Shown here: in pieces, positions 1 through 64,000 of the stretch
Layout of the letters: each line of letters starts with the position of its first letter
Numbering within the stretch: the first letter of the stretch is position 1
Assembly (NCBI GenBank): GCA_022822265.1
Contig: JAJECA010000020.1
Location: 53,524-117,523 of the forward strand
From: Acidimicrobiia bacterium
GTDB taxonomy: Bacteria > Actinomycetota > Acidimicrobiia > Acidimicrobiales > Bin134
Direction of reading: 5' to 3'
DNA length: 64,000 bases
Translations under genes and position numbers: made by a program
The notes under the pieces: model-generated
What the model saw: only the letters and a program-made list of their open reading frames with translations
Told to the model about the DNA's origin: nothing
Database searches by the model: none

Positions 1-1
1 C

Positions 2-628
2 CGCACCCAGCGCGAGGCCGAGTCTCGACCCGGCCTCAGCGACCACTGGCACTCGGCCTATACCGTGTGGGACTGCACCGACGGTGACGGCGGGGCGCAT
101 CAGCCCATCTTTGAGGGCCGTAGGAACAGCCAGGGCTATCCCTACGACCCCGAGGGCATCCACTCCCACTCCGACGGGCTGATCCACATCCACCCGTTCA
201 CCGCCAATGCCGCCGGTGAGGACGCCGTCATGGCCAAGTTTTTCGAGTCGATGTTCGTGACCATGGATCAGAACGGGATCACCGCGGCCGAGTTCGGGGT
301 GATCAGCGCGGTGGACGCGGTGTGCGACGGCCAGCCCGCGGTGATGCAGATTGTGCGCTGGTCCAGCGCCCTTACCGCGGTGGAAGCGGAACCCGATGAG
401 CGCATCTACGAGGACTTCGGCGATGTCCGCTTCAAAAAGGACGGCGAGGCCTTCACTATCGCCTTGGCGCCCCGCGATGCCGTGGTGCCGCTTCCCCCAA
501 CGGTCAACGATCTTCTCGCGGTGTCGCCATCGCTGGTGGCCGACCTCTCCCAGCCCGAAGGGCCGGTTGAGTTCGACGAAAACCTCGATGAGGACGTTCC
601 GGGCGTCAGGGTGGAAGACAACGGCTGA
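2..628 (+). CDS. Hypothetical protein with His-rich core, 5' end outside window
   Basis: The reading frame is open to the left edge of the window, so the tracked GTG at 65 is probably not the true start; residues before it (HWHSAYTVWDC) continue smoothly. Histidine pairs are dense (HWHSA, then HSHSDGLIHIHPF), the sort of pattern that can bind a metal, but no catalytic family is recognised. The C-terminal third is acidic. I have the impression of similar actinobacterial proteins with an HWH...HSHxDG core and no known function. The stop lies 18 bp before the sugar-nucleotide pyrophosphorylase, so the two may share a transcript. Function not assigned. Confidence 0.7.
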   Translation, partial: RTQREAESRPGLSDHWHSAYTVWDCTDGDGGAHQPIFEGRRNSQGYPYDPEGIHSHSDGLIHIHPFTANAAGEDAVMAKFFESMFVTMDQNGITAAEFGVISAVDAVCDGQPAVMQIVRWSSALTAVEAEPDERIYEDFGDVRFKKDGEAFTIALAPRDAVVPLPPTVNDLLAVSPSLVADLSQPEGPVEFDENLDEDVPGVRVEDNG

Positions 629-646
629 GCCGGGGGGACCACTTAT

Positions 647-1540
647 ATGGACGCGGTTGTTCTGGTCGGCGGATTCGGCACCAGACTTCGGCCCCTGACC
701 CTGACCCGCCCCAAGCAGATGTTGCCGGTAGTTGACCGGCCCATGATCGAGCATGTGGTGGGGCGCCTCGGCGAGCAGGGGATCACCCGAGCGGTTCTGT
801 CTTTGGGATACCGGCCGGATGCTTTCGAGGCTGCCTACCCTGAGCGCTACTGCGCCGGCGTTGAGCTGTTCTACGCGGTGGAACCCGAGCCGCTGGACAC
901 CGCGGGGGCCATCGCTTTCGCGGCCCGAATGGCCGATGTGCAGGACACATTCGTTGCCGTCAACGGCGATGTGATGAGCGACTTTCCGCTGGTCGATCTG
1001 CTCGACGCCCATCGCGTCAGAGGCGCGGCGGCCACCATCGCCCTGACCCCGGTGGACGACCCTTCCCGCTACGGGGTGGTGGTGTGCGACCCCGAAGGTC
1101 GGGTACAAGCCTTCGTCGAGAAGCCGCCTGCCGATGAGGCGCCCAGCCAGTGGATAAACGCCGGAATCTACGTACTCGATCCCTCGGTGCTCGACTTGAT
1201 CCCCGAAGACCGCCCTGTGTCAATCGAGAGGGAGACCTTTCCCGCTCTCGTGCAAGAGGGTTCGCTTTATGCGGTGGCCCGTGACGGATTCTGGATAGAC
1301 GCGGGCACTCCTGCCGCATATCTGGAGGTCCAGATGGCCCTCGCGGGCGGCACCCACATCCACTCCACTGCCGAGATCGCACCCACCGCCCAAATAACCA
1401 ACTCAGTGATAATGGAACACGCGGTGGTTGCCGCCGATGCCCGAGTGGCCGACTCCGTGTTGCTTCCCTACAGCTCTGTCCAGGCGAATTCTGAGATCAC
1501 TGGGGCCATCATCACCCCAGACCACCACATCACCACTTAG
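647..1540 (+). CDS. NDP-sugar pyrophosphorylase, probably mannose-1-phosphate guanylyltransferase
   Basis: This cytoplasmic enzyme would make GDP-mannose (or a similar NDP-sugar) from a hexose-1-phosphate and NTP. The 297-residue protein starts with the nucleotidyltransferase signature VLVGGFGTRLRPLT (residues 5-18) followed by PKQMLPV, and has the metal-binding Asp in NGDVMSDFP. The last 60 residues carry hexapeptide-like repeats (AEIAPTAQI, DARVADSVL), a short left-handed beta-helix as in GDP-mannose pyrophosphorylases. Its place beside gmd and an rmd-like gene favours GDP-mannose over dTDP-glucose. The start ATG has a G-rich stretch upstream. It converges on cofE. Substrate choice is inferred from context. 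Confidence 0.85.
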   Translation: MDAVVLVGGFGTRLRPLTLTRPKQMLPVVDRPMIEHVVGRLGEQGITRAVLSLGYRPDAFEAAYPERYCAGVELFYAVEPEPLDTAGAIAFAARMADVQDTFVAVNGDVMSDFPLVDLLDAHRVRGAAATIALTPVDDPSRYGVVVCDPEGRVQAFVEKPPADEAPSQWINAGIYVLDPSVLDLIPEDRPVSIERETFPALVQEGSLYAVARDGFWIDAGTPAAYLEVQMALAGGTHIHSTAEIAPTAQITNSVIMEHAVVAADARVADSVLLPYSSVQANSEITGAIITPDHHITT

Positions 1541-1588
1541 CGGAATAGCGGAACAGATCTTCACCGAATAGCGGATTAGCGGAATAGG
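1538..1588 (+). repeat. Short tandem TAGCGGAAT-like repeat between convergent genes
   Basis: Four to five imperfect copies of a 9-10 nt unit (TAGCGGAATA / TAGCGGATT / TAGCGGAAC) span the end of the pyrophosphorylase gene, including its TAG stop, and reach into the 3' end of cofE. No terminator hairpin with a T-run is seen here. Confidence 0.5.
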
Positions 1589-2283
1589 TCCTCGCCCGGG
1601 GGTCGGATGATGTCCGCTTGGATGCTGCCGGGGCCGAGCCAGGCCGGATCGACGCCCCGGATGACGGCGACTGGGACGCCTTCGGCCTTGCCCATCACCA
1701 TCTCAGCGGCGGCGGCCAGCTCATCGACGATGGCCACCTCGGTCACCTGGAGCTCCCGGCCGGTGGCGTCGGGGGTGCCCCGCAGGTCGAGTATGGGGCG
1801 GACCCCGGCCACGCCGATGGCCACGTCGGCCACCCCGCGCCGCCAAGGCCTCCCGAAGGTGTCGGAGACAACCACCCCTACCTCCACGCCGGTGCGGGCC
1901 CTGATCCCTTCGCGGATGCGCCGAGCCGAGCGGTCGGGGTCGTCGGGCAGGAGTGCAACCTCGTCGGGGGCCGTGTTCGAGCGGTCTACCCCGGCATTGG
2001 CGCACACGAAACCATGCTTGGTCTCACTGATGATGAGATCGCCGCGCCGTCGCAGCACCCGTACCGACTCCTGCTCCACCACCGGCTTGTGGGACAGGGG
2101 GTCATCGGGGTCAACGGTGACCATGGCGTTCTCGGCTTTGGAGACGATCTTTTGGGTGACCACCACCACGTCGCCGTCGGCCAAGTCGGCTGCCTCGGCG
2201 ATCAACCCGGCCAAGTCTTCTCCCGCCTCGATCTCCGGCAATCCCTCTACCCCGAATATCTCGAGCCTCATGGGCCTAGCCAT
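1576..2283 (-). CDS. cofE: Coenzyme F420-0:L-glutamate ligase, single domain
   Basis: Adds glutamates to F420-0 in coenzyme F420 biosynthesis (GTP-dependent, cytoplasmic). Family features are the early DLADGDVVVVTQKIVSK segment, then KHGFVCANAGVDRSN and VVSDTFGRPWRRG, all typical of CofE/FbiB N-terminal domains. At 235 residues it is the length of a stand-alone CofE. Mycobacterial FbiB is about 450 residues because of a fused C-terminal flavin (nitroreductase-like) domain, which is absent here. The ATG overlaps the end of cofD by 8 bp, so the two are translationally coupled. If dehydro-F420 is made here, its reductase must lie elsewhere. Confidence 0.93.
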   Translation of the reverse strand: MARPMRLEIFGVEGLPEIEAGEDLAGLIAEAADLADGDVVVVTQKIVSKAENAMVTVDPDDPLSHKPVVEQESVRVLRRRGDLIISETKHGFVCANAGVDRSNTAPDEVALLPDDPDRSARRIREGIRARTGVEVGVVVSDTFGRPWRRGVADVAIGVAGVRPILDLRGTPDATGRELQVTEVAIVDELAAAAEMVMGKAEGVPVAVIRGVDPAWLGPGSIQADIIRPPGEDLFR

Positions 2284-3214
2284 CGGCGCACTTCAAGACA
2301 ATGCGGGCCAAATCTGCGGCCGACTCGACTCCATGCATCACGGTCGGGGCCACCACGCAGGACACCCCGACGGATTCCACATCGTCGGCCAGGTGGGCGT
2401 CGACCTCGTCGATCACCAAAGTGGCGGCTACATCCCGGTATAGCCGGGCCACCCCCACCACCGAGCACTCATGGCCAAGCTCCCGCATGAGCCGGTCGGC
2501 CGGGCCCTTGAGGGCAGCGCCGCCCACGATGGGCGAAACCGCCACCACTGAGTCCCGACGGGCGGCCATCGCCGGGCGCACGCCGGGCACTTCCAGCACC
2601 GGCCCGATGGAGACGATGGGATTGGAGGGGGCGATGACGATGGTTCGGGCGGCGGCCAGACTCTTGATGAGTCCCGGCGTGGGATGGGCGGTCTGCGAAC
2701 CAGCCACCCTCACGGCGGTGACCGCAACATTGTGGCGGCGGAGCACGAAATAGTCCTGGAAACCGATCTCGCCCTCATCAGCAGTTGTGACCCGCGTTTC
2801 GATCCGGTCGTTGGTGACCGGGACAATGGCCAGCTCCAAGCCCCAGGCCGCGGCGATCTCCGCGGTGACCGCGGCCAGATCGGCCCCTTGCCCCAGCCGG
2901 TGGGTCCGGTACAAGTGGGTGGCCAGGTCGCGGTCGCCCAACCGGAACCAGGTGATTCCGCCGTAGCGGTCCAGGGCGTCCATGGCCTGCCAGGTTTCGC
3001 CGGCCAGGCCCCAACCGGTGTCGGGGTTGACCGCACCGGCCAGCGTGTAGACCACGGTGTCCAAGTCGGGGCTCACATGCAGGCCGTGCAGCACGGTGTC
3101 GTCGGCGGTGTTCACCACGGCGAGCAGGTCGCCGGGGGGATGGACCCGGACCAGACCGGCGAGCAGTTTGGCTGCTCCCACCCCTCCGGCCAGCGTGACC
3201 ACGCTTTGGGTCAA
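2276..3214 (-). CDS. cofD: 2-phospho-L-lactate (or phosphoenolpyruvate) transferase, F420 biosynthesis
   Basis: CofD/FbiA joins the phospho-lactyl or enolpyruvyl group to the deazaflavin Fo to give F420-0 or its dehydro form. The 312-residue protein starts with the family's glycine-rich loop TLAGGVGAAKLL, followed by NTADDTVLHGLHVSPDLDT and the GWGLAGET segment, all characteristic. The start is TTG at 3214, preceded by a strong GGGGAGGT ribosome binding site. It is first in a cofD-cofE pair and lies 34 bp after gmd on the same strand, so it may be co-transcribed with the GDP-deoxysugar genes. It cannot be decided from sequence whether the donor is LPPG or EPPG. Confidence 0.93.
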   Translation of the reverse strand: MTQSVVTLAGGVGAAKLLAGLVRVHPPGDLLAVVNTADDTVLHGLHVSPDLDTVVYTLAGAVNPDTGWGLAGETWQAMDALDRYGGITWFRLGDRDLATHLYRTHRLGQGADLAAVTAEIAAAWGLELAIVPVTNDRIETRVTTADEGEIGFQDYFVLRRHNVAVTAVRVAGSQTAHPTPGLIKSLAAARTIVIAPSNPIVSIGPVLEVPGVRPAMAARRDSVVAVSPIVGGAALKGPADRLMRELGHECSVVGVARLYRDVAATLVIDEVDAHLADDVESVGVSCVVAPTVMHGVESAADLARIVLKCADG

Positions 3215-3248
3215 AAGACCTCCCCAAGAAGGTCGGGAGGGGGACCAG

Positions 3249-5218
<1,970 letters not shown>

Positions 5219-5315
5219 CGCAACGAGTGTGCCACTTCTCACGGGCATTTGCTGTGCCCGGTGGCGAGTCGCCCAGAGCCAGGTGCCATGCCTCTTTTGT
5301 TGCAGAGCGGGCCGG

Positions 5316-5321
5316 TACGGT
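5316..5321 (+). promoter_or_regulatory. -10 box of a leaderless promoter
   Basis: TACGGT matches the actinobacterial TANNNT -10 consensus and ends 6 nt before the GTG at 5328. There is no room for a ribosome binding site, so transcription would begin at or next to the start codon. Confidence 0.55.
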
Positions 5322-5327
5322 GTTGAG

Positions 5328-5669
5328 GTGGGCGATCCGCAGCCAGATGAGGAGCCAGCGCCGGAGGAAGACCCGCTGGTTGAGTGCATTCGCAACGGCA
5401 TCTACACCGCGGTGGGACTCGGTCTGCTGGTTGTAAATCGCGTTCAGGCCGCCCGAATGGATTTAGTCGAACAGCTGCCCGAGGAGTTGCGAGACGCCTT
5501 CTCCGACCTGGCCGATCAAGTGCCTGAGGACGTGCGCAACGCGGTGGCTGATTTGGCCGGCCAGCTACCTGGGTCGGTGCTGACCGTGCTCTCAGACGCG
5601 GTTGAGCAGGCCCCGGCCCTCGCCGAGGCGCTGCGGGAATTCGTCAGCCGCAATTCCGACGAAACCTGA
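5328..5669 (+). CDS. Small acidic helical protein of unknown function
   Basis: Not recognised. A 113-residue protein starting at GTG 5328 (VGDPQPDEEPAPEEDP), chosen because a TANNNT box lies 6 nt upstream and the longer ORF overlaps the divergent sugar-reductase gene. After an acidic, proline-rich first 18 residues come a short hydrophobic helix (YTAVGLGLLVV) and two similar amphipathic units (LVEQLPEELRDAFSDLADQ / VPEDVRNAVADLAGQLPG), which suggest membrane-surface or partner binding. Its stop overlaps the ATG of the large glycosyltransferase by 1 bp, so it is translationally coupled to it and probably assists that enzyme. The assistant role is inference from coupling only. Confidence 0.75.
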   Translation: MGDPQPDEEPAPEEDPLVECIRNGIYTAVGLGLLVVNRVQAARMDLVEQLPEELRDAFSDLADQVPEDVRNAVADLAGQLPGSVLTVLSDAVEQAPALAEALREFVSRNSDET

Positions 5670-8518
5670 TGGAGTCCAAGGCCGACCCCAGGATTCACGT
5701 GGTGATCGTGAGCCACGATCCCGGTCTGTGGTTCGACGAGATGCTGGAATCGATCGCCGCGCAAGACCATCCCCTCGTGGATGTGACAGTGTTCGACGCG
5801 GGCAGCGAGTCGGACTCCACCGCCCGGGTTCAGCGCTTCTTGCCCCAAGCTGAAGTCCACCGAGTTGACTCAAATCCCGGATACGGCCCAGCGGCCAACC
5901 GAGTGCTGATGAACTCCGACCCGGCGCCCGACTTCTACGTGTTCTGCCACGATGATGTGGCGTTGGCGCCAAACACCCTGCGATTGCTGGCCCATGAGGC
6001 GGTGCGGTCCAACGCGGGGATTGTCGGTCCAAAGTATGTGGACTGGGACGACCCCAGCCGCATTCTCCAAGTCGGCCTTTTGGTGGACAAGACCGGGGTC
6101 CCGATTCCCACGGTTGAGGACGGCGAACTCGATCAGGAACAACACGATGTTGTCCAAGAGATGTTTGCGGTGCCCGGAGGATGCGTGCTGGTGCGCGGCG
6201 ACCTTTTTCGGGCAGTCGGCGGCTTCGACCCGGAGATGTCGTTCTGTTACGAGCATGTCGACTTGTGCTGGAGGGCTCGCACAGTGGGGGCGCGGGTCAT
6301 GGTGGCCCCAACTGCTGTGGTCCGCCACCGTCAGCAGCTGGCCGATCGCATTTCCCGGACCCGAACCGAGGGGCTTTTTCGTCGCCATCGGATCCGCACC
6401 CTTCTGTCGGTATACGGGGCTTGGTACTCGGTCCGAGTGATTCCCCAGGCGATGGTGTTCTCTGCTGTCGAGCTGCTGGTCGCGCTGGCCACCGGGCATC
6501 TGAGTCAGGCCCGTCAGATCGGGGCATCTTGGGGATACAACCTGATTCGACCGGGTTCGATACGGCGAAAACGTCAGGCCGTCGGGCAATCCCGCCAGGT
6601 GGGGGATTCCCACATCCGCCTTTCACAGGCCCGGGGCTTTGCTCGGCTGGCCTCCTTCTTGGCGAGCCGGAGGAGCAATGCGGGAGACGGGTCCTCGACG
6701 CGTAGCACCCTTTTGGCCCGATTGAGTCGATCGCGGGTCTCGGTGCTCGTGGGGATTGCCGTTTTGATCTTGGTGCTGCTCGGGGCTCGGGACTTGATCG
6801 CCGGGAGCATTCCCGCGGTAGGCGACATGGCCCGGCTGGGGTCGAGTTCCGATCTCTTGAACAGCTGGTGGAGCGATTCGCGGCCCGCGGGGCTGGGCCA
6901 GGAGGGGTTCGCCCCCACCGGCTTTGGAGTGCTGACCCTGCTGAGCTGGGTCTTTTTGGGCCAGACCGATCTGCTCCGCACGGTTTTGATCGTCGGCATG
7001 GTTCCGCTGGGTGCGCTGGGGCTGTGGCGGCTCATGCGCCCGTTCGACTCCCTGTGGATCCAAGGCGTGGCGTTGGCGGTGTACGTGGCCAATCCGGTGC
7101 CCTACAACGCGCTGGCCAATGGGGTGTGGAGCGCCCTGCTCATGTATGGAGCGGCGCCCTGGCTCATGCGCACTGTGCTGGCCGGATCGGGCCTGGCCCC
7201 CTATGGGACGGTGGGGGGTAGCTCCGGGCCGGGCTTGCGCCCCCCGTCTTTCTTGCGGGAGGCCTTGGCGGTGGGATTGCCGCTGGGCCTGGCCGGTGCA
7301 TTGGCCCCGGAGGCCCTCATCGTCATGGGACTGTTGCTGGCCGGTCTGGTTCTGGGGTCGTTAATCGCCGGTACTGCTGAGGGAATGACCCGCATGTTGG
7401 CAGTGGCAGTGGCCGGAGCGGCGGTAGCCGCGGTTTTGAACCTGCCTTGGCTGGCCGACAGCCTGCCGACGTTGCTCGGTGATCGGCCGGGGGGAAACGG
7501 GGTGAACTCTTGGGCGGAGATCCTGCGGTTCGACACCGGGCCATTCGGCGACAATCGGCTTGGTTGGGCCCTGCCGGTGGCCGCCGTGCTTCCACTCGCA
7601 TTGGCCCACGACTCCCGGCTGGCATGGGCGGTGCGGGGGTGGACTCTCTATCTGGGCAGCGCAGCAGTGGCCCTCGTGGCCGAGCAGGACTGGTCGCCGG
7701 TGCCCTTGCCCCGGCCTGAGGTGATACAGATCCCCGGCGCAGTGGGCCTGGCCATCGCGGTTGCCATGGGCGTGGCCGCCTTCTTGGTGGACGTCCGCCG
7801 ACATCGTTTCGGGTGGCGCCAGGTAGTGCCCTTCACCGCCGTCGCTGCACTGGTGGCGGGAATGCTTCCGGCTCTGGCAGTCGTCTCGGGTGGCGACTGG
7901 AACGCAACCCGCGACGACTACTCCGATGTGGCTCCGTTCTCCGACGACGATGGGGCAGCGGGTCATCGGGTTCTCTGGCTCGGCCATCCCGACGTGCTGC
8001 CGCCGGCCAGTTGGAATCTGGACGGGCACCTGTCGTTTGCGGTCTCCGACAGCCGGGACTTCCCCTCGGTGGCCCAGCGCTGGGTCGGCGGACTGGACGA
8101 CCGCAGCCGCCAAGTGGCCGATGCCGTGCTGGAAGCGCCGGACACGGGTACCAGCCGTCTGGGCGCCGAACTGTTCCAATGGGGAATCGGGACGATCCTG
8201 GTGGCGGAGCGCTTGGCCCCCCCGCCATACGGAGAGTTGTCACAGCCTGCTCCCGAGTGGTTGTTCGACATGCTCGACAGCCAACTCGATCTGGTGGCGG
8301 GCGGGCTCACCGCGGGCATCGACACGTATCACAACACAGCGGCCAGTCCCGAGGCTCTTCGAGCCGCTGTCGGTCCCTCTCCCGACGACGGGGCCTCGGC
8401 ATTGACCCGGTTGCTGCTGGCGGTACAGATCGTGTTGTGGGTAGTTGCCCTTGTGGGGATAGCCCGCCTTAGCACGGGCGAAAGGGGTCGCCGACAGCCT
8501 GAACAGAGGGCTGCCTGA
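5669..8518 (+). CDS. Family 2 glycosyltransferase with large C-terminal membrane domain
   Basis: A 949-residue protein. Residues 8 to about 250 form a GT-A domain: HVVIVSHDPG at the start, the nucleotide/metal motif FCHDDVAL near residue 95, GGCVLVRGDLFRAVGGFD, then the YEHVDLCWRA box usual in rhamnosyl- and galactofuranosyl-type GT2 enzymes. From about residue 350 it turns into many hydrophobic segments (for example VLVGIAVLILVLLG and AVAGAAVAAVLNL), followed by an outward-type C-terminal region and a last membrane helix. It probably transfers a nucleotide sugar, perhaps the GDP-deoxyhexose made next door, to a lipid- or wall-linked acceptor. Overlap ATGA with the next gene. The donor and acceptor are not determined by sequence. 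Confidence 0.85.
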   Translation: MESKADPRIHVVIVSHDPGLWFDEMLESIAAQDHPLVDVTVFDAGSESDSTARVQRFLPQAEVHRVDSNPGYGPAANRVLMNSDPAPDFYVFCHDDVALAPNTLRLLAHEAVRSNAGIVGPKYVDWDDPSRILQVGLLVDKTGVPIPTVEDGELDQEQHDVVQEMFAVPGGCVLVRGDLFRAVGGFDPEMSFCYEHVDLCWRARTVGARVMVAPTAVVRHRQQLADRISRTRTEGLFRRHRIRTLLSVYGAWYSVRVIPQAMVFSAVELLVALATGHLSQARQIGASWGYNLIRPGSIRRKRQAVGQSRQVGDSHIRLSQARGFARLASFLASRRSNAGDGSSTRSTLLARLSRSRVSVLVGIAVLILVLLGARDLIAGSIPAVGDMARLGSSSDLLNSWWSDSRPAGLGQEGFAPTGFGVLTLLSWVFLGQTDLLRTVLIVGMVPLGALGLWRLMRPFDSLWIQGVALAVYVANPVPYNALANGVWSALLMYGAAPWLMRTVLAGSGLAPYGTVGGSSGPGLRPPSFLREALAVGLPLGLAGALAPEALIVMGLLLAGLVLGSLIAGTAEGMTRMLAVAVAGAAVAAVLNLPWLADSLPTLLGDRPGGNGVNSWAEILRFDTGPFGDNRLGWALPVAAVLPLALAHDSRLAWAVRGWTLYLGSAAVALVAEQDWSPVPLPRPEVIQIPGAVGLAIAVAMGVAAFLVDVRRHRFGWRQVVPFTAVAALVAGMLPALAVVSGGDWNATRDDYSDVAPFSDDDGAAGHRVLWLGHPDVLPPASWNLDGHLSFAVSDSRDFPSVAQRWVGGLDDRSRQVADAVLEAPDTGTSRLGAELFQWGIGTILVAERLAPPPYGELSQPAPEWLFDMLDSQLDLVAGGLTAGIDTYHNTAASPEALRAAVGPSPDDGASALTRLLLAVQIVLWVVALVGIARLSTGERGRRQPEQRAA

Positions 8519-10071
8519 TGACCGGCCGCCTGATGACCGGCCGGGTGATGCGCTGGCCCTTGGTGGTGGTGGCGCTGGCGACGGTGATTGGGCTGGCGGT
8601 GGCCGAAAGAAGCGACGACGGCCCAGATGTCGGGGAGGTCGGGTCCAATCAGGAGGCAATCAGCGCGGCCCCCGGCTCAGATGCTGAGGGGGGTGTTTGG
8701 TACTGCTCCGAGGGAACGTCGTCGCCGGGCGAGTTCGCCGACCACACGGTGATCGTGGCCAATCCGACCGGGGTTGCGGTTACCGCGGAGGTGTCGGTCT
8801 TCCCGGCGACGCCCATCGGCTGGGTGTCTCCGCTGGCCATTCCCGAGAGTGTGCGCTTGAGCGTTCCGGCCGGTTCGCAGTCCTCCATCCGGCTAGCCGA
8901 GGTTGTCGAGTCGAAGTACACCGCCGCGCTGGTGGAGATGGACTCCGGCTCGGCCGTGGTTGAACAACGGGTGCAGGGGCCAACCGGCATGGATGTCGTC
9001 CCCTGTGCCTCTCGCTCATCGGAGACCTGGTACTTCGCTGCCGGATCGACTCGGCGGGATGCCCGACTGGTCTTCACCCTTTTCAACCCCTTCCCTGAGC
9101 GGGCGGTAGTGAAGTTCACCTTCTCGACCGATGAGGGGATCCGGGAACCGCACGCCCTGCGCGGCGTACTGGTGCCGGCCCGGGCGCTCGTGGTGGTGAA
9201 CGCCACCGATCTGGTGCCCCGATTCTCGTCAGTCTCCACAACCGTGGAGGCCCAGGCCGGGCGGATCGTGGCCGGTAGGCTCCAACTGTTTGATGGCAGC
9301 GAGGGGCTGGAAGGGCTTACCGCCGGTCCCGGAGTGCCGGAGGCCCAGACGCAATGGGTATTTCCCACCGGGCCGGCTGGTGAGGGCGTTGCCGAACACA
9401 TCGTCTTGTATAACCCAACTGATCGTGAGGCGGCCGCCGACGTCAGCGTTCGATTGGACCCATCGGGGCTCGGCGATGCCCTGCCACCATTTGAGATGAG
9501 GGTGCCGGCCCAGCAGAAGGTGGCCCTCGTATTCGGGAACCAGGGGGAATACCCCCTGCCTTCTGCGCCCTTCGCCTATAACGCAGGGGAATCTCTGGAC
9601 GGGGGAGTCGGCTTCTGGGCCGCGGTGCAGGTGTATAACGGGGTTCCGATCGTTGCCGAGCGGGTGGTGGCCGCTCCGGCGGCATCGACTCCTGCGGGGG
9701 TGGCGGCCACCGTCGGCACGCCGGTGAGCGCCAGGAACCACCTGATTGCCTGGAATTGGGCCGACGGCGCGGATGTGTCGCTGGTTGTGGTCAACCCCTC
9801 GCCCGATTCCATCGCGCGTGTGACCGTTTCGACGGTGACCGGCGGGACGGTCTCGCCCATCGACCTGCTCAATCCCCGAGAGGTGTCCCCCTACAGCCGC
9901 CTGGTGGTGCCGGTGGACCAGCTGACCGACGGCGGCTCTTTCGCGCTGCTGGTGGAAGCCAGCCAGCCGGTGGTTGTCTCCCGCTCACTGCGGGCTCGAG
10001 ATGGAACCGGAATGGCCTCTGGCCTCTCCGTGCCCTTCGAACCCATCTTGCTGGATCCGTCTGCGTTTTAG
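8518..10071 (+). CDS. DUF5719-like secreted or membrane-anchored beta-rich protein
   Basis: A 517-residue protein with an N-terminal signal anchor (RWPLVVVALATVIGLAVAE) and an extracellular remainder made of repeated beta-sandwich-like units with WYCSEGT, VANPTG, LFNPFPE and LYNPTDRE motifs. This is the pattern of the actinobacterial DUF5719 family, often encoded after a membrane glycosyltransferase. The ATG at 8518 overlaps the preceding stop (ATGA); ATGs at residues 6 and 11 are alternatives and would shorten the n-region. It is likely a cell-envelope accessory factor for the polymer made by the upstream enzymes. No catalytic residues are apparent. Confidence 0.8.
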   Translation: MTGRLMTGRVMRWPLVVVALATVIGLAVAERSDDGPDVGEVGSNQEAISAAPGSDAEGGVWYCSEGTSSPGEFADHTVIVANPTGVAVTAEVSVFPATPIGWVSPLAIPESVRLSVPAGSQSSIRLAEVVESKYTAALVEMDSGSAVVEQRVQGPTGMDVVPCASRSSETWYFAAGSTRRDARLVFTLFNPFPERAVVKFTFSTDEGIREPHALRGVLVPARALVVVNATDLVPRFSSVSTTVEAQAGRIVAGRLQLFDGSEGLEGLTAGPGVPEAQTQWVFPTGPAGEGVAEHIVLYNPTDREAAADVSVRLDPSGLGDALPPFEMRVPAQQKVALVFGNQGEYPLPSAPFAYNAGESLDGGVGFWAAVQVYNGVPIVAERVVAAPAASTPAGVAATVGTPVSARNHLIAWNWADGADVSLVVVNPSPDSIARVTVSTVTGGTVSPIDLLNPREVSPYSRLVVPVDQLTDGGSFALLVEASQPVVVSRSLRARDGTGMASGLSVPFEPILLDPSAF

Positions 10072-10104
10072 CGGGCACCGTCTGCCTGTCTACGATCCCC
10101 CCTT

Positions 10105-11766
10105 GTGGACGCCTCTGCTGAAACCCTCCCCACCGTTCGAGATCTAGTGCTGTGCCGGGCTGGTGACGACAGCCCGGCCATGCTGTTCGAAGAAGAGCAG
10201 TACACCTACCGGGAGTTCACTGCCGGCTGCGTTGCCCGAGCCCATCTGCTTTTGGACCGCCGGGGAGCGGGGCCGTTCCATGTAGGTGCGCTCTTGGACA
10301 ACGGTCCGGAATACTCCATGCTGCTGGGAGCAGCGGCCGTAGCCGGGGCGGCGGTGGTGGGCATCAACCCCACCCGGCAAGGCGCGGAGCTGGCCCGCGA
10401 CATCACCCATGCCGACTGTGGCCTGATCGTCACCGAGAGCCGTCACCAGGGGCTCTTGGAGGGACTGGATCTTGGGGCGGCCAACGGCCGGGTACTGGAC
10501 GTCGACTCGCCGGAGTGGACTTCCGCGCTCGCTTCCTATAGCGGTGCCGAGCCCCCGGCCGCTGACATCGACCCGCTGGCCCCCTACCTGCTGCTGTTCA
10601 CGTCGGGCACCACCGGCGACCCCAAGGCGGCCATTTGCTCGCAGGCCCGGCTGGCCCGGATCGGCGAGGTGATCACCGAGATGCGCAAGCTGACGCCCGA
10701 CGACGTGTTCTACCAGGCCATGCCCATGTTCCACTCCAACGCGCTGATGGCCGGCTGGGTACCGTGTCTGACTGCGGGCGGCGTTGCCGCATTCCGGCGC
10801 CGGTTCTCGGCCTCGGGTTTTTTGCCCGATGTGCGGCGGTTCGGTGTCACCTACTTCAACTACGTGGGTAAGCCCCTCACCTACATCCTGGCCACCCCTG
10901 AGCAGCCCGACGACGCCGACAACACCCTGCGGATCGTGTTCGGCAACGAGGGTGCGGTCCACGACTTAGAGCGGTTCTCCCGCCGATTCGGAGTGCCGGT
11001 GGAAGACTCCTACGGTTCAACCGAGGGGGGTGTATCGGTGAGCCGCACGCCGGACACGCCGTCCAATGCCCTGGGGCGGGCCGATGAGAGCGTGAAGATC
11101 CTCGACCCCGACACCGGGGAAGAGGCGCCATTGGCCGTGTTCGACGACACCGGCAAACTGCTCAATCCCGACGAGGCCATCGGCGAGCTGGTGTCGATGG
11201 CCTCCGCGCCCACCTTCGAGGGCTACTGGAACAACCCCGAGGCCGACGACGAGCGCACCCACGGCGGCATCTACTGGTCGGGCGATCTGGCCTATCGCGA
11301 CGCTGCGGGGTTCGTGTACTTCGCGGGGCGGAACTTCGACTGGCTGCGGGTGGACGGGGAGAACTTTGCCGCCGCCCCGGTGGAGCGAATCCTGGTGCGC
11401 CACCCTGACATCGATTTGGCCGCGGTGTACGCCGTGCCCAGTCCGTCGGTGGGCGACGACGTGATGGCTGCGGTGGTGCGCCGGCCCGGATCAGGCTTCG
11501 ACCCGGAGGGATTTGCGGAGTTCCTAGCCGGCCAAGACGACCTGGGCACCAAGTGGGCGCCTCGCTATGTTCGCTGGGCCGACACCCTGCCCCAGACCGA
11601 GACCAACAAGATCCTCAAGCGCACCTTGCGCCGGGAGGGTTGGGAGTCGGACGACGAGACCTGGGTGTTGGACGGCGAGGGCTATCGCCGGATGGGGCCG
11701 GGGGATGCCGAGGCCATCAGGGCCGAGTTCGAGGCCCGGGGCCGGCTGTCGGTGCTGGACGTTTAG
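10105..11766 (+). CDS. AMP-dependent acyl-CoA synthetase (FadD17-like)
   Basis: Activates a carboxylic acid to its acyl-CoA through an acyl-adenylate. The P-loop LLFTSGTTGDPKAA is near residue 170, YGSTEGG near 300, the YWSGDLAYRD hinge and GRNFDWLRVDGENF follow, and the C-terminal catalytic lysine sits in TNKILKRTLR. Length 553 residues is normal. The GTG start at 10105 follows TACGAT by 8 nt, which fits a leaderless transcript. It is similar in style to mycobacterial FadD17 and steroid/fatty-acid ligases. It lies alone on the plus strand, convergent with a CoA transferase operon. The natural acid substrate is unknown. Confidence 0.9.
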   Translation: MDASAETLPTVRDLVLCRAGDDSPAMLFEEEQYTYREFTAGCVARAHLLLDRRGAGPFHVGALLDNGPEYSMLLGAAAVAGAAVVGINPTRQGAELARDITHADCGLIVTESRHQGLLEGLDLGAANGRVLDVDSPEWTSALASYSGAEPPAADIDPLAPYLLLFTSGTTGDPKAAICSQARLARIGEVITEMRKLTPDDVFYQAMPMFHSNALMAGWVPCLTAGGVAAFRRRFSASGFLPDVRRFGVTYFNYVGKPLTYILATPEQPDDADNTLRIVFGNEGAVHDLERFSRRFGVPVEDSYGSTEGGVSVSRTPDTPSNALGRADESVKILDPDTGEEAPLAVFDDTGKLLNPDEAIGELVSMASAPTFEGYWNNPEADDERTHGGIYWSGDLAYRDAAGFVYFAGRNFDWLRVDGENFAAAPVERILVRHPDIDLAAVYAVPSPSVGDDVMAAVVRRPGSGFDPEGFAEFLAGQDDLGTKWAPRYVRWADTLPQTETNKILKRTLRREGWESDDETWVLDGEGYRRMGPGDAEAIRAEFEARGRLSVLDV

Positions 11767-11795
11767 GCCTGGGCGGCCTCGCTAGCCGAGGGCGC

Positions 11796-12527
11796 CTAAC
11801 CCAGAACGACTGCGGCGATGGCTTTCACAGTGGCCGCCATGTGGGCCCGCTGGTCGGCGTCGATGGCCTCGTAGACCTCGTTCATCCGGGCTGTGGTGAT
11901 CTCCTCAGCCTGCTGATGTACTGGCTTGAGGGGCTCAGGGTCGGGGAACGGCCCGGCCCAGCCGAACATCTGAGCCTGCTCGGGCCCGAGTTGGGCGACC
12001 ACGGCCTCAACCGGGGACATCCCCACCGCGCTCAGCCCATGTATGTGGAATCCGAAGCGCAGCTCGCGCAGAATCTTCAGTGCGAGGCCGGTAGCCGCGG
12101 CTGGATCATCGGGCACGGGCATGGCCCGCCAGCCGGCATACAGCGGCTGGCTCATCGGAATGGTGACATCGAACACCGCGCGGGCCGCGGCGGCGAAGTC
12201 GGCCAATCCGTCGAGATGGCCGAACGTCTCAGAGGCCCACCGGCCCAAGCCCTCGGCAAAGGCCGCCGCCGCATCCGCAGGCTTCCCCTGCTCCTTGGTC
12301 TGAGTCCAGCCCATCTCGATAAAGGACGGGCTGAACAGGGCGAAGGCTGAGACCACCACGTCGGTAGCCACATCACCCAAGACCCCGCCCCGGCCTCCCA
12401 CATAGCCGGACAACCCGGAAAAACCGGCTTCGGCCAGAGCGGCATTGGTGGTCTCGCTGAAGTAGTACTTGCGTCCGAAACTGGCGATAGGGAGCGCAGT
12501 GGCCGCCGCCACTTCCTCTGGTGTCAT
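11796..12527 (-). CDS. SCO6745-like family protein
   Basis: Resembles the actinobacterial SCO6745 family: an N-terminal stretch like NAALAEAGFSGLSGYVGGRGGVLGDV followed by ALFSPSFIE matches the family's conserved core as I know it. The 243-residue protein is rich in alanine and mostly helical, without a signal peptide or clear catalytic motif. ATG start preceded by AAGAAAGG. It is the third gene of a minus-strand group after the hydroxyacid dehydrogenase and CoA transferase, separated from the latter by 59 bp. The family's biochemical role is not established, and a link to acyl-CoA metabolism is only suggested by neighbours. Confidence 0.65.
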   Translation of the reverse strand: MTPEEVAAATALPIASFGRKYYFSETTNAALAEAGFSGLSGYVGGRGGVLGDVATDVVVSAFALFSPSFIEMGWTQTKEQGKPADAAAAFAEGLGRWASETFGHLDGLADFAAAARAVFDVTIPMSQPLYAGWRAMPVPDDPAAATGLALKILRELRFGFHIHGLSAVGMSPVEAVVAQLGPEQAQMFGWAGPFPDPEPLKPVHQQAEEITTARMNEVYEAIDADQRAHMAATVKAIAAVVLG

Positions 12528-12586
12528 TGCTTGGGCCTTTCTTGGGACTGGCGCGGCGAGCGCCTAACGAAGTGGATGAAGAATAG

Positions 12587-13792
12587 TCAGACGAGGCCGT
12601 CGGTTTTGGCTTGGGCGAGGCGGTTGGCGTCCCAGCTGAGCAGTTCGGCGTAGACCTCGGCGTTGTGGGCGCCAATGGGGGGGCCGGGGTGGGCGATGGT
12701 GCCGGGGGTCTCGCTGAGGATGGGGGTGGGGGAGGGCATGGGTACCGATCCCAGCGCTTCGTGGGGCACCAGGATGACGCTGTTGCGGGCTTGCACTTGG
12801 GTATCGGCCAGCAGGCCGGGCAGGTCGTGGACCGGGGCCACTGGGATGCGGGCTTCGACGAACATGGAGATGGCCTCTTCTAAGGGGCGTTGGGCGATCC
12901 AGTCGGCCACCAGGGCGTCGAGTTCGTCGTTGTGGGCCAGCCGATCGGCCATGCGGGCGAACTTGGCCTGGTCTTCGGGGCCGTCACGCCCGGTCAGGGT
13001 GAGGATGCGCTCCACCTGGCGGTCGGTGGTGCCCGACAGGCACAGGTAGCGATCATCGGCGGTGCGGTAGATGTTGCGGGGGACGCCGGTTTCCAAGCGG
13101 GAGCCGAATCGGGCGGGGGGAGGGTGGTCACCGTCGGGATCCCAGGCGGCCAGGGTGCTGCCCATCAGGGTCAAGATGGGTTCATACATCGACACGTCCA
13201 CGTGCTGGCCGCCGAGGCCGTTCACATCTCGGCCGTAGCAGGCCACCAGAGCCCCGATGAGGCCGAAGATCCCGGTGAGGGTGTCGCCCAGGGGGATGGA
13301 GGTGAGCATGGGCGGGCCGTCGGCTTCCCCGGTCATGTGGGTGAGGCCGGCGAAGGCCTCGGCCATGGTGCCCGCACCGGGCCGGTCGGCCAGCGGGCCA
13401 GTGTGCCCGTAGGGGCTGACCGACACCATGACCAGCCCGGGGTTGATGGCCCGCAGCTGCTCCCATGTGCAGTCCCAGCGCTCCAGCATGGCGGGGGAGT
13501 AGTTGTGGACCAGCACATTCACTTGGGCCACGAGCTGTCGGAGGATGTCGCGGCCCGCCGGTTGGTTCAGATCGCAGGTAATGACCCGCTTGTTGCGCGA
13601 CACCATGGCCCAAACCAGCGACTCCCCGTTGCGGCTGGCGCCGATGCGCCGCAAGGCCTCCCCCGACGGCGGCTCGATCTTGATGACGTCGGCACCGAAG
13701 TCGCCTAAGAACGTGGCCACCTGGGGCGCGGCCAGAAACGATGAGATGTCCAGCACCCGAAGGCCGGCCAGCGCTCCTGCGGATTGGGTCAT
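12587..13792 (-). CDS. CaiB/BaiF family (class III) CoA transferase
   Basis: A 401-residue class III CoA transferase, the group that includes formyl-CoA transferase, carnitine CoA transferase and alpha-methylacyl-CoA racemase. The N-terminus AGLRVLDISSFLAAPQVATFLGDFGADVIKIEPP is diagnostic, and the VHNYSPAMLERWD, YGHTGPLADRPG and GRDVNGLGGQHVDVSM segments follow in order. It would move CoA between two acids, or racemise an acyl-CoA. The ATG overlaps the preceding dehydrogenase stop (ATGA), showing translational coupling. With the neighbouring 2-hydroxyacid dehydrogenase it could process a 2-hydroxy- or branched-acyl-CoA; that pairing is inference. Confidence 0.9.
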   Translation of the reverse strand: MTQSAGALAGLRVLDISSFLAAPQVATFLGDFGADVIKIEPPSGEALRRIGASRNGESLVWAMVSRNKRVITCDLNQPAGRDILRQLVAQVNVLVHNYSPAMLERWDCTWEQLRAINPGLVMVSVSPYGHTGPLADRPGAGTMAEAFAGLTHMTGEADGPPMLTSIPLGDTLTGIFGLIGALVACYGRDVNGLGGQHVDVSMYEPILTLMGSTLAAWDPDGDHPPPARFGSRLETGVPRNIYRTADDRYLCLSGTTDRQVERILTLTGRDGPEDQAKFARMADRLAHNDELDALVADWIAQRPLEEAISMFVEARIPVAPVHDLPGLLADTQVQARNSVILVPHEALGSVPMPSPTPILSETPGTIAHPGPPIGAHNAEVYAELLSWDANRLAQAKTDGLV

Positions 13793-14796
13793 TGGCTGCC
13801 CAAGGCGAAGGGGAGGTCGGTGGTTAGCAATTGCATAGACGTCACCTCGTTGACCAGCGGATCGTCGGCCAGCAGGCGCCGGAGGTTGTCGCAGAACAGC
13901 TCCGCGCCTCGATCCCAGCGCCCGATGCCCCCGCCGGAGGAGTGGGGGGTGAGCACCACCCTGGGGTGGGTCCAGTAAGGATGGTCTGACTCCAGGGGCT
14001 CGGTGTTGAACACATCAAGGACGGCGGCGGCCAACCGGTCGCCGTCCAAGGCCCGCAGCAGGGCCTCGTCGTCCACCAGCTTGCCTCTAGCGATGTTCAC
14101 CAGCACCGATCCCGGTTTCATGGCTGAGAGGAAGCCGTCGTCCACCAGGTTCTCGGTTTCAGGGGTGGCGGGGGCGGCCAGCACCACCACGTCGGCCTCG
14201 GGCAGGGCCGCGGGCACCTCGGCGGGCGAGATCATGGCGTCCACCGGCTCGTCGCCGGTTGGGTGGCGGCGCACGCCGGTGATGTGGGCCTCAAACGCTT
14301 GGGCTCGGCGAGCGGTCTCGGCGCCGATGGCCCCGAGGCCGATGATCAGCCAGCGGGATCGCCACACCTCCCGGAAATTGTGGTGCTGCCAGCGGCCATC
14401 GGCCTGGGCGGCCCGCCAGCGCTCGGCGTCTTGAAAGACGTCGAGCACCGAACGCAACACATATTCGGCGATGGGAATAGCGGTGAGGTGGGCATTGCAC
14501 ATCCGACCCCCTCGGCTCATCAGCCGCTGGTACTCCTCGAGGTCTACGCCGGCGGCGGCCGACTGGAGCCAGCGGAAATCCGGCGCGGCCTCCACGATCT
14601 CGAAGAACCGTTCGATAAGCCCGCCGAAGAACACATCGCTCGACAGCCACCCCACCTCGGGGTGGGCGTCGGAGGGCCCGTGGAGTTCGCCGTCGGAGTC
14701 CAAGCGCAGCCACTGGAGGCCGTGACCCTCATCATCCAGCGCGTCGAAATGGGACCGGTGCTGCCCATAGGCCTTCTCGGTGACCAGCGCGAACAC
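13789..14796 (-). CDS. D-2-hydroxyacid dehydrogenase
   Basis: NAD(P)-dependent oxidoreductase of the D-isomer 2-hydroxyacid dehydrogenase family. Visible are the Rossmann loop GLGAIGAETARR, the catalytic Arg in VNIARGKLVDDEAL and the catalytic His in LTPHSSGGG. The track starts at 14847, but that GTG sits in the loop of a perfect 10-bp hairpin. The GTG at 14796 (protein beginning VFALVTEKAYG) lies 7 nt after a TAGCAT -10 box, as in other leaderless genes here, and gives a 335-residue protein. It is first gene of the operon with the CoA transferase. Substrate unknown. Confidence 0.85.
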   Translation of the reverse strand: MFALVTEKAYGQHRSHFDALDDEGHGLQWLRLDSDGELHGPSDAHPEVGWLSSDVFFGGLIERFFEIVEAAPDFRWLQSAAAGVDLEEYQRLMSRGGRMCNAHLTAIPIAEYVLRSVLDVFQDAERWRAAQADGRWQHHNFREVWRSRWLIIGLGAIGAETARRAQAFEAHITGVRRHPTGDEPVDAMISPAEVPAALPEADVVVLAAPATPETENLVDDGFLSAMKPGSVLVNIARGKLVDDEALLRALDGDRLAAAVLDVFNTEPLESDHPYWTHPRVVLTPHSSGGGIGRWDRGAELFCDNLRRLLADDPLVNEVTSMQLLTTDLPFALGSQ

Positions 14797-14803
14797 GTGA
14801 TTG

Positions 14804-14809
14804 ATGCTA
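14804..14809 (-). promoter_or_regulatory. -10 box of a leaderless promoter
   Basis: On the minus strand TAGCAT is followed by 7 nt and then the GTG at 14796 of the hydroxyacid dehydrogenase. This supports the shorter start over 14847. Confidence 0.5.
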
Positions 14810-14831
14810 GGGCATTGCTGGGCGGGCCTTA

Positions 14832-14858
14832 GGGCGGGGAGGTCCACTCTCCCCGCCC
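14832..14858. other. Perfect 10-bp inverted repeat
   Basis: GGGCGGGGAG and CTCCCCGCCC flank a 7-nt loop. There is no T-run on either side. On the minus strand it encloses the GTG at 14847, which argues against that start. It may be an operator or a relic hairpin. Confidence 0.5.
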
Positions 14859-15028
14859 ATCAGGGCTAGTTCCGAAAGCTAGCCCGACACCTTGCGGTGG
14901 GCAAGCGAATTTTCTGATCTTTCAAATTGTCTCGATCTCTAGGGAGATCTTGGCTAGCTGGGGAAACAGATGCCGCTGTTTTCTTGGTTTCTGCGTTGTG
15001 AGAGCACCCCTGTAGCCTGAGTGGAGTT

Positions 15029-15736
15029 GTGGAATCTGCTGTCCGGCTCCGGGCCGCTGTGACGTTGTTGGGGCGGTTTCCCGCCTTGGCCGGAGTTGAT
15101 CTCGACATCATCCCGGGGGAGATCGTCCTGTTCAAGGGACCGAACGGAGCCGGCAAAACCACTCTGTTGCGCCTTTGCGCCGGGCTGTGCTCGCTGTCCA
15201 CCGGCCAGGGCTGGGTGCTTGGCCACGATTTGAACTCCGAGCGGCGAATGGTGCGCCGTCGGGTGGCGCTGTTGGGCCATCGCACCGGCCTGTACGACGA
15301 CCTCACGGTGATCGAGAACGTGAGCTTCTGGGCTCAGGCCGCGGGGGCCAGTTCCACCGACGTGGACGAGGCCATGGAGCGGCTCTCCCTTACCGGGCGG
15401 CTGGCCGACACCCGGGTGGCGCGGCTGTCGGCCGGTCAGCGCCGGCGAGCCTCGATTGCCTCGTTGGTGGTGCGGCGGCCCGAGCTGTGGCTGTTGGACG
15501 AGCCCCATGCTGGCTTGGATCAGCAGACCCGCGACACCGTGGACACACTGGTGCGAGGTGCGGCTGCGGCGGGCGCCACGGTGGTGTTGGCCTCCCATGA
15601 GCTGGAGCGAATTGCGGTGCTGGAGCCCCGGGTGGTGAGTGTGGTCGGAGGCGTGGTGCGAGCCGATGACGACCCGACTGATTCAGAGAGCCCGGACCCC
15701 TCTTCCGAGGCAGAGGACGACCGCCGTGTTTCGTGA
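15029..15736 (+). CDS. ccmA: Heme exporter ATP-binding protein CcmA
   Basis: ATPase of the CcmABCD complex, which releases holo-CcmE during cytochrome c maturation. Walker A is GPNGAGKTT, the signature is LSAGQRRR and Walker B is LWLLDEPHAGLD; the 235-residue length fits. CcmA proteins typically have this short AGLCSLSTGQGWVLG region. The start is a GTG at 15029 with a GAGTGGAG stretch upstream. It is the first gene of a nine-gene operon in which every junction overlaps or nearly so; the 3' end overlaps ccmB by 11 bp. It acts at the cytoplasmic face of the membrane. Confidence 0.93.
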   Translation: MESAVRLRAAVTLLGRFPALAGVDLDIIPGEIVLFKGPNGAGKTTLLRLCAGLCSLSTGQGWVLGHDLNSERRMVRRRVALLGHRTGLYDDLTVIENVSFWAQAAGASSTDVDEAMERLSLTGRLADTRVARLSAGQRRRASIASLVVRRPELWLLDEPHAGLDQQTRDTVDTLVRGAAAAGATVVLASHELERIAVLEPRVVSVVGGVVRADDDPTDSESPDPSSEAEDDRRVS

Positions 15737-16394
15737 TGTGTGGCTGATCGCGGGCAAAGACCTGCGGATCGAGATGCGCTCGCGGGTGGGGCTCAACCAG
15801 ATCGTGCCGTTCGCAGTAACGGTGCTGGTGCTGTTCGCCTTCGCGCTGGACACCGACCAGGAGGCCCTGCGCACATATGCGCCGGGATTGTTTTGGGTGA
15901 CGGTGCTGTTGGCCGCGCTGCTGGCCATCGGCCGCTCGTTCGCGGTGGATTTGGCCGACGGGGCCGCCGACCGGCTGCTGTTATCGGGCATCGATCCCAT
16001 CGCGGTGTTCGGGGGCAAGGCAGCGGCCATCGCTGTGCAGTTGGTGGTGCTGGAAGTGCTGTTGGGAGCGGGCGTAGTGCTGCTGTTCGACGTGACCGTG
16101 CACCGGTACGGCCTGCTGGTGTGCGCCGGGTTGGCCGCGGCCGCCGGGGTGGCCACCGCAGGCACGCTGTATGGGGCGCTGGTGGCCGGACTGGGAGTGC
16201 GGGAGACCCTTTTGCCGGTGCTGTTGTTGCCGGTGGTGGCCCCGGTGCTCATCGGCGCCACTCGGGCGTTCCAGGACGCGTTCGGCGTGGCCGGCGCCGA
16301 AGGTTGGGCCTGGTTGGGCCTTTTGGCCGGTTTCGCCGCAATCTATGGGGTATTCGGGGCCCTCAGCTACGGGGCTCTTTTGGAGGAAGCGTGA
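15726..16394 (+). CDS. ccmB: Heme exporter membrane protein CcmB
   Basis: Membrane partner of CcmA. The ORF track begins at 15639 in the ccmA shadow; the real start is the GTG at 15726 (VFRDVWLIAGKDLRIEMRSR), matching the usual CcmB opening 'W...KDLRxExRxR', and overlaps ccmA by 11 bp. The 222-residue protein has six hydrophobic segments (for example QIVPFAVTVLVLFAFAL, GLFWVTVLLAALLAIGRSFA, ETLLPVLLLPVVAPVLIGA). RSFAVDLADGAADRLLLSGIDP matches the conserved CcmB loop. Its stop overlaps the ccmC GTG by 4 bp. Confidence 0.92.
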   Translation: MFRDVWLIAGKDLRIEMRSRVGLNQIVPFAVTVLVLFAFALDTDQEALRTYAPGLFWVTVLLAALLAIGRSFAVDLADGAADRLLLSGIDPIAVFGGKAAAIAVQLVVLEVLLGAGVVLLFDVTVHRYGLLVCAGLAAAAGVATAGTLYGALVAGLGVRETLLPVLLLPVVAPVLIGATRAFQDAFGVAGAEGWAWLGLLAGFAAIYGVFGALSYGALLEEA

Positions 16395-17203
16395 CCACGG
16401 CAACCACCGAGTCGACGAGTACCACCGAAGGTATCCCGGCGACTACCTCGTCGAAGGCGACGAAAGTGCTGGGCTGGCTGACGCTGGCTGGGTTCGCCGT
16501 GCTGGTGGCGCTGGCCTTCGCCTGGGTGCCCGAAGACACCCGCATCACCGAGCAGGGCGACGTGGTGGGCCAGTTCGACGCCGTGCGGCTGATGTTCGTG
16601 CATGTGCCGTCGGCCATCTTGGCCTACACCGGGTTCGCGCTGACCTTCTTGGCCAGCCTGGCCTATCTGCGGTGGCGCACCGACTGGTGGGACATGATGG
16701 CCCACGCCTCGGCCGAGATCGGCGTGTTGTTCGGGGTCCTGACCCTGGTGACCGGCTCCATCTGGGGCCGCCCCACCTGGCAGACCTGGTGGGAGTGGGG
16801 CGATGTGCGGCTGGTGACCACCCTGGTGATGGTGCTGGTGTTCATCGGCTATCTGGCCGTGCGCCGCATTCCCGCCGACGTTGCGGTGAAGGCCCGTCGC
16901 TCGGCGGTGATCGCCCTGGTGGGGGCGGTGAACATCGTGATTGTGAATCGTTCAGTGGACTGGTGGGAGAACCGCACCCTTCACCAGCAGTCCACCCTCA
17001 TCGCCCGCAAGATCCGCGACGAGACTCTGTTCACTTTGTCGTTCTCGTTCGCGGTGGGCATGGTGCTGTTCGCCTGGCTGCTGCTGCACCGCTTCCGCAC
17101 GGCCTACCTTCAGAGCCAGATCGAAGAACTTGAGGTTAACGAGGCTCTCGCGGAGCGCCGGGCCGAAGCAGGGATTTCCGAAACTCCGGAGGGTCGGTCA
17201 TGA
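16391..17203 (+). CDS. ccmC: Heme handling protein CcmC
   Basis: CcmC attaches heme to CcmE. The start is GTG at 16391; the tracked 487-residue ORF includes a false upstream extension. The 270-residue protein has a Thr/Ser-rich N-terminus, then six membrane helices. The tryptophan-rich WWD signature is TGSIWGRPTWQTWWEWGDVRL, flanked by the conserved heme-ligand histidines in FVHVPSA and RTLHQQST. The C-terminal cytoplasmic tail (RAEAGISETPEGRS) is longer than in proteobacteria. Overlap ATGA with the small ccmD-like gene. Confidence 0.93.
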   Translation: MTTATTESTSTTEGIPATTSSKATKVLGWLTLAGFAVLVALAFAWVPEDTRITEQGDVVGQFDAVRLMFVHVPSAILAYTGFALTFLASLAYLRWRTDWWDMMAHASAEIGVLFGVLTLVTGSIWGRPTWQTWWEWGDVRLVTTLVMVLVFIGYLAVRRIPADVAVKARRSAVIALVGAVNIVIVNRSVDWWENRTLHQQSTLIARKIRDETLFTLSFSFAVGMVLFAWLLLHRFRTAYLQSQIEELEVNEALAERRAEAGISETPEGRS

Positions 17204-17346
17204 CGCATGTGGGCTATCTCATTGCCGGCTGGAGCATCTCGGTGGCCGCGGTGGTGGCGTACGCCGGATGGGTGTTGGTGCGAGGTCGGTCGCTGAGTCG
17301 ACGGGTGCCCGAGAATCGCCGCCGCTGGATGATGCCCGATGACTGA
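17200..17346 (+). CDS. ccmD: Small CcmD-like membrane protein
   Basis: A 48-residue ORF too short for the ORF track: ATG at 17200 overlaps the ccmC stop (ATGA), and its TGA overlaps ccmE by 8 bp. It encodes one membrane helix (IAGWSISVAAVVAYAGWVLV) starting with MTHVGYL, then a basic tail (RGRSLSRRVPENRRRW). Size, topology, position between ccmC and ccmE, and a Tyr near the start all agree with CcmD, which holds CcmE in the CcmABC complex. Sequence identity in CcmD is always low, so the call relies on context. Confidence 0.85.
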   Translation: MTHVGYLIAGWSISVAAVVAYAGWVLVRGRSLSRRVPENRRRWMMPDD

Positions 17347-17893
17347 CGCACCCACCGAGGACACAGTCGATCCTGGCGAGGCCATGGATCTCAGCCCCCG
17401 TCCTGCCCGGCCGCCCCGCCGGGGTATCCGCCGATGGGCGCCGGTTTTGGTAGTGGCTGTTGTGGCGGTGGTGATCGGAATTGTGTTGTGGCGGGTGTTG
17501 GCCGACGCCACCTTGGTGTTCCGCGAGGTGGACGATGCGGTGGAGCGCCGGGAGGAGTTGGGCGACGACCGTTTCCGCATGATCGGCTCGCCGGTGAGCG
17601 GCTCGGTGCAGGAGGTTACATTGAGCGACGGCCGCCCGGCGGTGGCCTTCTCAGTGACCCTGGATGGGGTGGTGGCCGATGTGGTCCACACCGGGGCGAC
17701 GTCGGACCAATTCCAGCCCGAGGTGCCCGTGGTGATCGACGGCCATTGGGTGAGAAGCGTCATGTACTCAAATCTGGCCGACGACGGCTGGTACTTCGCC
17801 AGCGACCGGATGCTGGTGAAACACGACAACGACTACCGGGTGGACAACCAAGACCGCATCGACGACGCCGAAGAGCGCGGGCAATACGAATGA
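17339..17893 (+). CDS. ccmE: Heme chaperone CcmE
   Basis: Membrane-anchored periplasmic-side heme carrier. The 184-residue protein has a basic stretch and one N-terminal anchor (VLVVAVVAVVIGIVLW, about residues 36-51), then an OB-fold domain. The heme-binding motif is HDNDY (His162, Tyr166), the classical HxxxY form rather than the CxxxY variant known from some archaea and other bacteria. The DRMLVKHDNDY context matches the family. The N-terminal 35 residues are acidic then proline-rich and longer than usual. It is flanked by ccmD (overlapping) and ccmF (37 bp away). Confidence 0.94.
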   Translation: MTDAPTEDTVDPGEAMDLSPRPARPPRRGIRRWAPVLVVAVVAVVIGIVLWRVLADATLVFREVDDAVERREELGDDRFRMIGSPVSGSVQEVTLSDGRPAVAFSVTLDGVVADVVHTGATSDQFQPEVPVVIDGHWVRSVMYSNLADDGWYFASDRMLVKHDNDYRVDNQDRIDDAEERGQYE

Positions 17894-17930
17894 CTCGCGG
17901 CCGCTCCCTCCCGAAGGGTGAGCTGAGGCG

Positions 17931-19928
17931 GTGAACATAACCCTCGGGGTTCTGGGCATCGCGGTGGCCATGGCCTCGGCCGCCATCGGGGTGTTCATGG
18001 TGGCGGCCCGCCGGCTGGAGCGGGTGCAGCTCTGCGCCTGGCTGGTGCTGGGCGGGGCAGCGCTGTCGGTGTTCGCCATGGAGCGGGCCCTCATCACCCG
18101 GGACTTCTCGGTGTCGTATGTGGCCGAGAACGGCAGCCACGCCACCCCCGCGCTGTTCAACGTGGCCACCCTGTGGGCCGCGCTGGAAGGCTCCATCCTG
18201 CTGTGGGCCCTCATCCTGGCCGGCTACCTGGTGCTGGTGGCGGTGAAGTTCCGCCACCGTCTTGACGATCCGCTGGTGGGGTGGGCCATGGCGGTGCTGT
18301 TCATCGTGTGCCTCTTCTTCTTCGTGCTGATGTTCAACTGGCCCAACCTCGACCTGGCCCAGCCCTTCCGGAGGGTGGACGTGCCGCCGGGCTACAACGG
18401 CCCCGGCCCCAATCCGCTGCTGCAGAACCACTGGCTGATGGCCGTGCACCCCCCGATGCTGTACCTGGGCTATGTGGGGTTCACCGTGCCGTTCGCCTTC
18501 GCGGTGGCCGCGCTGGCCACCGGGCGGCTGGGGGAGGGGTGGCTGGTGGAGACCCGGCGCTGGACCCTGTTCGCCTGGGCCTTCCTCACCGCGGGGATCA
18601 TCCTGGGGGCGTGGTGGTCGTGGGACGTTCTGGGCTGGGGCGGCTACTGGGGCTGGGACCCGGTGGAGAACGCCTCGCTGTTGCCGTGGCTCACCGGCAC
18701 CGCCTATCTGCACTCGGTGATGGTGCAGGAGCGCCGAGGGATGCTGCGGGTGTGGAACCTGTCTCTGGTGTGCGCCACGTTCGCGCTCACCATCTTGGGC
18801 ACATTCTTGACCCGCTCGGGGCTGGTCGACTCGGTTCACGCCTTCTCGGCCGATGCGGTGGGACCGGCGCTGCTGGTGTTCTTCGCCATCGTGGTGGTGG
18901 CCACCGTGGGGCTCATCGCCTGGCGGGGCGACCGATTGCGCTCGCCGGGGCAGATCGACTCGGCGATGTCGCGGGAGGCCTCGTTTCTGGCCAACAACCT
19001 GCTGTTCGGGGTGTTCGCCTTCGTGGTGCTGCTGGGGACGGTGTTCCCGTTGATCGTGGAGGCGCTCAACGGCGACCGGATCAGTGTGGGCACCCCGTTC
19101 TTCGACCGCATGACCATGCCGGTGGGGCTGCTTTTGTTGTTCCTGATGGCGGTGGCCCCGGTGCTGCCGTGGCGCAAGACCACCGCTGAGCGGCTGTCGG
19201 AGCGGCTGATGTGGCCGGGATGGGCGGCGGTGGCAGGGCTGCTGGTGGCCCTGCTGGTGGGGGCTAGGGGCTTGGCCCCGCTGCTGGCGTTCGGATTGGC
19301 CGGGTTCGCTGGCGGCGCGGCGGTTCGCCAGCTGGTGTTGGCCACCCGACGGCAGGGCTGGCGAGGCCTGGTGGGGCGGGCCAACGGCGGAATGGTGGTG
19401 CACATCGGCGTGGTGGTGGTTGCGGTGGCGCTGGCCGCCAGCAACAGCTACCTGCACCAAAGCGAACTCACCATCGAGCCAGGGCAGATGGCCTACGTCA
19501 GCGGCCACGAGATTGTGTATGTGGGCACCCAGGAGAAGGTGTTCGACAACAAGACCAAAGTCGAAGCGGTGGTTCTGGTGGACGGCTCGGTGGTGCGGCC
19601 GGGGGTGAGCCGGTTTGCCAACGGCGGCGTGGTGCGCACGCCGGGAACCAAGTCTTCGCCGGTGCGGGATATCCAAGTGGCGGTGCTGGACCTGCCCGAT
19701 GGCCCCGATGGTCCCGCCGGGCTGCGGGTGACCGTGCAGCCCCTGACCCTGTGGCTGTGGATCGGCGGCGCGATCATGCTGCTGGGCGCGGCGTTCTCGG
19801 CCTTCCCCGGCCGCCGCCGCTCGCCCACCCAGCCGGTGTCGGCGCCGGTTCCGGGAGTTCCCCTTCGAGAACGCGAGGCCCCGGTGCCGGGAGTTCCTCT
19901 TAGAGACCGCGAGGTGCCGGTTGCCTGA
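17931..19928 (+). CDS. ccmF: Cytochrome c heme lyase subunit CcmF
   Basis: Large polytopic membrane protein that ligates heme to apocytochrome c. The 665-residue protein carries the WWD signature WGGYWGWDPVENASLLPWL, an upstream heme-ligand His (NGSHATPALFN) and QNHWLMAVHPP with a second histidine pair. FLTRSGLVDSVHAF follows, as usual. The GTG start at 17931 is preceded by GAGCTGAGGCG. The extreme C-terminus has a 12-residue tandem duplication (APVPGVPLRERE / APVPGVPLRDRE) that the family does not normally have. It overlaps the next gene by 8 bp. Confidence 0.95.
   Translation: MNITLGVLGIAVAMASAAIGVFMVAARRLERVQLCAWLVLGGAALSVFAMERALITRDFSVSYVAENGSHATPALFNVATLWAALEGSILLWALILAGYLVLVAVKFRHRLDDPLVGWAMAVLFIVCLFFFVLMFNWPNLDLAQPFRRVDVPPGYNGPGPNPLLQNHWLMAVHPPMLYLGYVGFTVPFAFAVAALATGRLGEGWLVETRRWTLFAWAFLTAGIILGAWWSWDVLGWGGYWGWDPVENASLLPWLTGTAYLHSVMVQERRGMLRVWNLSLVCATFALTILGTFLTRSGLVDSVHAFSADAVGPALLVFFAIVVVATVGLIAWRGDRLRSPGQIDSAMSREASFLANNLLFGVFAFVVLLGTVFPLIVEALNGDRISVGTPFFDRMTMPVGLLLLFLMAVAPVLPWRKTTAERLSERLMWPGWAAVAGLLVALLVGARGLAPLLAFGLAGFAGGAAVRQLVLATRRQGWRGLVGRANGGMVVHIGVVVVAVALAASNSYLHQSELTIEPGQMAYVSGHEIVYVGTQEKVFDNKTKVEAVVLVDGSVVRPGVSRFANGGVVRTPGTKSSPVRDIQVAVLDLPDGPDGPAGLRVTVQPLTLWLWIGGAIMLLGAAFSAFPGRRRSPTQPVSAPVPGVPLREREAPVPGVPLRDREVPVA
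19845..19916 (+). repeat. 36-nt tandem duplication at the 3' end of ccmF
   Basis: Two adjacent 36-nt units (19845-19880 and 19881-19916) differ at a few positions and encode the repeated 12-residue tail of CcmF, just upstream of the TTG start of the thioredoxin gene. Confidence 0.85.
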
Positions 19929-20508
19929 GCCGTCTCCGCCCGCCGACCAACCGGTCGATTCCGATCAGCCCGATCAGCCGCCGCGGCTGCGAACGGTTCG
20001 GTGGGTAGTGCTGGCCGTCGGCGTGCTGGTTGCGGCTTTGGTTGTGGTGTTCGCAGTATCTGAGCGTGACCGGAGGGGGCCGCCAGTGCCCGACTTCGCC
20101 CCCGAGTTCGCCGGTGAGACCCTCGACGGGGGCAGCTTCGACATGGCCGCGCAGCGAGGCCGGTGGGTGGTGGTCAACTTCTTCTCCACCTGGTGCGTGC
20201 AATGCGTGGTGGAGCATCCCGAGCTGGTGGCCTTCCAAAACCGCTATCGCGGCGATGCCAATGTCCGGCTGGTGAGCGTGGTCTTCCAAGACGAGGTGGA
20301 CGTGATCGCCCGGTTTTTCGCCGAGCGGGGCGGCGATTGGCCGGTGGTGACCACCAACACCGGTCGGATCGCCATCGATTTCGGCGTGACCGCGGTGCCG
20401 GAGACCTATCTGGTGGACCCCCTCGGCCGGGTGGTGACCAAGTTCACCGGCGGCGTAACGCTGGCCGGGCTTGAAGCCCAGCTTGTGCGGGCAGGGGCGC
20501 CGCTGTGA
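19921..20508 (+). CDS. ccmG: Membrane-anchored thioredoxin-like protein CcmG/TlpA type
   Basis: Extracytoplasmic thiol-disulfide reductant for apocytochrome c cysteines. TTG start at 19921 (PEPSPPADQPVDSDQ), overlapping ccmF by 8 bp. An anchor helix (WVVLAVGVLVAALVVVFAV) is followed by a thioredoxin fold: GRWVVVNFFSTWCVQCVVEHPEL holds the CVQC active site in the WCxxC position, and TAVPETYLVDPLGRVV contains the cis-proline of the VPE/TYLID type. At 195 residues it has the size of CcmG/DsbE. The redox pair CVQC is less common than CxPC, and Pro is replaced by Gln. Confidence 0.9.
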   Translation: MPEPSPPADQPVDSDQPDQPPRLRTVRWVVLAVGVLVAALVVVFAVSERDRRGPPVPDFAPEFAGETLDGGSFDMAAQRGRWVVVNFFSTWCVQCVVEHPELVAFQNRYRGDANVRLVSVVFQDEVDVIARFFAERGGDWPVVTTNTGRIAIDFGVTAVPETYLVDPLGRVVTKFTGGVTLAGLEAQLVRAGAPL

Positions 20509-20996
20509 TGTCGCGTCGGCGAAAGGTGATCTTGTCGTGGCTCTTGGTGGGGGTGGCGGTGGCCACCATGCTGGCGTTCGGGGTGGTGGACGGCCGCGAC
20601 GATCGCACCAATGCCGAGAGGGCCCACGACATCGGGGCCACCATCGCCTGTCCCCAGTGCGTTGGGCAGTCGGTGGTTGAGTCTGACGTGGCCATCGCCC
20701 GAGAGATTCGAGCGGAGATCGGACGGCTGGTGGTGGCCGGGCACAGCGACGACGACATACGAGCCCGATTCGCGGAGCGCTACGGAGACTGGGTGGTATT
20801 GACTCCGTCACGGTCAGGGGTGAGCGGGCTGGTCTGGGTCATTCCTGTGGTGGGACTGGTGGTGGGAGTGGGCCTGCTGGGGGTGACGCTGAGTCGGTGG
20901 CGGCGGGCGAGCGCTTCTGATGAGGAAGTGTCGGATGAGGACCGTGCATTGGTCGAAACGGCCCGCGCCGGTATGAGAGAGCGGCCCGATGGATGA
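20505..20996 (+). CDS. ccmH: Cytochrome c maturation protein CcmH (CycL-like)
   Basis: Thiol oxidoreductase of the heme ligation complex. The GTG at 20505 overlaps the previous stop by 4 bp; the ATG at 20508 is equally possible. The 163-residue protein has an N-terminal signal or anchor, then the redox motif ATIACPQCVGQSVVES, which corresponds to the usual LRCxxCQ(N/G)QS. Three-helix bundle residues follow (AIAREIRAEIGRLVVAGHSDDDIRARFAERYGDWV), and a second membrane segment closes the protein (VIPVVGLVVGVGLLGV). It overlaps the TPR gene by 8 bp. Confidence 0.93.
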   Translation: MMSRRRKVILSWLLVGVAVATMLAFGVVDGRDDRTNAERAHDIGATIACPQCVGQSVVESDVAIAREIRAEIGRLVVAGHSDDDIRARFAERYGDWVVLTPSRSGVSGLVWVIPVVGLVVGVGLLGVTLSRWRRASASDEEVSDEDRALVETARAGMRERPDG

Positions 20997-22083
20997 GGAG
21001 CGGGAGTTCTGGCTGGAGTCGCTTGACGACCTTGACGAGGAGCTGGCGGCGGGGGACTTGGAACCGGAGGACCATCGGGTTCTAAGCCGGAGCTATACCC
21101 GCAAGGCGGCTGAGGCGCTTCGGGGCGGCGATGAGCGAACCGAGGAACCACCAGGCGGTGGGCGGGCCAAGTTGATCGCAGTGGTGGCCGCCTTGGTGGT
21201 GGTGGGGGTTGTGGCCGGGGTGTTCTTGGCCAGGGCGGTGGGGTCGCGTCATTCGGGGGACACCATCACCGGCAACGATGCGGTGACCAGCGTGCCCGGC
21301 CTGCTGAGGAACGCCGAGGAGTCAGCGGCGGCTGGGGACTTGGCCGAGGCCATTGCCATCTATGACCGGGTGCTGGAGCGGTCGCCTTCGAACCCAACGG
21401 CGCTGGCCTACAAGGGGTGGTTCCTGGCATTGGAGGGTCGAGAGGCCGAGGCTGCTGATGTGCTGGCCGATGCGGTGGTTGTCGCCCCCGACTATCCCGA
21501 CGCCCGGGCGTTTCGGGCCATCCTGCTATATCGCACCGGCGACTGCTTTGGCGCGGCGGGGGAGTTGGCTGCGTTCGATGCCTCAGATCCCCCCGAGTTC
21601 ATCTCCCAACTGGTGGAAACCCAGGGTCTGCGGACCAACATCGCCCTCTGCCAGATTGCGTTGCAGGCCCAGGAGCAGTTCCGAACCCTGGCCGACCTGG
21701 GGCTGGCCGCCGACGACGCGGTGGCCGGCGCCCGCGCCCTGTGGGATCCCACCACCCCCGGCCTAGGCGACCCGGCGCTGGCGCTGCGGGTGTATGAGGC
21801 GGTGTTGGCCGATGATCCCGACCACGCCGGGGCACTGACCTACAGCGGGGTAATGCTCACCCAAACCGGCCTCGGCGATCAGATCACCGAAGGCGCCCGC
21901 CGCCTCAACCAAGCAGTAGCAGCCGCCCCCAACGACCCCGAAGCCCGACTTTGGCGAGCCTGGCTGTCCATAGGCTTCGGTCAAACCGACCAGGCCATCG
22001 CCGACCTCAACCACCTAGACACCCTCAACCCCTCCCCGGAAATCGCCCGCCTTTCCGCCGACCTCCGCGCCCGGCTGGGCTGA
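20989..22083 (+). CDS. TPR protein, CcmI-like cytochrome c assembly factor
   Basis: A 364-residue protein with a short cytoplasmic segment (EREFWLESLDDLDEELAAGDL, typical of the CcmI/CycH N-terminus), one membrane helix (LIAVVAALVVVGVVAGVFLA) and an extracytoplasmic region of TPR-like repeats (AGDLAEAIAIYDRVLERSPSNPTALAYKGW and others). CcmI presents apocytochrome to the ligation complex. It is last in the ccm operon. The helical Glu/Asp-rich start and position in the operon support the call. It is not a full-length CcmI match and could be called only TPR protein. Confidence 0.85.
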   Translation: MDEEREFWLESLDDLDEELAAGDLEPEDHRVLSRSYTRKAAEALRGGDERTEEPPGGGRAKLIAVVAALVVVGVVAGVFLARAVGSRHSGDTITGNDAVTSVPGLLRNAEESAAAGDLAEAIAIYDRVLERSPSNPTALAYKGWFLALEGREAEAADVLADAVVVAPDYPDARAFRAILLYRTGDCFGAAGELAAFDASDPPEFISQLVETQGLRTNIALCQIALQAQEQFRTLADLGLAADDAVAGARALWDPTTPGLGDPALALRVYEAVLADDPDHAGALTYSGVMLTQTGLGDQITEGARRLNQAVAAAPNDPEARLWRAWLSIGFGQTDQAIADLNHLDTLNPSPEIARLSADLRARLG

Positions 22084-22097
22084 GCAGCAACCAAGCA

Positions 22098-22658
22098 TCA
22101 GTTGTGGCTGGGGTGGGTGGGGTAGTGGGTGAACCAGGAGATGGGGGAGGGTTGGCGGGCTAGGACGGCGGGCCAGAGGTCGCCGGGTTCTTCGGTGAGG
22201 GGGTCGGCGGGGTCGGCGTCGACCACGAACCAGGCGCCGGATTCGATCTCATCCTCGAGCTGGCCGGGCGACCAACCGGCGTAGCCGGCAAAGAGGCGGA
22301 CTCCGTCAAGGGCGCCGGACACTTCGTCGACGTCGGCTTCCAAGTCGAGGGTGCCCACCAAGCCCAGCACGGGGGTCCACCACCCTTCGTTGGGGTCTTG
22401 TCGCACTCGGGCCAGGGCCACCACCGACTCGTTGGACACCGGCCCGCCGATGAACATGGTGAGCGGCGGGGCGAGATGAGGGGCCCACTGGGGCAGGGCG
22501 TCACTTACCAGCATCCCCGACGGGCGGTTCAGCACCACACCGGCGGCGCCCTCCTCCTGATGGGCCAGCATCAGAACCACGGTTCGCTCGAAGTTCCCGT
22601 CGCCGATGAGCGGGGTGGCCACCAACAGCTTTCCGGTGGTGTCAGCCCCCTCTGCCAT
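22098..22658 (-). CDS. UPF0301 / YqgE-AlgH family protein
   Basis: A 186-residue protein of the YqgE/AlgH family: GKLLVATPLIGDGNFERTVVLMLAHQEEGAAGVVLNRPS is the conserved opening, then FIGGPVSNESVVALARV and RLFAGYAGWSPGQLEDEIESGAWF. The tracked ORF starts at 22991, but the first 111 residues are a serC shadow; the ATG at 22658 lies 2 bp after the serC stop, so the pair is coupled. YqgE structures are known but no firm function is. Its conserved link with serC is not something I can confirm outside this window. Confidence 0.9.
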   Translation of the reverse strand: MAEGADTTGKLLVATPLIGDGNFERTVVLMLAHQEEGAAGVVLNRPSGMLVSDALPQWAPHLAPPLTMFIGGPVSNESVVALARVRQDPNEGWWTPVLGLVGTLDLEADVDEVSGALDGVRLFAGYAGWSPGQLEDEIESGAWFVVDADPADPLTEEPGDLWPAVLARQPSPISWFTHYPTHPSHN

Positions 22659-22660
22659 AA

Positions 22661-23881
<1,221 letters not shown>

Positions 23882-23883
23882 TC

Positions 23884-25068
23884 ATGGCTCGCATATCCCA
23901 GCGCATTTCCGCGATCGCCCCCTCGGCCACCCTGGCGGTGGACGCCAAGGCCAAGGCACTCAAGGCCCAGGGAGCGCCGGTGATCAGCTTTGGGGCGGGC
24001 GAGCCCGACTTTCCCACCCCGGCGGCCATCTTGGACGCGGCCCGAGCCGCGGTGGACGACCCGAAGAACCACCGCTACTCCCCGGCCGGGGGCCTGCCCG
24101 AGCTTCGGGAGGCCATCGCGGCCAAGACCATGCGCGACTCGGGCTACGAAGTAGAGCCGTCGCAGGTAGTGGTGACCAACGGGGGCAAGCACGCGGTGTA
24201 CAACGGCTTCGCCGTGCTGTTGGACCCCGGCGACGAGGTGCTGCTGCCCGCGCCGTACTGGACCACCTATCCCGAGGCCATCGCCCTGGCCGGCGGGGTG
24301 AGCGTGGAGGTTCCCACCACGGCCGACGACGGGTTCATGGTGACCGTGGAGCAGCTTGAGGCGGCCCGCACCGACCGCACCAAAGCGCTGGTGTTCGTGT
24401 CGCCGTCCAACCCCACCGGTGCGGTTTACCCCCGCGACCGGGTGGAGGCCATCGGCCGGTGGGCCGCGGAAAACGACGTGTGGGTGATCACCGACGAGAT
24501 CTACGAGCACCTGACCTACGACGACCACGAGTTCTGCTCCATGCCGGTGGTGGTGCCCGAATTGGCCGACCGGTGCTTGGTGCTCAACGGCGTGGCCAAG
24601 ACCTATGCCATGACCGGCTGGCGGGTGGGCTGGCTGATCGGGCCGCCCGACGCGGCCTCCGCGGCGGTGAGCCTCCAGTCGCATCAGACCTCAAACGTGG
24701 CCAATGTGGCACAGCGGGCCGCGCTGGCCGCGGTGAGCGGGCCGCTGGACGCAGTGGCCGAGATGCGAGCCGCGTTCGACCGGCGGCGGCGAGCCATGCA
24801 CAAGATGCTGAACGGGATCGAAGGGGTGACCTGCCTCGAGCCCCAGGGGGCGTTCTACGCTTTCCCGTCCTTCGAGGGGGTGCTGGGGCGTCCGGGGGTG
24901 CCTGACAACACTGCGGACCTGGCCGGATGGATTTTGGACGAGGCCCAAGTGGCCATCGTGCCTGGTGAGGCCTTCGCCGGCCCTGGCTATGCCCGCCTGT
25001 CGTTCGCTCTGGGCGACGACGATCTGGGCGAGGGCATCGGCCGCATCGCCGATCTACTAGGTGGGTGA
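23884..25068 (+). CDS. Class I PLP aminotransferase, probably aspartate aminotransferase
   Basis: A 394-residue subgroup I-gamma aminotransferase. [83 protein letters not shown] and [18 protein letters not shown] with the PLP lysine appear in order. This matches AspB/AspC-type enzymes of Gram-positive bacteria, which exchange aspartate and glutamate amino groups. The upstream stretch shared with divergent serC is about 100 bp. Other amino-donor specificity (for example tyrosine or aromatic) cannot be excluded. Confidence 0.9.
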
Positions 25069-25106
25069 CCTGTCGCCGTGACCGGCCCGAATGAGGTAAC
25101 CGAAGA

Positions 25107-27005
25107 GTGAGCGATCCGAGAACCCTCGCCTACGGGAGTTGGCCGTCGCCCATCTCCGCCGAGTCGATGGTGGCCGGCGCGGCCGTGCCTGTGAGCCTGT
25201 GGAGCCAGCGGGGCCGGATGTGGTGGACCGAGTCTCGCCCGGCCGAATCAGGCCGCAACGCACTGGTGTGCGACGGACGCGATCTATGGAGCTCGGCGTC
25301 GGTTCGGACCCGGGTACACAGCTACGGCGGCGGCGCTTGGTGGCCCGACGGCGCCGATGGGGTGTACGCCTGCGACGACGCCGACGGTCGCCTCTGGCAT
25401 GTGTCGGCTGAGGGAGAGGCGCAGCCGGTGTCGCCCGATCCGGCCTTCGCCCACGGCTTGCGCTATGCCGACGGACGGTCTCATGGGGATGGCACCGTAT
25501 GTGTGCGAGAAAGCCATCTGGTCGCCCGCGAGCACGGCGGCGAGGAGGCCAATGAGATCATCTGGGTGAGCGGCGACGGATCGGCCGAGCCGGAGATAGT
25601 GGCCACCGGGGCCGACTTCTACGCCTGGCCCCGCCCCAGCCCCGACGGGAGCCGACTGGCATGGGTCCAGTGGAACCACCCGAACATGCCCTGGGACCAA
25701 ACCGAGCTGTGGGTTGACGGCCAGTGCGCGGTGTCGGGCATCGGCTCGGTGGTGGAGCCCCAGTGGGGTTCTGATGGTCGTCTCTACGTGGTGAGCGACC
25801 ACAACGGCTGGTGGAATCTGTATGCCCTGGATGGGAACGAGCTCACCCCGGTGTTCGAGCTCGACGCTGAGATGCACCGTCCGGCCTGGGTATTCGACGA
25901 CCCCGGCTACGCTGTGTGCGACGACAACACGGTGGTGGTGGCGGCCATGCGAGGGTCGCTGGCTGAGCTGTGGGCCTTGCCTCCCGATGGCTCCGAGCCT
26001 GAGCTGCTCGATCTGCCCTGGACGTCGTGCGCCAGCATCCGCCCCGCTGGACCCCATGCCGTATGCGCCATCGCCGCCTCGCCCACTCAGGAACCCACCG
26101 CGGTTCGCATCGACGTCGCCGGCGGCACGCAAGAGGTCATCCGTCCTCCGGCTCGATCCGCGGTCGATCCCGCTTACCTGTCCTCTCCCCGCCCGATCAT
26201 TTTTCCCACCACCGACAACGCGGAGGCTCACGGGCTGTTCTACCCGCCGGCCAACCCGAGCGCGCAAGCCCCGGCCGGTGAGAAGCCGCCCCTGCTGGTG
26301 CTGGGCCACGGCGGCCCCACCGGCGCAGCCCGCAGCCAGCTCCAGCTCGGCATCCAGTACTGGACCAGCCGGGGAATCGCGGTGGTTGACGTGAACTACC
26401 GGGGCAGCACCGGCTACGGCACCGCCTACCGGGAGGCCCTCCAAGGCCAGTGGGGAGTGAGCGACGTGGATGACTGCGTGGCCGCGGCCCGCCACTTGGT
26501 GCGCACCGGCGAGGTGGACGGCGATCGGCTCATAATCCGGGGCTCCAGCGCCGGCGGCTACACCACGCTGTGCGCACTGGCGTTCCACAAGGTGTTCGCC
26601 GCCGGAGCCAGCCGCTACGGAATCGCCGATCTGGCCGCGCTGGCTGTGGACACTCACAAGTTCGAGGCCCGCTACATGGACGGCCTGGTAGGGCTGTACC
26701 CAGAGGAAGCCGAGGTGTACGAGGCTCGCTCACCCATCCACTTCGTGGACGATTTCGAGGCGCCAATGATCGTGCTCCAAGGCTCCGAAGACGTGGTGGT
26801 GCCCCCCAACCAAGCCGAGATGATCGTGGCCGCCCTCGAGCAGCGGTCGATCCCGGTGGCCTACCTGCTGTTCGAAGGCGAACAGCACGGATTCCGCCAA
26901 GCCGAGAACATCGTGACCGCTTTGGAAGCCGAGCTCTCATTCTTCTCCCAGATCCTGGAATTCGACCCAGCCGACGACATCCCGCCCGTGGCCATCCGCC
27001 GCTGA
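25107..27005 (+). CDS. S9 family prolyl oligopeptidase-type serine peptidase
   Basis: A 632-residue protein: an N-terminal beta-propeller of WD-like strands (for example YAWPRPSPDGSRLAWVQWNHP, EPQWGSDGRLYVVSD) followed by an alpha/beta hydrolase domain. The catalytic Ser is in IRGSSAGGYTT, Asp in QGSEDVVVPP and His in GEQHGFR. LVLGHGGPTGAARSQ provides the oxyanion region. No signal peptide, so likely cytoplasmic dipeptidyl/acylaminoacyl peptidase. GTG start at 25107. It stands between the aminotransferase and the toxin-antitoxin pair. Confidence 0.92.
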   Translation: MSDPRTLAYGSWPSPISAESMVAGAAVPVSLWSQRGRMWWTESRPAESGRNALVCDGRDLWSSASVRTRVHSYGGGAWWPDGADGVYACDDADGRLWHVSAEGEAQPVSPDPAFAHGLRYADGRSHGDGTVCVRESHLVAREHGGEEANEIIWVSGDGSAEPEIVATGADFYAWPRPSPDGSRLAWVQWNHPNMPWDQTELWVDGQCAVSGIGSVVEPQWGSDGRLYVVSDHNGWWNLYALDGNELTPVFELDAEMHRPAWVFDDPGYAVCDDNTVVVAAMRGSLAELWALPPDGSEPELLDLPWTSCASIRPAGPHAVCAIAASPTQEPTAVRIDVAGGTQEVIRPPARSAVDPAYLSSPRPIIFPTTDNAEAHGLFYPPANPSAQAPAGEKPPLLVLGHGGPTGAARSQLQLGIQYWTSRGIAVVDVNYRGSTGYGTAYREALQGQWGVSDVDDCVAAARHLVRTGEVDGDRLIIRGSSAGGYTTLCALAFHKVFAAGASRYGIADLAALAVDTHKFEARYMDGLVGLYPEEAEVYEARSPIHFVDDFEAPMIVLQGSEDVVVPPNQAEMIVAALEQRSIPVAYLLFEGEQHGFRQAENIVTALEAELSFFSQILEFDPADDIPPVAIRR

Positions 27006-27068
27006 CCGCATCCAAACAACGGCCCAATCGTCTACCAATCTTCGGATACGGCCTTTTTGAGGGGGAAA

Positions 27069-27096
27069 TGGCCAATTACTGGCCATATTCTGGCCA
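27069..27096. promoter_or_regulatory. Three phased TGGCCA boxes, probable toxin-antitoxin operator
   Basis: The palindromic hexamer TGGCCA occurs at 27069, 27080 and 27091, exactly 11 bp apart, so all three lie on one face of the helix. They end 18 bp before the -10 box of the antitoxin gene. Autoregulation by the Phd-like antitoxin is the natural reading but is inferred. Confidence 0.65.
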
Positions 27097-27114
27097 GTTT
27101 GCCTTAGGGCAGGG

Positions 27115-27120
27115 TAGGGT
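27115..27120 (+). promoter_or_regulatory. -10 box of a leaderless promoter
   Basis: TAGGGT ends 6 nt before the ATG at 27127 of the antitoxin gene; no ribosome binding site fits. Confidence 0.55.
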
Positions 27121-27126
27121 ACGCAT

Positions 27127-27396
27127 ATGGATCCTGTGCCCACCCGGCGTATTGCCGCAACCGAGTTCAAAAACCGGAGTCTGGGATTGCTAAAGGAAGT
27201 CGCAGAGACCGGCGAACCCCTCACAGTGACCAGCCACGGGCACCCCATTGTTCACATAATCCCCACGAACGAGAGTCCGCTGGGAATCTTGGGATGCGCC
27301 CCGGAATGGCGGGGGCTTATGGACGACCCTGAGTACTCCCCCTTTAGCGAGGAGGAGTGGGCGCAGTTCGCCGCAGACCGGACCACAGCCGTCTAG
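27127..27396 (+). CDS. Phd/YefM-type antitoxin
   Basis: An 89-residue protein whose N-terminal half has the Phd/YefM pattern: RRIAATEFKNRSLGLLKEVAETGEPLTVTSHGHPIVHIIP, the DNA-binding and dimerisation fold. The acidic C-terminal half (MDDPEYSPFSEEEWAQF) would be the toxin-binding tail. It is 14 bp upstream of a PIN-domain gene, a standard antitoxin-toxin order. It would bind the phased TGGCCA boxes just upstream. Confidence 0.88.
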   Translation: MDPVPTRRIAATEFKNRSLGLLKEVAETGEPLTVTSHGHPIVHIIPTNESPLGILGCAPEWRGLMDDPEYSPFSEEEWAQFAADRTTAV

Positions 27397-27410
27397 GGCC
27401 GCGACCGCCC

Positions 27411-27830
27411 ATGATCCTTCTCGACACCCATGTGTTGATCTGGGTGGCCTCTCAGAACACGGCAAAGCTCGACGCGGAGAAGCTGGAAGCGTTGGATGCG
27501 ACCATTAGAGAAGGCTCGGCGGCCGTATCGTCGGTGACATTCTGGGAACTGGAGCATGCCCGGCGGGATCCCGCCAACAGCGTGTCGTCGTCTTGGTCGA
27601 CGAGGGAGGTGCGACAGCGGTTGCTCGCACGAGGTCTCATTGATGTGACACCGACCGCGGAAGTGTTCATAGCCTCGGTGGAACTGGGAGACACGGGTTT
27701 CCACAGCGATCCGATGGATCGCATCATCGCAGCTACAGCCATCAACCGCGGTTGGCCACTGGCCACATTCGACAGGCGCATCATCGCTTGGGCGAACCAA
27801 ACAGGACGTTTGCAGCTTCACCCTTCATAA
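27411..27830 (+). CDS. PIN-domain toxin (VapC-type ribonuclease)
   Basis: A 139-residue PIN domain: MILLDTHVLIW holds the first acidic residue, VSSVTFWELEHARR the second, and DPMDRIIAATAINRGWPLATFDRRI the last two. Metal-dependent RNA cleavage is the family activity. The start at 27411 drops the 18 shadow residues in the tracked ORF (start 27357). Its arrangement with a Phd-type rather than AbrB/RHH-type antitoxin is common for the DTHVLIW subgroup. It is at the left edge of the accessory island. Confidence 0.9.
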   Translation: MILLDTHVLIWVASQNTAKLDAEKLEALDATIREGSAAVSSVTFWELEHARRDPANSVSSSWSTREVRQRLLARGLIDVTPTAEVFIASVELGDTGFHSDPMDRIIAATAINRGWPLATFDRRIIAWANQTGRLQLHPS

Positions 27831-27918
27831 GGCCCAACCACCCACCTCAAGCCCTGAGGGCTCGCTGGTGCCGTGGTCCACGCAGAGCGCGGAGGGAGGA
27901 GGTGGGATTGACTCTGGA

Positions 27919-27962
27919 CCTCAGGGGTCTTGGGGGCATCGGTTCGGGTCTTGGGGCCAGCC
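27919..27962. repeat. 44-bp direct repeat, copy 1
   Basis: Identical over 44 bp to 30015-30058. It covers the last 14 codons, the stop and 2 bp beyond of each propeller-protease paralogue (C-terminus ending PNRCPQDP). Confidence 0.9.
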
Positions 27963-30035
27963 CGCCTCTTGGCGGTTTGCGCAGCCGATGAAGAAGCGTG
28001 TCTGTAGAGGGTTTGAGGTTTGCATTGCCGTTTCCCAGGAGACTGGTTGGCATCCGACGTCATCGCCGATTGACATCAGCGAGCAGTCACGTTGGTGGTC
28101 GAATCCGAACAGGCTGTGGCCGAGTTCGTGGGTGACGGTAGCGAGATAGCGCCAGAAGACAAATTGGCGGCAGTTCGCGCCCGACAGGCAAGCCCACCGA
28201 TTCCTGTCGAACCAATCGGAGAGCGATTCGACTGTGGCTGCCTCGGCGACGGTGGCGGCCCTTCCAACGCCGTTATCGTCTGTCAGCCAGACTCGGCCGT
28301 ATCCATAGCCAAAGGCCTCGTCAACTGTGGCGTCCATGAGGACGAGTACGTGCCAAAGGTCGGATTGTGGGGGTTCCTGTTGGATTTCCGACGAACACAT
28401 AACGATTCGGGGATTGAGGAAGTGTTCCGATGAGGTGGATTTGGTGCTCCAGTCGATGTCGGGGCTGACGATACCAGCAGGGATGAACTCTAAATGGGCG
28501 AGGCCGCCGGACTCTTGAGCGTAGAACGGGGCAATGGTCTGGTTGAATTGGGCGGTTTCGTGTTCGAGGTCGGTTTGGGTGTATTTGCCTTGGCGGGCGC
28601 AGTAGAACACGTGCACTTCGAATTTGCCGGTGGTCTTGGCGGGGCCACTGCACCAGGAGCACCAGGAGATAGAAGAGGCGTGGGATGTGGGCCATGTGGT
28701 GGCGGTGGTGTCGCCCCAGCATTTGACGGTGCCGTCGGGGCGCAGTCCGCATGCGGAGGCGGCGCCCGCCGACACTGACGCGAACTGGCCGGGCGGCGCG
28801 TCTAGTTCTCCGAATGTTCCGGCGGTGGGCGGTCCCCAGCACACTGCGGTGTTGTCGTCGCGCAGCCCGCAGGCCAGGCTCTGTCCGGCCGACACTTCCT
28901 GGAATTGGCCTTGGGGGGCGTTGTAGCCGCGGCGGAGGTTGTTGCCCCAGCACGTCGCGGTGTGGTCTTGTCGGATGCCGCAGGAGAACCAGAACCCCGC
29001 CGACACCGATGTGAACTGTCCCTGGGGTGCGTCGAGGCGGCCGTGGGTGTTGTCGCCCCAGCACACCAGGGTGTGGTCTTCTCGGATGCCGCAGGCGTGT
29101 TCCCATCCTGCCGACACCGATGTGAACCGTCCGTCGGGTGCGTCGAGGCGTCCGTGTTTGTTGTCGCCCCAGCACACCGCGGTTCGGTCTGTTCTGATGC
29201 CGCAGGCGAAGTCCGACCAATCGATGCCCGCCGACACCGATGTGAACCGTCCCTCGGGCGAGGACGCCGACTCGAATTGCCAGTTGTAGGTCCAGCACTG
29301 CGCGGCCTGGTCGACTCGCACTCCGCAGGCGAGGTTGCGTCCGGCCGACACCGATGCGAACCGGCCTTTGGCGGGGCCGTGGTCTGCCCACGACAGCGGG
29401 GCGTAGCCGTGGGGGTCGGTGCACATGACGGTCTGGTCGTCCCGCAGCCCGCACCACCGCCCGCTGGCGCTCCGCCCCGAGAGCGAAACAAGGCAATGCT
29501 GCGACCCCGAGCAGTCCACCGGGGCGCGGTGTGCGGCCCGCAGGGCGGCCACCGCGGCGTCGTCGAGCACCAAATAGCAGAGGTTGTGGACGGCGTTGTA
29601 GCCCCACTGCACCGTGGCGAGGGTGGTCTGGCCGTCGGCGGTCTTGGCGACGGGCACGGGCTCGCCGGCGAAGCCCCGATCGGGGTTGTAGGCGCGCTCG
29701 CACCGCTCCGCAGCAGCCTGATCGCCCGGCGCGGGCGCGGAGGCTCGGGGGGCGTTGGCCCGCAGGGAGGCCACCGCGGCGTTGTCCAAGACGAGGTAGC
29801 AGAGGTTGTGGGCGGCGTTGTAGCCCCACTGGACCGTGGCGAGGGTGGTCTGGCCGTCGGCGGTCTTGGCGACGGGCACCGGGCCGTGGGCGAAGCGGAA
29901 CAAACCAGCACACCCCGCACCACCCGCCACAGACTCCCCGGCCACCGGCACCCCCACCAGCAGGCAGACAACCACAAGAACACCAGCCCAGCGCCGCCTG
30001 GCTGCGGTCTCGGCCCTCAGGGGTCTTGGGGGCAT
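27921..30035 (-). CDS. Secreted RCC1-like propeller protein with metzincin-like protease domain (paralogue B)
   Basis: A 704-residue secreted protein. The start chosen is ATG 30035, giving a signal peptide with a basic n-region (MPPRPLRAETAARRRW) and a hydrophobic core (AGVLVVVCLLVGVPVAG). It is followed by two copies of a 50-residue module (PVPVAKTADGQTTLATVQWGYN...), seven RCC1/BLIP-II-like blades of the form FTSVSAGxxxACGIRxDxTxxCWG, each with two cysteines, and a C-terminal zincin region with HELGHSLFGFDH and the Met-turn-like CSLMS. It is a tandem paralogue of the gene upstream, whose 3' end it overlaps by 19 bp. An extracellular cysteine-bonded propeller carrying a zinc protease is the likely product; its target is unknown. 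The 746-residue tracked start (30161) is unlikely. Confidence 0.85.
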   Translation of the reverse strand: MPPRPLRAETAARRRWAGVLVVVCLLVGVPVAGESVAGGAGCAGLFRFAHGPVPVAKTADGQTTLATVQWGYNAAHNLCYLVLDNAAVASLRANAPRASAPAPGDQAAAERCERAYNPDRGFAGEPVPVAKTADGQTTLATVQWGYNAVHNLCYLVLDDAAVAALRAAHRAPVDCSGSQHCLVSLSGRSASGRWCGLRDDQTVMCTDPHGYAPLSWADHGPAKGRFASVSAGRNLACGVRVDQAAQCWTYNWQFESASSPEGRFTSVSAGIDWSDFACGIRTDRTAVCWGDNKHGRLDAPDGRFTSVSAGWEHACGIREDHTLVCWGDNTHGRLDAPQGQFTSVSAGFWFSCGIRQDHTATCWGNNLRRGYNAPQGQFQEVSAGQSLACGLRDDNTAVCWGPPTAGTFGELDAPPGQFASVSAGAASACGLRPDGTVKCWGDTTATTWPTSHASSISWCSWCSGPAKTTGKFEVHVFYCARQGKYTQTDLEHETAQFNQTIAPFYAQESGGLAHLEFIPAGIVSPDIDWSTKSTSSEHFLNPRIVMCSSEIQQEPPQSDLWHVLVLMDATVDEAFGYGYGRVWLTDDNGVGRAATVAEAATVESLSDWFDRNRWACLSGANCRQFVFWRYLATVTHELGHSLFGFDHQRDCSLMSIGDDVGCQPVSWETAMQTSNPLQTRFFIGCANRQEAGWPQDPNRCPQDP
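29536..29657. repeat. N-terminal module repeat, copy in paralogue B (second module)
   Basis: About 120 bp encoding the PVPVAKTADGQTTLATVQWGYN module. It is nearly identical at DNA level to 31644-31765 in paralogue A. Confidence 0.8.
29758..29880. repeat. N-terminal module repeat, copy in paralogue B (first module)
   Basis: A further copy of the same ~120-bp module, somewhat more diverged (GTTGTCCAAGACGAGGTAGC in place of GTCGTCGAGCACCAAATAGC). Confidence 0.75.
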
Positions 30036-30058
30036 CGGTTCGGGTCTTGGGGCCAGCC
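30015..30058. repeat. 44-bp direct repeat, copy 2
   Basis: Identical to 27919-27962. This copy contains both the stop codon of paralogue A and the presumed ATG of paralogue B at 30035. Confidence 0.9.
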
Positions 30059-32179
30059 GGCTCGGCGGCGATCGGCGCAGCCGACGTAGGCGGTTTGCAG
30101 CATATTGGGGCTCCTGAGGGTGTCGTCCATGTTCTGGGCGCGCACTGCCGGGCACGCCCACGGATTGCCGCTCATGATCGAGCAGTCGGGCGGGTGGCCA
30201 AATCCGAACAGGGCGTGGCCGATTTCATGGGCAACGACGTAGTCGTAGACCCAGTAGGCAAGGTCCCGACAGCTGGTGTTGTGGCCAGCCCGGATGTTGC
30301 CGCTTTCAGTGTCTTTGCCGGAAGAGGCGTTGCTGGGACTGGGAAGATCACGCACCAACCAGGGCGAGACATCCTTGGAGCAGATGCGGCGGCTGGCATA
30401 GAGTGCCTCTACGGTGGGTATGAGGACCACGTGCCCTGCGCAGGCGCTGGGGCAGTCGCCGTTGTGATCTCTGGGTGAGATGTCCGCGAGGACGAGCTTG
30501 TGCTGGAAGCGGGCTCCGGGGTATCCGTGCTCGGCCGACTGAGCGCAGGGAGGGGACTTTCCCGGACTCGTTAGCTCTGCAAACAGGGAGTTGATGGTGG
30601 CGGTGTCCCAGTCGATGTCGGGGGACGATACGGCGGCGGGAAGGAATCTGACGTCGGCGATCCCGGAGGACTCTCGGGTGTAGAAGGCTGTTACGATGTC
30701 GTTCATCCGGTCGGTCTCGAATTGGAGGTCGGCTTGGGTGTATTTGCCCTGGGCGGCGCAGATGAACACGTACACGTCGTATTTGCTCGGCTGGGTCCAT
30801 GGGGTGGCGGCGCTGTCCCAGCACAGCGCGGCCAGCGACTCTGAGAGAGCACAGGGTGCTGGCCATTTCGTTTCTAGAACGGCTCCCCAGCACTCTCGGG
30901 TGTTGTCGGGGCGCAGGCCGCAGGCCTGGCCGGTGCCGGCCGACACCGACGCGAACCGGCCCGGTGGCGTGTCGAGCTCTCCGAATGTGCCGGCGCCGGG
31001 CGGCCCCCAGCACACTGCGGTGTCGTCGGGGCGCAGGCCGCAGGCCAGGCCCTGGCCGGCCGAGACCGCTTGGAACTGGCCTTGGGGGGCGTTGTAGCCG
31101 CGGCGAAGGTTGTTGCCCCAGCACGTCGCGGTCCGGTCGTCTTTGATGCCGCAGGAGAACCAGAATCCCGCCGACACCGATCTGAATTGGCCGTCGGGCG
31201 CGTCTAGGCGGCCGTGTTTGTTGTCGCCCCAGCAGTCCACCGTCTGGTCTTGTCGGATGCCGCAGGCGAACACGTCCAACCCGATGCCCGCCGACACCGA
31301 TGTGAACCGGCCCTGAGGTGAAGATGCGGGTGAGAAAAGCGGATCGTAACCCCAGCACAGCACCCCGCCGCTGGCCAGCACCCCGCATGCTTGCCGGCGG
31401 CCCGCGGACACCGATGTGAACCGGCCCCCCGGAGCGCCGTGCTCGCCGGTCAAGAACCGGACGTCGCGATTCTCGTCGGTGCACAAGGCGATGCCGTCGC
31501 CCCGCAGCCCGCACCAGAGCCCCCGGTCGGCCCGGGCCGACACCGAAACCAGCCCCGCGTCCTCCCCGGCACCCGCCCACAGGATCGCAGGCAGACCGGC
31601 GTCGCCCACATAACCGCCCGCCTCGGCTGCTGGCCGGGCTGCGGCCCGCAGGGCGGCCACCGCGGCGTCGTCGAGCACCAAATAGCAGAGGTTGTGGACG
31701 GCGTTGTAGCCCCACTGCACCGTCGCGAGGGTGGTCTGGCCGTCGGCGGTCTTGGCGACGGGCACGGGCTGGCCGGCGAAGCCCCGATCGGGGTTGTAGG
31801 CGCGCTGGCACCGCTCAGCCGACGCCTGGTCCCCAGACGCGGAAACGCGCCCCTGGGGGGCGCTGGCCCGCAATACGGCCACCGCGGCGTCGTCGAGCAC
31901 CAAATAGCAGAGGTTGTGGGCGGCGTTGTAGCCCCACTGGACTGTGGCGAGGGTGGTCTGGCCGTCGGCGGTCTTGGCGACGGGCACCGGGCCGTGGGCG
32001 AAGCGGAACAAACCAGCGCACCCCGCCCCGTCCGCCACAGACTGTGCAGCAACAGCCGACGAAGCCGACACCGCAGGCACCCCCACCACCAGGCTGACAG
32101 CCACGACTGCCACGGCTCTGTGCAGCCTTGATCGGGTGCGGCCCGAAACCAGCAGCCTTCCACCCATGAAGGAACCCAC
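30017..32179 (-). CDS. Secreted RCC1-like propeller protein with metzincin-like protease domain (paralogue A)
   Basis: A 720-residue protein. Signal peptide residues 1-45 (RAVAVVAVSLVVGVPAVSA). Two modules at about 62-106 and 137-180 (PVPVAKTADGQTT...NLCYLVLDDAAVA). Six RCC1-like blades from about 210 to 432, the first degenerate, with paired cysteines (ACGLRPDDTAVCWG). Then a region with SSPDIDWD and a protease segment: HEIGHALFGFGH at 651-662 and CSIMS at 666-670. The metal motif is one residue longer than the metzincin HExxHxxGxxH. GTG start at 32179 lies 6 nt after TATAGT; ATG 32167 is an alternative. Compared with paralogue B it has one blade fewer and a different middle of the protease region. 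Confidence 0.87.
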   Translation of the reverse strand: MGSFMGGRLLVSGRTRSRLHRAVAVVAVSLVVGVPAVSASSAVAAQSVADGAGCAGLFRFAHGPVPVAKTADGQTTLATVQWGYNAAHNLCYLVLDDAAVAVLRASAPQGRVSASGDQASAERCQRAYNPDRGFAGQPVPVAKTADGQTTLATVQWGYNAVHNLCYLVLDDAAVAALRAAARPAAEAGGYVGDAGLPAILWAGAGEDAGLVSVSARADRGLWCGLRGDGIALCTDENRDVRFLTGEHGAPGGRFTSVSAGRRQACGVLASGGVLCWGYDPLFSPASSPQGRFTSVSAGIGLDVFACGIRQDQTVDCWGDNKHGRLDAPDGQFRSVSAGFWFSCGIKDDRTATCWGNNLRRGYNAPQGQFQAVSAGQGLACGLRPDDTAVCWGPPGAGTFGELDTPPGRFASVSAGTGQACGLRPDNTRECWGAVLETKWPAPCALSESLAALCWDSAATPWTQPSKYDVYVFICAAQGKYTQADLQFETDRMNDIVTAFYTRESSGIADVRFLPAAVSSPDIDWDTATINSLFAELTSPGKSPPCAQSAEHGYPGARFQHKLVLADISPRDHNGDCPSACAGHVVLIPTVEALYASRRICSKDVSPWLVRDLPSPSNASSGKDTESGNIRAGHNTSCRDLAYWVYDYVVAHEIGHALFGFGHPPDCSIMSGNPWACPAVRAQNMDDTLRSPNMLQTAYVGCADRRRAGWPQDPNRCPQDP
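31644..31765. repeat. N-terminal module repeat, copy in paralogue A (second module)
   Basis: About 120 bp, nearly identical to 29536-29657. Similarity continues about 60 bp further through the GFAG(Q/E)PVPV and AYNPDRGF codons. Confidence 0.8.
31866..31987. repeat. N-terminal module repeat, copy in paralogue A (first module)
   Basis: Fourth copy of the module repeat. It encodes the first PVPVAKTADGQ unit after the signal peptide. Confidence 0.75.
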
Positions 32180-32185
32180 AAAATC

Positions 32186-32191
32186 ACTATA
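32186..32191 (-). promoter_or_regulatory. -10 box of a leaderless promoter
   Basis: TATAGT on the minus strand ends 6 nt before the GTG at 32179 of propeller-protease A, in a notably AT-rich stretch. Confidence 0.5.
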
Positions 32192-32567
32192 GATCGATTA
32201 CATATTGCACATATGATTTGGCGCAAGCACTGTAAGCAGGCAGTATCCGGCCAATACCACCGGACGCTGAAGCAGGCAGATCTTGGGCTCAGCGTGCAAC
32301 TCCCACCCTCCCATGTCCTCTATAGCTTCGGCAGTACCAACGTCATGCCCAATACCGCCTACACCTTCACCAGCGACTGGTGGCACACCCGTACCGGCCC
32401 TCCGGTCGGCACTCACGAATTCACCTGCACCACCAAACCCGCCCCCTAACCCCATCCTGGTGGGTCCCCGTCGGCAATATCCTCGATGGCCGCGCCGCAT
32501 GGAGTTCACTTCGATGTTGCCAATTGGTCCCATGGGGGTAATGGATCGCGGTTTATTCTGAGGGCCG
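32192..32567. other. Intergenic stretch without a convincing gene
   Basis: About 376 bp. The left part (32192-32220) is AT-rich against the high-GC background and holds the upstream promoter region of the propeller gene. A 78-codon plus-strand ORF (32213-32449, ending THEFTCTTKPAP) reads a little like a fragment of an extracellular beta-domain, but there is no start signal or family match. The right end has TATTCT 8 nt before the serA ATG. Possibly decayed coding DNA. Confidence 0.4.
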
Positions 32568-34148
32568 ATGGCCCGGGTATTGGTAGCAGAGAAGATCGCC
32601 GACATCGGGGTGGCCAAGCTTCGCCACGCGGGGCACGAGGTTGACGTCCGCACCGGGATGAGCCCCGGCGAGCTGCTGGAGGCAGTGGCGGGAGCACACG
32701 CGCTGATTATCCGGTCGGCTACGCAGGTGACCGCCGAGGTGTTCGACGCGGGCAGCGATCTGGCGATCGTGGGCCGGGCCGGGGTGGGTTTGGACAATGT
32801 GGACGTGGACGCCGCCACCGAACACGGGGTGCTGGTGGTGAACGACACCTTATCCAACATCATCTCGGCCGCCGAGCACACCATGGCGTTGATCTTGTCC
32901 CAGGCCCGGAACATCCCCCAGGCCCATGCTGCCCTCACCGACGGGAGGTGGGAGCGGGGCCGCTGGGAGGGCATCGAGCTGAGCGACAAGACGCTGGGCA
33001 TCGTCGGGCTGGGCCGCATCGGCCGGCTGGTGGCCGAGCGGGCGCTGGGGTTCGCCATGCGGGTGATCGCCAGTGACCCCTACGTGTCGGAGGAGATGGC
33101 CCTTCACAGCGTGATGGCGCTGGTTTCGCTGGAGGAACTGGTGGGCCAGTCCGACTTCATCACCATCCACGTGGCCCGCACCCCCGAGACCGTCGGCCTC
33201 TTCAACTCTGAGCTGCTCAAGCTGGCCAAGCCCAATCTTCGGATCATCAACGTATCCAGAGGCGGGATCGTGGACGAGGCCGACTTGGCCGAAGCAGTGG
33301 CGTCGGGGCGCATCGCCGGGGCGGCCCTCGACGTGTTCGACGGAGAGCCCATCACCGAGTCGCCGCTCTTCGACCTCGACTCGGTGGTGGTCACCCCCCA
33401 TCTGGGGGCCAGCACCGAAGAGGCCCAGAGCAAGGCGGGCGATGCCATTGCCAGCCAGGTGCTTTTGGCGCTGGCCGGGGAGTTCGTGCCCGCGGCGGTG
33501 AACGTGCCAGCCAAGAACGTCCCCGACGTGCTGCGACCCTATATCCCGCTGGCCGAGCAGCTCGGACGCCTGTTCGGGAACCTATGCGAACGGCTGCCCG
33601 AGGTTCTGGAAGTGGAGCTCATTGGCGAGATAGGCAAGCCCGACAACACGGTGGCGGTGATGTCGGTGGTCAAGGGGCTGTTGAGCGCAGTATCGGACAT
33701 GCAGGTCAGCTACGTGAACGCGATGGATGTGGCCAAAGAGAAGGGCATGGAAATACGGGCCATCAGCACGCCCACATCCAAAGAACATGTGAACCTGCTC
33801 ACCGTGCGGGGCGCGGGTCACAGTCTGGGCGGCCGGCTGACCGGGGCTCGCCAAGAGCCGGTGCTGGTGCTCGCCGACGACCACGCCATCCACATGCCGC
33901 CCGCCGATCACATGATCTTGCTGTCCAACGACGACCATCCCGGTGTGATCGGTGCGGTGGGCACCCTCCTGGGGGGCGCGGGGATCAACATCAACGACAT
34001 GAACGTGGGCCGGGCGCCCACCGGGGAGGGGGCTTCTATGGTGATCGCCACCTCCCAGCCGGTGCCCAAGGCAGTGGCCGAGGCGCTGGTGGCCATCGAC
34101 GGAGTACAGGCGGCCCGCTATTTGGGCCTGGCTCCGGCCCAAGAGTGA
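32568..34148 (+). CDS. serA: D-3-phosphoglycerate dehydrogenase
   Basis: First enzyme of serine biosynthesis. The 526-residue length is that of the long actinobacterial SerA type with catalytic, intervening (ASB) and C-terminal ACT domains. The NAD loop is GLGRIGRLVAERA, the catalytic Arg is in NVSRGGIVDEADL and His in VTPHLGAST. The ACT domain near the C-terminus (HMILLSNDDHPGVIGAVGTLLGGAGININDMNVGR) suggests serine feedback. ATG start, with GAGG close upstream or a TATTCT box 8 nt away. It lies immediately upstream of the leucine leader. Confidence 0.95.
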   Translation: MARVLVAEKIADIGVAKLRHAGHEVDVRTGMSPGELLEAVAGAHALIIRSATQVTAEVFDAGSDLAIVGRAGVGLDNVDVDAATEHGVLVVNDTLSNIISAAEHTMALILSQARNIPQAHAALTDGRWERGRWEGIELSDKTLGIVGLGRIGRLVAERALGFAMRVIASDPYVSEEMALHSVMALVSLEELVGQSDFITIHVARTPETVGLFNSELLKLAKPNLRIINVSRGGIVDEADLAEAVASGRIAGAALDVFDGEPITESPLFDLDSVVVTPHLGASTEEAQSKAGDAIASQVLLALAGEFVPAAVNVPAKNVPDVLRPYIPLAEQLGRLFGNLCERLPEVLEVELIGEIGKPDNTVAVMSVVKGLLSAVSDMQVSYVNAMDVAKEKGMEIRAISTPTSKEHVNLLTVRGAGHSLGGRLTGARQEPVLVLADDHAIHMPPADHMILLSNDDHPGVIGAVGTLLGGAGININDMNVGRAPTGEGASMVIATSQPVPKAVAEALVAIDGVQAARYLGLAPAQE

Positions 34149-34174
34149 TCGAGCACGGGGGACCGCCCGGGTGT

Positions 34175-34203
34175 TTGGAAAATGCCGAGGGCTGGCCTAG
34201 GAT
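34175..34203 (+). promoter_or_regulatory. Promoter of the leuA leader
   Basis: TTGGAA (34175-34180), a 17-bp spacer, and TAGGAT (34198-34203). The -10 box ends 7 nt before the ATG of the leader peptide, so the transcript probably begins at that ATG. Confidence 0.65.
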
Positions 34204-34210
34204 TAACCTG

Positions 34211-34246
34211 ATGAGCCGCATCCACACCCACCTGCTGCTCTTGTAG
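34211..34246 (+). CDS. leuL: Leucine leader peptide
   Basis: An 11-codon ORF, MSRIHTHLLLL, ending in four consecutive leucine codons (CTG CTG CTC TTG) right before TAG. It lies 90 bp upstream of leuA and directly before a hairpin and a terminator, which is the classical layout of an amino-acid attenuator. Ribosome stalling at the leucine codons when leucyl-tRNA is short would alter RNA folding. Its ATG is 7 nt from the -10 box, so the peptide itself appears to be read from a leaderless RNA. The track lists only a long serA shadow ending here. Confidence 0.88.
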   Translation: MSRIHTHLLLL

Positions 34247-34270
34247 GGCGAGCACCCAGAGGTGCTCGCC
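34247..34270 (+). promoter_or_regulatory. Attenuator hairpin between leader peptide and terminator
   Basis: GGCGAGCACC and GGTGCTCGCC form a perfect 10-bp stem with loop CAGA, starting at the first base after the leader stop. The Leu-codon stretch CACCTGCTGCTC (34229-34240) is complementary to parts of both arms (GAGCAC and AGGTG), so ribosome position could change this fold. Confidence 0.75.
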
Positions 34271-34273
34271 CCG

Positions 34274-34307
34274 ACCCCCTGAACCCGCAAGGGCAGGGGG
34301 TTTTTTT
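34274..34307 (+). terminator. Rho-independent terminator of the leuA attenuator
   Basis: ACCCCCTG pairs with CAGGGGGT, with an inner CCC-GCAA-GGG stem, followed by seven T residues. It ends 28 bp before the leuA ATG. Confidence 0.9.
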
Positions 34308-34335
34308 GTGAGTCAACTCCAATCGAGGCCATTTC

Positions 34336-36039
34336 ATGAAAACCGGATTACACCCCCAACAGCCGTCGGGAATGCCTACCCACAAGTACCAGGCGTTCGA
34401 GCCGGTCAAGCTGATCGACCGCACCTGGCCCGACGCGGTGCTAACCGGCGCGCCCCGGTGGTGCTCGGTGGACTTGCGGGACGGCAACCAGGCCCTCATC
34501 GAGCCCATGAACCCCGAGCGGAAGTGGAAGATGTTCACCGCATTGGTGGAAGCCGGCTTCAAGGAGATCGAGGTGGGTTTCCCCTCCGCATCGGAGACCG
34601 ACTTCCGGTTCGTGCGGGAGATCATCGAGCAGAAGGCCATCCCCTCAGACGTGCGCATCCAGGTGCTCACCCAGGCTCGCCAAGAGCTCATCGAGCGTAC
34701 CTATGAGGCCATCGACGGCGCGGCCGATGCCATTGTCCACCTGTACAACTCCACTTCCACCGTCCAGCGCCGGGTGGTGTTCGGCCTCGACATGGACGGC
34801 ATCACCGATATCGCCACCCGGGCGGCGGAGTGGTGCCGCTCGCTGGAGCCGCAGGTGCCCAGCACCGAGGTGTACTACGAGTACTCGCCCGAGTCGTTCA
34901 CCGGCACCGAGCTGCCGTTTGCCAAGCGGGTGTGCGACGAGGTGGTGGAGATTTTGGCCGACGGCCACGACAAGCCGGTGATCATCAACCTGCCGGCCAC
35001 CGTGGAGATGTCCACCGCCAACATCTACGGCGACATGATCGAGTGGATGCACCGCAACCTGGCCCGCCGGGACCGGATCGTGCTCAGCCTGCACCCCCAC
35101 AACGACCGGGGGACGGCGGTGGCCGCGGCCGAGTTCGGGCTCATGGCCGGCGCCGACCGGGTGGAGGGAACCCTGTTCGGCAACGGGGAGCGCACCGGCA
35201 ACGTGGATGTGGTGAACCTGGCCATGAACCTGTTCAGCCAGGGGGTGGACCCCGAACTGGACATCTCCGACATCAACGGGCTGCGCCGGGTGGCCGAAGA
35301 CTGCAACCAGCTTCCCATCCACCCCCGCCACCCCTATGTGGGCGACCTGGTGTACACCGCCTTCTCAGGGTCACACCAGGACGCCATCAAGAAGGGGTTC
35401 GAGGCCATGGAGGAGAGCGGCCAGACCCTGTTCGAGGTGCCCTACATTCCCATCGACCCCAAAGACGTGGGCCGCACCTACCAAGACGTGGTGCGGGTTA
35501 ACAGCCAGTCCGGCAAGGGCGGGGTGTCGTACCTGCTCCAGGCCGAGGTGCAGCTCGACCTGCCCCGGCGGATGCAGATCGAGTTCAGCCGGGTGATCCA
35601 GCAGATTGCCGACGAAACCGGCGAGGAAATCACCGCCGACCAGATCCACAGCGAGTTCGCCACCGAGTACCTCGACTTGGACGAGCCCTACCGGCTGAAC
35701 GGCTACGAGTCGGCCCAAAACGCCCGAGGCGCCGACCGCACCGTGGTCACCGCTCGCCTCACCGCCGGCGACGACCAGGTGGTGGTCCACGGCGAAGGCG
35801 CCGGTTCGCTGGACGCCTTCGTGACCGGGCTGAACGAGATCATCGACACCCCGGTAAAGGTGGTGGACTACCACGAGCACGCCCGGGGCGGCGGGACTGA
35901 CGCCGAGGCGGTGGCCTATATCGAGCTGCTGGTGGATGGCCGCGAGCTGTGGGGCTGCGGCATCCACACCGACATCACCACGGCTTCAATGCGGGCCATC
36001 GTGAGCGCGCTGAACCGGGCTTGCGCCGGGTTGGGCTGA
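34336..36039 (+). CDS. leuA: 2-isopropylmalate synthase
   Basis: Condenses acetyl-CoA with 2-oxoisovalerate, the first step of leucine synthesis. The 567-residue protein is the long actinobacterial type: catalytic barrel with SVDLRDGNQAL and the metal-binding LSLHPHNDRGT, then a C-terminal LeuA regulatory domain (VHGEGAGSLDAFVTGLNEII) for leucine feedback. FPSASETDFRFVREIIE is characteristic of mycobacterial/corynebacterial LeuA. ATG start at 34336. Expression is probably set by the attenuator just upstream. The gene lies convergent to a beta-propeller lipoprotein. Confidence 0.96.
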   Translation: MKTGLHPQQPSGMPTHKYQAFEPVKLIDRTWPDAVLTGAPRWCSVDLRDGNQALIEPMNPERKWKMFTALVEAGFKEIEVGFPSASETDFRFVREIIEQKAIPSDVRIQVLTQARQELIERTYEAIDGAADAIVHLYNSTSTVQRRVVFGLDMDGITDIATRAAEWCRSLEPQVPSTEVYYEYSPESFTGTELPFAKRVCDEVVEILADGHDKPVIINLPATVEMSTANIYGDMIEWMHRNLARRDRIVLSLHPHNDRGTAVAAAEFGLMAGADRVEGTLFGNGERTGNVDVVNLAMNLFSQGVDPELDISDINGLRRVAEDCNQLPIHPRHPYVGDLVYTAFSGSHQDAIKKGFEAMEESGQTLFEVPYIPIDPKDVGRTYQDVVRVNSQSGKGGVSYLLQAEVQLDLPRRMQIEFSRVIQQIADETGEEITADQIHSEFATEYLDLDEPYRLNGYESAQNARGADRTVVTARLTAGDDQVVVHGEGAGSLDAFVTGLNEIIDTPVKVVDYHEHARGGGTDAEAVAYIELLVDGRELWGCGIHTDITTASMRAIVSALNRACAGLG

Positions 36040-36043
36040 TCCC

Positions 36044-38353
36044 TCAGTTTGAGTTCAGTTCGAACAGGTCTTCGTAAGCCAATGTGTCCAGATCATTGGC
36101 TTGGAGGGCGTTTTCGGACATGGTCCAAAGGGTGTCGCCGATCACTAGCAGGCGTTGGATTGGCGGGGTCCAGATCCAGCAGATGATGAGCTTCTCGTCG
36201 TCGGCGATGTCGAGCGAGGGGAAATCCTCTCTTGCCCACTCGGTCTTGATGGGCTCGCATTCCTGGTTGCCATAGCGCTCAGGGGCGTCGAGGGGGCAAA
36301 TGCGGGCGATGCTTCCGCCACCGCCAAAAACCTGGGCCACTGCGGAGTCGTCCACCGGGCGGCAGCCTTCGAACACGATCTGCTGCTCGCGGTGTGACAC
36401 CCGGCCGAGCTCGGCCACGCCGTCGCGGTTGACCCGCAGGGTAACTGCGCCGAAGAAGCCCTCCTCGTTATCGTCGTAGTCGTAGCGGGTGAGGGGTATG
36501 GCCACCATTTCTTCAGGCGCCCAGTAGAGGAAGGCCCGGTGGTCCCATTCGGCTTCGCTGTGGGCGTCGGGGAACACGATCACGTCGAGCTCGGTTGGAT
36601 TGGCCGGGTTGCCCACGTCAAACAGAGAGACCTTGGTGCCGCGGGTGCGGCCGGTGTCGTCGGCGTCTTGGCCCACGCCGATGAGGAGGCCATCGCCTAT
36701 GGGGTGCAGGTAGGTGGAGAAGCCGGGGATCTTCAGCTCGCCCGCCACCGACGGTGCAGTGGGACTGGCAAGATCGAGCACGTAGAGGGGATCAACCTGG
36801 CGGAAGGTCACCACATAGCCGATGTCGCCCGCGAAGCGGACCGAGAAGATGCGCTCACCCCGGCCCAGGTTGTCCACCTTGCCCACTTCGGTGAGACGTC
36901 GGCCCTGCTGCTCCAGCACCACCACTTGGCTCTCGGAGGTCTCGGTGTCCCATGGCTCGCCGATGGTGGTGGCCACCCGGAAATGGCCGTTGTGCTCGTC
37001 CATGGAGAACTGGTTGAGCAGGTGGCCCTCAACATTGCCGGTGGCCTCGTAGCGGGCCGGTCCGTCGGGCGACACCGAGAACTTGTGGACGGTGGTGGTC
37101 CACTCCGTTGGCGCCGAAATGCTCACCGAGCTGTCGTCGTCTTCGACGGGCTCGGCCCATACCGGGGTGCTGCCAGCCAAAAACAGCGACTGGCCGGAAC
37201 CGTACAGGGTGTGGCCGTCGGCCAGCACCGAGGCGGCGTCGCCGGTGCCCAGCGGCTCGGCCAGGTTGAAGCTCAGTACCGACAGCACGGTAAACCCGTC
37301 GAACTCGGCGGGAGTGTAGAGCTGGTCGCAATCGGGCAGCAGGCCGGCTCGGGTGCCGTCGGGTCCGTCAAAGCGGTAGGCCGGCAGCCAGGCGCCCAGG
37401 TTGGCGGTAGAGGCGATCTCTTTGTTGACCCGCTCGGCGGCTTCCTCGGCGTCTGGGCCATTGGGGTACACGAATTGGAACTGCGCCGGGTAGCTCGACA
37501 TCGACATCCACACCACGTCACCCACAGAGCGGGCGCTGAGGTAGTTGCCCTCCACCCGCAGCTCCGACACCACCTCCATGGAGGCCGGGCTGGACAAATC
37601 CACTTCTTGGATCAGCGACACCGGGCTGCCCCGGAAGATGATGTCGTCGGCGACAACGTGGTCGCCCTCGAGGTCGCGGGCCGCCACCGGCTCCAGCCAG
37701 TCGGCGTAGCTGGTGGAGAACACCATGGCCCGGTCGTCCCGGATGAAGATCTCCTGTCCCCAGCCCGAGTCCGACTCGCCCACGAGATCGACGCTGCCCA
37801 GGTACCGGGGCTGGTCGCCGGAGACGTCCACATAGTGCAGCCGCCCCTGGGCCACGGCCAGGATGCGGTTTCCGTCGGTCTTGATGATGTCGGGCTCGTC
37901 CACCCCAGCCACCTGCACGTTGGTCGAAGAGAATTCGCCGCCGTCGCTGGTAGCTGGCGCGGCCTCCGGGGCCGGGGCTCCGGAATCGTCGGCCATCATC
38001 TCAGATTCTTCAACCATCATCGGCTCGGGGATGCCGAAGCGAGGCCCCTCGTCCAACCCATAGGGTCCTACCCTGCTGACCGTCTCACTCCGCAGGTAGT
38101 CCAACAGCGTGGCGCAATCTCCAAAGCTGCGAAGCGCCGACAAAAGCTCAACGTCGTCCAATGCCACCAAAGGTTCCGAAGTGCCATCTGGCTCGCCTGC
38201 GGGCCCTCTTGGGGCCTCTACTGTGGACTCGCTGGAAATTCCCCCCGTGATCCCCGGAGAGTCTCCACCGTCAGACGAACAGGCCCCAGCCAGCATGGCC
38301 AGCGCAACGGCCATAGCAGACAGGGCAAGTGCGGTACATCGAAGCTTCAGCAT
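36044..38353 (-). CDS. Beta-propeller domain lipoprotein
   Basis: A 769-residue exported lipoprotein: signal peptide with lipobox LAGAC (MLKLRCTALALSAMAVALAMLAGAC), then an acidic Ser/Gly-rich linker and a long region matching the 'secreted protein with C-terminal beta-propeller' family (DUF/PF09826 type): STNVQVAGVDEPDIIKTDGNRILAV is that family's hallmark. Cysteines near CDQLYTP and CRPVDD may form disulfides. It would be tethered on the outer face of the membrane. Function unknown. Its stop is 5 bp from the leuA stop (convergent). Confidence 0.9.
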   Translation of the reverse strand: MLKLRCTALALSAMAVALAMLAGACSSDGGDSPGITGGISSESTVEAPRGPAGEPDGTSEPLVALDDVELLSALRSFGDCATLLDYLRSETVSRVGPYGLDEGPRFGIPEPMMVEESEMMADDSGAPAPEAAPATSDGGEFSSTNVQVAGVDEPDIIKTDGNRILAVAQGRLHYVDVSGDQPRYLGSVDLVGESDSGWGQEIFIRDDRAMVFSTSYADWLEPVAARDLEGDHVVADDIIFRGSPVSLIQEVDLSSPASMEVVSELRVEGNYLSARSVGDVVWMSMSSYPAQFQFVYPNGPDAEEAAERVNKEIASTANLGAWLPAYRFDGPDGTRAGLLPDCDQLYTPAEFDGFTVLSVLSFNLAEPLGTGDAASVLADGHTLYGSGQSLFLAGSTPVWAEPVEDDDSSVSISAPTEWTTTVHKFSVSPDGPARYEATGNVEGHLLNQFSMDEHNGHFRVATTIGEPWDTETSESQVVVLEQQGRRLTEVGKVDNLGRGERIFSVRFAGDIGYVVTFRQVDPLYVLDLASPTAPSVAGELKIPGFSTYLHPIGDGLLIGVGQDADDTGRTRGTKVSLFDVGNPANPTELDVIVFPDAHSEAEWDHRAFLYWAPEEMVAIPLTRYDYDDNEEGFFGAVTLRVNRDGVAELGRVSHREQQIVFEGCRPVDDSAVAQVFGGGGSIARICPLDAPERYGNQECEPIKTEWAREDFPSLDIADDEKLIICWIWTPPIQRLLVIGDTLWTMSENALQANDLDTLAYEDLFELNSN

Positions 38354-38421
38354 GCAACTAAGACGGTCTGACCCGGCAGGTTGGTTCCCGCAGATCGAAG
38401 GAAATACTCGATTGGAACAAT

Positions 38422-39015
38422 CTATGCCAGCGACGGCATCCAGGCGGGGCGGTTTGACTCAAAGGTGTCGATGGCGTCGGCGTGGGCCAGGGTGAGGCCG
38501 ATGTCGTCGAGGCCGTTCAGCAGGCGGTGCTGGACGGCGCCGTCGAGGGGGAATTCGGCGCCAACACCGGCGGCGGGGGCCGACACGGTGAGCTGTTCGA
38601 CGTCGACGGTGATCTCGATGGAGGGGTTGTGGGCCACCGCGTCAAGCAGAGTGCGAGCCACTTCTTCGCTCACCAGCACGGGGACCAGGCCGTTCTTGGT
38701 GGCGTTGTTGCGGAAGATGTCGCCGAAGCGGGGGGAGATTACCGCCTCGAAGCCGTATTGCTGGATGGCCCAAACTGCGTGCTCCCGGGACGAACCGGTG
38801 CCGAAGTTGGGGCCGGCCACCAGGATGCGGGCCTCGGCGAAGCGAGGGTTGTTGAGCACGAAGTTCGGGTCTTCCCGCCACTCGGAGAACAGGCCCTGTT
38901 CGAAGCCGGTGCGCTCCACCCGCTTGAGCCAGTCGCTGGGGATGATCTGATCGGTGTCCACATCGCTGCGGTCCAGCGGCAGTGCGGTGGCGGTGATAGT
39001 TCGCACCGGCTTCAT
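38422..39015 (-). CDS. leuD: 3-isopropylmalate dehydratase small subunit
   Basis: The swivel-domain subunit of isopropylmalate isomerase. 197 residues with [22 protein letters not shown] near the start and [47 protein letters not shown], the substrate-binding loop with the SSREHA box. The ATG overlaps the leuC stop by 4 bp. LeuC and LeuD act together to isomerise 2- to 3-isopropylmalate. Confidence 0.96.
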
Positions 39016-40412
39016 GACAGGTCACCGGGGGTGGCGAAGGCGCCGGCCACCGCAGTGGCCGCAGCCACTGCGGGCGACACCAGGTGGGTGCGGCCTCCCT
39101 TGCCCTGGCGGCCCTCGAAATTGCGGTTGGAGGTGCTGGCGCACCGCTCGCCGGGGGCCAGCTTGTCGGGATTCATGGCCAAACACATCGAGCAGCCCGG
39201 TTCCCGCCAGTCGAACCCGGCCGCTCTGAACACCTCATGGAGCCCCTCGGCCTCGGCTTGGGCTTTCACCGCACCGGAGCCGGGAACCACAAAGGTGCGC
39301 ACGCCGGGCCGTACCCGGCGACCCTCAACCACGGCGGCCGCCACTCGGAGGTCTTCGATGCGGCTGTTGGTGCAGGAGCCTATGAACACGGTGTCCACCG
39401 GGATCTCCTTGAGTGGGGTGCCGGGCTCCAGGCCCATGTAGTCGAGCGCGCGGGCGGCTGCCTCCCGCCCGCTGCTCTCGGCGAAACCGTCGGGGTGGGG
39501 CACCGCGCCATCGATGGGCGCCACCTGAGCCGGATTCGTGCCCCATGAGACGTGGGGTACCAACTCCGATCCGTCGATCACCACCTCTTTGTCGAATGTG
39601 GCGTCTTCGTCGGTACCCAGGTTGCGCCAGTCGTCGAGGGCGGCGTCCCATGCCGATCCCGAGGGTGCGCCCGGCCGACCATGGAGGTATTCGAAAGTGG
39701 ACTCGTCGGGAGCGATCAAACCCGCCCGGGCCCCGGCCTCGATCGACATGTTGCACACCGTCATGCGCCCCTCCATCGACAGCGATCGGATGACCGATCC
39801 CCGGTACTCGATCACCGAGCCGATGCCCCCGCCGGTGCCGATGCGCCCGATAATGGCCAAGATCACGTCCTTGGCCGTGCAGGTCACCGGCAGTGTGCCG
39901 TCAACGGTCACACTCATGGTGCCGGGGCGCTGCTGGGGGAGGGTTTGGGTGGCCAGCACGTGCTCCACCTCGCTGGTGCCGATGCCGAAGGCCAAGGCGC
40001 CGAAAGCGCCGTGGGTGGAGGTGTGGCTGTCGCCGCACACGATGGTCATGCCCGGCTGGGTGAGGCCCATCTCCGGGCCGATCACGTGCACGATGCCCTG
40101 GCCAGGGCTGCCCATGGGGTAAAGCGTGATGCCGAACTCCTCGCAATTGGTCCGCAGCGTCTCCACCTGCTGGCGGGAGATGGGATCGGCGATGGGCCAG
40201 GCGATGTTGTCGGTGGGCACGTTGTGGTCCTCGGTGGCCACAGTGAGGTCGGGCCGCCGAACGGACCGACCGTTCATGCGCAGACCGTCGAAGGCCTGCG
40301 GGGAGGTCACCTCGTGGATCAAGTGCAGGTCGATGAACAGCAGATCGGGCTCACCGTCGGCTTGGTGAACTACGTGTCGGTCCCAGACCTTTTCACTGAG
40401 GGTTTGGCCCAT
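39012..40412 (-). CDS. leuC: 3-isopropylmalate dehydratase large subunit
   Basis: Aconitase-family large subunit with a [4Fe-4S] cluster. Cluster cysteines are seen in [13 protein letters not shown] and in [13 protein letters not shown] (CxxC). The start [32 protein letters not shown] and [29 protein letters not shown] are typical. 466 residues, normal. ATG with GGAG 6 nt upstream. It follows an alpha/beta hydrolase by 41 bp on the same strand and may be co-transcribed with greA and that gene, which is an odd grouping. Confidence 0.96.
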
Positions 40413-40453
40413 TTTCGCTCCGGTTTCTTGAGGCCAGCGGGGTAGAACTGAGG

Positions 40454-41362
40454 CTATCGGCTGGTTTCAGAAGACGATGGATCGGAAGCGATAGCGCTCC
40501 CGGTTTCTGATGTGGCCGGCACGCCAACGGAGTCGAGGGCCTTGCTAAGGCAGTCCCAGAAGCTGTCGAAGTCGGTGACCACCGATGCGTGTCCGCCCCG
40601 ATAGGAGTAGACGCTGATATCGGCAACGGCGTCGGCCAGCTCTTGTTGCAGGTAGTCGGGCACCACGTTGTCGCCCAGGGTGCGGATTTGGGCGATGGGC
40701 ATGGGCAGCTCGGCAATCCAGTCCGATGAGTCGAAGTTGAACAGCTCAGTGCCAGCGTCGAGCATTGCCTGGGGGTCGCCCTTGAGCACCTCGGTCTGGG
40801 CCCATCTTCCGATATTGGTGCCGATGACGTTGAACACGGTCTGCTCCCAGCCCCAGTACCGCAGTTTCACAGGGGCCAGGCGGGAGGCTGCGGCCACAAC
40901 GGGGAGCAGCGAGAAGCGGATGGCCCGAAGCCCTCGGCCTCGGAAGCTGGTGGAGGTGGCGCCCAGAACTAGACCGGCGATCCGATCGGGGGCGTGCCGG
41001 GCGGCCAGCTGCGCGATGGCGCCTCCCATCGAATAGCCCACGCACACGAAGCGGTCGATGCCCAGGGCGTCGGCCACGGCCAGGACATCAGAGGCGCAGT
41101 CGGAGAACTTGAAGCGCCGAGTGGGAAGTCCATCGCCATGGCCTCGATGGTCGAAAGCCACTACCGAGGCCCGCTGCGAAATCGGCTGGAAAGCCGGGTA
41201 CCAGTTCAAATCAGCGGTAACCGTCCAGCCGTGCAGCAACATGACGGTGGGCGAGCCCGGCGGACCCGCGGCCTGGCGAACCAACACCTGCCCCCGCCCG
41301 GGCAGGTCGATGAACTCGCCCGGCGGCAGGGCGGGGCCTATCGGTGCTCCGCTACTGCTCAA
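40454..41362 (-). CDS. Alpha/beta hydrolase
   Basis: A 302-residue alpha/beta-fold hydrolase: oxyanion region [17 protein letters not shown], nucleophile elbow GYSMGGA, conserved [10 protein letters not shown], and a late Asp/His pair (the His probably in [10 protein letters not shown]). Substrate not recognisable. The start is TTG at 41362 within an 18-bp sequence duplicated from the 3' end of greA, so the N-terminal few codons may be of recent origin. Lies between greA and leuCD on the same strand, with 38-41 bp gaps. Confidence 0.85.
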
Positions 41363-41415
41363 GGGAGACCGTCCGACCTGATCTTCGGGTGAGGTCGCCG
41401 CTACTGCTCAAGGGA
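41349..41415. repeat. 18-bp direct repeat at the greA / hydrolase junction
   Basis: CCGCTACTGCTCAAGGGA occurs at 41349-41366 and again at 41398-41415, 49 bp apart. One copy is the end of greA with its stop, the other holds the TTG start of the hydrolase. Confidence 0.85.
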
Positions 41416-41874
41416 CACGATTTGAACGGACAGAGTCCCTCCAGCAGGGCTCTCAAAGGACACGGTGTCGCCGATGCTCGCCCCGATGATGGCCGCTCCC
41501 ATCGGAGAGGCCGGGGAGATCACGTCGAGCCCGTCGTGGCGCTCCTCGATCGATCCCACCAGGTAGGTCTCGACGTCATCGGGATCGCCGTCGTGGGCCA
41601 CGGTGACCACCGACCCCACCGCCACCGTCGTCCCGTCGCCCGCTTCCACGATCCGGCAGTTGTTCAGAAGAGCGCTGAGCTGGGCGATGCGGGTCTCCAT
41701 CTTCCCCTGCTCGTCTTTGGCCGCGTGGTAGTCGCCGTTCTCGCTCAGGTCTCCCAACTCGCGGGCCGCTTCGATTTTCCGGGCGATGTCAACCCGTCCG
41801 ACTGTGGTGAGTTGTTCGAACTCGGCCCGCAGGCGGTCGTGTGCCGTCTGGGACAGCTCATGGGTTTCCGGCAT
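41401..41874 (-). CDS. greA: Transcription elongation factor GreA
   Basis: Stimulates RNA cleavage in backtracked RNA polymerase. 157 residues from the ATG at 41874 (MPETHELSQ); the tracked TTG at 41883 adds three residues and falls inside the -10 region TAAAAT (41883-41888), so the ATG, 8 nt downstream, is better. The N-terminal coiled coil (LRAEFEQL...ARELGDLSENGDYHAAKDEQGKMETRIAQL) contains the DLSENGDYHAAK tip acidic motif. The C-terminal FKBP-like domain ends VSLEQ. Divergent from leuB. Confidence 0.95.
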   Translation of the reverse strand: MPETHELSQTAHDRLRAEFEQLTTVGRVDIARKIEAARELGDLSENGDYHAAKDEQGKMETRIAQLSALLNNCRIVEAGDGTTVAVGSVVTVAHDGDPDDVETYLVGSIEERHDGLDVISPASPMGAAIIGASIGDTVSFESPAGGTLSVQIVSLEQ

Positions 41875-41930
41875 AAGGAACAATTTTAGCGTTCGCCTTC
41901 GGTGAGGCTGTATTCGTATTCTGATGGGCT

Positions 41931-42911
41931 ATGGCCCATGTGATCGGAGTTCTAGGCGGCGACGGCATCGGGCCCGAGGTTGTAGCCGAGGGCCTGAAAG
42001 TGATGGACGCGGCCGGCGTAGAACTGGACACGGTGCCCTACGACCTCGGGGGGGCTCGCTATCTGCGCGATGGCACCGTGCTGACCGAGGAGATCATGGA
42101 GGAGTGGCGGGGGTTGGACGCCCTCTTTGTGGGGGCGGTGGGCACTCCCGACGTTCCTCCCGGAGTGATCGAGCGGGGGCTGTTGCTGAGGATGCGCTTC
42201 GAGCTCGACCTGTATGTGAACCGCCGGCCGTTTCGAGCATCGGACGGCTCCTTCGAATTTGAGGTGATCCGGGAGAACACCGAGGGAACGTATGCCGGAG
42301 AGGGCGGATTCCTGCGCCGCCACACCCCCCAGGAGGTGGCCACACAGGGATCGGTCAATACCCGCTTCGGCGTTGAGCGGTGCGTTCGCTACGCCTTCGA
42401 GCTGGCCCGCAGCCGCCCGGGGCGCCACCTCACCCTGGTGCACAAGACCAACGTGTTGACCTTCGCCGGTGACCTCTGGGAGCGCACGTTCAACGAGGTG
42501 GCCGAGGATTATCCCGATGTGGCCACCGCCTACAACCATGTGGACGCGGCGTGCATCTACTTCGTGGAAGACCCCAAGAGCTACGACGTGATCGTGACCG
42601 ACAACCTCTTCGGCGACATCCTCACCGATCTCGGCGGGGCAGTATCCGGGGGGATTGGGCTGGCCGCCTCGGCCAATCTGAATCCAGACCGCACGGGGCC
42701 GTCGATGTTTGAGCCGGTCCACGGTTCAGCACCCGATATTGTGGGGACCGGCCGGGCCAACCCCACCGCCGCGATTTTGTCGGCCGCAATGATGGTTGAA
42801 TTCCTCGGCGAGGTCGATGCCGCCAACCGGATACGGGCCGCCTGCGCCGATCCTACAACTCAATATGGGACCACCACCGAGATCGGCGACGCCATCGCAG
42901 AGCGGGTGTGA
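41931..42911 (+). CDS. leuB: 3-isopropylmalate dehydrogenase
   Basis: Oxidative decarboxylation of 3-isopropylmalate. 326 residues with the start IGVLGGDGIGPEVVAEGLKV, the substrate Arg region LLRMRFELDLYVNRRP, RENTEGTYAGEGG and TDNLFGDILTDLGGAVSGGIGLAASANLNPD, all family marks. It is of the shorter actinobacterial LeuB type. ATG at 41931 with TATTCT 8 nt upstream. Followed by ilvE and cimA, so it is first in a branched-chain amino acid operon. Confidence 0.94.
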   Translation: MAHVIGVLGGDGIGPEVVAEGLKVMDAAGVELDTVPYDLGGARYLRDGTVLTEEIMEEWRGLDALFVGAVGTPDVPPGVIERGLLLRMRFELDLYVNRRPFRASDGSFEFEVIRENTEGTYAGEGGFLRRHTPQEVATQGSVNTRFGVERCVRYAFELARSRPGRHLTLVHKTNVLTFAGDLWERTFNEVAEDYPDVATAYNHVDAACIYFVEDPKSYDVIVTDNLFGDILTDLGGAVSGGIGLAASANLNPDRTGPSMFEPVHGSAPDIVGTGRANPTAAILSAAMMVEFLGEVDAANRIRAACADPTTQYGTTTEIGDAIAERV

Positions 42912-42956
42912 GCCCCCAATGATCTACGCAATGCGCGCAGAAAGGAACTGAGCACG

Positions 42957-43877
42957 ATGCCAATCGAGACCACCGAGAAGGTTTGGATGGACGGCGAACT
43001 GGTGGACTGGGCCGACGCCACCGTGCACGTGCTCACCCACACGCTCCACTACGGCAACGGCGTGTTCGAGGGCATTCGGGCCTATGAGACCGACGAGGGC
43101 ACCGCGGTGTTCCGGCTCACCCCCCACATCCGCCGGCTGTTTGCCAGCGCCAAGATCCTCCAGATCGACATCCCATTCACGGTGGACGAGCTGGTGGCCG
43201 CCACCAAGAAGACCGTTGCGGTCAACAACCTGAAGAGCGGCTACATCCGCCCCCTGGCCTATCTGGGCTACGGCGAGATGGGGCTGAACCCGCTGTCTTG
43301 TGAGGTGAACGTGGCCATAGCGGTGTGGCCGTGGGGCACCTATCTAGGCGACGAGGGAATTAGGAACGGCGTGCGGCTCATGGTCAGCTCCTGGCAGCGC
43401 CACGACCCCAACTCGATGCCCACCGCGGCCAAGGGTTGCGGGCACTACATCAACAGCCAGCTGGCCAAGGTGCAGGCGCTGAAGGCCGGCTACGACGAGG
43501 CGATCCTGCTGTCGCCCCAGGGCTATGTGAGCGAGTGCACCGGGGAGAACCTGTTTGTGGTGCGCGACGGCACCATCGTCACCCCGCCCACCTCGGTGGG
43601 GGCGCTGGAGGGGATCACCCAAGACGCCATCCGCACCATGGCCTCTGATCTGGGCATTCCCTATACAACCGACAATCTGCTGCGCAGCGACCTGTACCTG
43701 GCCGACGAGGCGTTCCTGTCGGGTACGGCGGCCGAGGTGGTTCCCATCCGGTCGGTGGACGACCGCGAGATCGGCGACCCCGGTCCTATCACCCGCAAGA
43801 TCCAAGAGGTGTTCCACGACGCGGTGCGGGGTCGACAGGCCCAGTATCGGCACTGGAACGAGCATGTCGACCACTGA
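42957..43877 (+). CDS. ilvE: Branched-chain amino acid aminotransferase
   Basis: Class IV PLP aminotransferase for the last step of Leu, Ile and Val synthesis. 306 residues: KVWMDGELVDWADATVHVLTHTLHYGNGVFEGIRAYET is the standard opening, KVQALKAGYDEAILL carries the PLP lysine, and YVSECTGENLFVV and GITQDAIRTMASDLGI follow. A good ribosome binding site (AAAGGA) precedes the ATG. Overlaps cimA by 14 bp. Confidence 0.95.
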   Translation: MPIETTEKVWMDGELVDWADATVHVLTHTLHYGNGVFEGIRAYETDEGTAVFRLTPHIRRLFASAKILQIDIPFTVDELVAATKKTVAVNNLKSGYIRPLAYLGYGEMGLNPLSCEVNVAIAVWPWGTYLGDEGIRNGVRLMVSSWQRHDPNSMPTAAKGCGHYINSQLAKVQALKAGYDEAILLSPQGYVSECTGENLFVVRDGTIVTPPTSVGALEGITQDAIRTMASDLGIPYTTDNLLRSDLYLADEAFLSGTAAEVVPIRSVDDREIGDPGPITRKIQEVFHDAVRGRQAQYRHWNEHVDH

Positions 43878-45498
43878 GGCCACCGGTTCCCGTTCTCTGC
43901 CCGCCGCGGTAGAGATTTACGACACCACCCTTCGCGACGGGAGCCAGCTCGAGGGGATCTCCCTCACGGTGGAGGACAAGCTCCGCATCGCCCGTCAGCT
44001 CGACTCCCTCGGCGTCCACTACATCGAGGGGGGCTGGCCCGGCTCCAATCCCAAAGACGACGAGTTCTTCGCCCGAGCCCGCGATGAACTCGCCCTGGAG
44101 ACCAGCACCCTGGTGGCCTTCGGCTCCACCCGAAAGGTGAAGGGGCGTACCGACGAGGATCTCACCCTGGCCAACCTGGTGGCCTCCGGTACTGAAGTGG
44201 CCTGCATCGTGGGCAAGTGTTGGGACTACCACGTGGTGGAGGCCCTGCGGACCACCCTGGACGAAGGCGTGGCCATGGTGGCCGACTCGGTGCGGTTCTT
44301 GAAGGACAACGGCATGCAGGTGTTCTTCGACGCCGAGCACTTCTTCGATGGATTCCACCACAATCAGGAATACAGCCTGGCGGTACTGGAGGCGGCCGCG
44401 GTGGCCGGTGCCGACCGGCTGGTGCTGTGCGACACCAACGGGGGTTCGCTGCCGTCGAGGGTGGAGGACATCGTGGGCGCGGTGGTCGACTACCTGGACA
44501 CCCCGGTGGGAGTCCACCTCCACGACGACACCGGCTGTGGGGTGGCCAACGCCCTCGCCGGCGTGCGAGCCGGGGCCATCCAGGTGCAGGGCACCATCAA
44601 CGGCTACGGCGAGCGCACCGGCAACTGCAACCTGGTGCCGATCATCGCCAACCTCAGCCTGAAGATGGGTGTGGAAACCGTTCCTCCAGACCGCCTACAG
44701 CGGCTTACCGCGGTGTCGCACCATGTGGCCGAGTTGGTGAACTTCACGCCTGATCCTCAGCAGGCCTACGTGGGATCATCGGCATTTGCCCACAAGGCCG
44801 GCCTCCACACCAGTGCCATCGCCCGCCGCCCCGATGCCTATGAGCACATCGATCCGGCGGCGGTGGGCAACGGCACCCGGTTCGTGGTGTCAGAGATGGC
44901 GGGGCGCTCCACGGTGGAGCTCAAGGCCGAAGAACTGGGCCTCGACCTCGACGGCAAAGCCGTGGGCGAGATTGTGGAAACCCTCAAAAGGCTGGAGCAC
45001 GCCGGCTATCACTTCGAGGTGGCCGACGCCTCCCTGGAGTTGCTGATGCGAGGGGCGTCGGGATGGGCGCAGCCGTACTTCGAGCTGGAGTCGTTCAAGG
45101 TGGGCACCGAGCACCGGTCGGGCACCGGAGCCCGAGCCTGGAACGAAGTAGCGGTTGAGATGGAAACCGAGGCCATCGTGAAGCTTCACGTGGGCGGTGA
45201 GCGCATTGTGGCCACCGGGGAGGGCAACGGCCCGGTCAACGCCATGCACGCCGCGCTGATGACGGCGCTGGGCGATCGCTATCCCGCGTTCCGGTCGATC
45301 TCGCTCATCGACTACAAGGTGCGGGTGCTTGACACCGCGGCAGGGACCGCGGCGGTCACCCGGGTGATCATCGACTCCACCAACGGTGACCGGGTTTGGA
45401 CCACCATCGGCGTGTCCACCAACATCGTGGAGGCCAGTTGGCAGGCCCTGGTGGACAGCCTGGTGTTCGGGCTCCTCCACAGCGAAGACGGAGGATGA
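43864..45498 (+). CDS. cimA: (R)-citramalate synthase
   Basis: Makes citramalate from pyruvate and acetyl-CoA, a threonine-independent entry to isoleucine via leuCD and leuB. The tracked ORF (43555) starts in an ilvE shadow; the ATG at 43864 (MSTTEATGSRSLPAAVEIYDTTLRDGSQLEG) is the proper start, giving 544 residues. HLHDDTGCGVANALAG has the metal-binding HxH, and FVSEMAGRSTVELKAEELGL plus the regulatory C-terminal domain (HVGGERIVATGEGNGPVNAMHAAL) distinguish CimA from LeuA. It is coupled at both ends (14-bp overlap with ilvE, ATGA with the next gene). Confidence 0.93.
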   Translation: MSTTEATGSRSLPAAVEIYDTTLRDGSQLEGISLTVEDKLRIARQLDSLGVHYIEGGWPGSNPKDDEFFARARDELALETSTLVAFGSTRKVKGRTDEDLTLANLVASGTEVACIVGKCWDYHVVEALRTTLDEGVAMVADSVRFLKDNGMQVFFDAEHFFDGFHHNQEYSLAVLEAAAVAGADRLVLCDTNGGSLPSRVEDIVGAVVDYLDTPVGVHLHDDTGCGVANALAGVRAGAIQVQGTINGYGERTGNCNLVPIIANLSLKMGVETVPPDRLQRLTAVSHHVAELVNFTPDPQQAYVGSSAFAHKAGLHTSAIARRPDAYEHIDPAAVGNGTRFVVSEMAGRSTVELKAEELGLDLDGKAVGEIVETLKRLEHAGYHFEVADASLELLMRGASGWAQPYFELESFKVGTEHRSGTGARAWNEVAVEMETEAIVKLHVGGERIVATGEGNGPVNAMHAALMTALGDRYPAFRSISLIDYKVRVLDTAAGTAAVTRVIIDSTNGDRVWTTIGVSTNIVEASWQALVDSLVFGLLHSEDGG

Positions 45499-46034
45499 CG
45501 TTGGCTGCACCTGATTACGTACCCAACAAGACCGCAGCGGCCGATCGGCACTATGTGTCGCCGCCCCGGCGCCCCCAGCCGTGGCTGGCCGATCGCCCCG
45601 GCGAGCTGACTGAGGGCCAGCCGATGGGTGCCGGCCTGGGCGTGCCCGGACCCGACCAGGGGTACGCCTTGCGGCTGGCCCGCCGCTTCGAGGGCCAGTT
45701 GGTTTTGGACGCCGGCGAGCACGCCGCCGACGCCGTCGCGGGCTGCGTGGGCGTGGCGTTGAAGCGAGCAGCCGTCTTCGGACGGGCACCGGTGGCCGCC
45801 GATCTGGAGGTGGCTTTCAGGGTGTTCGGCTTCCTGCCCCCCGTCCCCGACGAGTCGTTGATGGCCTGGCGCAAAGAACTGTTCGCCGGTGTCAGCCATC
45901 CCCACCACTATGCCGAGGCCCGGCACATAGTGGACCTTGTTCCCGAGGCGGCTCTGCGGCTGCCTCTCAGCGAGGTCGAGGCCGCCTGCCTCAACAACAG
46001 AGCTGAGCTGTTCGCGGTCAGCATCAACCGGTGA
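45495..46034 (+). CDS. Conserved hypothetical protein between cimA and gltX
   Basis: A 179-residue soluble protein, start ATG 45495 overlapping the cimA stop (ATGA); the tracked start at 45396 is a shadow. Residues 1-50 are proline-rich (PPRRPQPWLADRPGELTEGQP). The rest is predicted helical (ARRFEGQLVLDAGEHAADAVAGCVGVALKRAAVFGR, then VFRVFGFLPPVPDE) and ends in a short conserved-looking ACLNNRAELF. No family recognised. The tight coupling on both sides (GTGA to gltX) means steady co-translation with biosynthetic genes. Confidence 0.8.
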   Translation: MTLAAPDYVPNKTAAADRHYVSPPRRPQPWLADRPGELTEGQPMGAGLGVPGPDQGYALRLARRFEGQLVLDAGEHAADAVAGCVGVALKRAAVFGRAPVAADLEVAFRVFGFLPPVPDESLMAWRKELFAGVSHPHHYAEARHIVDLVPEAALRLPLSEVEAACLNNRAELFAVSINR

Positions 46035-47401
46035 CTCCGGCTGAGCCACAGACCTCGGCTGATTCGCCACGGGTTCGGTTCGCACCGTCGCCCACCGGCT
46101 ATCTCCACGTCGGCTCGGCCCGAACGGCCCTGTTCAACTGGCTGTACGCCCGCTCCACCGGCGGCACCATGGTGCTGCGCATTGAGGACACCGACGAGAG
46201 CCGCAACCGCCCTGATCTGACCGACGCCATTTTCGAGTACCTGGGCTGGCTGGGCATCGACTACGACGAGGGGCCGTTTTACCAGTCGGAGCGCCGGGAG
46301 CGTCATCGGGAGGCTGTGCAGCAGTTGCTGGACAGCGGCCGGGCCTATCTGTGCGACGCCGACGACAACGAGCTACCCGGCACTGAAATGGGCGACGGCC
46401 GAGCGGTCCGGTTCAGAACCCCTGAGGGCACCACGGTTATCGACGATGTGGTCCGCGGCGAGGTGGCGGTGGACCACCAGCAGCTCGGTGACTTCGTGAT
46501 CTGGCGCTCCGACGGCTCGCCCACATTCGTGCTGGCCAACGCGGTGGACGACGCCGACATGGCCATCACCCACGCCATCCGAGGCGAGGATCTGCTGTCG
46601 AGCACCCCCCGAGCCGTGCTGGTGGCCGAGACGCTGGGGGCGATCCCGCCGATATACGCCCACCTGCCCCTGCTGGTGAACGAGCAGCGCAAGAAGCTGT
46701 CCAAGCGCCGCGATGATGTGTCGTTGGAAAGCTACCGGCAGCGGGGATTCCTGGCCGAGGCGATGGCCAACTACCTGGCCCTGTTGGGCTGGGGGCCGCG
46801 CGACGGGGTGGAGATCCGCCCTATGGCCGAGATCATCGAGCAATTCCGGCTGGAAGACGTGAACAAAGCACCGGCGTTCTTCGACGTCGCCAAGCTGGAG
46901 CACTTCAACGGGGTGTACATCCGCGAGCTCGACGCTGAGGAACTGCTGGCCGCCCTCGAACCCCATCTGACCAGCGAAAAGGTGCCCTGGACCCCCGAGC
47001 GCTACCGCCCCGACGTGACCGCCGCCATGGTCCCCCTGGTTCAGGAGAAGCTCCGCACCCTCGAAGGCATCGTCCCCCAAGTGGACTGGCTTTTCCTCGA
47101 AGAGCCAATCATCGACGAGCAGTCGTGGGAAAAGGCCGTCGTGCGCGGCAAAGCCGCCCCCGAAATCCTCGACGCCACCATCGCCGCCCTCACCGACTGC
47201 TCTTGGGACCCCGACACCGTCAAAGACGCCGTCTTCGCCGCCGGCGAAGCCCACGGCGTCAACCGTTCCAAATCCCAAGCCCCCGTCCGAGTAGCCGTCA
47301 CCGGCCGCTCGGTAGGCCCCCCTCTCTTCGAACCCATGGTGCACCACCTAACCCGCCAAGAAGTCCTCCGCCGCCTACAAACCACCCGCTCCCGCCTCTA
47401 A
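46031..47401 (+). CDS. gltX: Glutamyl-tRNA synthetase
   Basis: Class I aminoacyl-tRNA synthetase. VRFAPSPTGYLHVGSARTALFNWLYAR contains the HIGH-type motif (HVGS), and KKLSKRRDDVSLESYR the KMSKS-type loop. 456 residues is slightly short for GltX. GTG start overlapping the previous stop (GTGA). In most actinobacteria GluRS also mischarges tRNA-Gln for GatCAB; a tRNA-Gln gene lies 46 bp downstream, which fits such a link but does not prove it. Confidence 0.95.
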   Translation: MTPAEPQTSADSPRVRFAPSPTGYLHVGSARTALFNWLYARSTGGTMVLRIEDTDESRNRPDLTDAIFEYLGWLGIDYDEGPFYQSERRERHREAVQQLLDSGRAYLCDADDNELPGTEMGDGRAVRFRTPEGTTVIDDVVRGEVAVDHQQLGDFVIWRSDGSPTFVLANAVDDADMAITHAIRGEDLLSSTPRAVLVAETLGAIPPIYAHLPLLVNEQRKKLSKRRDDVSLESYRQRGFLAEAMANYLALLGWGPRDGVEIRPMAEIIEQFRLEDVNKAPAFFDVAKLEHFNGVYIRELDAEELLAALEPHLTSEKVPWTPERYRPDVTAAMVPLVQEKLRTLEGIVPQVDWLFLEEPIIDEQSWEKAVVRGKAAPEILDATIAALTDCSWDPDTVKDAVFAAGEAHGVNRSKSQAPVRVAVTGRSVGPPLFEPMVHHLTRQEVLRRLQTTRSRL

Positions 47402-47447
47402 AGCGTTGCCCCCCCGCCGGGATGGGGGAGTACACTGGCCGCTGCTT

Positions 47448-47522
47448 TCGGGAGTGGTGTAATTGGCAACACACCGGGTTCTGGTCCCGATATTGGGGGT
47501 TCGAGTCCTCCCTCCCGAGCCA
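47448..47522 (+). tRNA. tRNA-Gln (CTG)
   Basis: Cloverleaf by eye: acceptor TCGGGAG/CTCCCGA, D-stem GTGT/ACAC, anticodon loop TTCTGGT with anticodon CTG at 47481-47483, and T-arm GGGGGTTCGAGTCCTCC. CCA is encoded (47520-47522). One C-A mismatch at the top of the anticodon stem. A TACACT -10-like box at 47431 precedes it. Confidence 0.93.
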
Positions 47523-47557
47523 ACTGAAGCTGATGAAAGTAGCGAAAAGTCAGGTCG

Positions 47558-47779
47558 TCAAGACCACGCGTCAGTCATGAGGGCAGGGTCTTCGAGATCT
47601 TGGACGAGGGCTGCGAATTGTTGGAGGTCCTCGACGCTGACCGGCCGGGCGGCAGCGACGCGCTCTCGCTCCAGTGTTCGGCGGAGGTACTCGTTACGAG
47701 AGAGTCCGACTCGTTTCGCCTTAGCATCGATTGCCGCGAGCACCTCATCTGGGACGTCTCGGATCAAGATGTCAGTCAC
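47558..47779 (-). CDS. Orphan ribbon-helix-helix antitoxin (VapB/FitA-type)
   Basis: A 73-residue protein: TDILIRDVPDEVLAAIDAKAKRVGLSRNEYLRRTLERE is the RHH fold of FitA/VapB antitoxins, followed by an acidic tail (VEDLQQFAALVQDLEDPAL). The GTG at 47779 has GGAGGTGG correctly spaced; the tracked TTG at 47791 overlaps that site. A PIN toxin should follow, but within 36 bp downstream lies tRNA-Gln on the other strand and no toxin frame is found. So it is either a solitary antitoxin or the remnant of a pair. Confidence 0.8.
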   Translation of the reverse strand: MTDILIRDVPDEVLAAIDAKAKRVGLSRNEYLRRTLERERVAAARPVSVEDLQQFAALVQDLEDPALMTDAWS

Positions 47780-47895
47780 GACCACCTCCAACTACATCTG
47801 ATGATATGAGGGTGGGATCGATGTGTCTCACTTAGTGGCCCTCCGTGTGCCCCTGGATGACGAAGAGCGACGTGCCGTCTTGGTGAAATCACAGC

Positions 47896-47923
47896 TTGGG
47901 GAAGGGATGAGTCTCTTCCCCAA
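47896..47923. terminator. Hairpin downstream of the Abi pseudogene
   Basis: TTGGGGAAGGGA and TCTCTTCCCCAA form a 12-bp stem (one G-T) with loop TGAG, 33 bp past the distal stop of the Abi-like gene on the minus strand. The T-run is weak. Confidence 0.5.
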
Positions 47924-47955
47924 TGAGGCGGGGAGAGAAGTGGAGAGGGAGACGG

Positions 47956-48618
47956 CTAGTACTCAAGCACAGCATCGGGTTGGACAGCGAGAACACTGGG
48001 CACCCTGCTGTGGTGTCTAAGCCAGGCAAGCGTCGGCGTGCTGAGAAATCCGGTGATGTTGCAGATTCTGTTGTAGTCATCCTGGAGAATGCGCTGGAAG
48101 ATCGGCTCATGATGGGCGATCCTGTTCCTCTACGTGCGAAGTCGGTCTAGAGCGTCGTGGAGCCCCCCTCGGTTCCTGACACGAGGCGTGAAAATGAGGT
48201 GCAAGTCCGTCCGCCAGATCGTCGTGTCGTAGGCGTTAGCGAACAATGCCACCCAGAATCCAAAGGGCAACTCTGCGATCACTCGACCAGCAGTCGGCTG
48301 CTTCCCGAGTTCATTGAGTTTTTGGACTGCAGCCTCGACCTTGTCTTGTTCGGCTTGGCGAAGTAGACCCCCGTTGTCGAACCAGCGCGTGCCGTGGGAT
48401 CTGCTCAAGACATCGTGGACTGCGTTGCGGAGCGTGACTTCTAGTGTTTGCAGGGGGCCGTAGAAGGCAGCGGCCGCGGCGGTGTTCCAGGTGTAGATCT
48501 GCAAGGCCTCCGCATCACTCCCGACATGCTGGCGGTAGGTAGAAAAACGAGTCGGAGAAATAGTTGAGATGAGAGCAGCAGTTTCGCTTTCGTCATAGGC
48601 GAATGGTTGATCAGCCAC
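47956..48618 (-). pseudogene. Abi-family (HEPN) gene with an in-frame amber codon
   Basis: The tracked ORF (48130-48618, 162 residues) has the Abi family start: ISPTRFSTYRQHVG, ALQIYTWNTAAAAAFYGPLQTLEVTLRNAVHDVL and LPFGFWVALFANAYDTTIWR. It stops at a TAG (48130-48132) just after LHDALDRLRT. The same frame reads on without other stops for 57 more residues: RNRIAHHEPIFQRIL... to a TAG at 47956-47958. RNRIAH is the family's Rx4H HEPN ribonuclease motif, so the amber codon removes the active site. Total 219 residues plus the interruption, the normal Abi size. GTG start 8 nt after TACCGT. Explanations: decay, sequencing error, or readthrough. Confidence 0.88.
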
Positions 48619-48642
48619 GGAGCGTCACGGTACAGTAAGTAC

Positions 48643-48705
48643 GTACGCCCCCATCAGCCTCTCCCCGGTTTACCGGGTGAAGCGGTTGGGGGCAGATTCT
48701 GTTTT
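48643..48705 (+). ncRNA. Possible small structured RNA
   Basis: A TTGATC (48607)-N18-TACAGT (48631) promoter-like pair is followed by a folded stretch: outer stem GCCCCCA (48647-48653) with TGGGGGC (48687-48693), inner hairpin CCCGG-TTTA-CCGGG (48664-48677), then TTCTGTTTT. It lies between two divergent genes, where a plain terminator is not expected. No known family recognised; very tentative. Confidence 0.25.
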
Positions 48706-48759
48706 GCAGACCTTGAGCTCCATGTTGCGGTGGGGTTCTCAATCAGATTGGCGTCTCGG

Positions 48760-48765
48760 TAATCT
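48760..48765 (+). promoter_or_regulatory. -10 box of a leaderless promoter
   Basis: TAATCT, then GCCGGC, then ATC at 48772. The same arrangement TAATCT-ACCGGC-ATG is found before the Mrp-type gene at 50345. Confidence 0.55.
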
Positions 48766-48771
48766 GCCGGC

Positions 48772-49137
48772 ATCCTGATTTCGTTTGATATTGACGGCAC
48801 GCTGGAGTGCGGGGATCCGCCGGGGCCGATCTTGCTGGAGGCAATGCGGCAGGCCAAGGCCAGGGGTTATGTGATCGGAAGTGGGTCTGACCGGGTGCGG
48901 TCCGACCAGCAGCGGCTGTGGGACATCCACGGGATCGATGTTGACTTCGTGGGGGGCAAGCACCATTTGGACGAGGTGCGGAACCAGTTTGAGGCCAGCC
49001 GCTACATCCACATCGGCGACACTGACGTCGACCGGTACTACGCCGAGGCGGCCGGATTCGAGTTCCTGCACGTGGAGGAACTCGACGGCGTTTCCAGCGC
49101 GCTGCAAGGATCGGATTTCTTCGACTGGCTGGGCTAG
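48772..49137 (+). CDS. Small HAD-family hydrolase with a non-canonical start
   Basis: The tracked ORF starts at TTG 48832, which loses the catalytic motif. The frame is open upstream to a TAA at 48760 and encodes ILISFDIDGTLECGD, the HAD motif I (DxDGT), then GYVIGSGSDR (motif II-like) and HIGDTDVDRYYAEAAGF (motif IV). No ATG/GTG/TTG exists before motif I. The codon that occupies the place of a leaderless start (6 nt after TAATCT) is ATC at 48772; CTG at 48775 is next. 121 residues from ATC. A phosphatase/phosphotransferase fold, substrate unknown. It overlaps the cysteine desulfurase by 4 bp, convergent. Confidence 0.75.
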   Translation: MLISFDIDGTLECGDPPGPILLEAMRQAKARGYVIGSGSDRVRSDQQRLWDIHGIDVDFVGGKHHLDEVRNQFEASRYIHIGDTDVDRYYAEAAGFEFLHVEELDGVSSALQGSDFFDWLG

Positions 49138-50270
49138 CCCCGCAGTTTACGGAGCTCTGCTAGAGACTCTTGTAGCGCCTGAGCAGCGGCTTCCACGTCT
49201 TCGTCGGTTGTCGACCAACCCACCGACAGACGCAGCGAGTGGTGAGCGTCGACTCCCATGGCTGCGAGCACCGGGGACGGCTCCAGCGACTCGGAGGCGC
49301 ACGAGCTGCCGGAGTGGGCGGCCACACCGGCCCGGTCCAGGGCAATCAGCACAGCTTGGGGTTCCACGTCGCTGATTCCCAGGCACACCAGGTGGGGCAG
49401 GCGCTGGGTGGGGTGGCCGTACTCCACGACGCCCTCGATGCTCTGAGCCAGGTCGCGCAGCTTGTCGGTTTGGGTTTGTGCCCGGCCAGCCTCCTGCTCC
49501 AAGCCGCCGTCCTCCAGCGCCGCGCACGCCGCTCCAAAGCCAGCGATGGCCGCGCCGTTTTCCAGCCCGGCCCGCCGAGCCCGCTCCTGATCCCCGCCCT
49601 CCAATAGCGGCACCAGGCGCAAACCGCGGCGCACCATCAGGGCCCCGATGCCCGGCGGCCCGCCGAACTTGTGGGCGCTGATCGACATCAAGTCGGCGCC
49701 AACCTCGGCGAAGTCGATGTGGACCCGCCCCGCGGCCGCGGCGGCGTCCACGTGGATCAGCACATCGGGGGATCGCTCCCGGCAGGCGGCCACCACCTCG
49801 GCCGCCGGCTGCACCGTGCCCACTTCGTGGTTGGCCCACTGGCAGTGCACCGCGGCGGTGTCGGGCCCGACAGCCGCGGCCATCTCATCGGGGTTCACCC
49901 GACCGGTGCTGTCCACCCCGACCACGGTGATCTGGTGTTTCTGGGCTTCAAGCCGCTGGGCCGACAATCGCACCGCGGAGTGCTCAACTGCGCTCAACAC
50001 CTGGTGGGCGCCCCGATGTGACGCCCCCTGCACCGCGGCGGCGATCGACTCGGTGGCGCCGCTGGTAAACACCACCTCTCGGGAGCGGGCACCGAAGCAG
50101 TCGGCCACCTGTTGGCGGGCCTGTTCGATCTCATAGCGGGCCGCAAGCGCCTCGGCATGCATCCGGGATGGGTCGCCATGGTCGGCGGCCCACCACTGAT
50201 TCATGGCCGCCAGTGCCTCGGGCCGGATGGGCGAGGTGGAGGCGTGGTCGAGATAGTGGCGACCGGTCAC
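49134..50270 (-). CDS. Cysteine desulfurase (NifS/IscS family)
   Basis: PLP enzyme that takes sulfur from cysteine for Fe-S clusters or tRNA thiolation. 378 residues: YLDHASTSPIRPEALAAM start, VVFTSGATESIAAAVQG, and ISAHKFGGPPGIGALMVRRG with the PLP lysine. SGSSCASESLEPSPVLAAMG has the catalytic cysteine loop as in group I (IscS/NifS) enzymes. GTG start at 50270. It lies divergent from an Mrp-type Fe-S carrier ATPase; together they may serve Fe-S assembly, but no IscU or SUF genes are nearby. Confidence 0.93.
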   Translation of the reverse strand: MTGRHYLDHASTSPIRPEALAAMNQWWAADHGDPSRMHAEALAARYEIEQARQQVADCFGARSREVVFTSGATESIAAAVQGASHRGAHQVLSAVEHSAVRLSAQRLEAQKHQITVVGVDSTGRVNPDEMAAAVGPDTAAVHCQWANHEVGTVQPAAEVVAACRERSPDVLIHVDAAAAAGRVHIDFAEVGADLMSISAHKFGGPPGIGALMVRRGLRLVPLLEGGDQERARRAGLENGAAIAGFGAACAALEDGGLEQEAGRAQTQTDKLRDLAQSIEGVVEYGHPTQRLPHLVCLGISDVEPQAVLIALDRAGVAAHSGSSCASESLEPSPVLAAMGVDAHHSLRLSVGWSTTDEDVEAAAQALQESLAELRKLRG

Positions 50271-50332
50271 GGTACTGGATTTGGGTATCGCACCGGGATG
50301 GTCACGGCACAGGGATTTCTGAGTCGATGCCG

Positions 50333-50338
50333 TAATCT
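50333..50338 (+). promoter_or_regulatory. -10 box of a leaderless promoter
   Basis: TAATCT ends 6 nt before the ATG at 50345. Confidence 0.6.
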
Positions 50339-50344
50339 ACCGGC

Positions 50345-51187
50345 ATGGCTGCCGCAGGCGACACCCCCCAACCGCCGCCCCGGACCATCCCGTTCGCCGA
50401 TCCGGAGTCCACCACCCGGGTGATGCTGATCGCCTCGGGCAAGGGCGGCGTGGGCAAGTCGTCGGTCACGGTGAATCTAGGGGTGGCTCTAGCCGCCGCC
50501 GGGCATCGAACCGCGGTGGTGGATGCCGACGTGTGGGGCTTCTCCGTGCCTCGGATGCTGGGCATCGGCCAAGAGCCGCAAATGGTCGGCGACATGATCG
50601 CGCCTCCTGAGGCTCACGGCGTGCGATGCATCTCCATGGGGTTTTTTGCCGAAGAAAACCAAGCGGTGATTTGGCGGGGCCCCATGCTCCACAAGGCGCT
50701 GGAGCAGTTTCTCACCGATGTTGCCTGGGATGATCCCGATTTCCTGCTGGTGGACCTGCCGCCGGGCACCGGCGACATATCCATCTCGTTGGCCCAATTC
50801 CTGCCCCGCTCTGAGGTCTACGTGGTTACCACCCCCCAACCAGCCGCTCAGCGGGTGGCTCAGCGGGCCGCGTATATGGCTGAGAAGGTCAATCTCACCG
50901 TGCGCGGGGTTATAGAGAACATGAGCTGGTTCACTGGCGACGACGGCAAGCGGTATGAGTTGTTCGGCGCGGGGGGAGGCCAAGAACTGGCCGACCAGCT
51001 TGAAGTGCCTTTGATCGGGCAAGTGCCGCTGATTCCTGCCCTGAGGGAGGGGGCTGACGAAGGCCGGCCAATCGCGGCAGAGGCTCCAGATTCCGAAGCC
51101 GGTCGAGCATTTTCGGCCATGGCCGCTCATTTGGTGGACAACCCCCCGCCCCGGCGGATCTACCGCCCAGAGCTCAAGATCAACTAA
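50345..51187 (+). CDS. Mrp/NBP35-type P-loop ATPase, iron-sulfur carrier
   Basis: ATPase that carries and transfers Fe-S clusters (ApbC/Mrp). 280 residues: deviant Walker A IASGKGGVGKSSVTVNLG, ADVWGFSVPRMLG switch, LVDLPPGTGDISISLAQ, VTTPQPAAQRVAQRAAYMAEKVNL, and ENMSWFTGDDGKRYELFGAGGG. The CxxC usually found near ENM...C is not obvious here (SWFT instead), and the N-terminal DUF59 domain typical of longer actinobacterial Mrp (~370-380 aa) is absent. So cluster binding may differ; a regulatory MinD/Mrp-like role is possible. Followed by DUF3107 after 22 bp. Confidence 0.88.
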   Translation: MAAAGDTPQPPPRTIPFADPESTTRVMLIASGKGGVGKSSVTVNLGVALAAAGHRTAVVDADVWGFSVPRMLGIGQEPQMVGDMIAPPEAHGVRCISMGFFAEENQAVIWRGPMLHKALEQFLTDVAWDDPDFLLVDLPPGTGDISISLAQFLPRSEVYVVTTPQPAAQRVAQRAAYMAEKVNLTVRGVIENMSWFTGDDGKRYELFGAGGGQELADQLEVPLIGQVPLIPALREGADEGRPIAAEAPDSEAGRAFSAMAAHLVDNPPPRRIYRPELKIN

Positions 51188-51209
51188 TTCGAGTCCAAGG
51201 AGTGAATCA

Positions 51210-51440
51210 ATGAACGTCCGTATCGGCGTGATCCGCAGCCAGAAGGAGATCGAGGTGGAGATGGACCCCGACTCCGATTTGGAGTCGGTGAAGAAGGCCA
51301 TCACCACGGGTCTGGCATCGGGCGAGATGCTTTGGCTCACCGACAGTCGGGGCCGCGAGGTGGGGGTGCCTGCCGCCAGCGTGGCCTACGTGGAGCTCGA
51401 CCCCTCATCGGCCAGTCGGTCCATCGGCTTCGGAGGCTGA
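51210..51440 (+). CDS. DUF3107 family protein
   Basis: A 76-residue protein matching the actinobacterial DUF3107 pattern: VRIGVIRSQKEIEVEMDPDSDLESVKKAITTGLASGEMLWLTDSRGREVGVPAASVAYVELD. Ribosome binding site AAGGAG precedes the ATG. Function unknown. It is 22 bp downstream of the Mrp-type gene and may be translated from the same RNA. Confidence 0.9.
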   Translation: MNVRIGVIRSQKEIEVEMDPDSDLESVKKAITTGLASGEMLWLTDSRGREVGVPAASVAYVELDPSSASRSIGFGG

Positions 51441-51454
51441 TTCGGCCCGGGCCG

Positions 51455-51460
51455 TAGACT
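51455..51460 (+). promoter_or_regulatory. -10 box of a leaderless promoter
   Basis: TAGACT ends 6 nt before the ATG at 51467 of pdtaS. Confidence 0.6.
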
Positions 51461-51466
51461 CAGGCA

Positions 51467-52957
51467 ATGGCGAGCCTGGAGGAATTGGCCCCCGGTCTGG
51501 CCAAGTCGCGCCTGAATCACCTCCAGCGGCTCATGCGGACATGGGCGCCGCTGGCTGACATCTCCTTTGCCGACCTGCTGCTGTATGTGCCCGCCGGCCA
51601 GACCACAGACATCCCGGCCAACTACGCCATCGCGGGACAGATTCGGCCTACCACGGCCCGCTCGATCCATCGCAACAACCTGGTGGGGGAGGTGTACACC
51701 CCTGAGCAGCGTCCGCTGGTGGACGTGGCCTATCGGGAAGGGCGGATAACCGACGGCGGGCGAATCGGCTACACCGACCAGCCGCGCATCCGCACGCTGA
51801 CCGTGCCGGTGAACTGCCATGGCGAGGTGGTGGCGGTGATGGCCCGGGAATTCGACCCCGACACCCAGCGCAACCCCGGTGAGCTGGAGATGAGCTATTT
51901 CAAGCTGTTCCGGCGATTGGCGACCATGATCGCCGAGGGGGAGTACCCGTTCCCGGTAGACGACATCGAGACCGAAGAGTCTCCCCGGGTGGGAGACGGG
52001 CTGATGCTGCTCGACGCCTCGGGCCGAGTTCAGCTCACATCGCCCAATGCCGCCTCGGCGCTTCACCGCATCGGCCTCCACAGCGACGTGGAGGGCCGCC
52101 GGCTGGTGGACATCGGCTTGGAGCAGCGGGCCATCCGGGCCGCGTTCGCCTCCCGCCTGCCCCAGACCGAGGAGATCCAGCACGGAGATCGGGGCACCGT
52201 GGTGCTGCGCTGCCTTCCGCTGATCGGCCGGGGAGAGGTGACCGGCGCATTGGTGCTGATGCGGGACATCTCCGAGTTGCGCCGCCGGGACCGGCTGCTG
52301 ATGTCCAAGGACGCCACCATTGCCGAGATCCACCACCGGGTGAAGAACAATCTTCAGACGGTGTCCTCGCTGTTGCGCCTGCAAGGGCGCCGGGCGATCG
52401 CCGCCGAGGCCCGGGACGCCATCGAGGAGTCGGTGAGGCGCATCCGGGCGATCGCCATCGTCCATGAGATTCTGTCGCGCGATGCCAGCAGCGACGTGCC
52501 GTTCGTGGAGATCGTGCGATCGCTGGTTCGCATGGTGGAGGAGGGTCTGACCGGTCCTGATCGGCCGGTGGAGTTCAAGGTGAGCGGTGATGCCGGTGAG
52601 CTGGCCGCCGACGTGGCCACGCCGCTGGCGGTGGTGCTGAACGAGTGCTTGCAGAACGTGATGGACCACGCCTATCCCGAGCCGCCCGGCGGACAGGTGC
52701 GGATCGAGTTGGACAACGACGGCGATCGGGTGGAGGTTCGGGTTACCGACGACGGCGTAGGCCTGCCACCGGGTTTTGACGTAGCCAGCGCCGACGGTTT
52801 GGGAATCGCCATCGTGAGGAATCTGGTGAGTGCCGATCTACGGGGGAGCATCACCATGAGCAACGGTGAGGGAGATCAGCCTCGTTGTGGAACCGTTGTG
52901 GAGGTGGCCATTCCCCTATTGGGGGCCGCTCCTCGACAGAGCGCTAAGCCAGGATGA
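51467..52957 (+). CDS. pdtaS: Sensor histidine kinase PdtaS
   Basis: A soluble 496-residue kinase close to mycobacterial PdtaS: N-terminal GAF domain (from SRLNHLQRLMRTWAPLADISFADLLLYVP), a PAS domain (GLMLLDASGRVQLTSPNAASALHRIG), then HisKA_2 with the phospho-His box AEIHHRVKNNLQTVSSLLRLQ and a HATPase domain (NECLQNVMDHAYPE N-box, DDGVGLPPGFD, DGLGIAIVRNLV). In mycobacteria it acts with the ANTAR antiterminator PdtaR. pdtaR is not in this window. It lies next to a whiB1-like gene (convergent, 14-bp overlap), as in M. tuberculosis. Confidence 0.94.
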   Translation: MASLEELAPGLAKSRLNHLQRLMRTWAPLADISFADLLLYVPAGQTTDIPANYAIAGQIRPTTARSIHRNNLVGEVYTPEQRPLVDVAYREGRITDGGRIGYTDQPRIRTLTVPVNCHGEVVAVMAREFDPDTQRNPGELEMSYFKLFRRLATMIAEGEYPFPVDDIETEESPRVGDGLMLLDASGRVQLTSPNAASALHRIGLHSDVEGRRLVDIGLEQRAIRAAFASRLPQTEEIQHGDRGTVVLRCLPLIGRGEVTGALVLMRDISELRRRDRLLMSKDATIAEIHHRVKNNLQTVSSLLRLQGRRAIAAEARDAIEESVRRIRAIAIVHEILSRDASSDVPFVEIVRSLVRMVEEGLTGPDRPVEFKVSGDAGELAADVATPLAVVLNECLQNVMDHAYPEPPGGQVRIELDNDGDRVEVRVTDDGVGLPPGFDVASADGLGIAIVRNLVSADLRGSITMSNGEGDQPRCGTVVEVAIPLLGAAPRQSAKPG

Positions 52958-53249
52958 TGGCCGCCTCGCGCTGCTCGGCCACCCAGCGGCGACGGAGCAG
53001 GCGGCGTTCATCTTCAGAGGTTCCGCCCCAGATGCCCGAGTCTTGGTTGGTGGCCAATGCGAACTCCAAGCAGTCGCTTTTGGCGTCGCAGGCCTGGCAC
53101 ACCACCTTGGCCGACTCAATCTGCTCAAGCGCCAGCCCGGTGCTGCCTACCGGGAAGAACAGGTCGGGATCGGTGTCGCGACAGGCGGCTTGGCACCGCC
53201 AATCATCCGCACCGTTTTCAAATCTCTCCAGCAAAGTCTTCGATATCAC
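52944..53249 (-). CDS. WhiB-family iron-sulfur transcription factor (WhiB1-like)
   Basis: A 101-residue WhiB protein with the four cluster cysteines Cys23, Cys51, Cys54 and Cys60 (ACRDTDPDLFFP, VCQACDAKSDC), plus one extra Cys19, and the GIWGGTSEDERRLLRRR turn and basic tail. ALEQIESAKVVCQACDAKSDCLEFAL resembles WhiB1, as does the neighbour pdtaS. The GTG start at 53249 is the only candidate. It likely binds sigma factor region 4 and responds to NO or redox. Confidence 0.94.
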   Translation of the reverse strand: MISKTLLERFENGADDWRCQAACRDTDPDLFFPVGSTGLALEQIESAKVVCQACDAKSDCLEFALATNQDSGIWGGTSEDERRLLRRRWVAEQREAAIILA

Positions 53250-53349
53250 GCGGGCACAAGGATAGGGGTGGTCTACTGGTGTGGCAAGAGGGGCTTATGG
53301 TGAACATGTTTATTGCTGATAATCGTGTTGTGGTTGTGGGGGAGTTCTC

Positions 53350-54060
53350 ATGCGGGTGATCGCTCATCGGGGAGCCTCGCAAGCTGAGCGAGAGAACACG
53401 CTGGAGGCATTCCGCGTCGCCGTCGCGCTCCATGCCGACGGAGTTGAGTTGGACGTGAGGCGCACAGCCAACGACGTGCTGGTGGTACACCACGACGCCC
53501 ACTTAGCCGACGGCCGGGCCATCATCGATCTGCACGACGACGAGCTGCCCGACTGGGTGCCAACGCTGGCCGAGGTCATGGATGTCTGCCGGGACCCGGC
53601 CTCAGAGCGGGAATTCGTGATCAACATCGAGATCAAGAGCGCGCCGAATGATCCCGACTATGACGCCGAGCACCAAGTGTCAGCCGCGGTGGCTGGGCTG
53701 GTGATGGGGTGGGGGATCGGAGAGCACCTCGGAGAGGTGATCGTGTCGTCGTTCGACATCGAGGCCCTCAACCGGATCAGGGCCATCGACCCCAGCATTC
53801 CCACCGCCTACCTGACTTTCGAGGTGCTGGCCCCTGACTTGCTGGTGAACCGGGTGATCGCGGCCGGCCACAGCGCTATCCACCCCTACTTCGCCTCGAC
53901 CAGCAAAGCCCTCGTCGACGCCGCCCACGCCGCCGGCATCGAGGTCAACGTGTGGACCGTCAACGAGCCCGACCAAATCGCCCAACTCGCCGCCATAGGC
54001 GCCGACTCGGTCATAACCGACGTCCCCGACGTCGCCCGCGAAGTGCTGGGCAAGAGCTAG
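53350..54060 (+). CDS. Glycerophosphodiester phosphodiesterase
   Basis: A 236-residue GDPD enzyme: MRVIAHRGASQAERENTLEAFRVAVALHADGVELDVRRTANDVLVVHHDA holds the catalytic His and Glu/Asp set (HRG, E..N, ELDV, HHD). The C-terminus VWTVNEPDQIAQLAAIGADSVITDVPD is typical. No signal peptide, so cytoplasmic (UgpQ-like), hydrolysing deacylated phospholipids. GGGGGAG lies upstream of the ATG. Confidence 0.94.
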   Translation: MRVIAHRGASQAERENTLEAFRVAVALHADGVELDVRRTANDVLVVHHDAHLADGRAIIDLHDDELPDWVPTLAEVMDVCRDPASEREFVINIEIKSAPNDPDYDAEHQVSAAVAGLVMGWGIGEHLGEVIVSSFDIEALNRIRAIDPSIPTAYLTFEVLAPDLLVNRVIAAGHSAIHPYFASTSKALVDAAHAAGIEVNVWTVNEPDQIAQLAAIGADSVITDVPDVAREVLGKS

Positions 54061-54071
54061 CCACTCCACTG

Positions 54072-55457
54072 CTAGGCCGCGGATGCCGCCACCAAGAAAG
54101 CGGTAACGACGGCGACGCACACCAGGGCAATTGCCTCGATGGATGCAGCTCGTCGCAGCCGCCGATTAACGGTGGCGCTTTCGTTCTGTTCGACCGCGGG
54201 GATGAGTACCCAGCGGTTGTGGCCGCCAATGGCCGCGGCCACGGCGACGAGGGCAATCTTGGCCAGCAGCAGGCGGCCCCACGGGGTTGACCACAGGTCG
54301 GCGAAGCGGTTGAGCACGAGAATCGCCATGACCGTGCCGGCCGCGCCGGCCAGCACAAGCGCGGTGGCTGCCATTCGGGAGAATCGCATCAACGGCCGGA
54401 ATATGTCTGCACCGCGGCGGTGTCGACGCCACAGGAGGTCGGCCAGCAACACGACTCCGCCACTCCAGATCGCTGCGGCGCTCACATGGCTCACGCTGGC
54501 AATGGAATGCAACCACCTCGGTCCCTCGGTAACCGTGTGACCGTCGTAGGCAAACGAGGCAATGACGAGCGCCCCACCTATCAGCGCGGTCACAACAGTC
54601 CGCATCCTCGGTGGGTTCGCCACGGCACGGAATAGGGCCAGTACTACGACGAGCCCACCGAGCAGGCGAAGCCCTGCTGCCACGCCGAAGTTGGTAGACA
54701 GGGCATCGGTTATCGCGTCAAGTGACCAGAAGGCCGACCACTCCTGTTCGATGACCACCGCCCGGTTCAGCGCAGCTACTGCCGCGGCGGCGGCAAGCAC
54801 GATGCCGTTCCCGCTCACCCATCTCCGCACCCGGTTTGAGTCCAGCGGCTCGCCACGGACGATGAAGGCCAAGAAGGCGAGCCCGCCCACTACGCCCATT
54901 GTGGTCAGGAAGATCAGGATTCGAGTTACTTCAGCTAAGCGGTGGGATCCCGTGGCTGCCGTATTGCTGCGCCCCGCTACGGAGGAGGTTCTGGGGGCTT
55001 CGGCGGTGGGTTCTGCGGGCACTGCTGTTGGAGACGGCGCGATCGTGGGTCCGCTCACGGCCTGGAGGACCGTAAACGCGAACGTGCCCTCCAGGATGTG
55101 GCCATCGGCGGCCGTTACCCGCCAATACACCTCAATTATGCCGGTGGGCAGCGGTGCTTCGTAGCGCATGAGCCAGGTCTGCCCATCGGTTGATTCCACG
55201 GTGGCCGGAGTGCGCTCGAGTCCTTCCTCATCAAATGCGACAAAGCCGTCCGAGACTGGTTCAACAGGACGAGTGAAGGTGAGCGAGATTTGCGAGACCG
55301 GTTCGACGACAGTGTCGCCGTCAGGCGGGTTCGATGACTCCAGTTCGGTGTGAGCGGCAACCGGTGCCGACCAGGTGGCGATTGAGGCAGTGCTTCCTAT
55401 CAGCACCAACAACAGTGCGACAACAACCCGCCCTGCGGAACGACACGTTCTCCTGAT
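54072..55457 (-). CDS. CopC-CopD fusion protein, copper handling, with a non-canonical start
   Basis: A secreted/membrane fusion. The CopC domain follows the signal peptide (AAHTELESSNPPDGDTV with the N-terminal His, later VTAADGHILEGTFAFTV). After a Thr/Ala-rich linker come eight hydrophobic helices of CopD type (EGPRWLHSIASVSHVSAAAIWSGGVVLLADLLWRR). The tracked start TTG 55412 gives a signal peptide without a basic n-region. The frame is open upstream and reads IRRTCRSAGRVVVALLL, a normal signal peptide, beginning at ATC 55457, which lies 8 nt after TAGCAT. No ATG/GTG/TTG in between. 461 residues from ATC. Confidence 0.82.
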   Translation of the reverse strand: MRRTCRSAGRVVVALLLVLIGSTASIATWSAPVAAHTELESSNPPDGDTVVEPVSQISLTFTRPVEPVSDGFVAFDEEGLERTPATVESTDGQTWLMRYEAPLPTGIIEVYWRVTAADGHILEGTFAFTVLQAVSGPTIAPSPTAVPAEPTAEAPRTSSVAGRSNTAATGSHRLAEVTRILIFLTTMGVVGGLAFLAFIVRGEPLDSNRVRRWVSGNGIVLAAAAAVAALNRAVVIEQEWSAFWSLDAITDALSTNFGVAAGLRLLGGLVVVLALFRAVANPPRMRTVVTALIGGALVIASFAYDGHTVTEGPRWLHSIASVSHVSAAAIWSGGVVLLADLLWRRHRRGADIFRPLMRFSRMAATALVLAGAAGTVMAILVLNRFADLWSTPWGRLLLAKIALVAVAAAIGGHNRWVLIPAVEQNESATVNRRLRRAASIEAIALVCVAVVTAFLVAASAA

Positions 55458-55465
55458 GAGCTTCG

Positions 55466-55471
55466 ATGCTA
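55466..55471 (-). promoter_or_regulatory. -10-like box overlapping the dagK stop codon
   Basis: TAGCAT on the minus strand includes the TAG stop of the lipid kinase gene and ends 8 nt before the ATC at 55457. Confidence 0.35.
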
Positions 55472-56389
55472 ATAGCCCAGCGGCAGGGCTAGGGCCAGGG
55501 CGTTGGCGGCGTGGTGGAACTCTAGGCGGGTGGTTTCGCCTAGGTAGTCGCCGTCGAGCTGGTAGGGGAAGGGGGTGTCGCTGGCCACCACGGCGCTAGT
55601 AACTCCGTTGCGGGAGTGGACGTGGCGGTGGGCGGTGACCGGGGGGCCGTAGCCGAGGGCGCTGGCTGCCGTCCGAAGGAGCCTGCTCGCTCGCAGCGAG
55701 CGCACGGTGACCAGCGATAGGGGGACATCCAGGGTGGTGTCGGGCATCACGTCGAAGGGGCGCGAGCCCAGGTAGGTATAGGGATTGGTGTTCAGGCAGA
55801 TGGCGAACTGGCCGGTCACCGCCTCGCCGTCGGCGTGGTAGACGGTGAATCGGGGACGCGAACGGTCGTAGTGGCGCAGCCAGGTGTCAACCGCGGCGAA
55901 GGCGAACAGGGCGTGGTTGGCATAGCGCTTCAGGCCGGCTCTCCGCTCCACTTGCTGCACCACGGCGGCGTCGTACCCCACGCCGGCGTGGAACAGGAAA
56001 TATCGGCCGTTCACCTGCCCCAGGCCCACTCGCTTGATGTGGCCGGCGGCCAGCGTCTCCAACAGCATGGCGGCCGCCTCCACCGGATCGTCGGGCAGGC
56101 CGATGGTGCGGGCGAACACGTTGGTCGACCCTCCCGGCAGGGGCGCCAGCGCGACATCGGAGCCGGCCAAACCGTTGATGGCCTCGTTCAGGGTCCCGTC
56201 GCCCCCCAGCACCGCCACAGCGTCGCAGCCGTCGGCCACCGCTCCGTGGGCCAGGCGCGAGGCGTGGCCCCGACGATGGGTGGCGGCCAGGGTCACCTCG
56301 TGGTCGGCGGCCAGCGCTTTTTGGATGACAACCTGAGTCCGGGCCGTGACCGACGAAGCGTGAGGGTTTACGAGGAGGAGGACTTTCAG
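55469..56389 (-). CDS. Diacylglycerol/lipid kinase family protein, apparent CTG start
   Basis: A DagK/LCB5-type kinase. The tracked start (56296) loses about 31 N-terminal residues. The frame continues upstream as LKVLLLVNPHASSVTARTQVVIQKALAADHEVTLAATHRRGHA, the conserved first strand with the NP motif. It begins at CTG 56389, two codons after a stop (TAA GGC CTG). GGDGTLNEAINGLAGSD is the family nucleotide loop (GGDGT) and LPGGSTNVFARTIGLP follows, as usual. The C-terminal beta-rich domain is complete. CTG lies 7 nt after TAGCGT, so it fits a leaderless start. 306 residues. The substrate (DAG or other lipid) is not determined. Confidence 0.85.
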   Translation of the reverse strand: MKVLLLVNPHASSVTARTQVVIQKALAADHEVTLAATHRRGHASRLAHGAVADGCDAVAVLGGDGTLNEAINGLAGSDVALAPLPGGSTNVFARTIGLPDDPVEAAAMLLETLAAGHIKRVGLGQVNGRYFLFHAGVGYDAAVVQQVERRAGLKRYANHALFAFAAVDTWLRHYDRSRPRFTVYHADGEAVTGQFAICLNTNPYTYLGSRPFDVMPDTTLDVPLSLVTVRSLRASRLLRTAASALGYGPPVTAHRHVHSRNGVTSAVVASDTPFPYQLDGDYLGETTRLEFHHAANALALALPLGY

Positions 56390-56396
56390 GCCTTAA

Positions 56397-56402
56397 ACGC
56401 TA
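56397..56402 (-). promoter_or_regulatory. -10 box of a leaderless promoter
   Basis: TAGCGT on the minus strand ends 7 nt before the CTG at 56389 of the lipid kinase gene. Confidence 0.5.
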
Positions 56403-56508
56403 CCGTCTTCGCCCTGAAGTCGATAAAACGCGATTGGCGGAATTCGCCTCAGTTCTTCGGCTCCGTTTGGTTTTGCACTGCTGGGGACGGGTGGGAGAAT
56501 TGCACGCT

Positions 56509-57288
56509 ATGGACATTGTGGTCTGTGTGAAACAAATCCCCGATCCTGCCGATCCAGGGGAGCTTGATCCGGAAACCAAAACCCTCAAGCGGGACATGAA
56601 GCTCATCTTGGACGAGTCAGACTCCTACGGCGTGGAGATGGCCCTCCAGCTGCGCGATGCCGCCGGTGAGGGAGAGGTGACTCTGGTATCGATGGCGCCA
56701 AATGAAGAGGTGAACGGTCTGCGCTCCGCTCTGGCCATGGGGGCCGACAAGGCCATCCTGGTCAGCGACGAGGCATTGGCCGGAACCGACGCCCTGGGAA
56801 CGGCCCGGGTGCTGGCCGCGGCCATCGGCCGGGCTCAGGCCGATCTGATTCTGGCCGCCACCGAGTCGTCCGACGGCTACACCGGCACCGTTCCCGAGCA
56901 GGTGGCCGAACTGCTGGGCCTGCCGTCGGTCACCTTCGCCAAAGAGATCCAGGCCGAGAGCGGCGAGGTGGTGGTGAAGCGCCAAACCGAGGATGGCTAC
57001 GACGAGGTGCGGTGCCCGCTGCCCGCGGTGGTTTCGGTTACCGCGGGGGTGGTTGAGCCCCGCTACCCATCGTTCAAGGGCATCATGGCGGCCAAGTCCA
57101 AGCCGATGGACCAGGTGGGCGTGGCCGACCTGGGCATCAGTCCCGACCAGGTAGGCTGGGCCGGCGGCGGCCAGGAAATCACCGACGTCAGCCCCGCTCC
57201 CGAGCGGGAGGCCGGCGAGATCATCACCGACGAGGGCGACGCCCATGAGCGCATCATCGCCCTGCTCGAAGAGCTTCGGATCGTCTAA
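56509..57288 (+). CDS. etfB: Electron transfer flavoprotein beta subunit
   Basis: Small subunit of ETF, which takes electrons from acyl-CoA dehydrogenases. The ATG at 56509 (MDIVVCVKQIPDPADPGELDPETKTLKRD) is the standard start, giving 259 residues; the tracked start (56434) is an extension. LRSALAMGADKAILVSDEALAG and ATESSDGYTGTVPEQVAELLGLPSVT are family motifs, including AMP-site residues. It is followed by etfA after 23 bp. Confidence 0.95.
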   Translation: MDIVVCVKQIPDPADPGELDPETKTLKRDMKLILDESDSYGVEMALQLRDAAGEGEVTLVSMAPNEEVNGLRSALAMGADKAILVSDEALAGTDALGTARVLAAAIGRAQADLILAATESSDGYTGTVPEQVAELLGLPSVTFAKEIQAESGEVVVKRQTEDGYDEVRCPLPAVVSVTAGVVEPRYPSFKGIMAAKSKPMDQVGVADLGISPDQVGWAGGGQEITDVSPAPEREAGEIITDEGDAHERIIALLEELRIV

Positions 57289-57311
57289 GAGCCGGGACGC
57301 TAGGAGACATC

Positions 57312-58274
57312 ATGGGAACCATTTGGGTTTATGCAGAGGCCTCGGGCGGCAAAGTCGCTTCGATCAGCCTGGAGTTGTTGACCAGGGCCCGCCAGCTGGC
57401 CGACACCGTGGAAGCGGTTTTGGGCGGCGACGGCGAGCTGGTGGCCGCCGAGCTCGGCGCCCACGGGGCGACCACGGTCCACGCCACCGGCGATCTGGCC
57501 GGCGGCCTGGCCGGACCGGCAGTGGCCTCGGCCATTGCCTCGGCTATCGAGGCCGGCGCCGCCCCCGACGCGGTGCTGTTCGGCACCACCTACGACGGCC
57601 GTGACGTGGCCGGTCGGCTCTCGGTGAAGCTGAACGCCCCAGTCATCACCAACATCGTCGAACTGGAGCAAGCCGACGGCTCTCTGGTCGGAACCGAGCC
57701 GGTTTTCGGCGGCACCGTCAATGTGAGCACCCGGTTCAACGGGTCGGGCGTCGGGCTGTTCTTGGTCCGACCCAAGTCGTTCGCCGCTGAGGAGTCTGGC
57801 GGTGGTCCGGCCGCCGTGTCGGCTCTTCCGGTGCCCGATTTGGGCGCCACCGGTGCGGCCCGGGTGGTGGACCGCTTCGCCGAGGAGTCTTCGGGTCCCA
57901 AGCTGGACGAGGCCGGCGTGGTGGTCTCGGGCGGCCGGGGACTGGGCGAAGCCGAGAAGTACTCCATGATCGAGGATTTGGCCAACATCCTGGGCGGCGC
58001 GGCGGGCGCGTCGCGAGCCATTGTGGACGCTGGCTGGGTTCCCTACTCCCACCAGGTGGGCCAGACCGGCAAGGTGGTCAAGCCCGACGTTTACGTGGCT
58101 TGCGGCATCTCCGGTGCCACCCAGCACATGGTGGGCATGAAGGGCTCCAAGAACATCATCGCCATCAACAAGGATGCCGAGGCGCCCATCTTCGGGATTG
58201 CCGACCTCGGTGTGGTGGGCGATGTGCACAAGGTGCTGCCCAAGCTGATTGAGGCCCTGCAAGCTCGAGGCTGA
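57312..58274 (+). CDS. etfA: Electron transfer flavoprotein alpha subunit
   Basis: Large ETF subunit that binds FAD. 320 residues, with the C-terminal signature [56 protein letters not shown] and [44 protein letters not shown] ribosome binding site before the ATG. Pairs with etfB. No ETF-ubiquinone oxidoreductase in the window. Confidence 0.96.
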
Positions 58275-58316
58275 GCCGGGCTCGCCGCTCCGGCGGCGTA
58301 CACCCGACAGGGATCG

Positions 58317-59072
58317 CTAGACCAAGGGCCAGGGGTGGCGGCGGCCACTGGGGTCGACGGGGAAACGGCCCTCGCCGGCCAGAGCGGCTGCCCGCGTCAG
58401 CAGTGCGTCTTGTTCGAGCAAGGTGAGCAGGCCCCGCAATTCGGGGGGCAGGCCATCGTCCAGAAGGCGAACCACATCTTCGGCCAGATCGTCGGGCAGC
58501 GGCTCTCCGGCCCATTCCCAGATCACCGTGCGCAATTTGAACTCGCAATGGAACGACAGGCCGTTGTCGATGCCATAGAGCCGCCCGTCATGGCCCAACA
58601 GGATGTGGCCGCCCTTGCGGTCGGTGCTGTTGATGATGAAGTCGAACGCGCACAGCCGTTGGAACCACCGATGGTGGGCCGACTCCTCCCGCAGGGTGAA
58701 GTAGTGCTCGTCGTAGTCGGTGGGCACATAGAGCTGCACCGAGCCCTCGCCCAGCGGACCGTCTCTGAGCACCGTGGGCGGAATCAGATCCCATCCCAGG
58801 GCGCGGGACAGCTCATATGCGGCGGTCTCCCGCTTGTGGAGCCCGGCGGGGAAGTCCCATAGAGGCCGCTCGCCCTTCACCGGCTTGTAAACCCCTTGGA
58901 CGATGGGGGATTCGGGGGAGTGGACGTCTACCAGAAACGTCATATTGGAGCTCCAGGGCATCCGCCCCAGAACGTCCAATTCGCCCGAGGTCAGGATTTC
59001 GAATGCGTCGGCGTCTTCGAGCTCGGGCCGCTCGCGAAACGGCGATTCGGCATCCGGCTGGGGGGAGCTCAT
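58317..59072 (-). CDS. SCO1664 family protein
   Basis: A 251-residue protein of the actinobacterial SCO1664 family, distantly related to PI3/4-type kinase folds: NMTFLVDV...[77 protein letters not shown]. The N..D and HD/DNG residues are kinase-like. The ATG at 59072 overlaps the DUF3090 stop (ATGA); the tracked start (59132) is a shadow. It belongs to a three-gene actinobacterial cluster (phosphomutase, DUF3090, SCO1664). Function not established. Confidence 0.92.
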
Positions 59073-59560
59073 CAGTTGGAGCAGGGGCACCAGGTGCCGT
59101 CGTCGTTGAGCGGAGCACCGCAGTACCGGCACGGCGGGCGACCTGAGGCCACCACCTGTCGGGCCCGGGCGACGAAGCCAGCCACCTGGCTTCGGGTGAT
59201 GCGGAACCGGGCGGTGGCCAAGTCGTCGTCCTCCTGGGAGGGCATCTCCGTGGCCATTATCAGCATGCGATCGGCATCGGCGTCATAGCCGATACCGATT
59301 TCGCCCACCGTCCATTCCGCTTCCAACGGGTCGATGAGGCCGATGTCGGCCTCCGGCACGATGGAGTCGGGATCGTCGCTGATCTCCTTAAGCGCTCCGT
59401 CCAGGTATTCCGCCAGGGCGGCCACCTGCTGCTTTTCCACCTTGAGCGATACCAGCGTGCCGGTGACTCCGGCCTGGAGATAGAACACCCGCTGGCCGGG
59501 AGGGCCGATGGTGCCCACCGTGAAGTGCTCAAGATCGTTCAGGTCGAATGACGCGCTCAT
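59072..59560 (-). CDS. DUF3090 family protein with C-terminal zinc ribbon
   Basis: A 162-residue protein: FDLNDLEHFTVGTIGPPGQRVFYLQAGVTGTLVSLKVEKQQVAALAEYLD is the DUF3090 opening. The C-terminal CRYCGAPLNDDGTWCPCSN looks like a small zinc-binding ribbon. It is the middle gene of the cluster, overlapping both neighbours by 4 bp. Its tight coupling suggests a common complex. Function unknown. Confidence 0.93.
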   Translation of the reverse strand: MSASFDLNDLEHFTVGTIGPPGQRVFYLQAGVTGTLVSLKVEKQQVAALAEYLDGALKEISDDPDSIVPEADIGLIDPLEAEWTVGEIGIGYDADADRMLIMATEMPSQEDDDLATARFRITRSQVAGFVARARQVVASGRPPCRYCGAPLNDDGTWCPCSN

Positions 59561-60201
59561 GACGGTACGAGGGCCTTCAAATCAGATGTGCTGTTGACGG
59601 CCAGAACCAGCGGGCCGTCGTCGCTGTAGAGGATGGCGGTGATCGAGCAGGGCGAGACCACGATCCGCTGGAACATGTCCAGGTGGGCACCCGAGGCATG
59701 CGAGACCGCCGCCTTGATGGTGTCGGCGTGCGAAACCGCCACCACCGTCGCACCGGGGTGGCGGGCCACTAGGGACTGCACCGCGTCGGTCATCCGGGTC
59801 TGCATCTCAGAAAACGACTCTCCTCCCGGAAACCGGAAGCTGCTGGGGGTGCGCTGCACTTGGCGCCAGTCGCGGCGGCGGCGCAGGTCGCTGAGGCGCC
59901 GTCCGGTCCAGCGGCCGAAATCGCACTCGTTGAGGCTGTCGAGCACTCGCACCCGTCGCCCCACCGCCCGGGCGATGGGGGCGGCGGTCTCACGGGCCCG
60001 CTCCATGGGCGAGGCGTACACCGCTCCGATGCGCTTCGGGCCCAGGGCGGCAATGCGGGCGGCAGCCTGCTCGGCTTGCTCTCGACCCCGGTCGCTGAGG
60101 TGCAGACCCGGCGCCCGACCGGGCAGCACTGCGCCGGTGGTGGGGGTCTGGCCGTGGCGCACGAACAACACCAGGGTGGGTTTGCGGGTCTTACTGGCCA
60201 T
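59557..60201 (-). CDS. Histidine phosphatase, MSMEG_4193-type putative phosphomutase
   Basis: A 214-residue histidine phosphatase-superfamily enzyme: LVLFVRHGQTPTTGAVLPGRAPGLHLSDRGREQAE holds the RHG catalytic motif. ASPMERARETAAPIARAVG and VVAVSHADTIKAAVSHASG have the second Arg and His. It is first gene of the DUF3090/SCO1664 cluster, as in mycobacteria. Phosphatase activity is more likely than mutase; the substrate is not known. Confidence 0.9.
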   Translation of the reverse strand: MASKTRKPTLVLFVRHGQTPTTGAVLPGRAPGLHLSDRGREQAEQAAARIAALGPKRIGAVYASPMERARETAAPIARAVGRRVRVLDSLNECDFGRWTGRRLSDLRRRRDWRQVQRTPSSFRFPGGESFSEMQTRMTDAVQSLVARHPGATVVAVSHADTIKAAVSHASGAHLDMFQRIVVSPCSITAILYSDDGPLVLAVNSTSDLKALVPS

Positions 60202-60266
60202 TTGCTCTCTGGAATCTGCTTCTAGTTGTCGTTGCCTTAGTACATGCCTTCCCAGCCATTGTCTTC

Positions 60267-60272
60267 TATCTT
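60267..60272 (+). promoter_or_regulatory. -10 box of a leaderless promoter
   Basis: TATCTT ends 7 nt before the GTG at 60280, supporting that start for the uracil-DNA glycosylase. Confidence 0.5.
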
Positions 60273-60279
60273 GCCGGGA

Positions 60280-60957
60280 GTGGGCTCAGCAGACACATTT
60301 GACGAACTGGCCGCTGATGTTACCGCCTGCCGGGCCTGCCCCCGGCTGGTCGCTTGGCGGGAGGAAGTGGCTGCGGTAAAGCGGGCCGCCTATCGGGATT
60401 GGGACTATTGGGGCCGGCCGGTGCCCGGCTTCGGCGACCCCGAGGCCCGCATTGTGGTGGTGGGCCTGGCCCCGGCCGCCCACGGCGCCAACCGCACCGG
60501 TCGAATGTTCACCGGCGACCGGTCGGGCGACTTTCTATACGCCTCGCTGCACCGGATGGGGCTGGCCAACCAGCCCAACTCCACCGATGTGAACGACGGG
60601 TTGCAGCTGAGCGACGTCTACATCACCGCCCCGGTTCGCTGCGCGCCGCCGCAGAACAAACCCACGCCCGCCGAAAGAGACGCCTGTCGCCCGTTCTTGG
60701 ACCGGGAATTGGCTCTGCTTAGTCGGGCCCGGGTGTTCGTCGCCCTGGGGGCCATCGGCTACGGGGCGGTGGCCGCCGAGTTGGGAGTGCGGCCCCGGCC
60801 CAAGTTCGCCCACGGCATGGAGGCGCCTGCTCCTGGCGGGCAGACGGTGGTGTGCTCATATCACGTGAGCCAGCAGAACACCTTCACCGGCCGGCTCACC
60901 GAAGCCATGCTCGACGAGGTGTTCGCCCGGGCCCTGGCGCTGGCCGACGCGTTGTAG
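60280..60957 (+). CDS. Family 5 uracil-DNA glycosylase (UdgB type)
   Basis: Base-excision repair enzyme. 225 residues from GTG 60280; the tracked ATG at 60244 adds 12 residues and would place the -10 box inside the gene. The cluster cysteines are CRACPRL (CxxC) near the start and VRCAPPQNKPTPAERDAC in the middle, as in [4Fe-4S] UDGs. VVGLAPAAHGANRTGRMFTGDRSGDFL is the family 5 motif A (GLAPA, without the Asn/Asp water-activating residue) and CSYHVSQQNTFTG is motif B. It can act on uracil, hypoxanthine or oxidised pyrimidines. Confidence 0.9.
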   Translation: MGSADTFDELAADVTACRACPRLVAWREEVAAVKRAAYRDWDYWGRPVPGFGDPEARIVVVGLAPAAHGANRTGRMFTGDRSGDFLYASLHRMGLANQPNSTDVNDGLQLSDVYITAPVRCAPPQNKPTPAERDACRPFLDRELALLSRARVFVALGAIGYGAVAAELGVRPRPKFAHGMEAPAPGGQTVVCSYHVSQQNTFTGRLTEAMLDEVFARALALADAL

Positions 60958-60994
60958 GCCCTGGATTGGTTCGCGACTCCGGGGAATCGGGCGA

Positions 60995-61000
60995 TACCGT
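60995..61000 (+). promoter_or_regulatory. -10 box of a leaderless promoter
   Basis: TACCGT ends 7 nt before the GTG at 61008 of the lipoprotein gene. Confidence 0.6.
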
Positions 61001-61007
61001 TGGGCCC

Positions 61008-61397
61008 GTGACGAAGACCCGCCTGCTGGCGATTGTGGCTGCGCTGATCTTGGTGGCAGCCGCCTGCGGCAACTCCGGCGCGCCCACCTCATGGGAAGAC
61101 AACCCCGACGACTATTGCCCGGACGCCGGGGAACCGTGCGAGCCCAACGTGGGCCAGCCCGAGCGGAACTTCCGCGATGGATGCAGGGAAGCCGGCAAAG
61201 ACGATCTAGACCAGCAGGTTCAAGAGAACTTGGACGATGTGTGCAAGTGCGGTTTCGACAGGATAAGGGACAGCTTGAGCTTCGAGGAGTTCAAAGAGCT
61301 TGACGACGATTTGCGCAGCAACATCAATGCCGACCTGACCGAAGAGGTGGGCCAGATCATGCGCCAGTGCATCTTGGAGGAATCGGGGCTCGGCTAG
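61008..61397 (+). CDS. Small cysteine-rich lipoprotein
   Basis: A 129-residue lipoprotein: signal peptide MTKTRLLAIVAALILVAAAC with lipobox VAAAC. The mature part is acidic with seven further cysteines (YCPDAGEPCEP, DGCREAGKDD, DDVCKCGF, RQCILEE), which may form disulfides, and helical DDLDQQVQENLDD and LSFEEFKELDDDL. The GTG at 61008 is chosen over the longer tracked ORF because of the signal peptide and the upstream TACCGT box. No family recognised; it lies alone between UDG and the F420 oxidoreductase. Confidence 0.82.
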   Translation: MTKTRLLAIVAALILVAAACGNSGAPTSWEDNPDDYCPDAGEPCEPNVGQPERNFRDGCREAGKDDLDQQVQENLDDVCKCGFDRIRDSLSFEEFKELDDDLRSNINADLTEEVGQIMRQCILEESGLG

Positions 61398-61422
61398 CAG
61401 CCCGCCCGGGTCAGATCCTCCC

Positions 61423-62553
61423 TCAGACCCCTACTTTGACCGCGCTTTCAGCCCAGTCGGGCCAGCGTTGGCGGCTCTTGGCGGCCAGCTTGTGCATGAG
61501 GGCCACCGCTCCGGGATCGTCGTCGCCGGGACGGGCCTGGATCACGCCGTCTTCCAGCATGGCGTTGATTACCGCCCGGCCCAGCTCGGTGCGGATCACG
61601 GTGAGGGTCCAGTCGGAGGCGTCGCCGATGCCCCCGGTGGAGATGTCGGCGTGCTCAGCGGCGAAATCGGGGCACAGGTTGCAGCCCTCCCGGGTCCAGG
61701 CGTGGCACTCCTTGAGGTTGATCTCGTGGTAGTCGCCGTTCTTCATCCACACCTGGAACACGCCCTTGATGTTCATTTTGGCGATCTGGTCGGTGGGAAG
61801 CCCGTACTTCACCCAGAACAGCTCCTCGAACATGGAGTCGTCGAAGCTCTTGGAGCACAAAAGCCCGATGTTCAGCTTGATGGGGCGGCCCACCTTGCCC
61901 ACCTTGCGGTTCCACATCACCGGGCCGATGGAGGTCTGGCAGCTCATTCCCACCAGAGCCAGGCTCTTCAGCCCCTGTTCTTTGGCCTCTCGGTAAGCCA
62001 GCGGGTTAGCCGAGTAGGTGTAGCGGCTGCCGGCTCCCCGCAGCACCTCCTCGCGGTTGGTGGCCAAGCCAGGCACGGCCTTCCAGCCGTCGGCGTCGCC
62101 GCCCTCCAGAAATGACGTGAGGGCCCCGTCGATCACGTCGTTCTCCAGGCACCAGATCAAGATGGCCGACACCAGCCCGCCGTCCTGGCCCACCTCGTAC
62201 ACGTAGTCGTCGGAGGCCCGTACCAGCAGGATGTCGCTGTAGATGCCGGAGACCTCTTCCTCGGTGCGGATGCGCCCGAACAGGTGCTCGTCGGCCTCAG
62301 CCTCCCAGGTGCGGAACCGGGGGCAGGCCCGAGTGCAGGAGGTGCACCCCTTCTGGCCGTGGATGCAGTCGGACAGGCCCAGCTCATCTTCTAGGTGGAA
62401 GGGCTTGTACTGGCCGGGCTCGTGCTTGTAGCCGATCACATCGTGGGGGCAGGCGATCACGCAGCCTGCGCAGCCGGTGCACAGCCCCGAGTCGATGACC
62501 TCCTCGTAGAGTTCTTTCCACTGGTGGGTCCAGCGAACCTTGGCTTCAGCCAC
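61423..62553 (-). CDS. Coenzyme F420 hydrogenase/dehydrogenase beta-subunit (FrhB) family protein
   Basis: A 376-residue flavin/Fe-S oxidoreductase. The start is GTG 62553 (VAEAKVRWTHQWKELYEEVID); the tracked ORF to 62823 is an extension. The N-terminal ferredoxin domain has CTGCAGCVIACPHDV and CTSCTRACPRF, two [4Fe-4S] motifs. The FrhB core has QDGGLVSAILIWCLENDVIDGALTS, LVGMSCQTSIGP, NIGLLCSKSFD and the CNLCPDFAAEHADISTGGIG signature. F420H2 is the likely electron carrier. Together with cofE/cofD it shows F420 metabolism; the electron acceptor is not known. Confidence 0.9.
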   Translation of the reverse strand: MAEAKVRWTHQWKELYEEVIDSGLCTGCAGCVIACPHDVIGYKHEPGQYKPFHLEDELGLSDCIHGQKGCTSCTRACPRFRTWEAEADEHLFGRIRTEEEVSGIYSDILLVRASDDYVYEVGQDGGLVSAILIWCLENDVIDGALTSFLEGGDADGWKAVPGLATNREEVLRGAGSRYTYSANPLAYREAKEQGLKSLALVGMSCQTSIGPVMWNRKVGKVGRPIKLNIGLLCSKSFDDSMFEELFWVKYGLPTDQIAKMNIKGVFQVWMKNGDYHEINLKECHAWTREGCNLCPDFAAEHADISTGGIGDASDWTLTVIRTELGRAVINAMLEDGVIQARPGDDDPGAVALMHKLAAKSRQRWPDWAESAVKVGV

Positions 62554-62762
62554 CCAGAGACTTTGCCACGCCCAGCATGTGATTTGGTCATTCAAAACGC
62601 ATTTGCCCAGCAAGAGGCTAGAGGGAAAGGGCAAAGGGGGAAAGGGCCGAAAAAGCCGGTAGGGTGACCGTAATAGAGGCCCAAACCGCAGGCCAGCGCC
62701 ACACTGAGCGCCAGACTGCGCGCTGGACTGTGAGATAACGAGATAGACGGGAGGAAAAACAG

Positions 62763-63317
62763 ATGGGTGACTGGTGGGACGGCCTGACCGGCGACCTCCA
62801 GGTCTTCTATCTGATCGGCGCAATCGCCGGCGTCTTCCTCATACTCCAGCTCCTGCTCTTGGGCTTCGGCGTCGGCTCCGACCTCGACATCGACCTTGAT
62901 GACGATGGCGCGGGAACAGGGTTCTTGTCCCTGCGAAGCCTTACGGCGTTCTTCTTCGCCTTCGGCTGGACCGGCGTATTGATGAAGGAAGCGGACAGCT
63001 CCACCCCGGTCTCGGTGATCGTGGCCATTGCGGTGGGGCTGTCGGTGTTCTTCGCGGTGGCCTACATGTGGCGCAAGTTCTCCCAAATGGAGGAAAGCGG
63101 CTCGGTCGACTACCAGAGCGCGGTCGGAATTATCGGCACCGTCTACCTGCCGATCCCGGCCAACCGCTCCATGCCCGGCAAGGTTGAAATCCTCATCCAG
63201 GGACGGCTCCGAGTGATCGACGCCTACACCAGCTCGGACAACGACCTTCCGGCTCAGACCCGCGTCACCGTGGTGTCGGTGGTGGATCAATCCACCGTCC
63301 TCGTCAAACCCTTGTAA
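62763..63317 (+). CDS. NfeD-like membrane protein upstream of flotillin
   Basis: A 184-residue protein with an N-terminal pair of hydrophobic segments (LIGAIAGVFLILQLLLLGFGVG, VIVAIAVGLSVFFAVAYMW), an acidic DLDIDLDDDG loop, and a C-terminal OB-like domain (QSAVGIIGTVYLPIPANRSMPGKVEILIQGRLRVIDAYTS). The pattern and the flotillin 32 bp downstream match the NfeD/YuaF partner of flotillin membrane scaffolds. GGGAGG ribosome binding site. A TAGGGT at 62670-62675 may be part of its promoter. Confidence 0.83.
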   Translation: MGDWWDGLTGDLQVFYLIGAIAGVFLILQLLLLGFGVGSDLDIDLDDDGAGTGFLSLRSLTAFFFAFGWTGVLMKEADSSTPVSVIVAIAVGLSVFFAVAYMWRKFSQMEESGSVDYQSAVGIIGTVYLPIPANRSMPGKVEILIQGRLRVIDAYTSSDNDLPAQTRVTVVSVVDQSTVLVKPL

Positions 63318-63349
63318 CTCATCTCTCCTAGACCCGAAAGGACTCTTTG

Positions 63350-64000
63350 ATGGCTGCTATAGCCCTTGTTGCCGGCCTAATCGTCATTCTTCTCATTGCC
63401 CTGCTGTGGATTTCTTCCCGCTACAAGCGCTGCCCATCAGACCGAGTGCTGGTCATCTACGGCCGGGTGGGAGGACAGGGCCAGTCGGCCCGATGCCTCC
63501 ATGGCGGTGGTGCCCTGGTGTGGCCCGTTATCCAGGGCTACGCCTTCTTGGACCTCACGCCGCTGCCGATCGAGATCAAGCTCCAAGGCGCCCTGTCGCA
63601 GCAGAACATCCGGGTCAACACGCCGGCCACGTTCACAGTGGGAATCTCCACCGAGCCCGGAGTCATGCAGAACGCTGCCGAGCGGCTTTTGGGGCTGAGC
63701 CTTGTGGAGATCGAGAACCTGGCCCGAGACATCATCTTCGGCCAGATGCGGGTGGTGATCGCCACCATGCCCATCGAGGAAATCAACGCCGACCGGGAGA
63801 AGCTGATCACCAACATCACCGAGTCGCTGGAAATCGAGCTGCGCAAAGTGGGGCTGCGACTCATCAACGTCAACATCCAGGATGTAACCGATGAGTCGGG
63901 CTACATCGACGCCCTAGGGCGCGAGGCAGCCGCCCGGGCCATCAACGAGGCCAAGATCAAGGTGGCCGAACAGGAACGCGACGGCGATATCGGCGCGGCC
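63350..64000 (+). CDS. Flotillin family protein, 3' end outside window
   Basis: Not in the ORF track because it runs off the window end. ATG 63350 after GAAAGGA. It begins with one membrane helix (IALVAGLIVILLIALLWISS), then the SPFH domain (CPSDRVLVIYGRVGGQGQSARCLHGGGALVWPVIQGYAFLDLTPLPIEI), and ends in a helical region ([31 protein letters not shown]) that is the start of the flotillin coiled coil. It would form membrane microdomain scaffolds with the NfeD-like partner. Confidence 0.93.
   Translation, partial: MAAIALVAGLIVILLIALLWISSRYKRCPSDRVLVIYGRVGGQGQSARCLHGGGALVWPVIQGYAFLDLTPLPIEIKLQGALSQQNIRVNTPATFTVGISTEPGVMQNAAERLLGLSLVEIENLARDIIFGQMRVVIATMPIEEINADREKLITNITESLEIELRKVGLRLINVNIQDVTDESGYIDALGREAAARAINEAKIKVAEQERDGDIGAA

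Follow-up and report, generated by a model that had tools for sequence, protein, structure and literature searches.

The window analysed here, a stretch of 64,000 nucleotides from the genome of a sponge-associated actinobacterium, carries leuA, the gene for the enzyme of the first step of leucine synthesis, downstream of serA (Table 1). A citramalate synthase gene lies about 7.5 kb 3' of leuA, at positions 43555-45498 of the window (TIGR00977, E=5.5e-196). For the interval between serA and leuA, a preliminary description had set out a promoter with the hexamers TTGGAA and TAGGAT separated by N17, a gap of 7 nt to an ATG, the encoded peptide MSRIHTHLLLL, a 10-bp hairpin and a terminator with a T7 tract, and direct reading finds each of these elements in its place, as well as the four leucine codons (CTG CTG CTC TTG) with which the leader was said to end. 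The hairpin that follows the stop codon, referred to below as hairpin 1, has a predicted stability of -23.3 kcal/mol in the window and is extended by an eleventh pair with the G of the TAG.

Table 1. Positions of the leuA leader elements and flanking genes in the window.
Feature	Position	Strand	Basis or remark
serA, phosphoglycerate dehydrogenase, upstream neighbour	32568..34148	+	TIGR01327 E=1.7e-161 (NCBIfam)
-35 element TTGGAA	34175..34180	+	Direct reading; TGTTTGG kept in most leader-bearing genomes of the genus, flanking DNA diverged
-10 element TAGGAT (TAnnnT)	34198..34203	+	7 nt upstream of the leader ATG
Leader ORF MSRIHTHLLLL-TAG, ATG 34211-34213	34211..34246	+	Predicted leaderless
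Hairpin 1, GGCGAGCACC-CAGA-GGTGCTCGCC, 10 bp	34247..34270	+	Begins at the first base past the stop codon
Intrinsic terminator stem GACCCCCTG / CAGGGGGTT, inner CCC-GCAA-GGG	34273..34302	+	Covariation
T7 tract of the terminator	34301..34307	+	Direct reading
GAGG, likely leuA ribosome binding site	34325..34328	+	
leuA, 2-isopropylmalate synthase, putative controlled gene	34336..36039	+	NF002991 E=3.5e-257, TIGR00970 E=1.5e-229 (NCBIfam)

We built two covariance models of the element, R1 from 43 loci including the window, and R2 from 28 loci with the genus of the window left out, the rows of R2 having been found and aligned with R1. In the 3.48-Mb host genome R2 returned a single match, the window element itself (E=1.4e-12), and R1 matched 306 of 397 genomes and 172 of the 203 sampled genera of the order, indicating that the window element is not a chance arrangement. 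Across a sample of the phylum, searched at a looser cut-off (E=0.01), R1 matched 40 of 297 genomes, 15 of which lie outside the class. As judged from these sequence matches, the layout is conserved through most of the order. This distribution bears on the simplest explanation of the locus, in which an ordinary serA terminator, a leuA promoter and a small ORF arisen by chance lie side by side with no regulatory meaning. The terminator starts 125 nt past the end of serA and could end serA transcripts as well, but the end of the leader, the hairpin and the terminator are kept as a unit in 172 of the 203 genera, and the same unit is found before two types of LeuA and before apparent leuS and ilvB genes in other classes, so that a non-regulatory origin is extremely improbable.

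Searched against Rfam 15, the window gave only a tRNA at gathering score, the element being unmatched, and four loci from relatives gave nothing up to E=1. A literature search on leaderless and leucine attenuators, the Acidimicrobiia, the LEU element and leuL, and hairpin-adjacent terminators turned up no description of the element, which itself looks undescribed in Rfam 15 and the literature searched. Within the genus of the window, a LeuA search of 22 genomes of the family yielded 20 alignable upstream regions, and the leader is present in 16 of them. Four loci of the same genus are without leader and terminator and have serA close to leuA; in one of these a piece of the upstream sequence survives, pointing to a deletion.

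Among 60 loci fetched with the model, a LeuA relative was encoded nearby in 53 and none in 7, and these relatives are of two types, either about 60% or about 25% identical to LeuA of the window. Three of the seven non-LeuA loci were called leuS-like and three ilvB-like, by eye from their translations and without a family search, and the last was too short to judge. The leuS-like and ilvB-like targets sit in other classes; leaders of the ilvB type contain codons for Leu, Val and Ile. One genome contains two copies of the element, one before a window-like LeuA and the other before a bacterial-type LeuA, and two model matches also occur in several further genomes. Short ORFs, for example MLRLTTLRLIG, precede window-like LeuA at four loci in records titled Reyranella, Alphaproteobacteria and Asaia.

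A LeuA search of 298 genomes of the order, together with 79 upstream regions, revealed two leader architectures, with LEU-type leaders in five families and the window layout in most others. The existence of the former raises the question of whether the leucine run of the window, too, pairs with the leuA ribosome binding site and controls translation, termination having no role, as in the LEU element described for Actinobacteria (Seliverstov 2005, PMC1262725). Leaders of that kind do stand before leuA in neighbouring families of the order, but this explanation is very unlikely for the window, since the LEU element is without a terminator, whereas the window has a covarying intrinsic one, and the leucine run of the window abuts the stop codon instead of lying upstream of a stop-spanning hairpin. 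Some of the 33 LEU-type leaders from these sister families (LLLxLRLxxPxx) have a TAnnnT 6-9 nt before the start, and an unconstrained promoter scan, which is noisy, gave leaderless spacing in 16 of the 33.

Within the genus (n=16), mean column identity was 85% in the -10 box and 74% in the 7 nt upstream of the ATG, then rose to 99.5% from the ATG through hairpin 1 and stood at 96% over the terminator. A conservation boundary located exactly at the ATG is expected if the transcript starts there, and it supports a leaderless start. For the wider family, we selected non-redundant representatives by k-mer overlap (n=126) and scanned them for promoters, choosing the best -35/-10 pair by consensus matches and blind to the start codon; where a leader had several in-frame starts, the one nearest 7 nt was used, and the out-of-frame control (the two other frames) was treated alike. 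The best promoter stood 6-10 nt before an in-frame start in 107 of the 126 representative leaders, but in only 5 of 252 control frames. Because a spacing of 9-10 nt leaves a 5' end of a few nucleotides, part of the family is better described as leaderless or nearly so. Shine-Dalgarno-like matches before the leader were at most 3 nt long in 104 of the 126 and reached 5 nt in one, and in the window, where the ATG follows the -10 box after just 7 nt, no Shine-Dalgarno sequence precedes the leader ORF. These sequence data support the prediction that transcription begins at the leader ATG (34211) or no more than about 3 nt away from it, and a start well upstream of the leader is made less likely by both the promoter spacing and the step in conservation.

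The leaders of relatives were also checked for missing leucine codons, and a terminal run of 3-5 such codons was present in 124 of the 126 representatives. CTT and CTC made up 39.5% and 36.8% of leader leucine codons, respectively, versus 5.6% and 38.0% in leuA ORFs, corresponding to an enrichment of CTT in the leaders (P=9e-27) in two sets that overlap without being identical (leuA stretches from the 53 fetched loci, and leaders that are representatives among those); the window uses CTG CTG CTC TTG instead. Taken together, the conservation step, the promoter spacing and the leucine run support at the sequence level the earlier proposal of a leucine attenuator with a leaderless leader peptide, and we consider it very probable that the element is indeed an attenuator.

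Both helices of the element are conserved as structures. When 100 loci were aligned to R1, 99.1% of cells were paired and 14 of the 15 pairs showed changes on both sides, with 126 both-sides-change cells compared to 23 after shuffling. Such changes were found in all eight model pairs of hairpin 1 (99.0% of cells paired) and in six of the seven of the terminator stem (99.3%). When every pair of columns was scanned for covariation, the top-ranking signals came only from hairpin 1 and from the terminator with its inner stem, in an alignment that had been fitted to those two helices and favours them; partner swapping among the 126 representatives confirmed both (z=-22 and -19). The spacing of the parts, extracted by a parser from the fetched loci, is equally constrained: although the parser tolerated up to 3 nt between stop codon and hairpin and about 17 nt between hairpin and terminator, hairpin 1 begins 0-1 nt after the stop codon and ends 0-6 nt before the terminator in 126/126, and a single codon lies between the last leucine codon and the stop in 118/126.

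We then predicted folding as a function of ribosome position, setting the ribosome footprint at 15 nt from the P site, which is the E. coli value. Over the 126 leaders, the predicted probability of hairpin 1 fell from 0.99 to 0.62 and then to 0 as the A site moved from the first leucine codon to the last and on to the stop codon, and the terminator was predicted for all ribosome positions in no fewer than 124 of them. The window behaves in the same manner, with hairpin 1 predicted to be folded when the ribosome is at the first leucine codon and blocked when it is at the stop, and with a terminator probability near 1 at all ribosome positions. This last result bears out the earlier remark that no strong antiterminator is visible, and the missing coupling between hairpin and terminator that had been pointed out is real and extends to the whole family, as indicated by the swap test, the covariation scan and the folding.

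The unbiased covariation scan of the 100 loci showed the two hairpins and no conserved antiterminator, suggesting that a classical 2:3 antiterminator is missing. Partner swapping across the 126 representatives likewise gave no support for pairing of the leucine run with the terminator 5' arm or with either arm of hairpin 1, of the hairpin-1 arms with either terminator arm, or of the upstream part of the leader with several segments. A pairing seen by eye between a recurrent hairpin loop, CACAUA, and the terminator 5' arm was not borne out. When other terminators were sought against which to compare the CCTCC terminator arm, just 14 weak hairpins emerged, too few to serve as a control. The one combination with weak support was that of the leucine run with the terminator 3' arm (z=-2.6, P=0.004), which had looked stronger on the first 44 loci (z=-4.3). 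If the leucine run were an antiterminator strand of this kind, formed in the window by CUGCUCUUG with CAAGGGCAG (9 bp of complementarity), a ribosome-free leader would be read through, and a ribosome on the leucine run or at the stop would permit termination. The terminator 3' arm does contain a conserved RGGRGG with which leucine codons can pair, but the signal is not significant upon synonymous-codon resampling (z=-0.8) or permutation (z=-1.2) and is absent from the unbiased scan, and in the window the terminator fold is favoured over the alternative by about 9 kcal/mol. Moreover, ilvB-type leaders keep a similar terminator without such a leucine run, and a ribosome stalled on the run would cover the strand and thus give the wrong direction of control. 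We therefore regard a leucine-run antiterminator as improbable.

We favour the reading that the element is a transcription attenuator in which the ribosome senses leucine and the leader peptide is leaderless, a reading that rests on comparative sequence data and to which we assign a probability of roughly 0.7. According to this model, the conserved promoter would set the transcript start at or a few nucleotides from the leader start codon. When leucine is abundant, the ribosome would reach the stop codon, cover the 5' arm of hairpin 1 and melt it, and the terminator would then halt transcription ahead of leuA. With charged tRNA-Leu scarce, the ribosome would stall within the leucine run, leaving hairpin 1 folded and leuA transcribed, such that leucine shortage probably switches on leuA by means of the peptide gene and the terminator. 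We lean towards hairpin 1 as the switch because it is the only part whose formation follows ribosome position and no alternative pairing is supported.

How hairpin 1 might act on the terminator is the most speculative step. Since no competing antiterminator pairing was found, we tentatively propose a steric route, itself rather doubtful, in which the folded hairpin, 0-6 nt away, would impede closing of the terminator stem at the exit channel of RNA polymerase. Double-adjacent hairpins, however, are discussed as intrinsic termination signals (PMC8355165), which tells against a role of hairpin 1 in blocking termination. Another possible though not favoured explanation is that hairpin 1 makes the polymerase pause and so keeps it in step with the ribosome, the switching being done by a short or non-covarying antiterminator that escaped the present analysis. 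This would parallel E. coli trp and the proposal for the C. glutamicum ilvBNC attenuator, which is modelled in this manner with an antiterminator/terminator overlap amounting to the trinucleotide GCC, and pairings of invariant sequence yield no covariation signal; on the other hand, apart from the weak leucine-run signal, none of the other partners tried for the terminator arms did better than swapped ones, and folding predicts the terminator in at least 124/126 leaders wherever the ribosome stands.

Returning to hairpin 1 as the switch, the general form of the idea would be an attenuator without antiterminator, in which a hairpin present only as long as the ribosome is delayed at the leucine codons suppresses the adjoining terminator through exit-channel obstruction or polymerase contact and no arm is stolen; we consider this unlikely. 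With the distances from leucine run to stop, stop to hairpin and hairpin to terminator all fixed, and no antiterminator covarying, the element offers a clean system for testing control by a hairpin beside a terminator. It would also be a further conserved RNA regulator, without an Rfam entry, that acts on leucine synthesis in the greater part of one actinobacterial order and has members in other classes that stand before apparent leuS and ilvB genes.

In the E. coli trp and leu attenuators, regulatory codons lie just before the stop codon, RNA folding reads the position of the ribosome and a terminator follows; they have, in addition, a ribosome binding site for the leader and a 2:3 antiterminator that is explicit. 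The window element shares the codons before the stop and the terminator, but its leader is without a ribosome binding site. Closer parallels come from Actinobacteria. In C. glutamicum ilvBNC, the leader start codon lies one nucleotide after the transcription start and the leader contains branched-chain amino acid codons, but valine codons are the ones that matter, as opposed to leucine in the window element, and its three-hairpin model includes a terminator and an antiterminator overlapping by GCC, the like of which was not found here (PMC11857589). The LEU element shares with the window a leucine-run leader peptide before an actinobacterial leuA, but forms a pseudoknot or hairpin whose base stem consists of the leucine codons and the ribosome binding site and has no terminator, whereas in the window the hairpin follows the stop codon and is itself followed by a terminator (Seliverstov et al., 2005, PMC1262725). 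Mycobacterial polycysteine leaderless short ORFs, presented in the title of Canestrari et al. (2020) as amino-acid-responsive attenuators, concern cysteine and not leucine, and no conserved terminator hairpin was seen upstream of the mycobacterial cys operons by Seliverstov 2005 (PMC1262725). Several leader peptides of S. lividans, among them LeuL1, LeuL2, TrpL1 and IlvL, are leaderless. A typical terminator is missing after LeuL1, which precedes leuA, in contrast to the leuA leader of the window, but LeuL2, upstream of leuS, is a leaderless peptide with a leucine run, as predicted for the window, and is followed by a hairpin and a U stretch (PMC8079986). Although leaderless attenuation had at first been taken for an unusual form, it is not new in itself, being documented in Streptomyces, C. 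glutamicum ilvBNC and, according to the same title, the mycobacterial polycysteine ORFs. We conclude that switches of this type were known from Actinobacteria before and that the window element is one variant of them.
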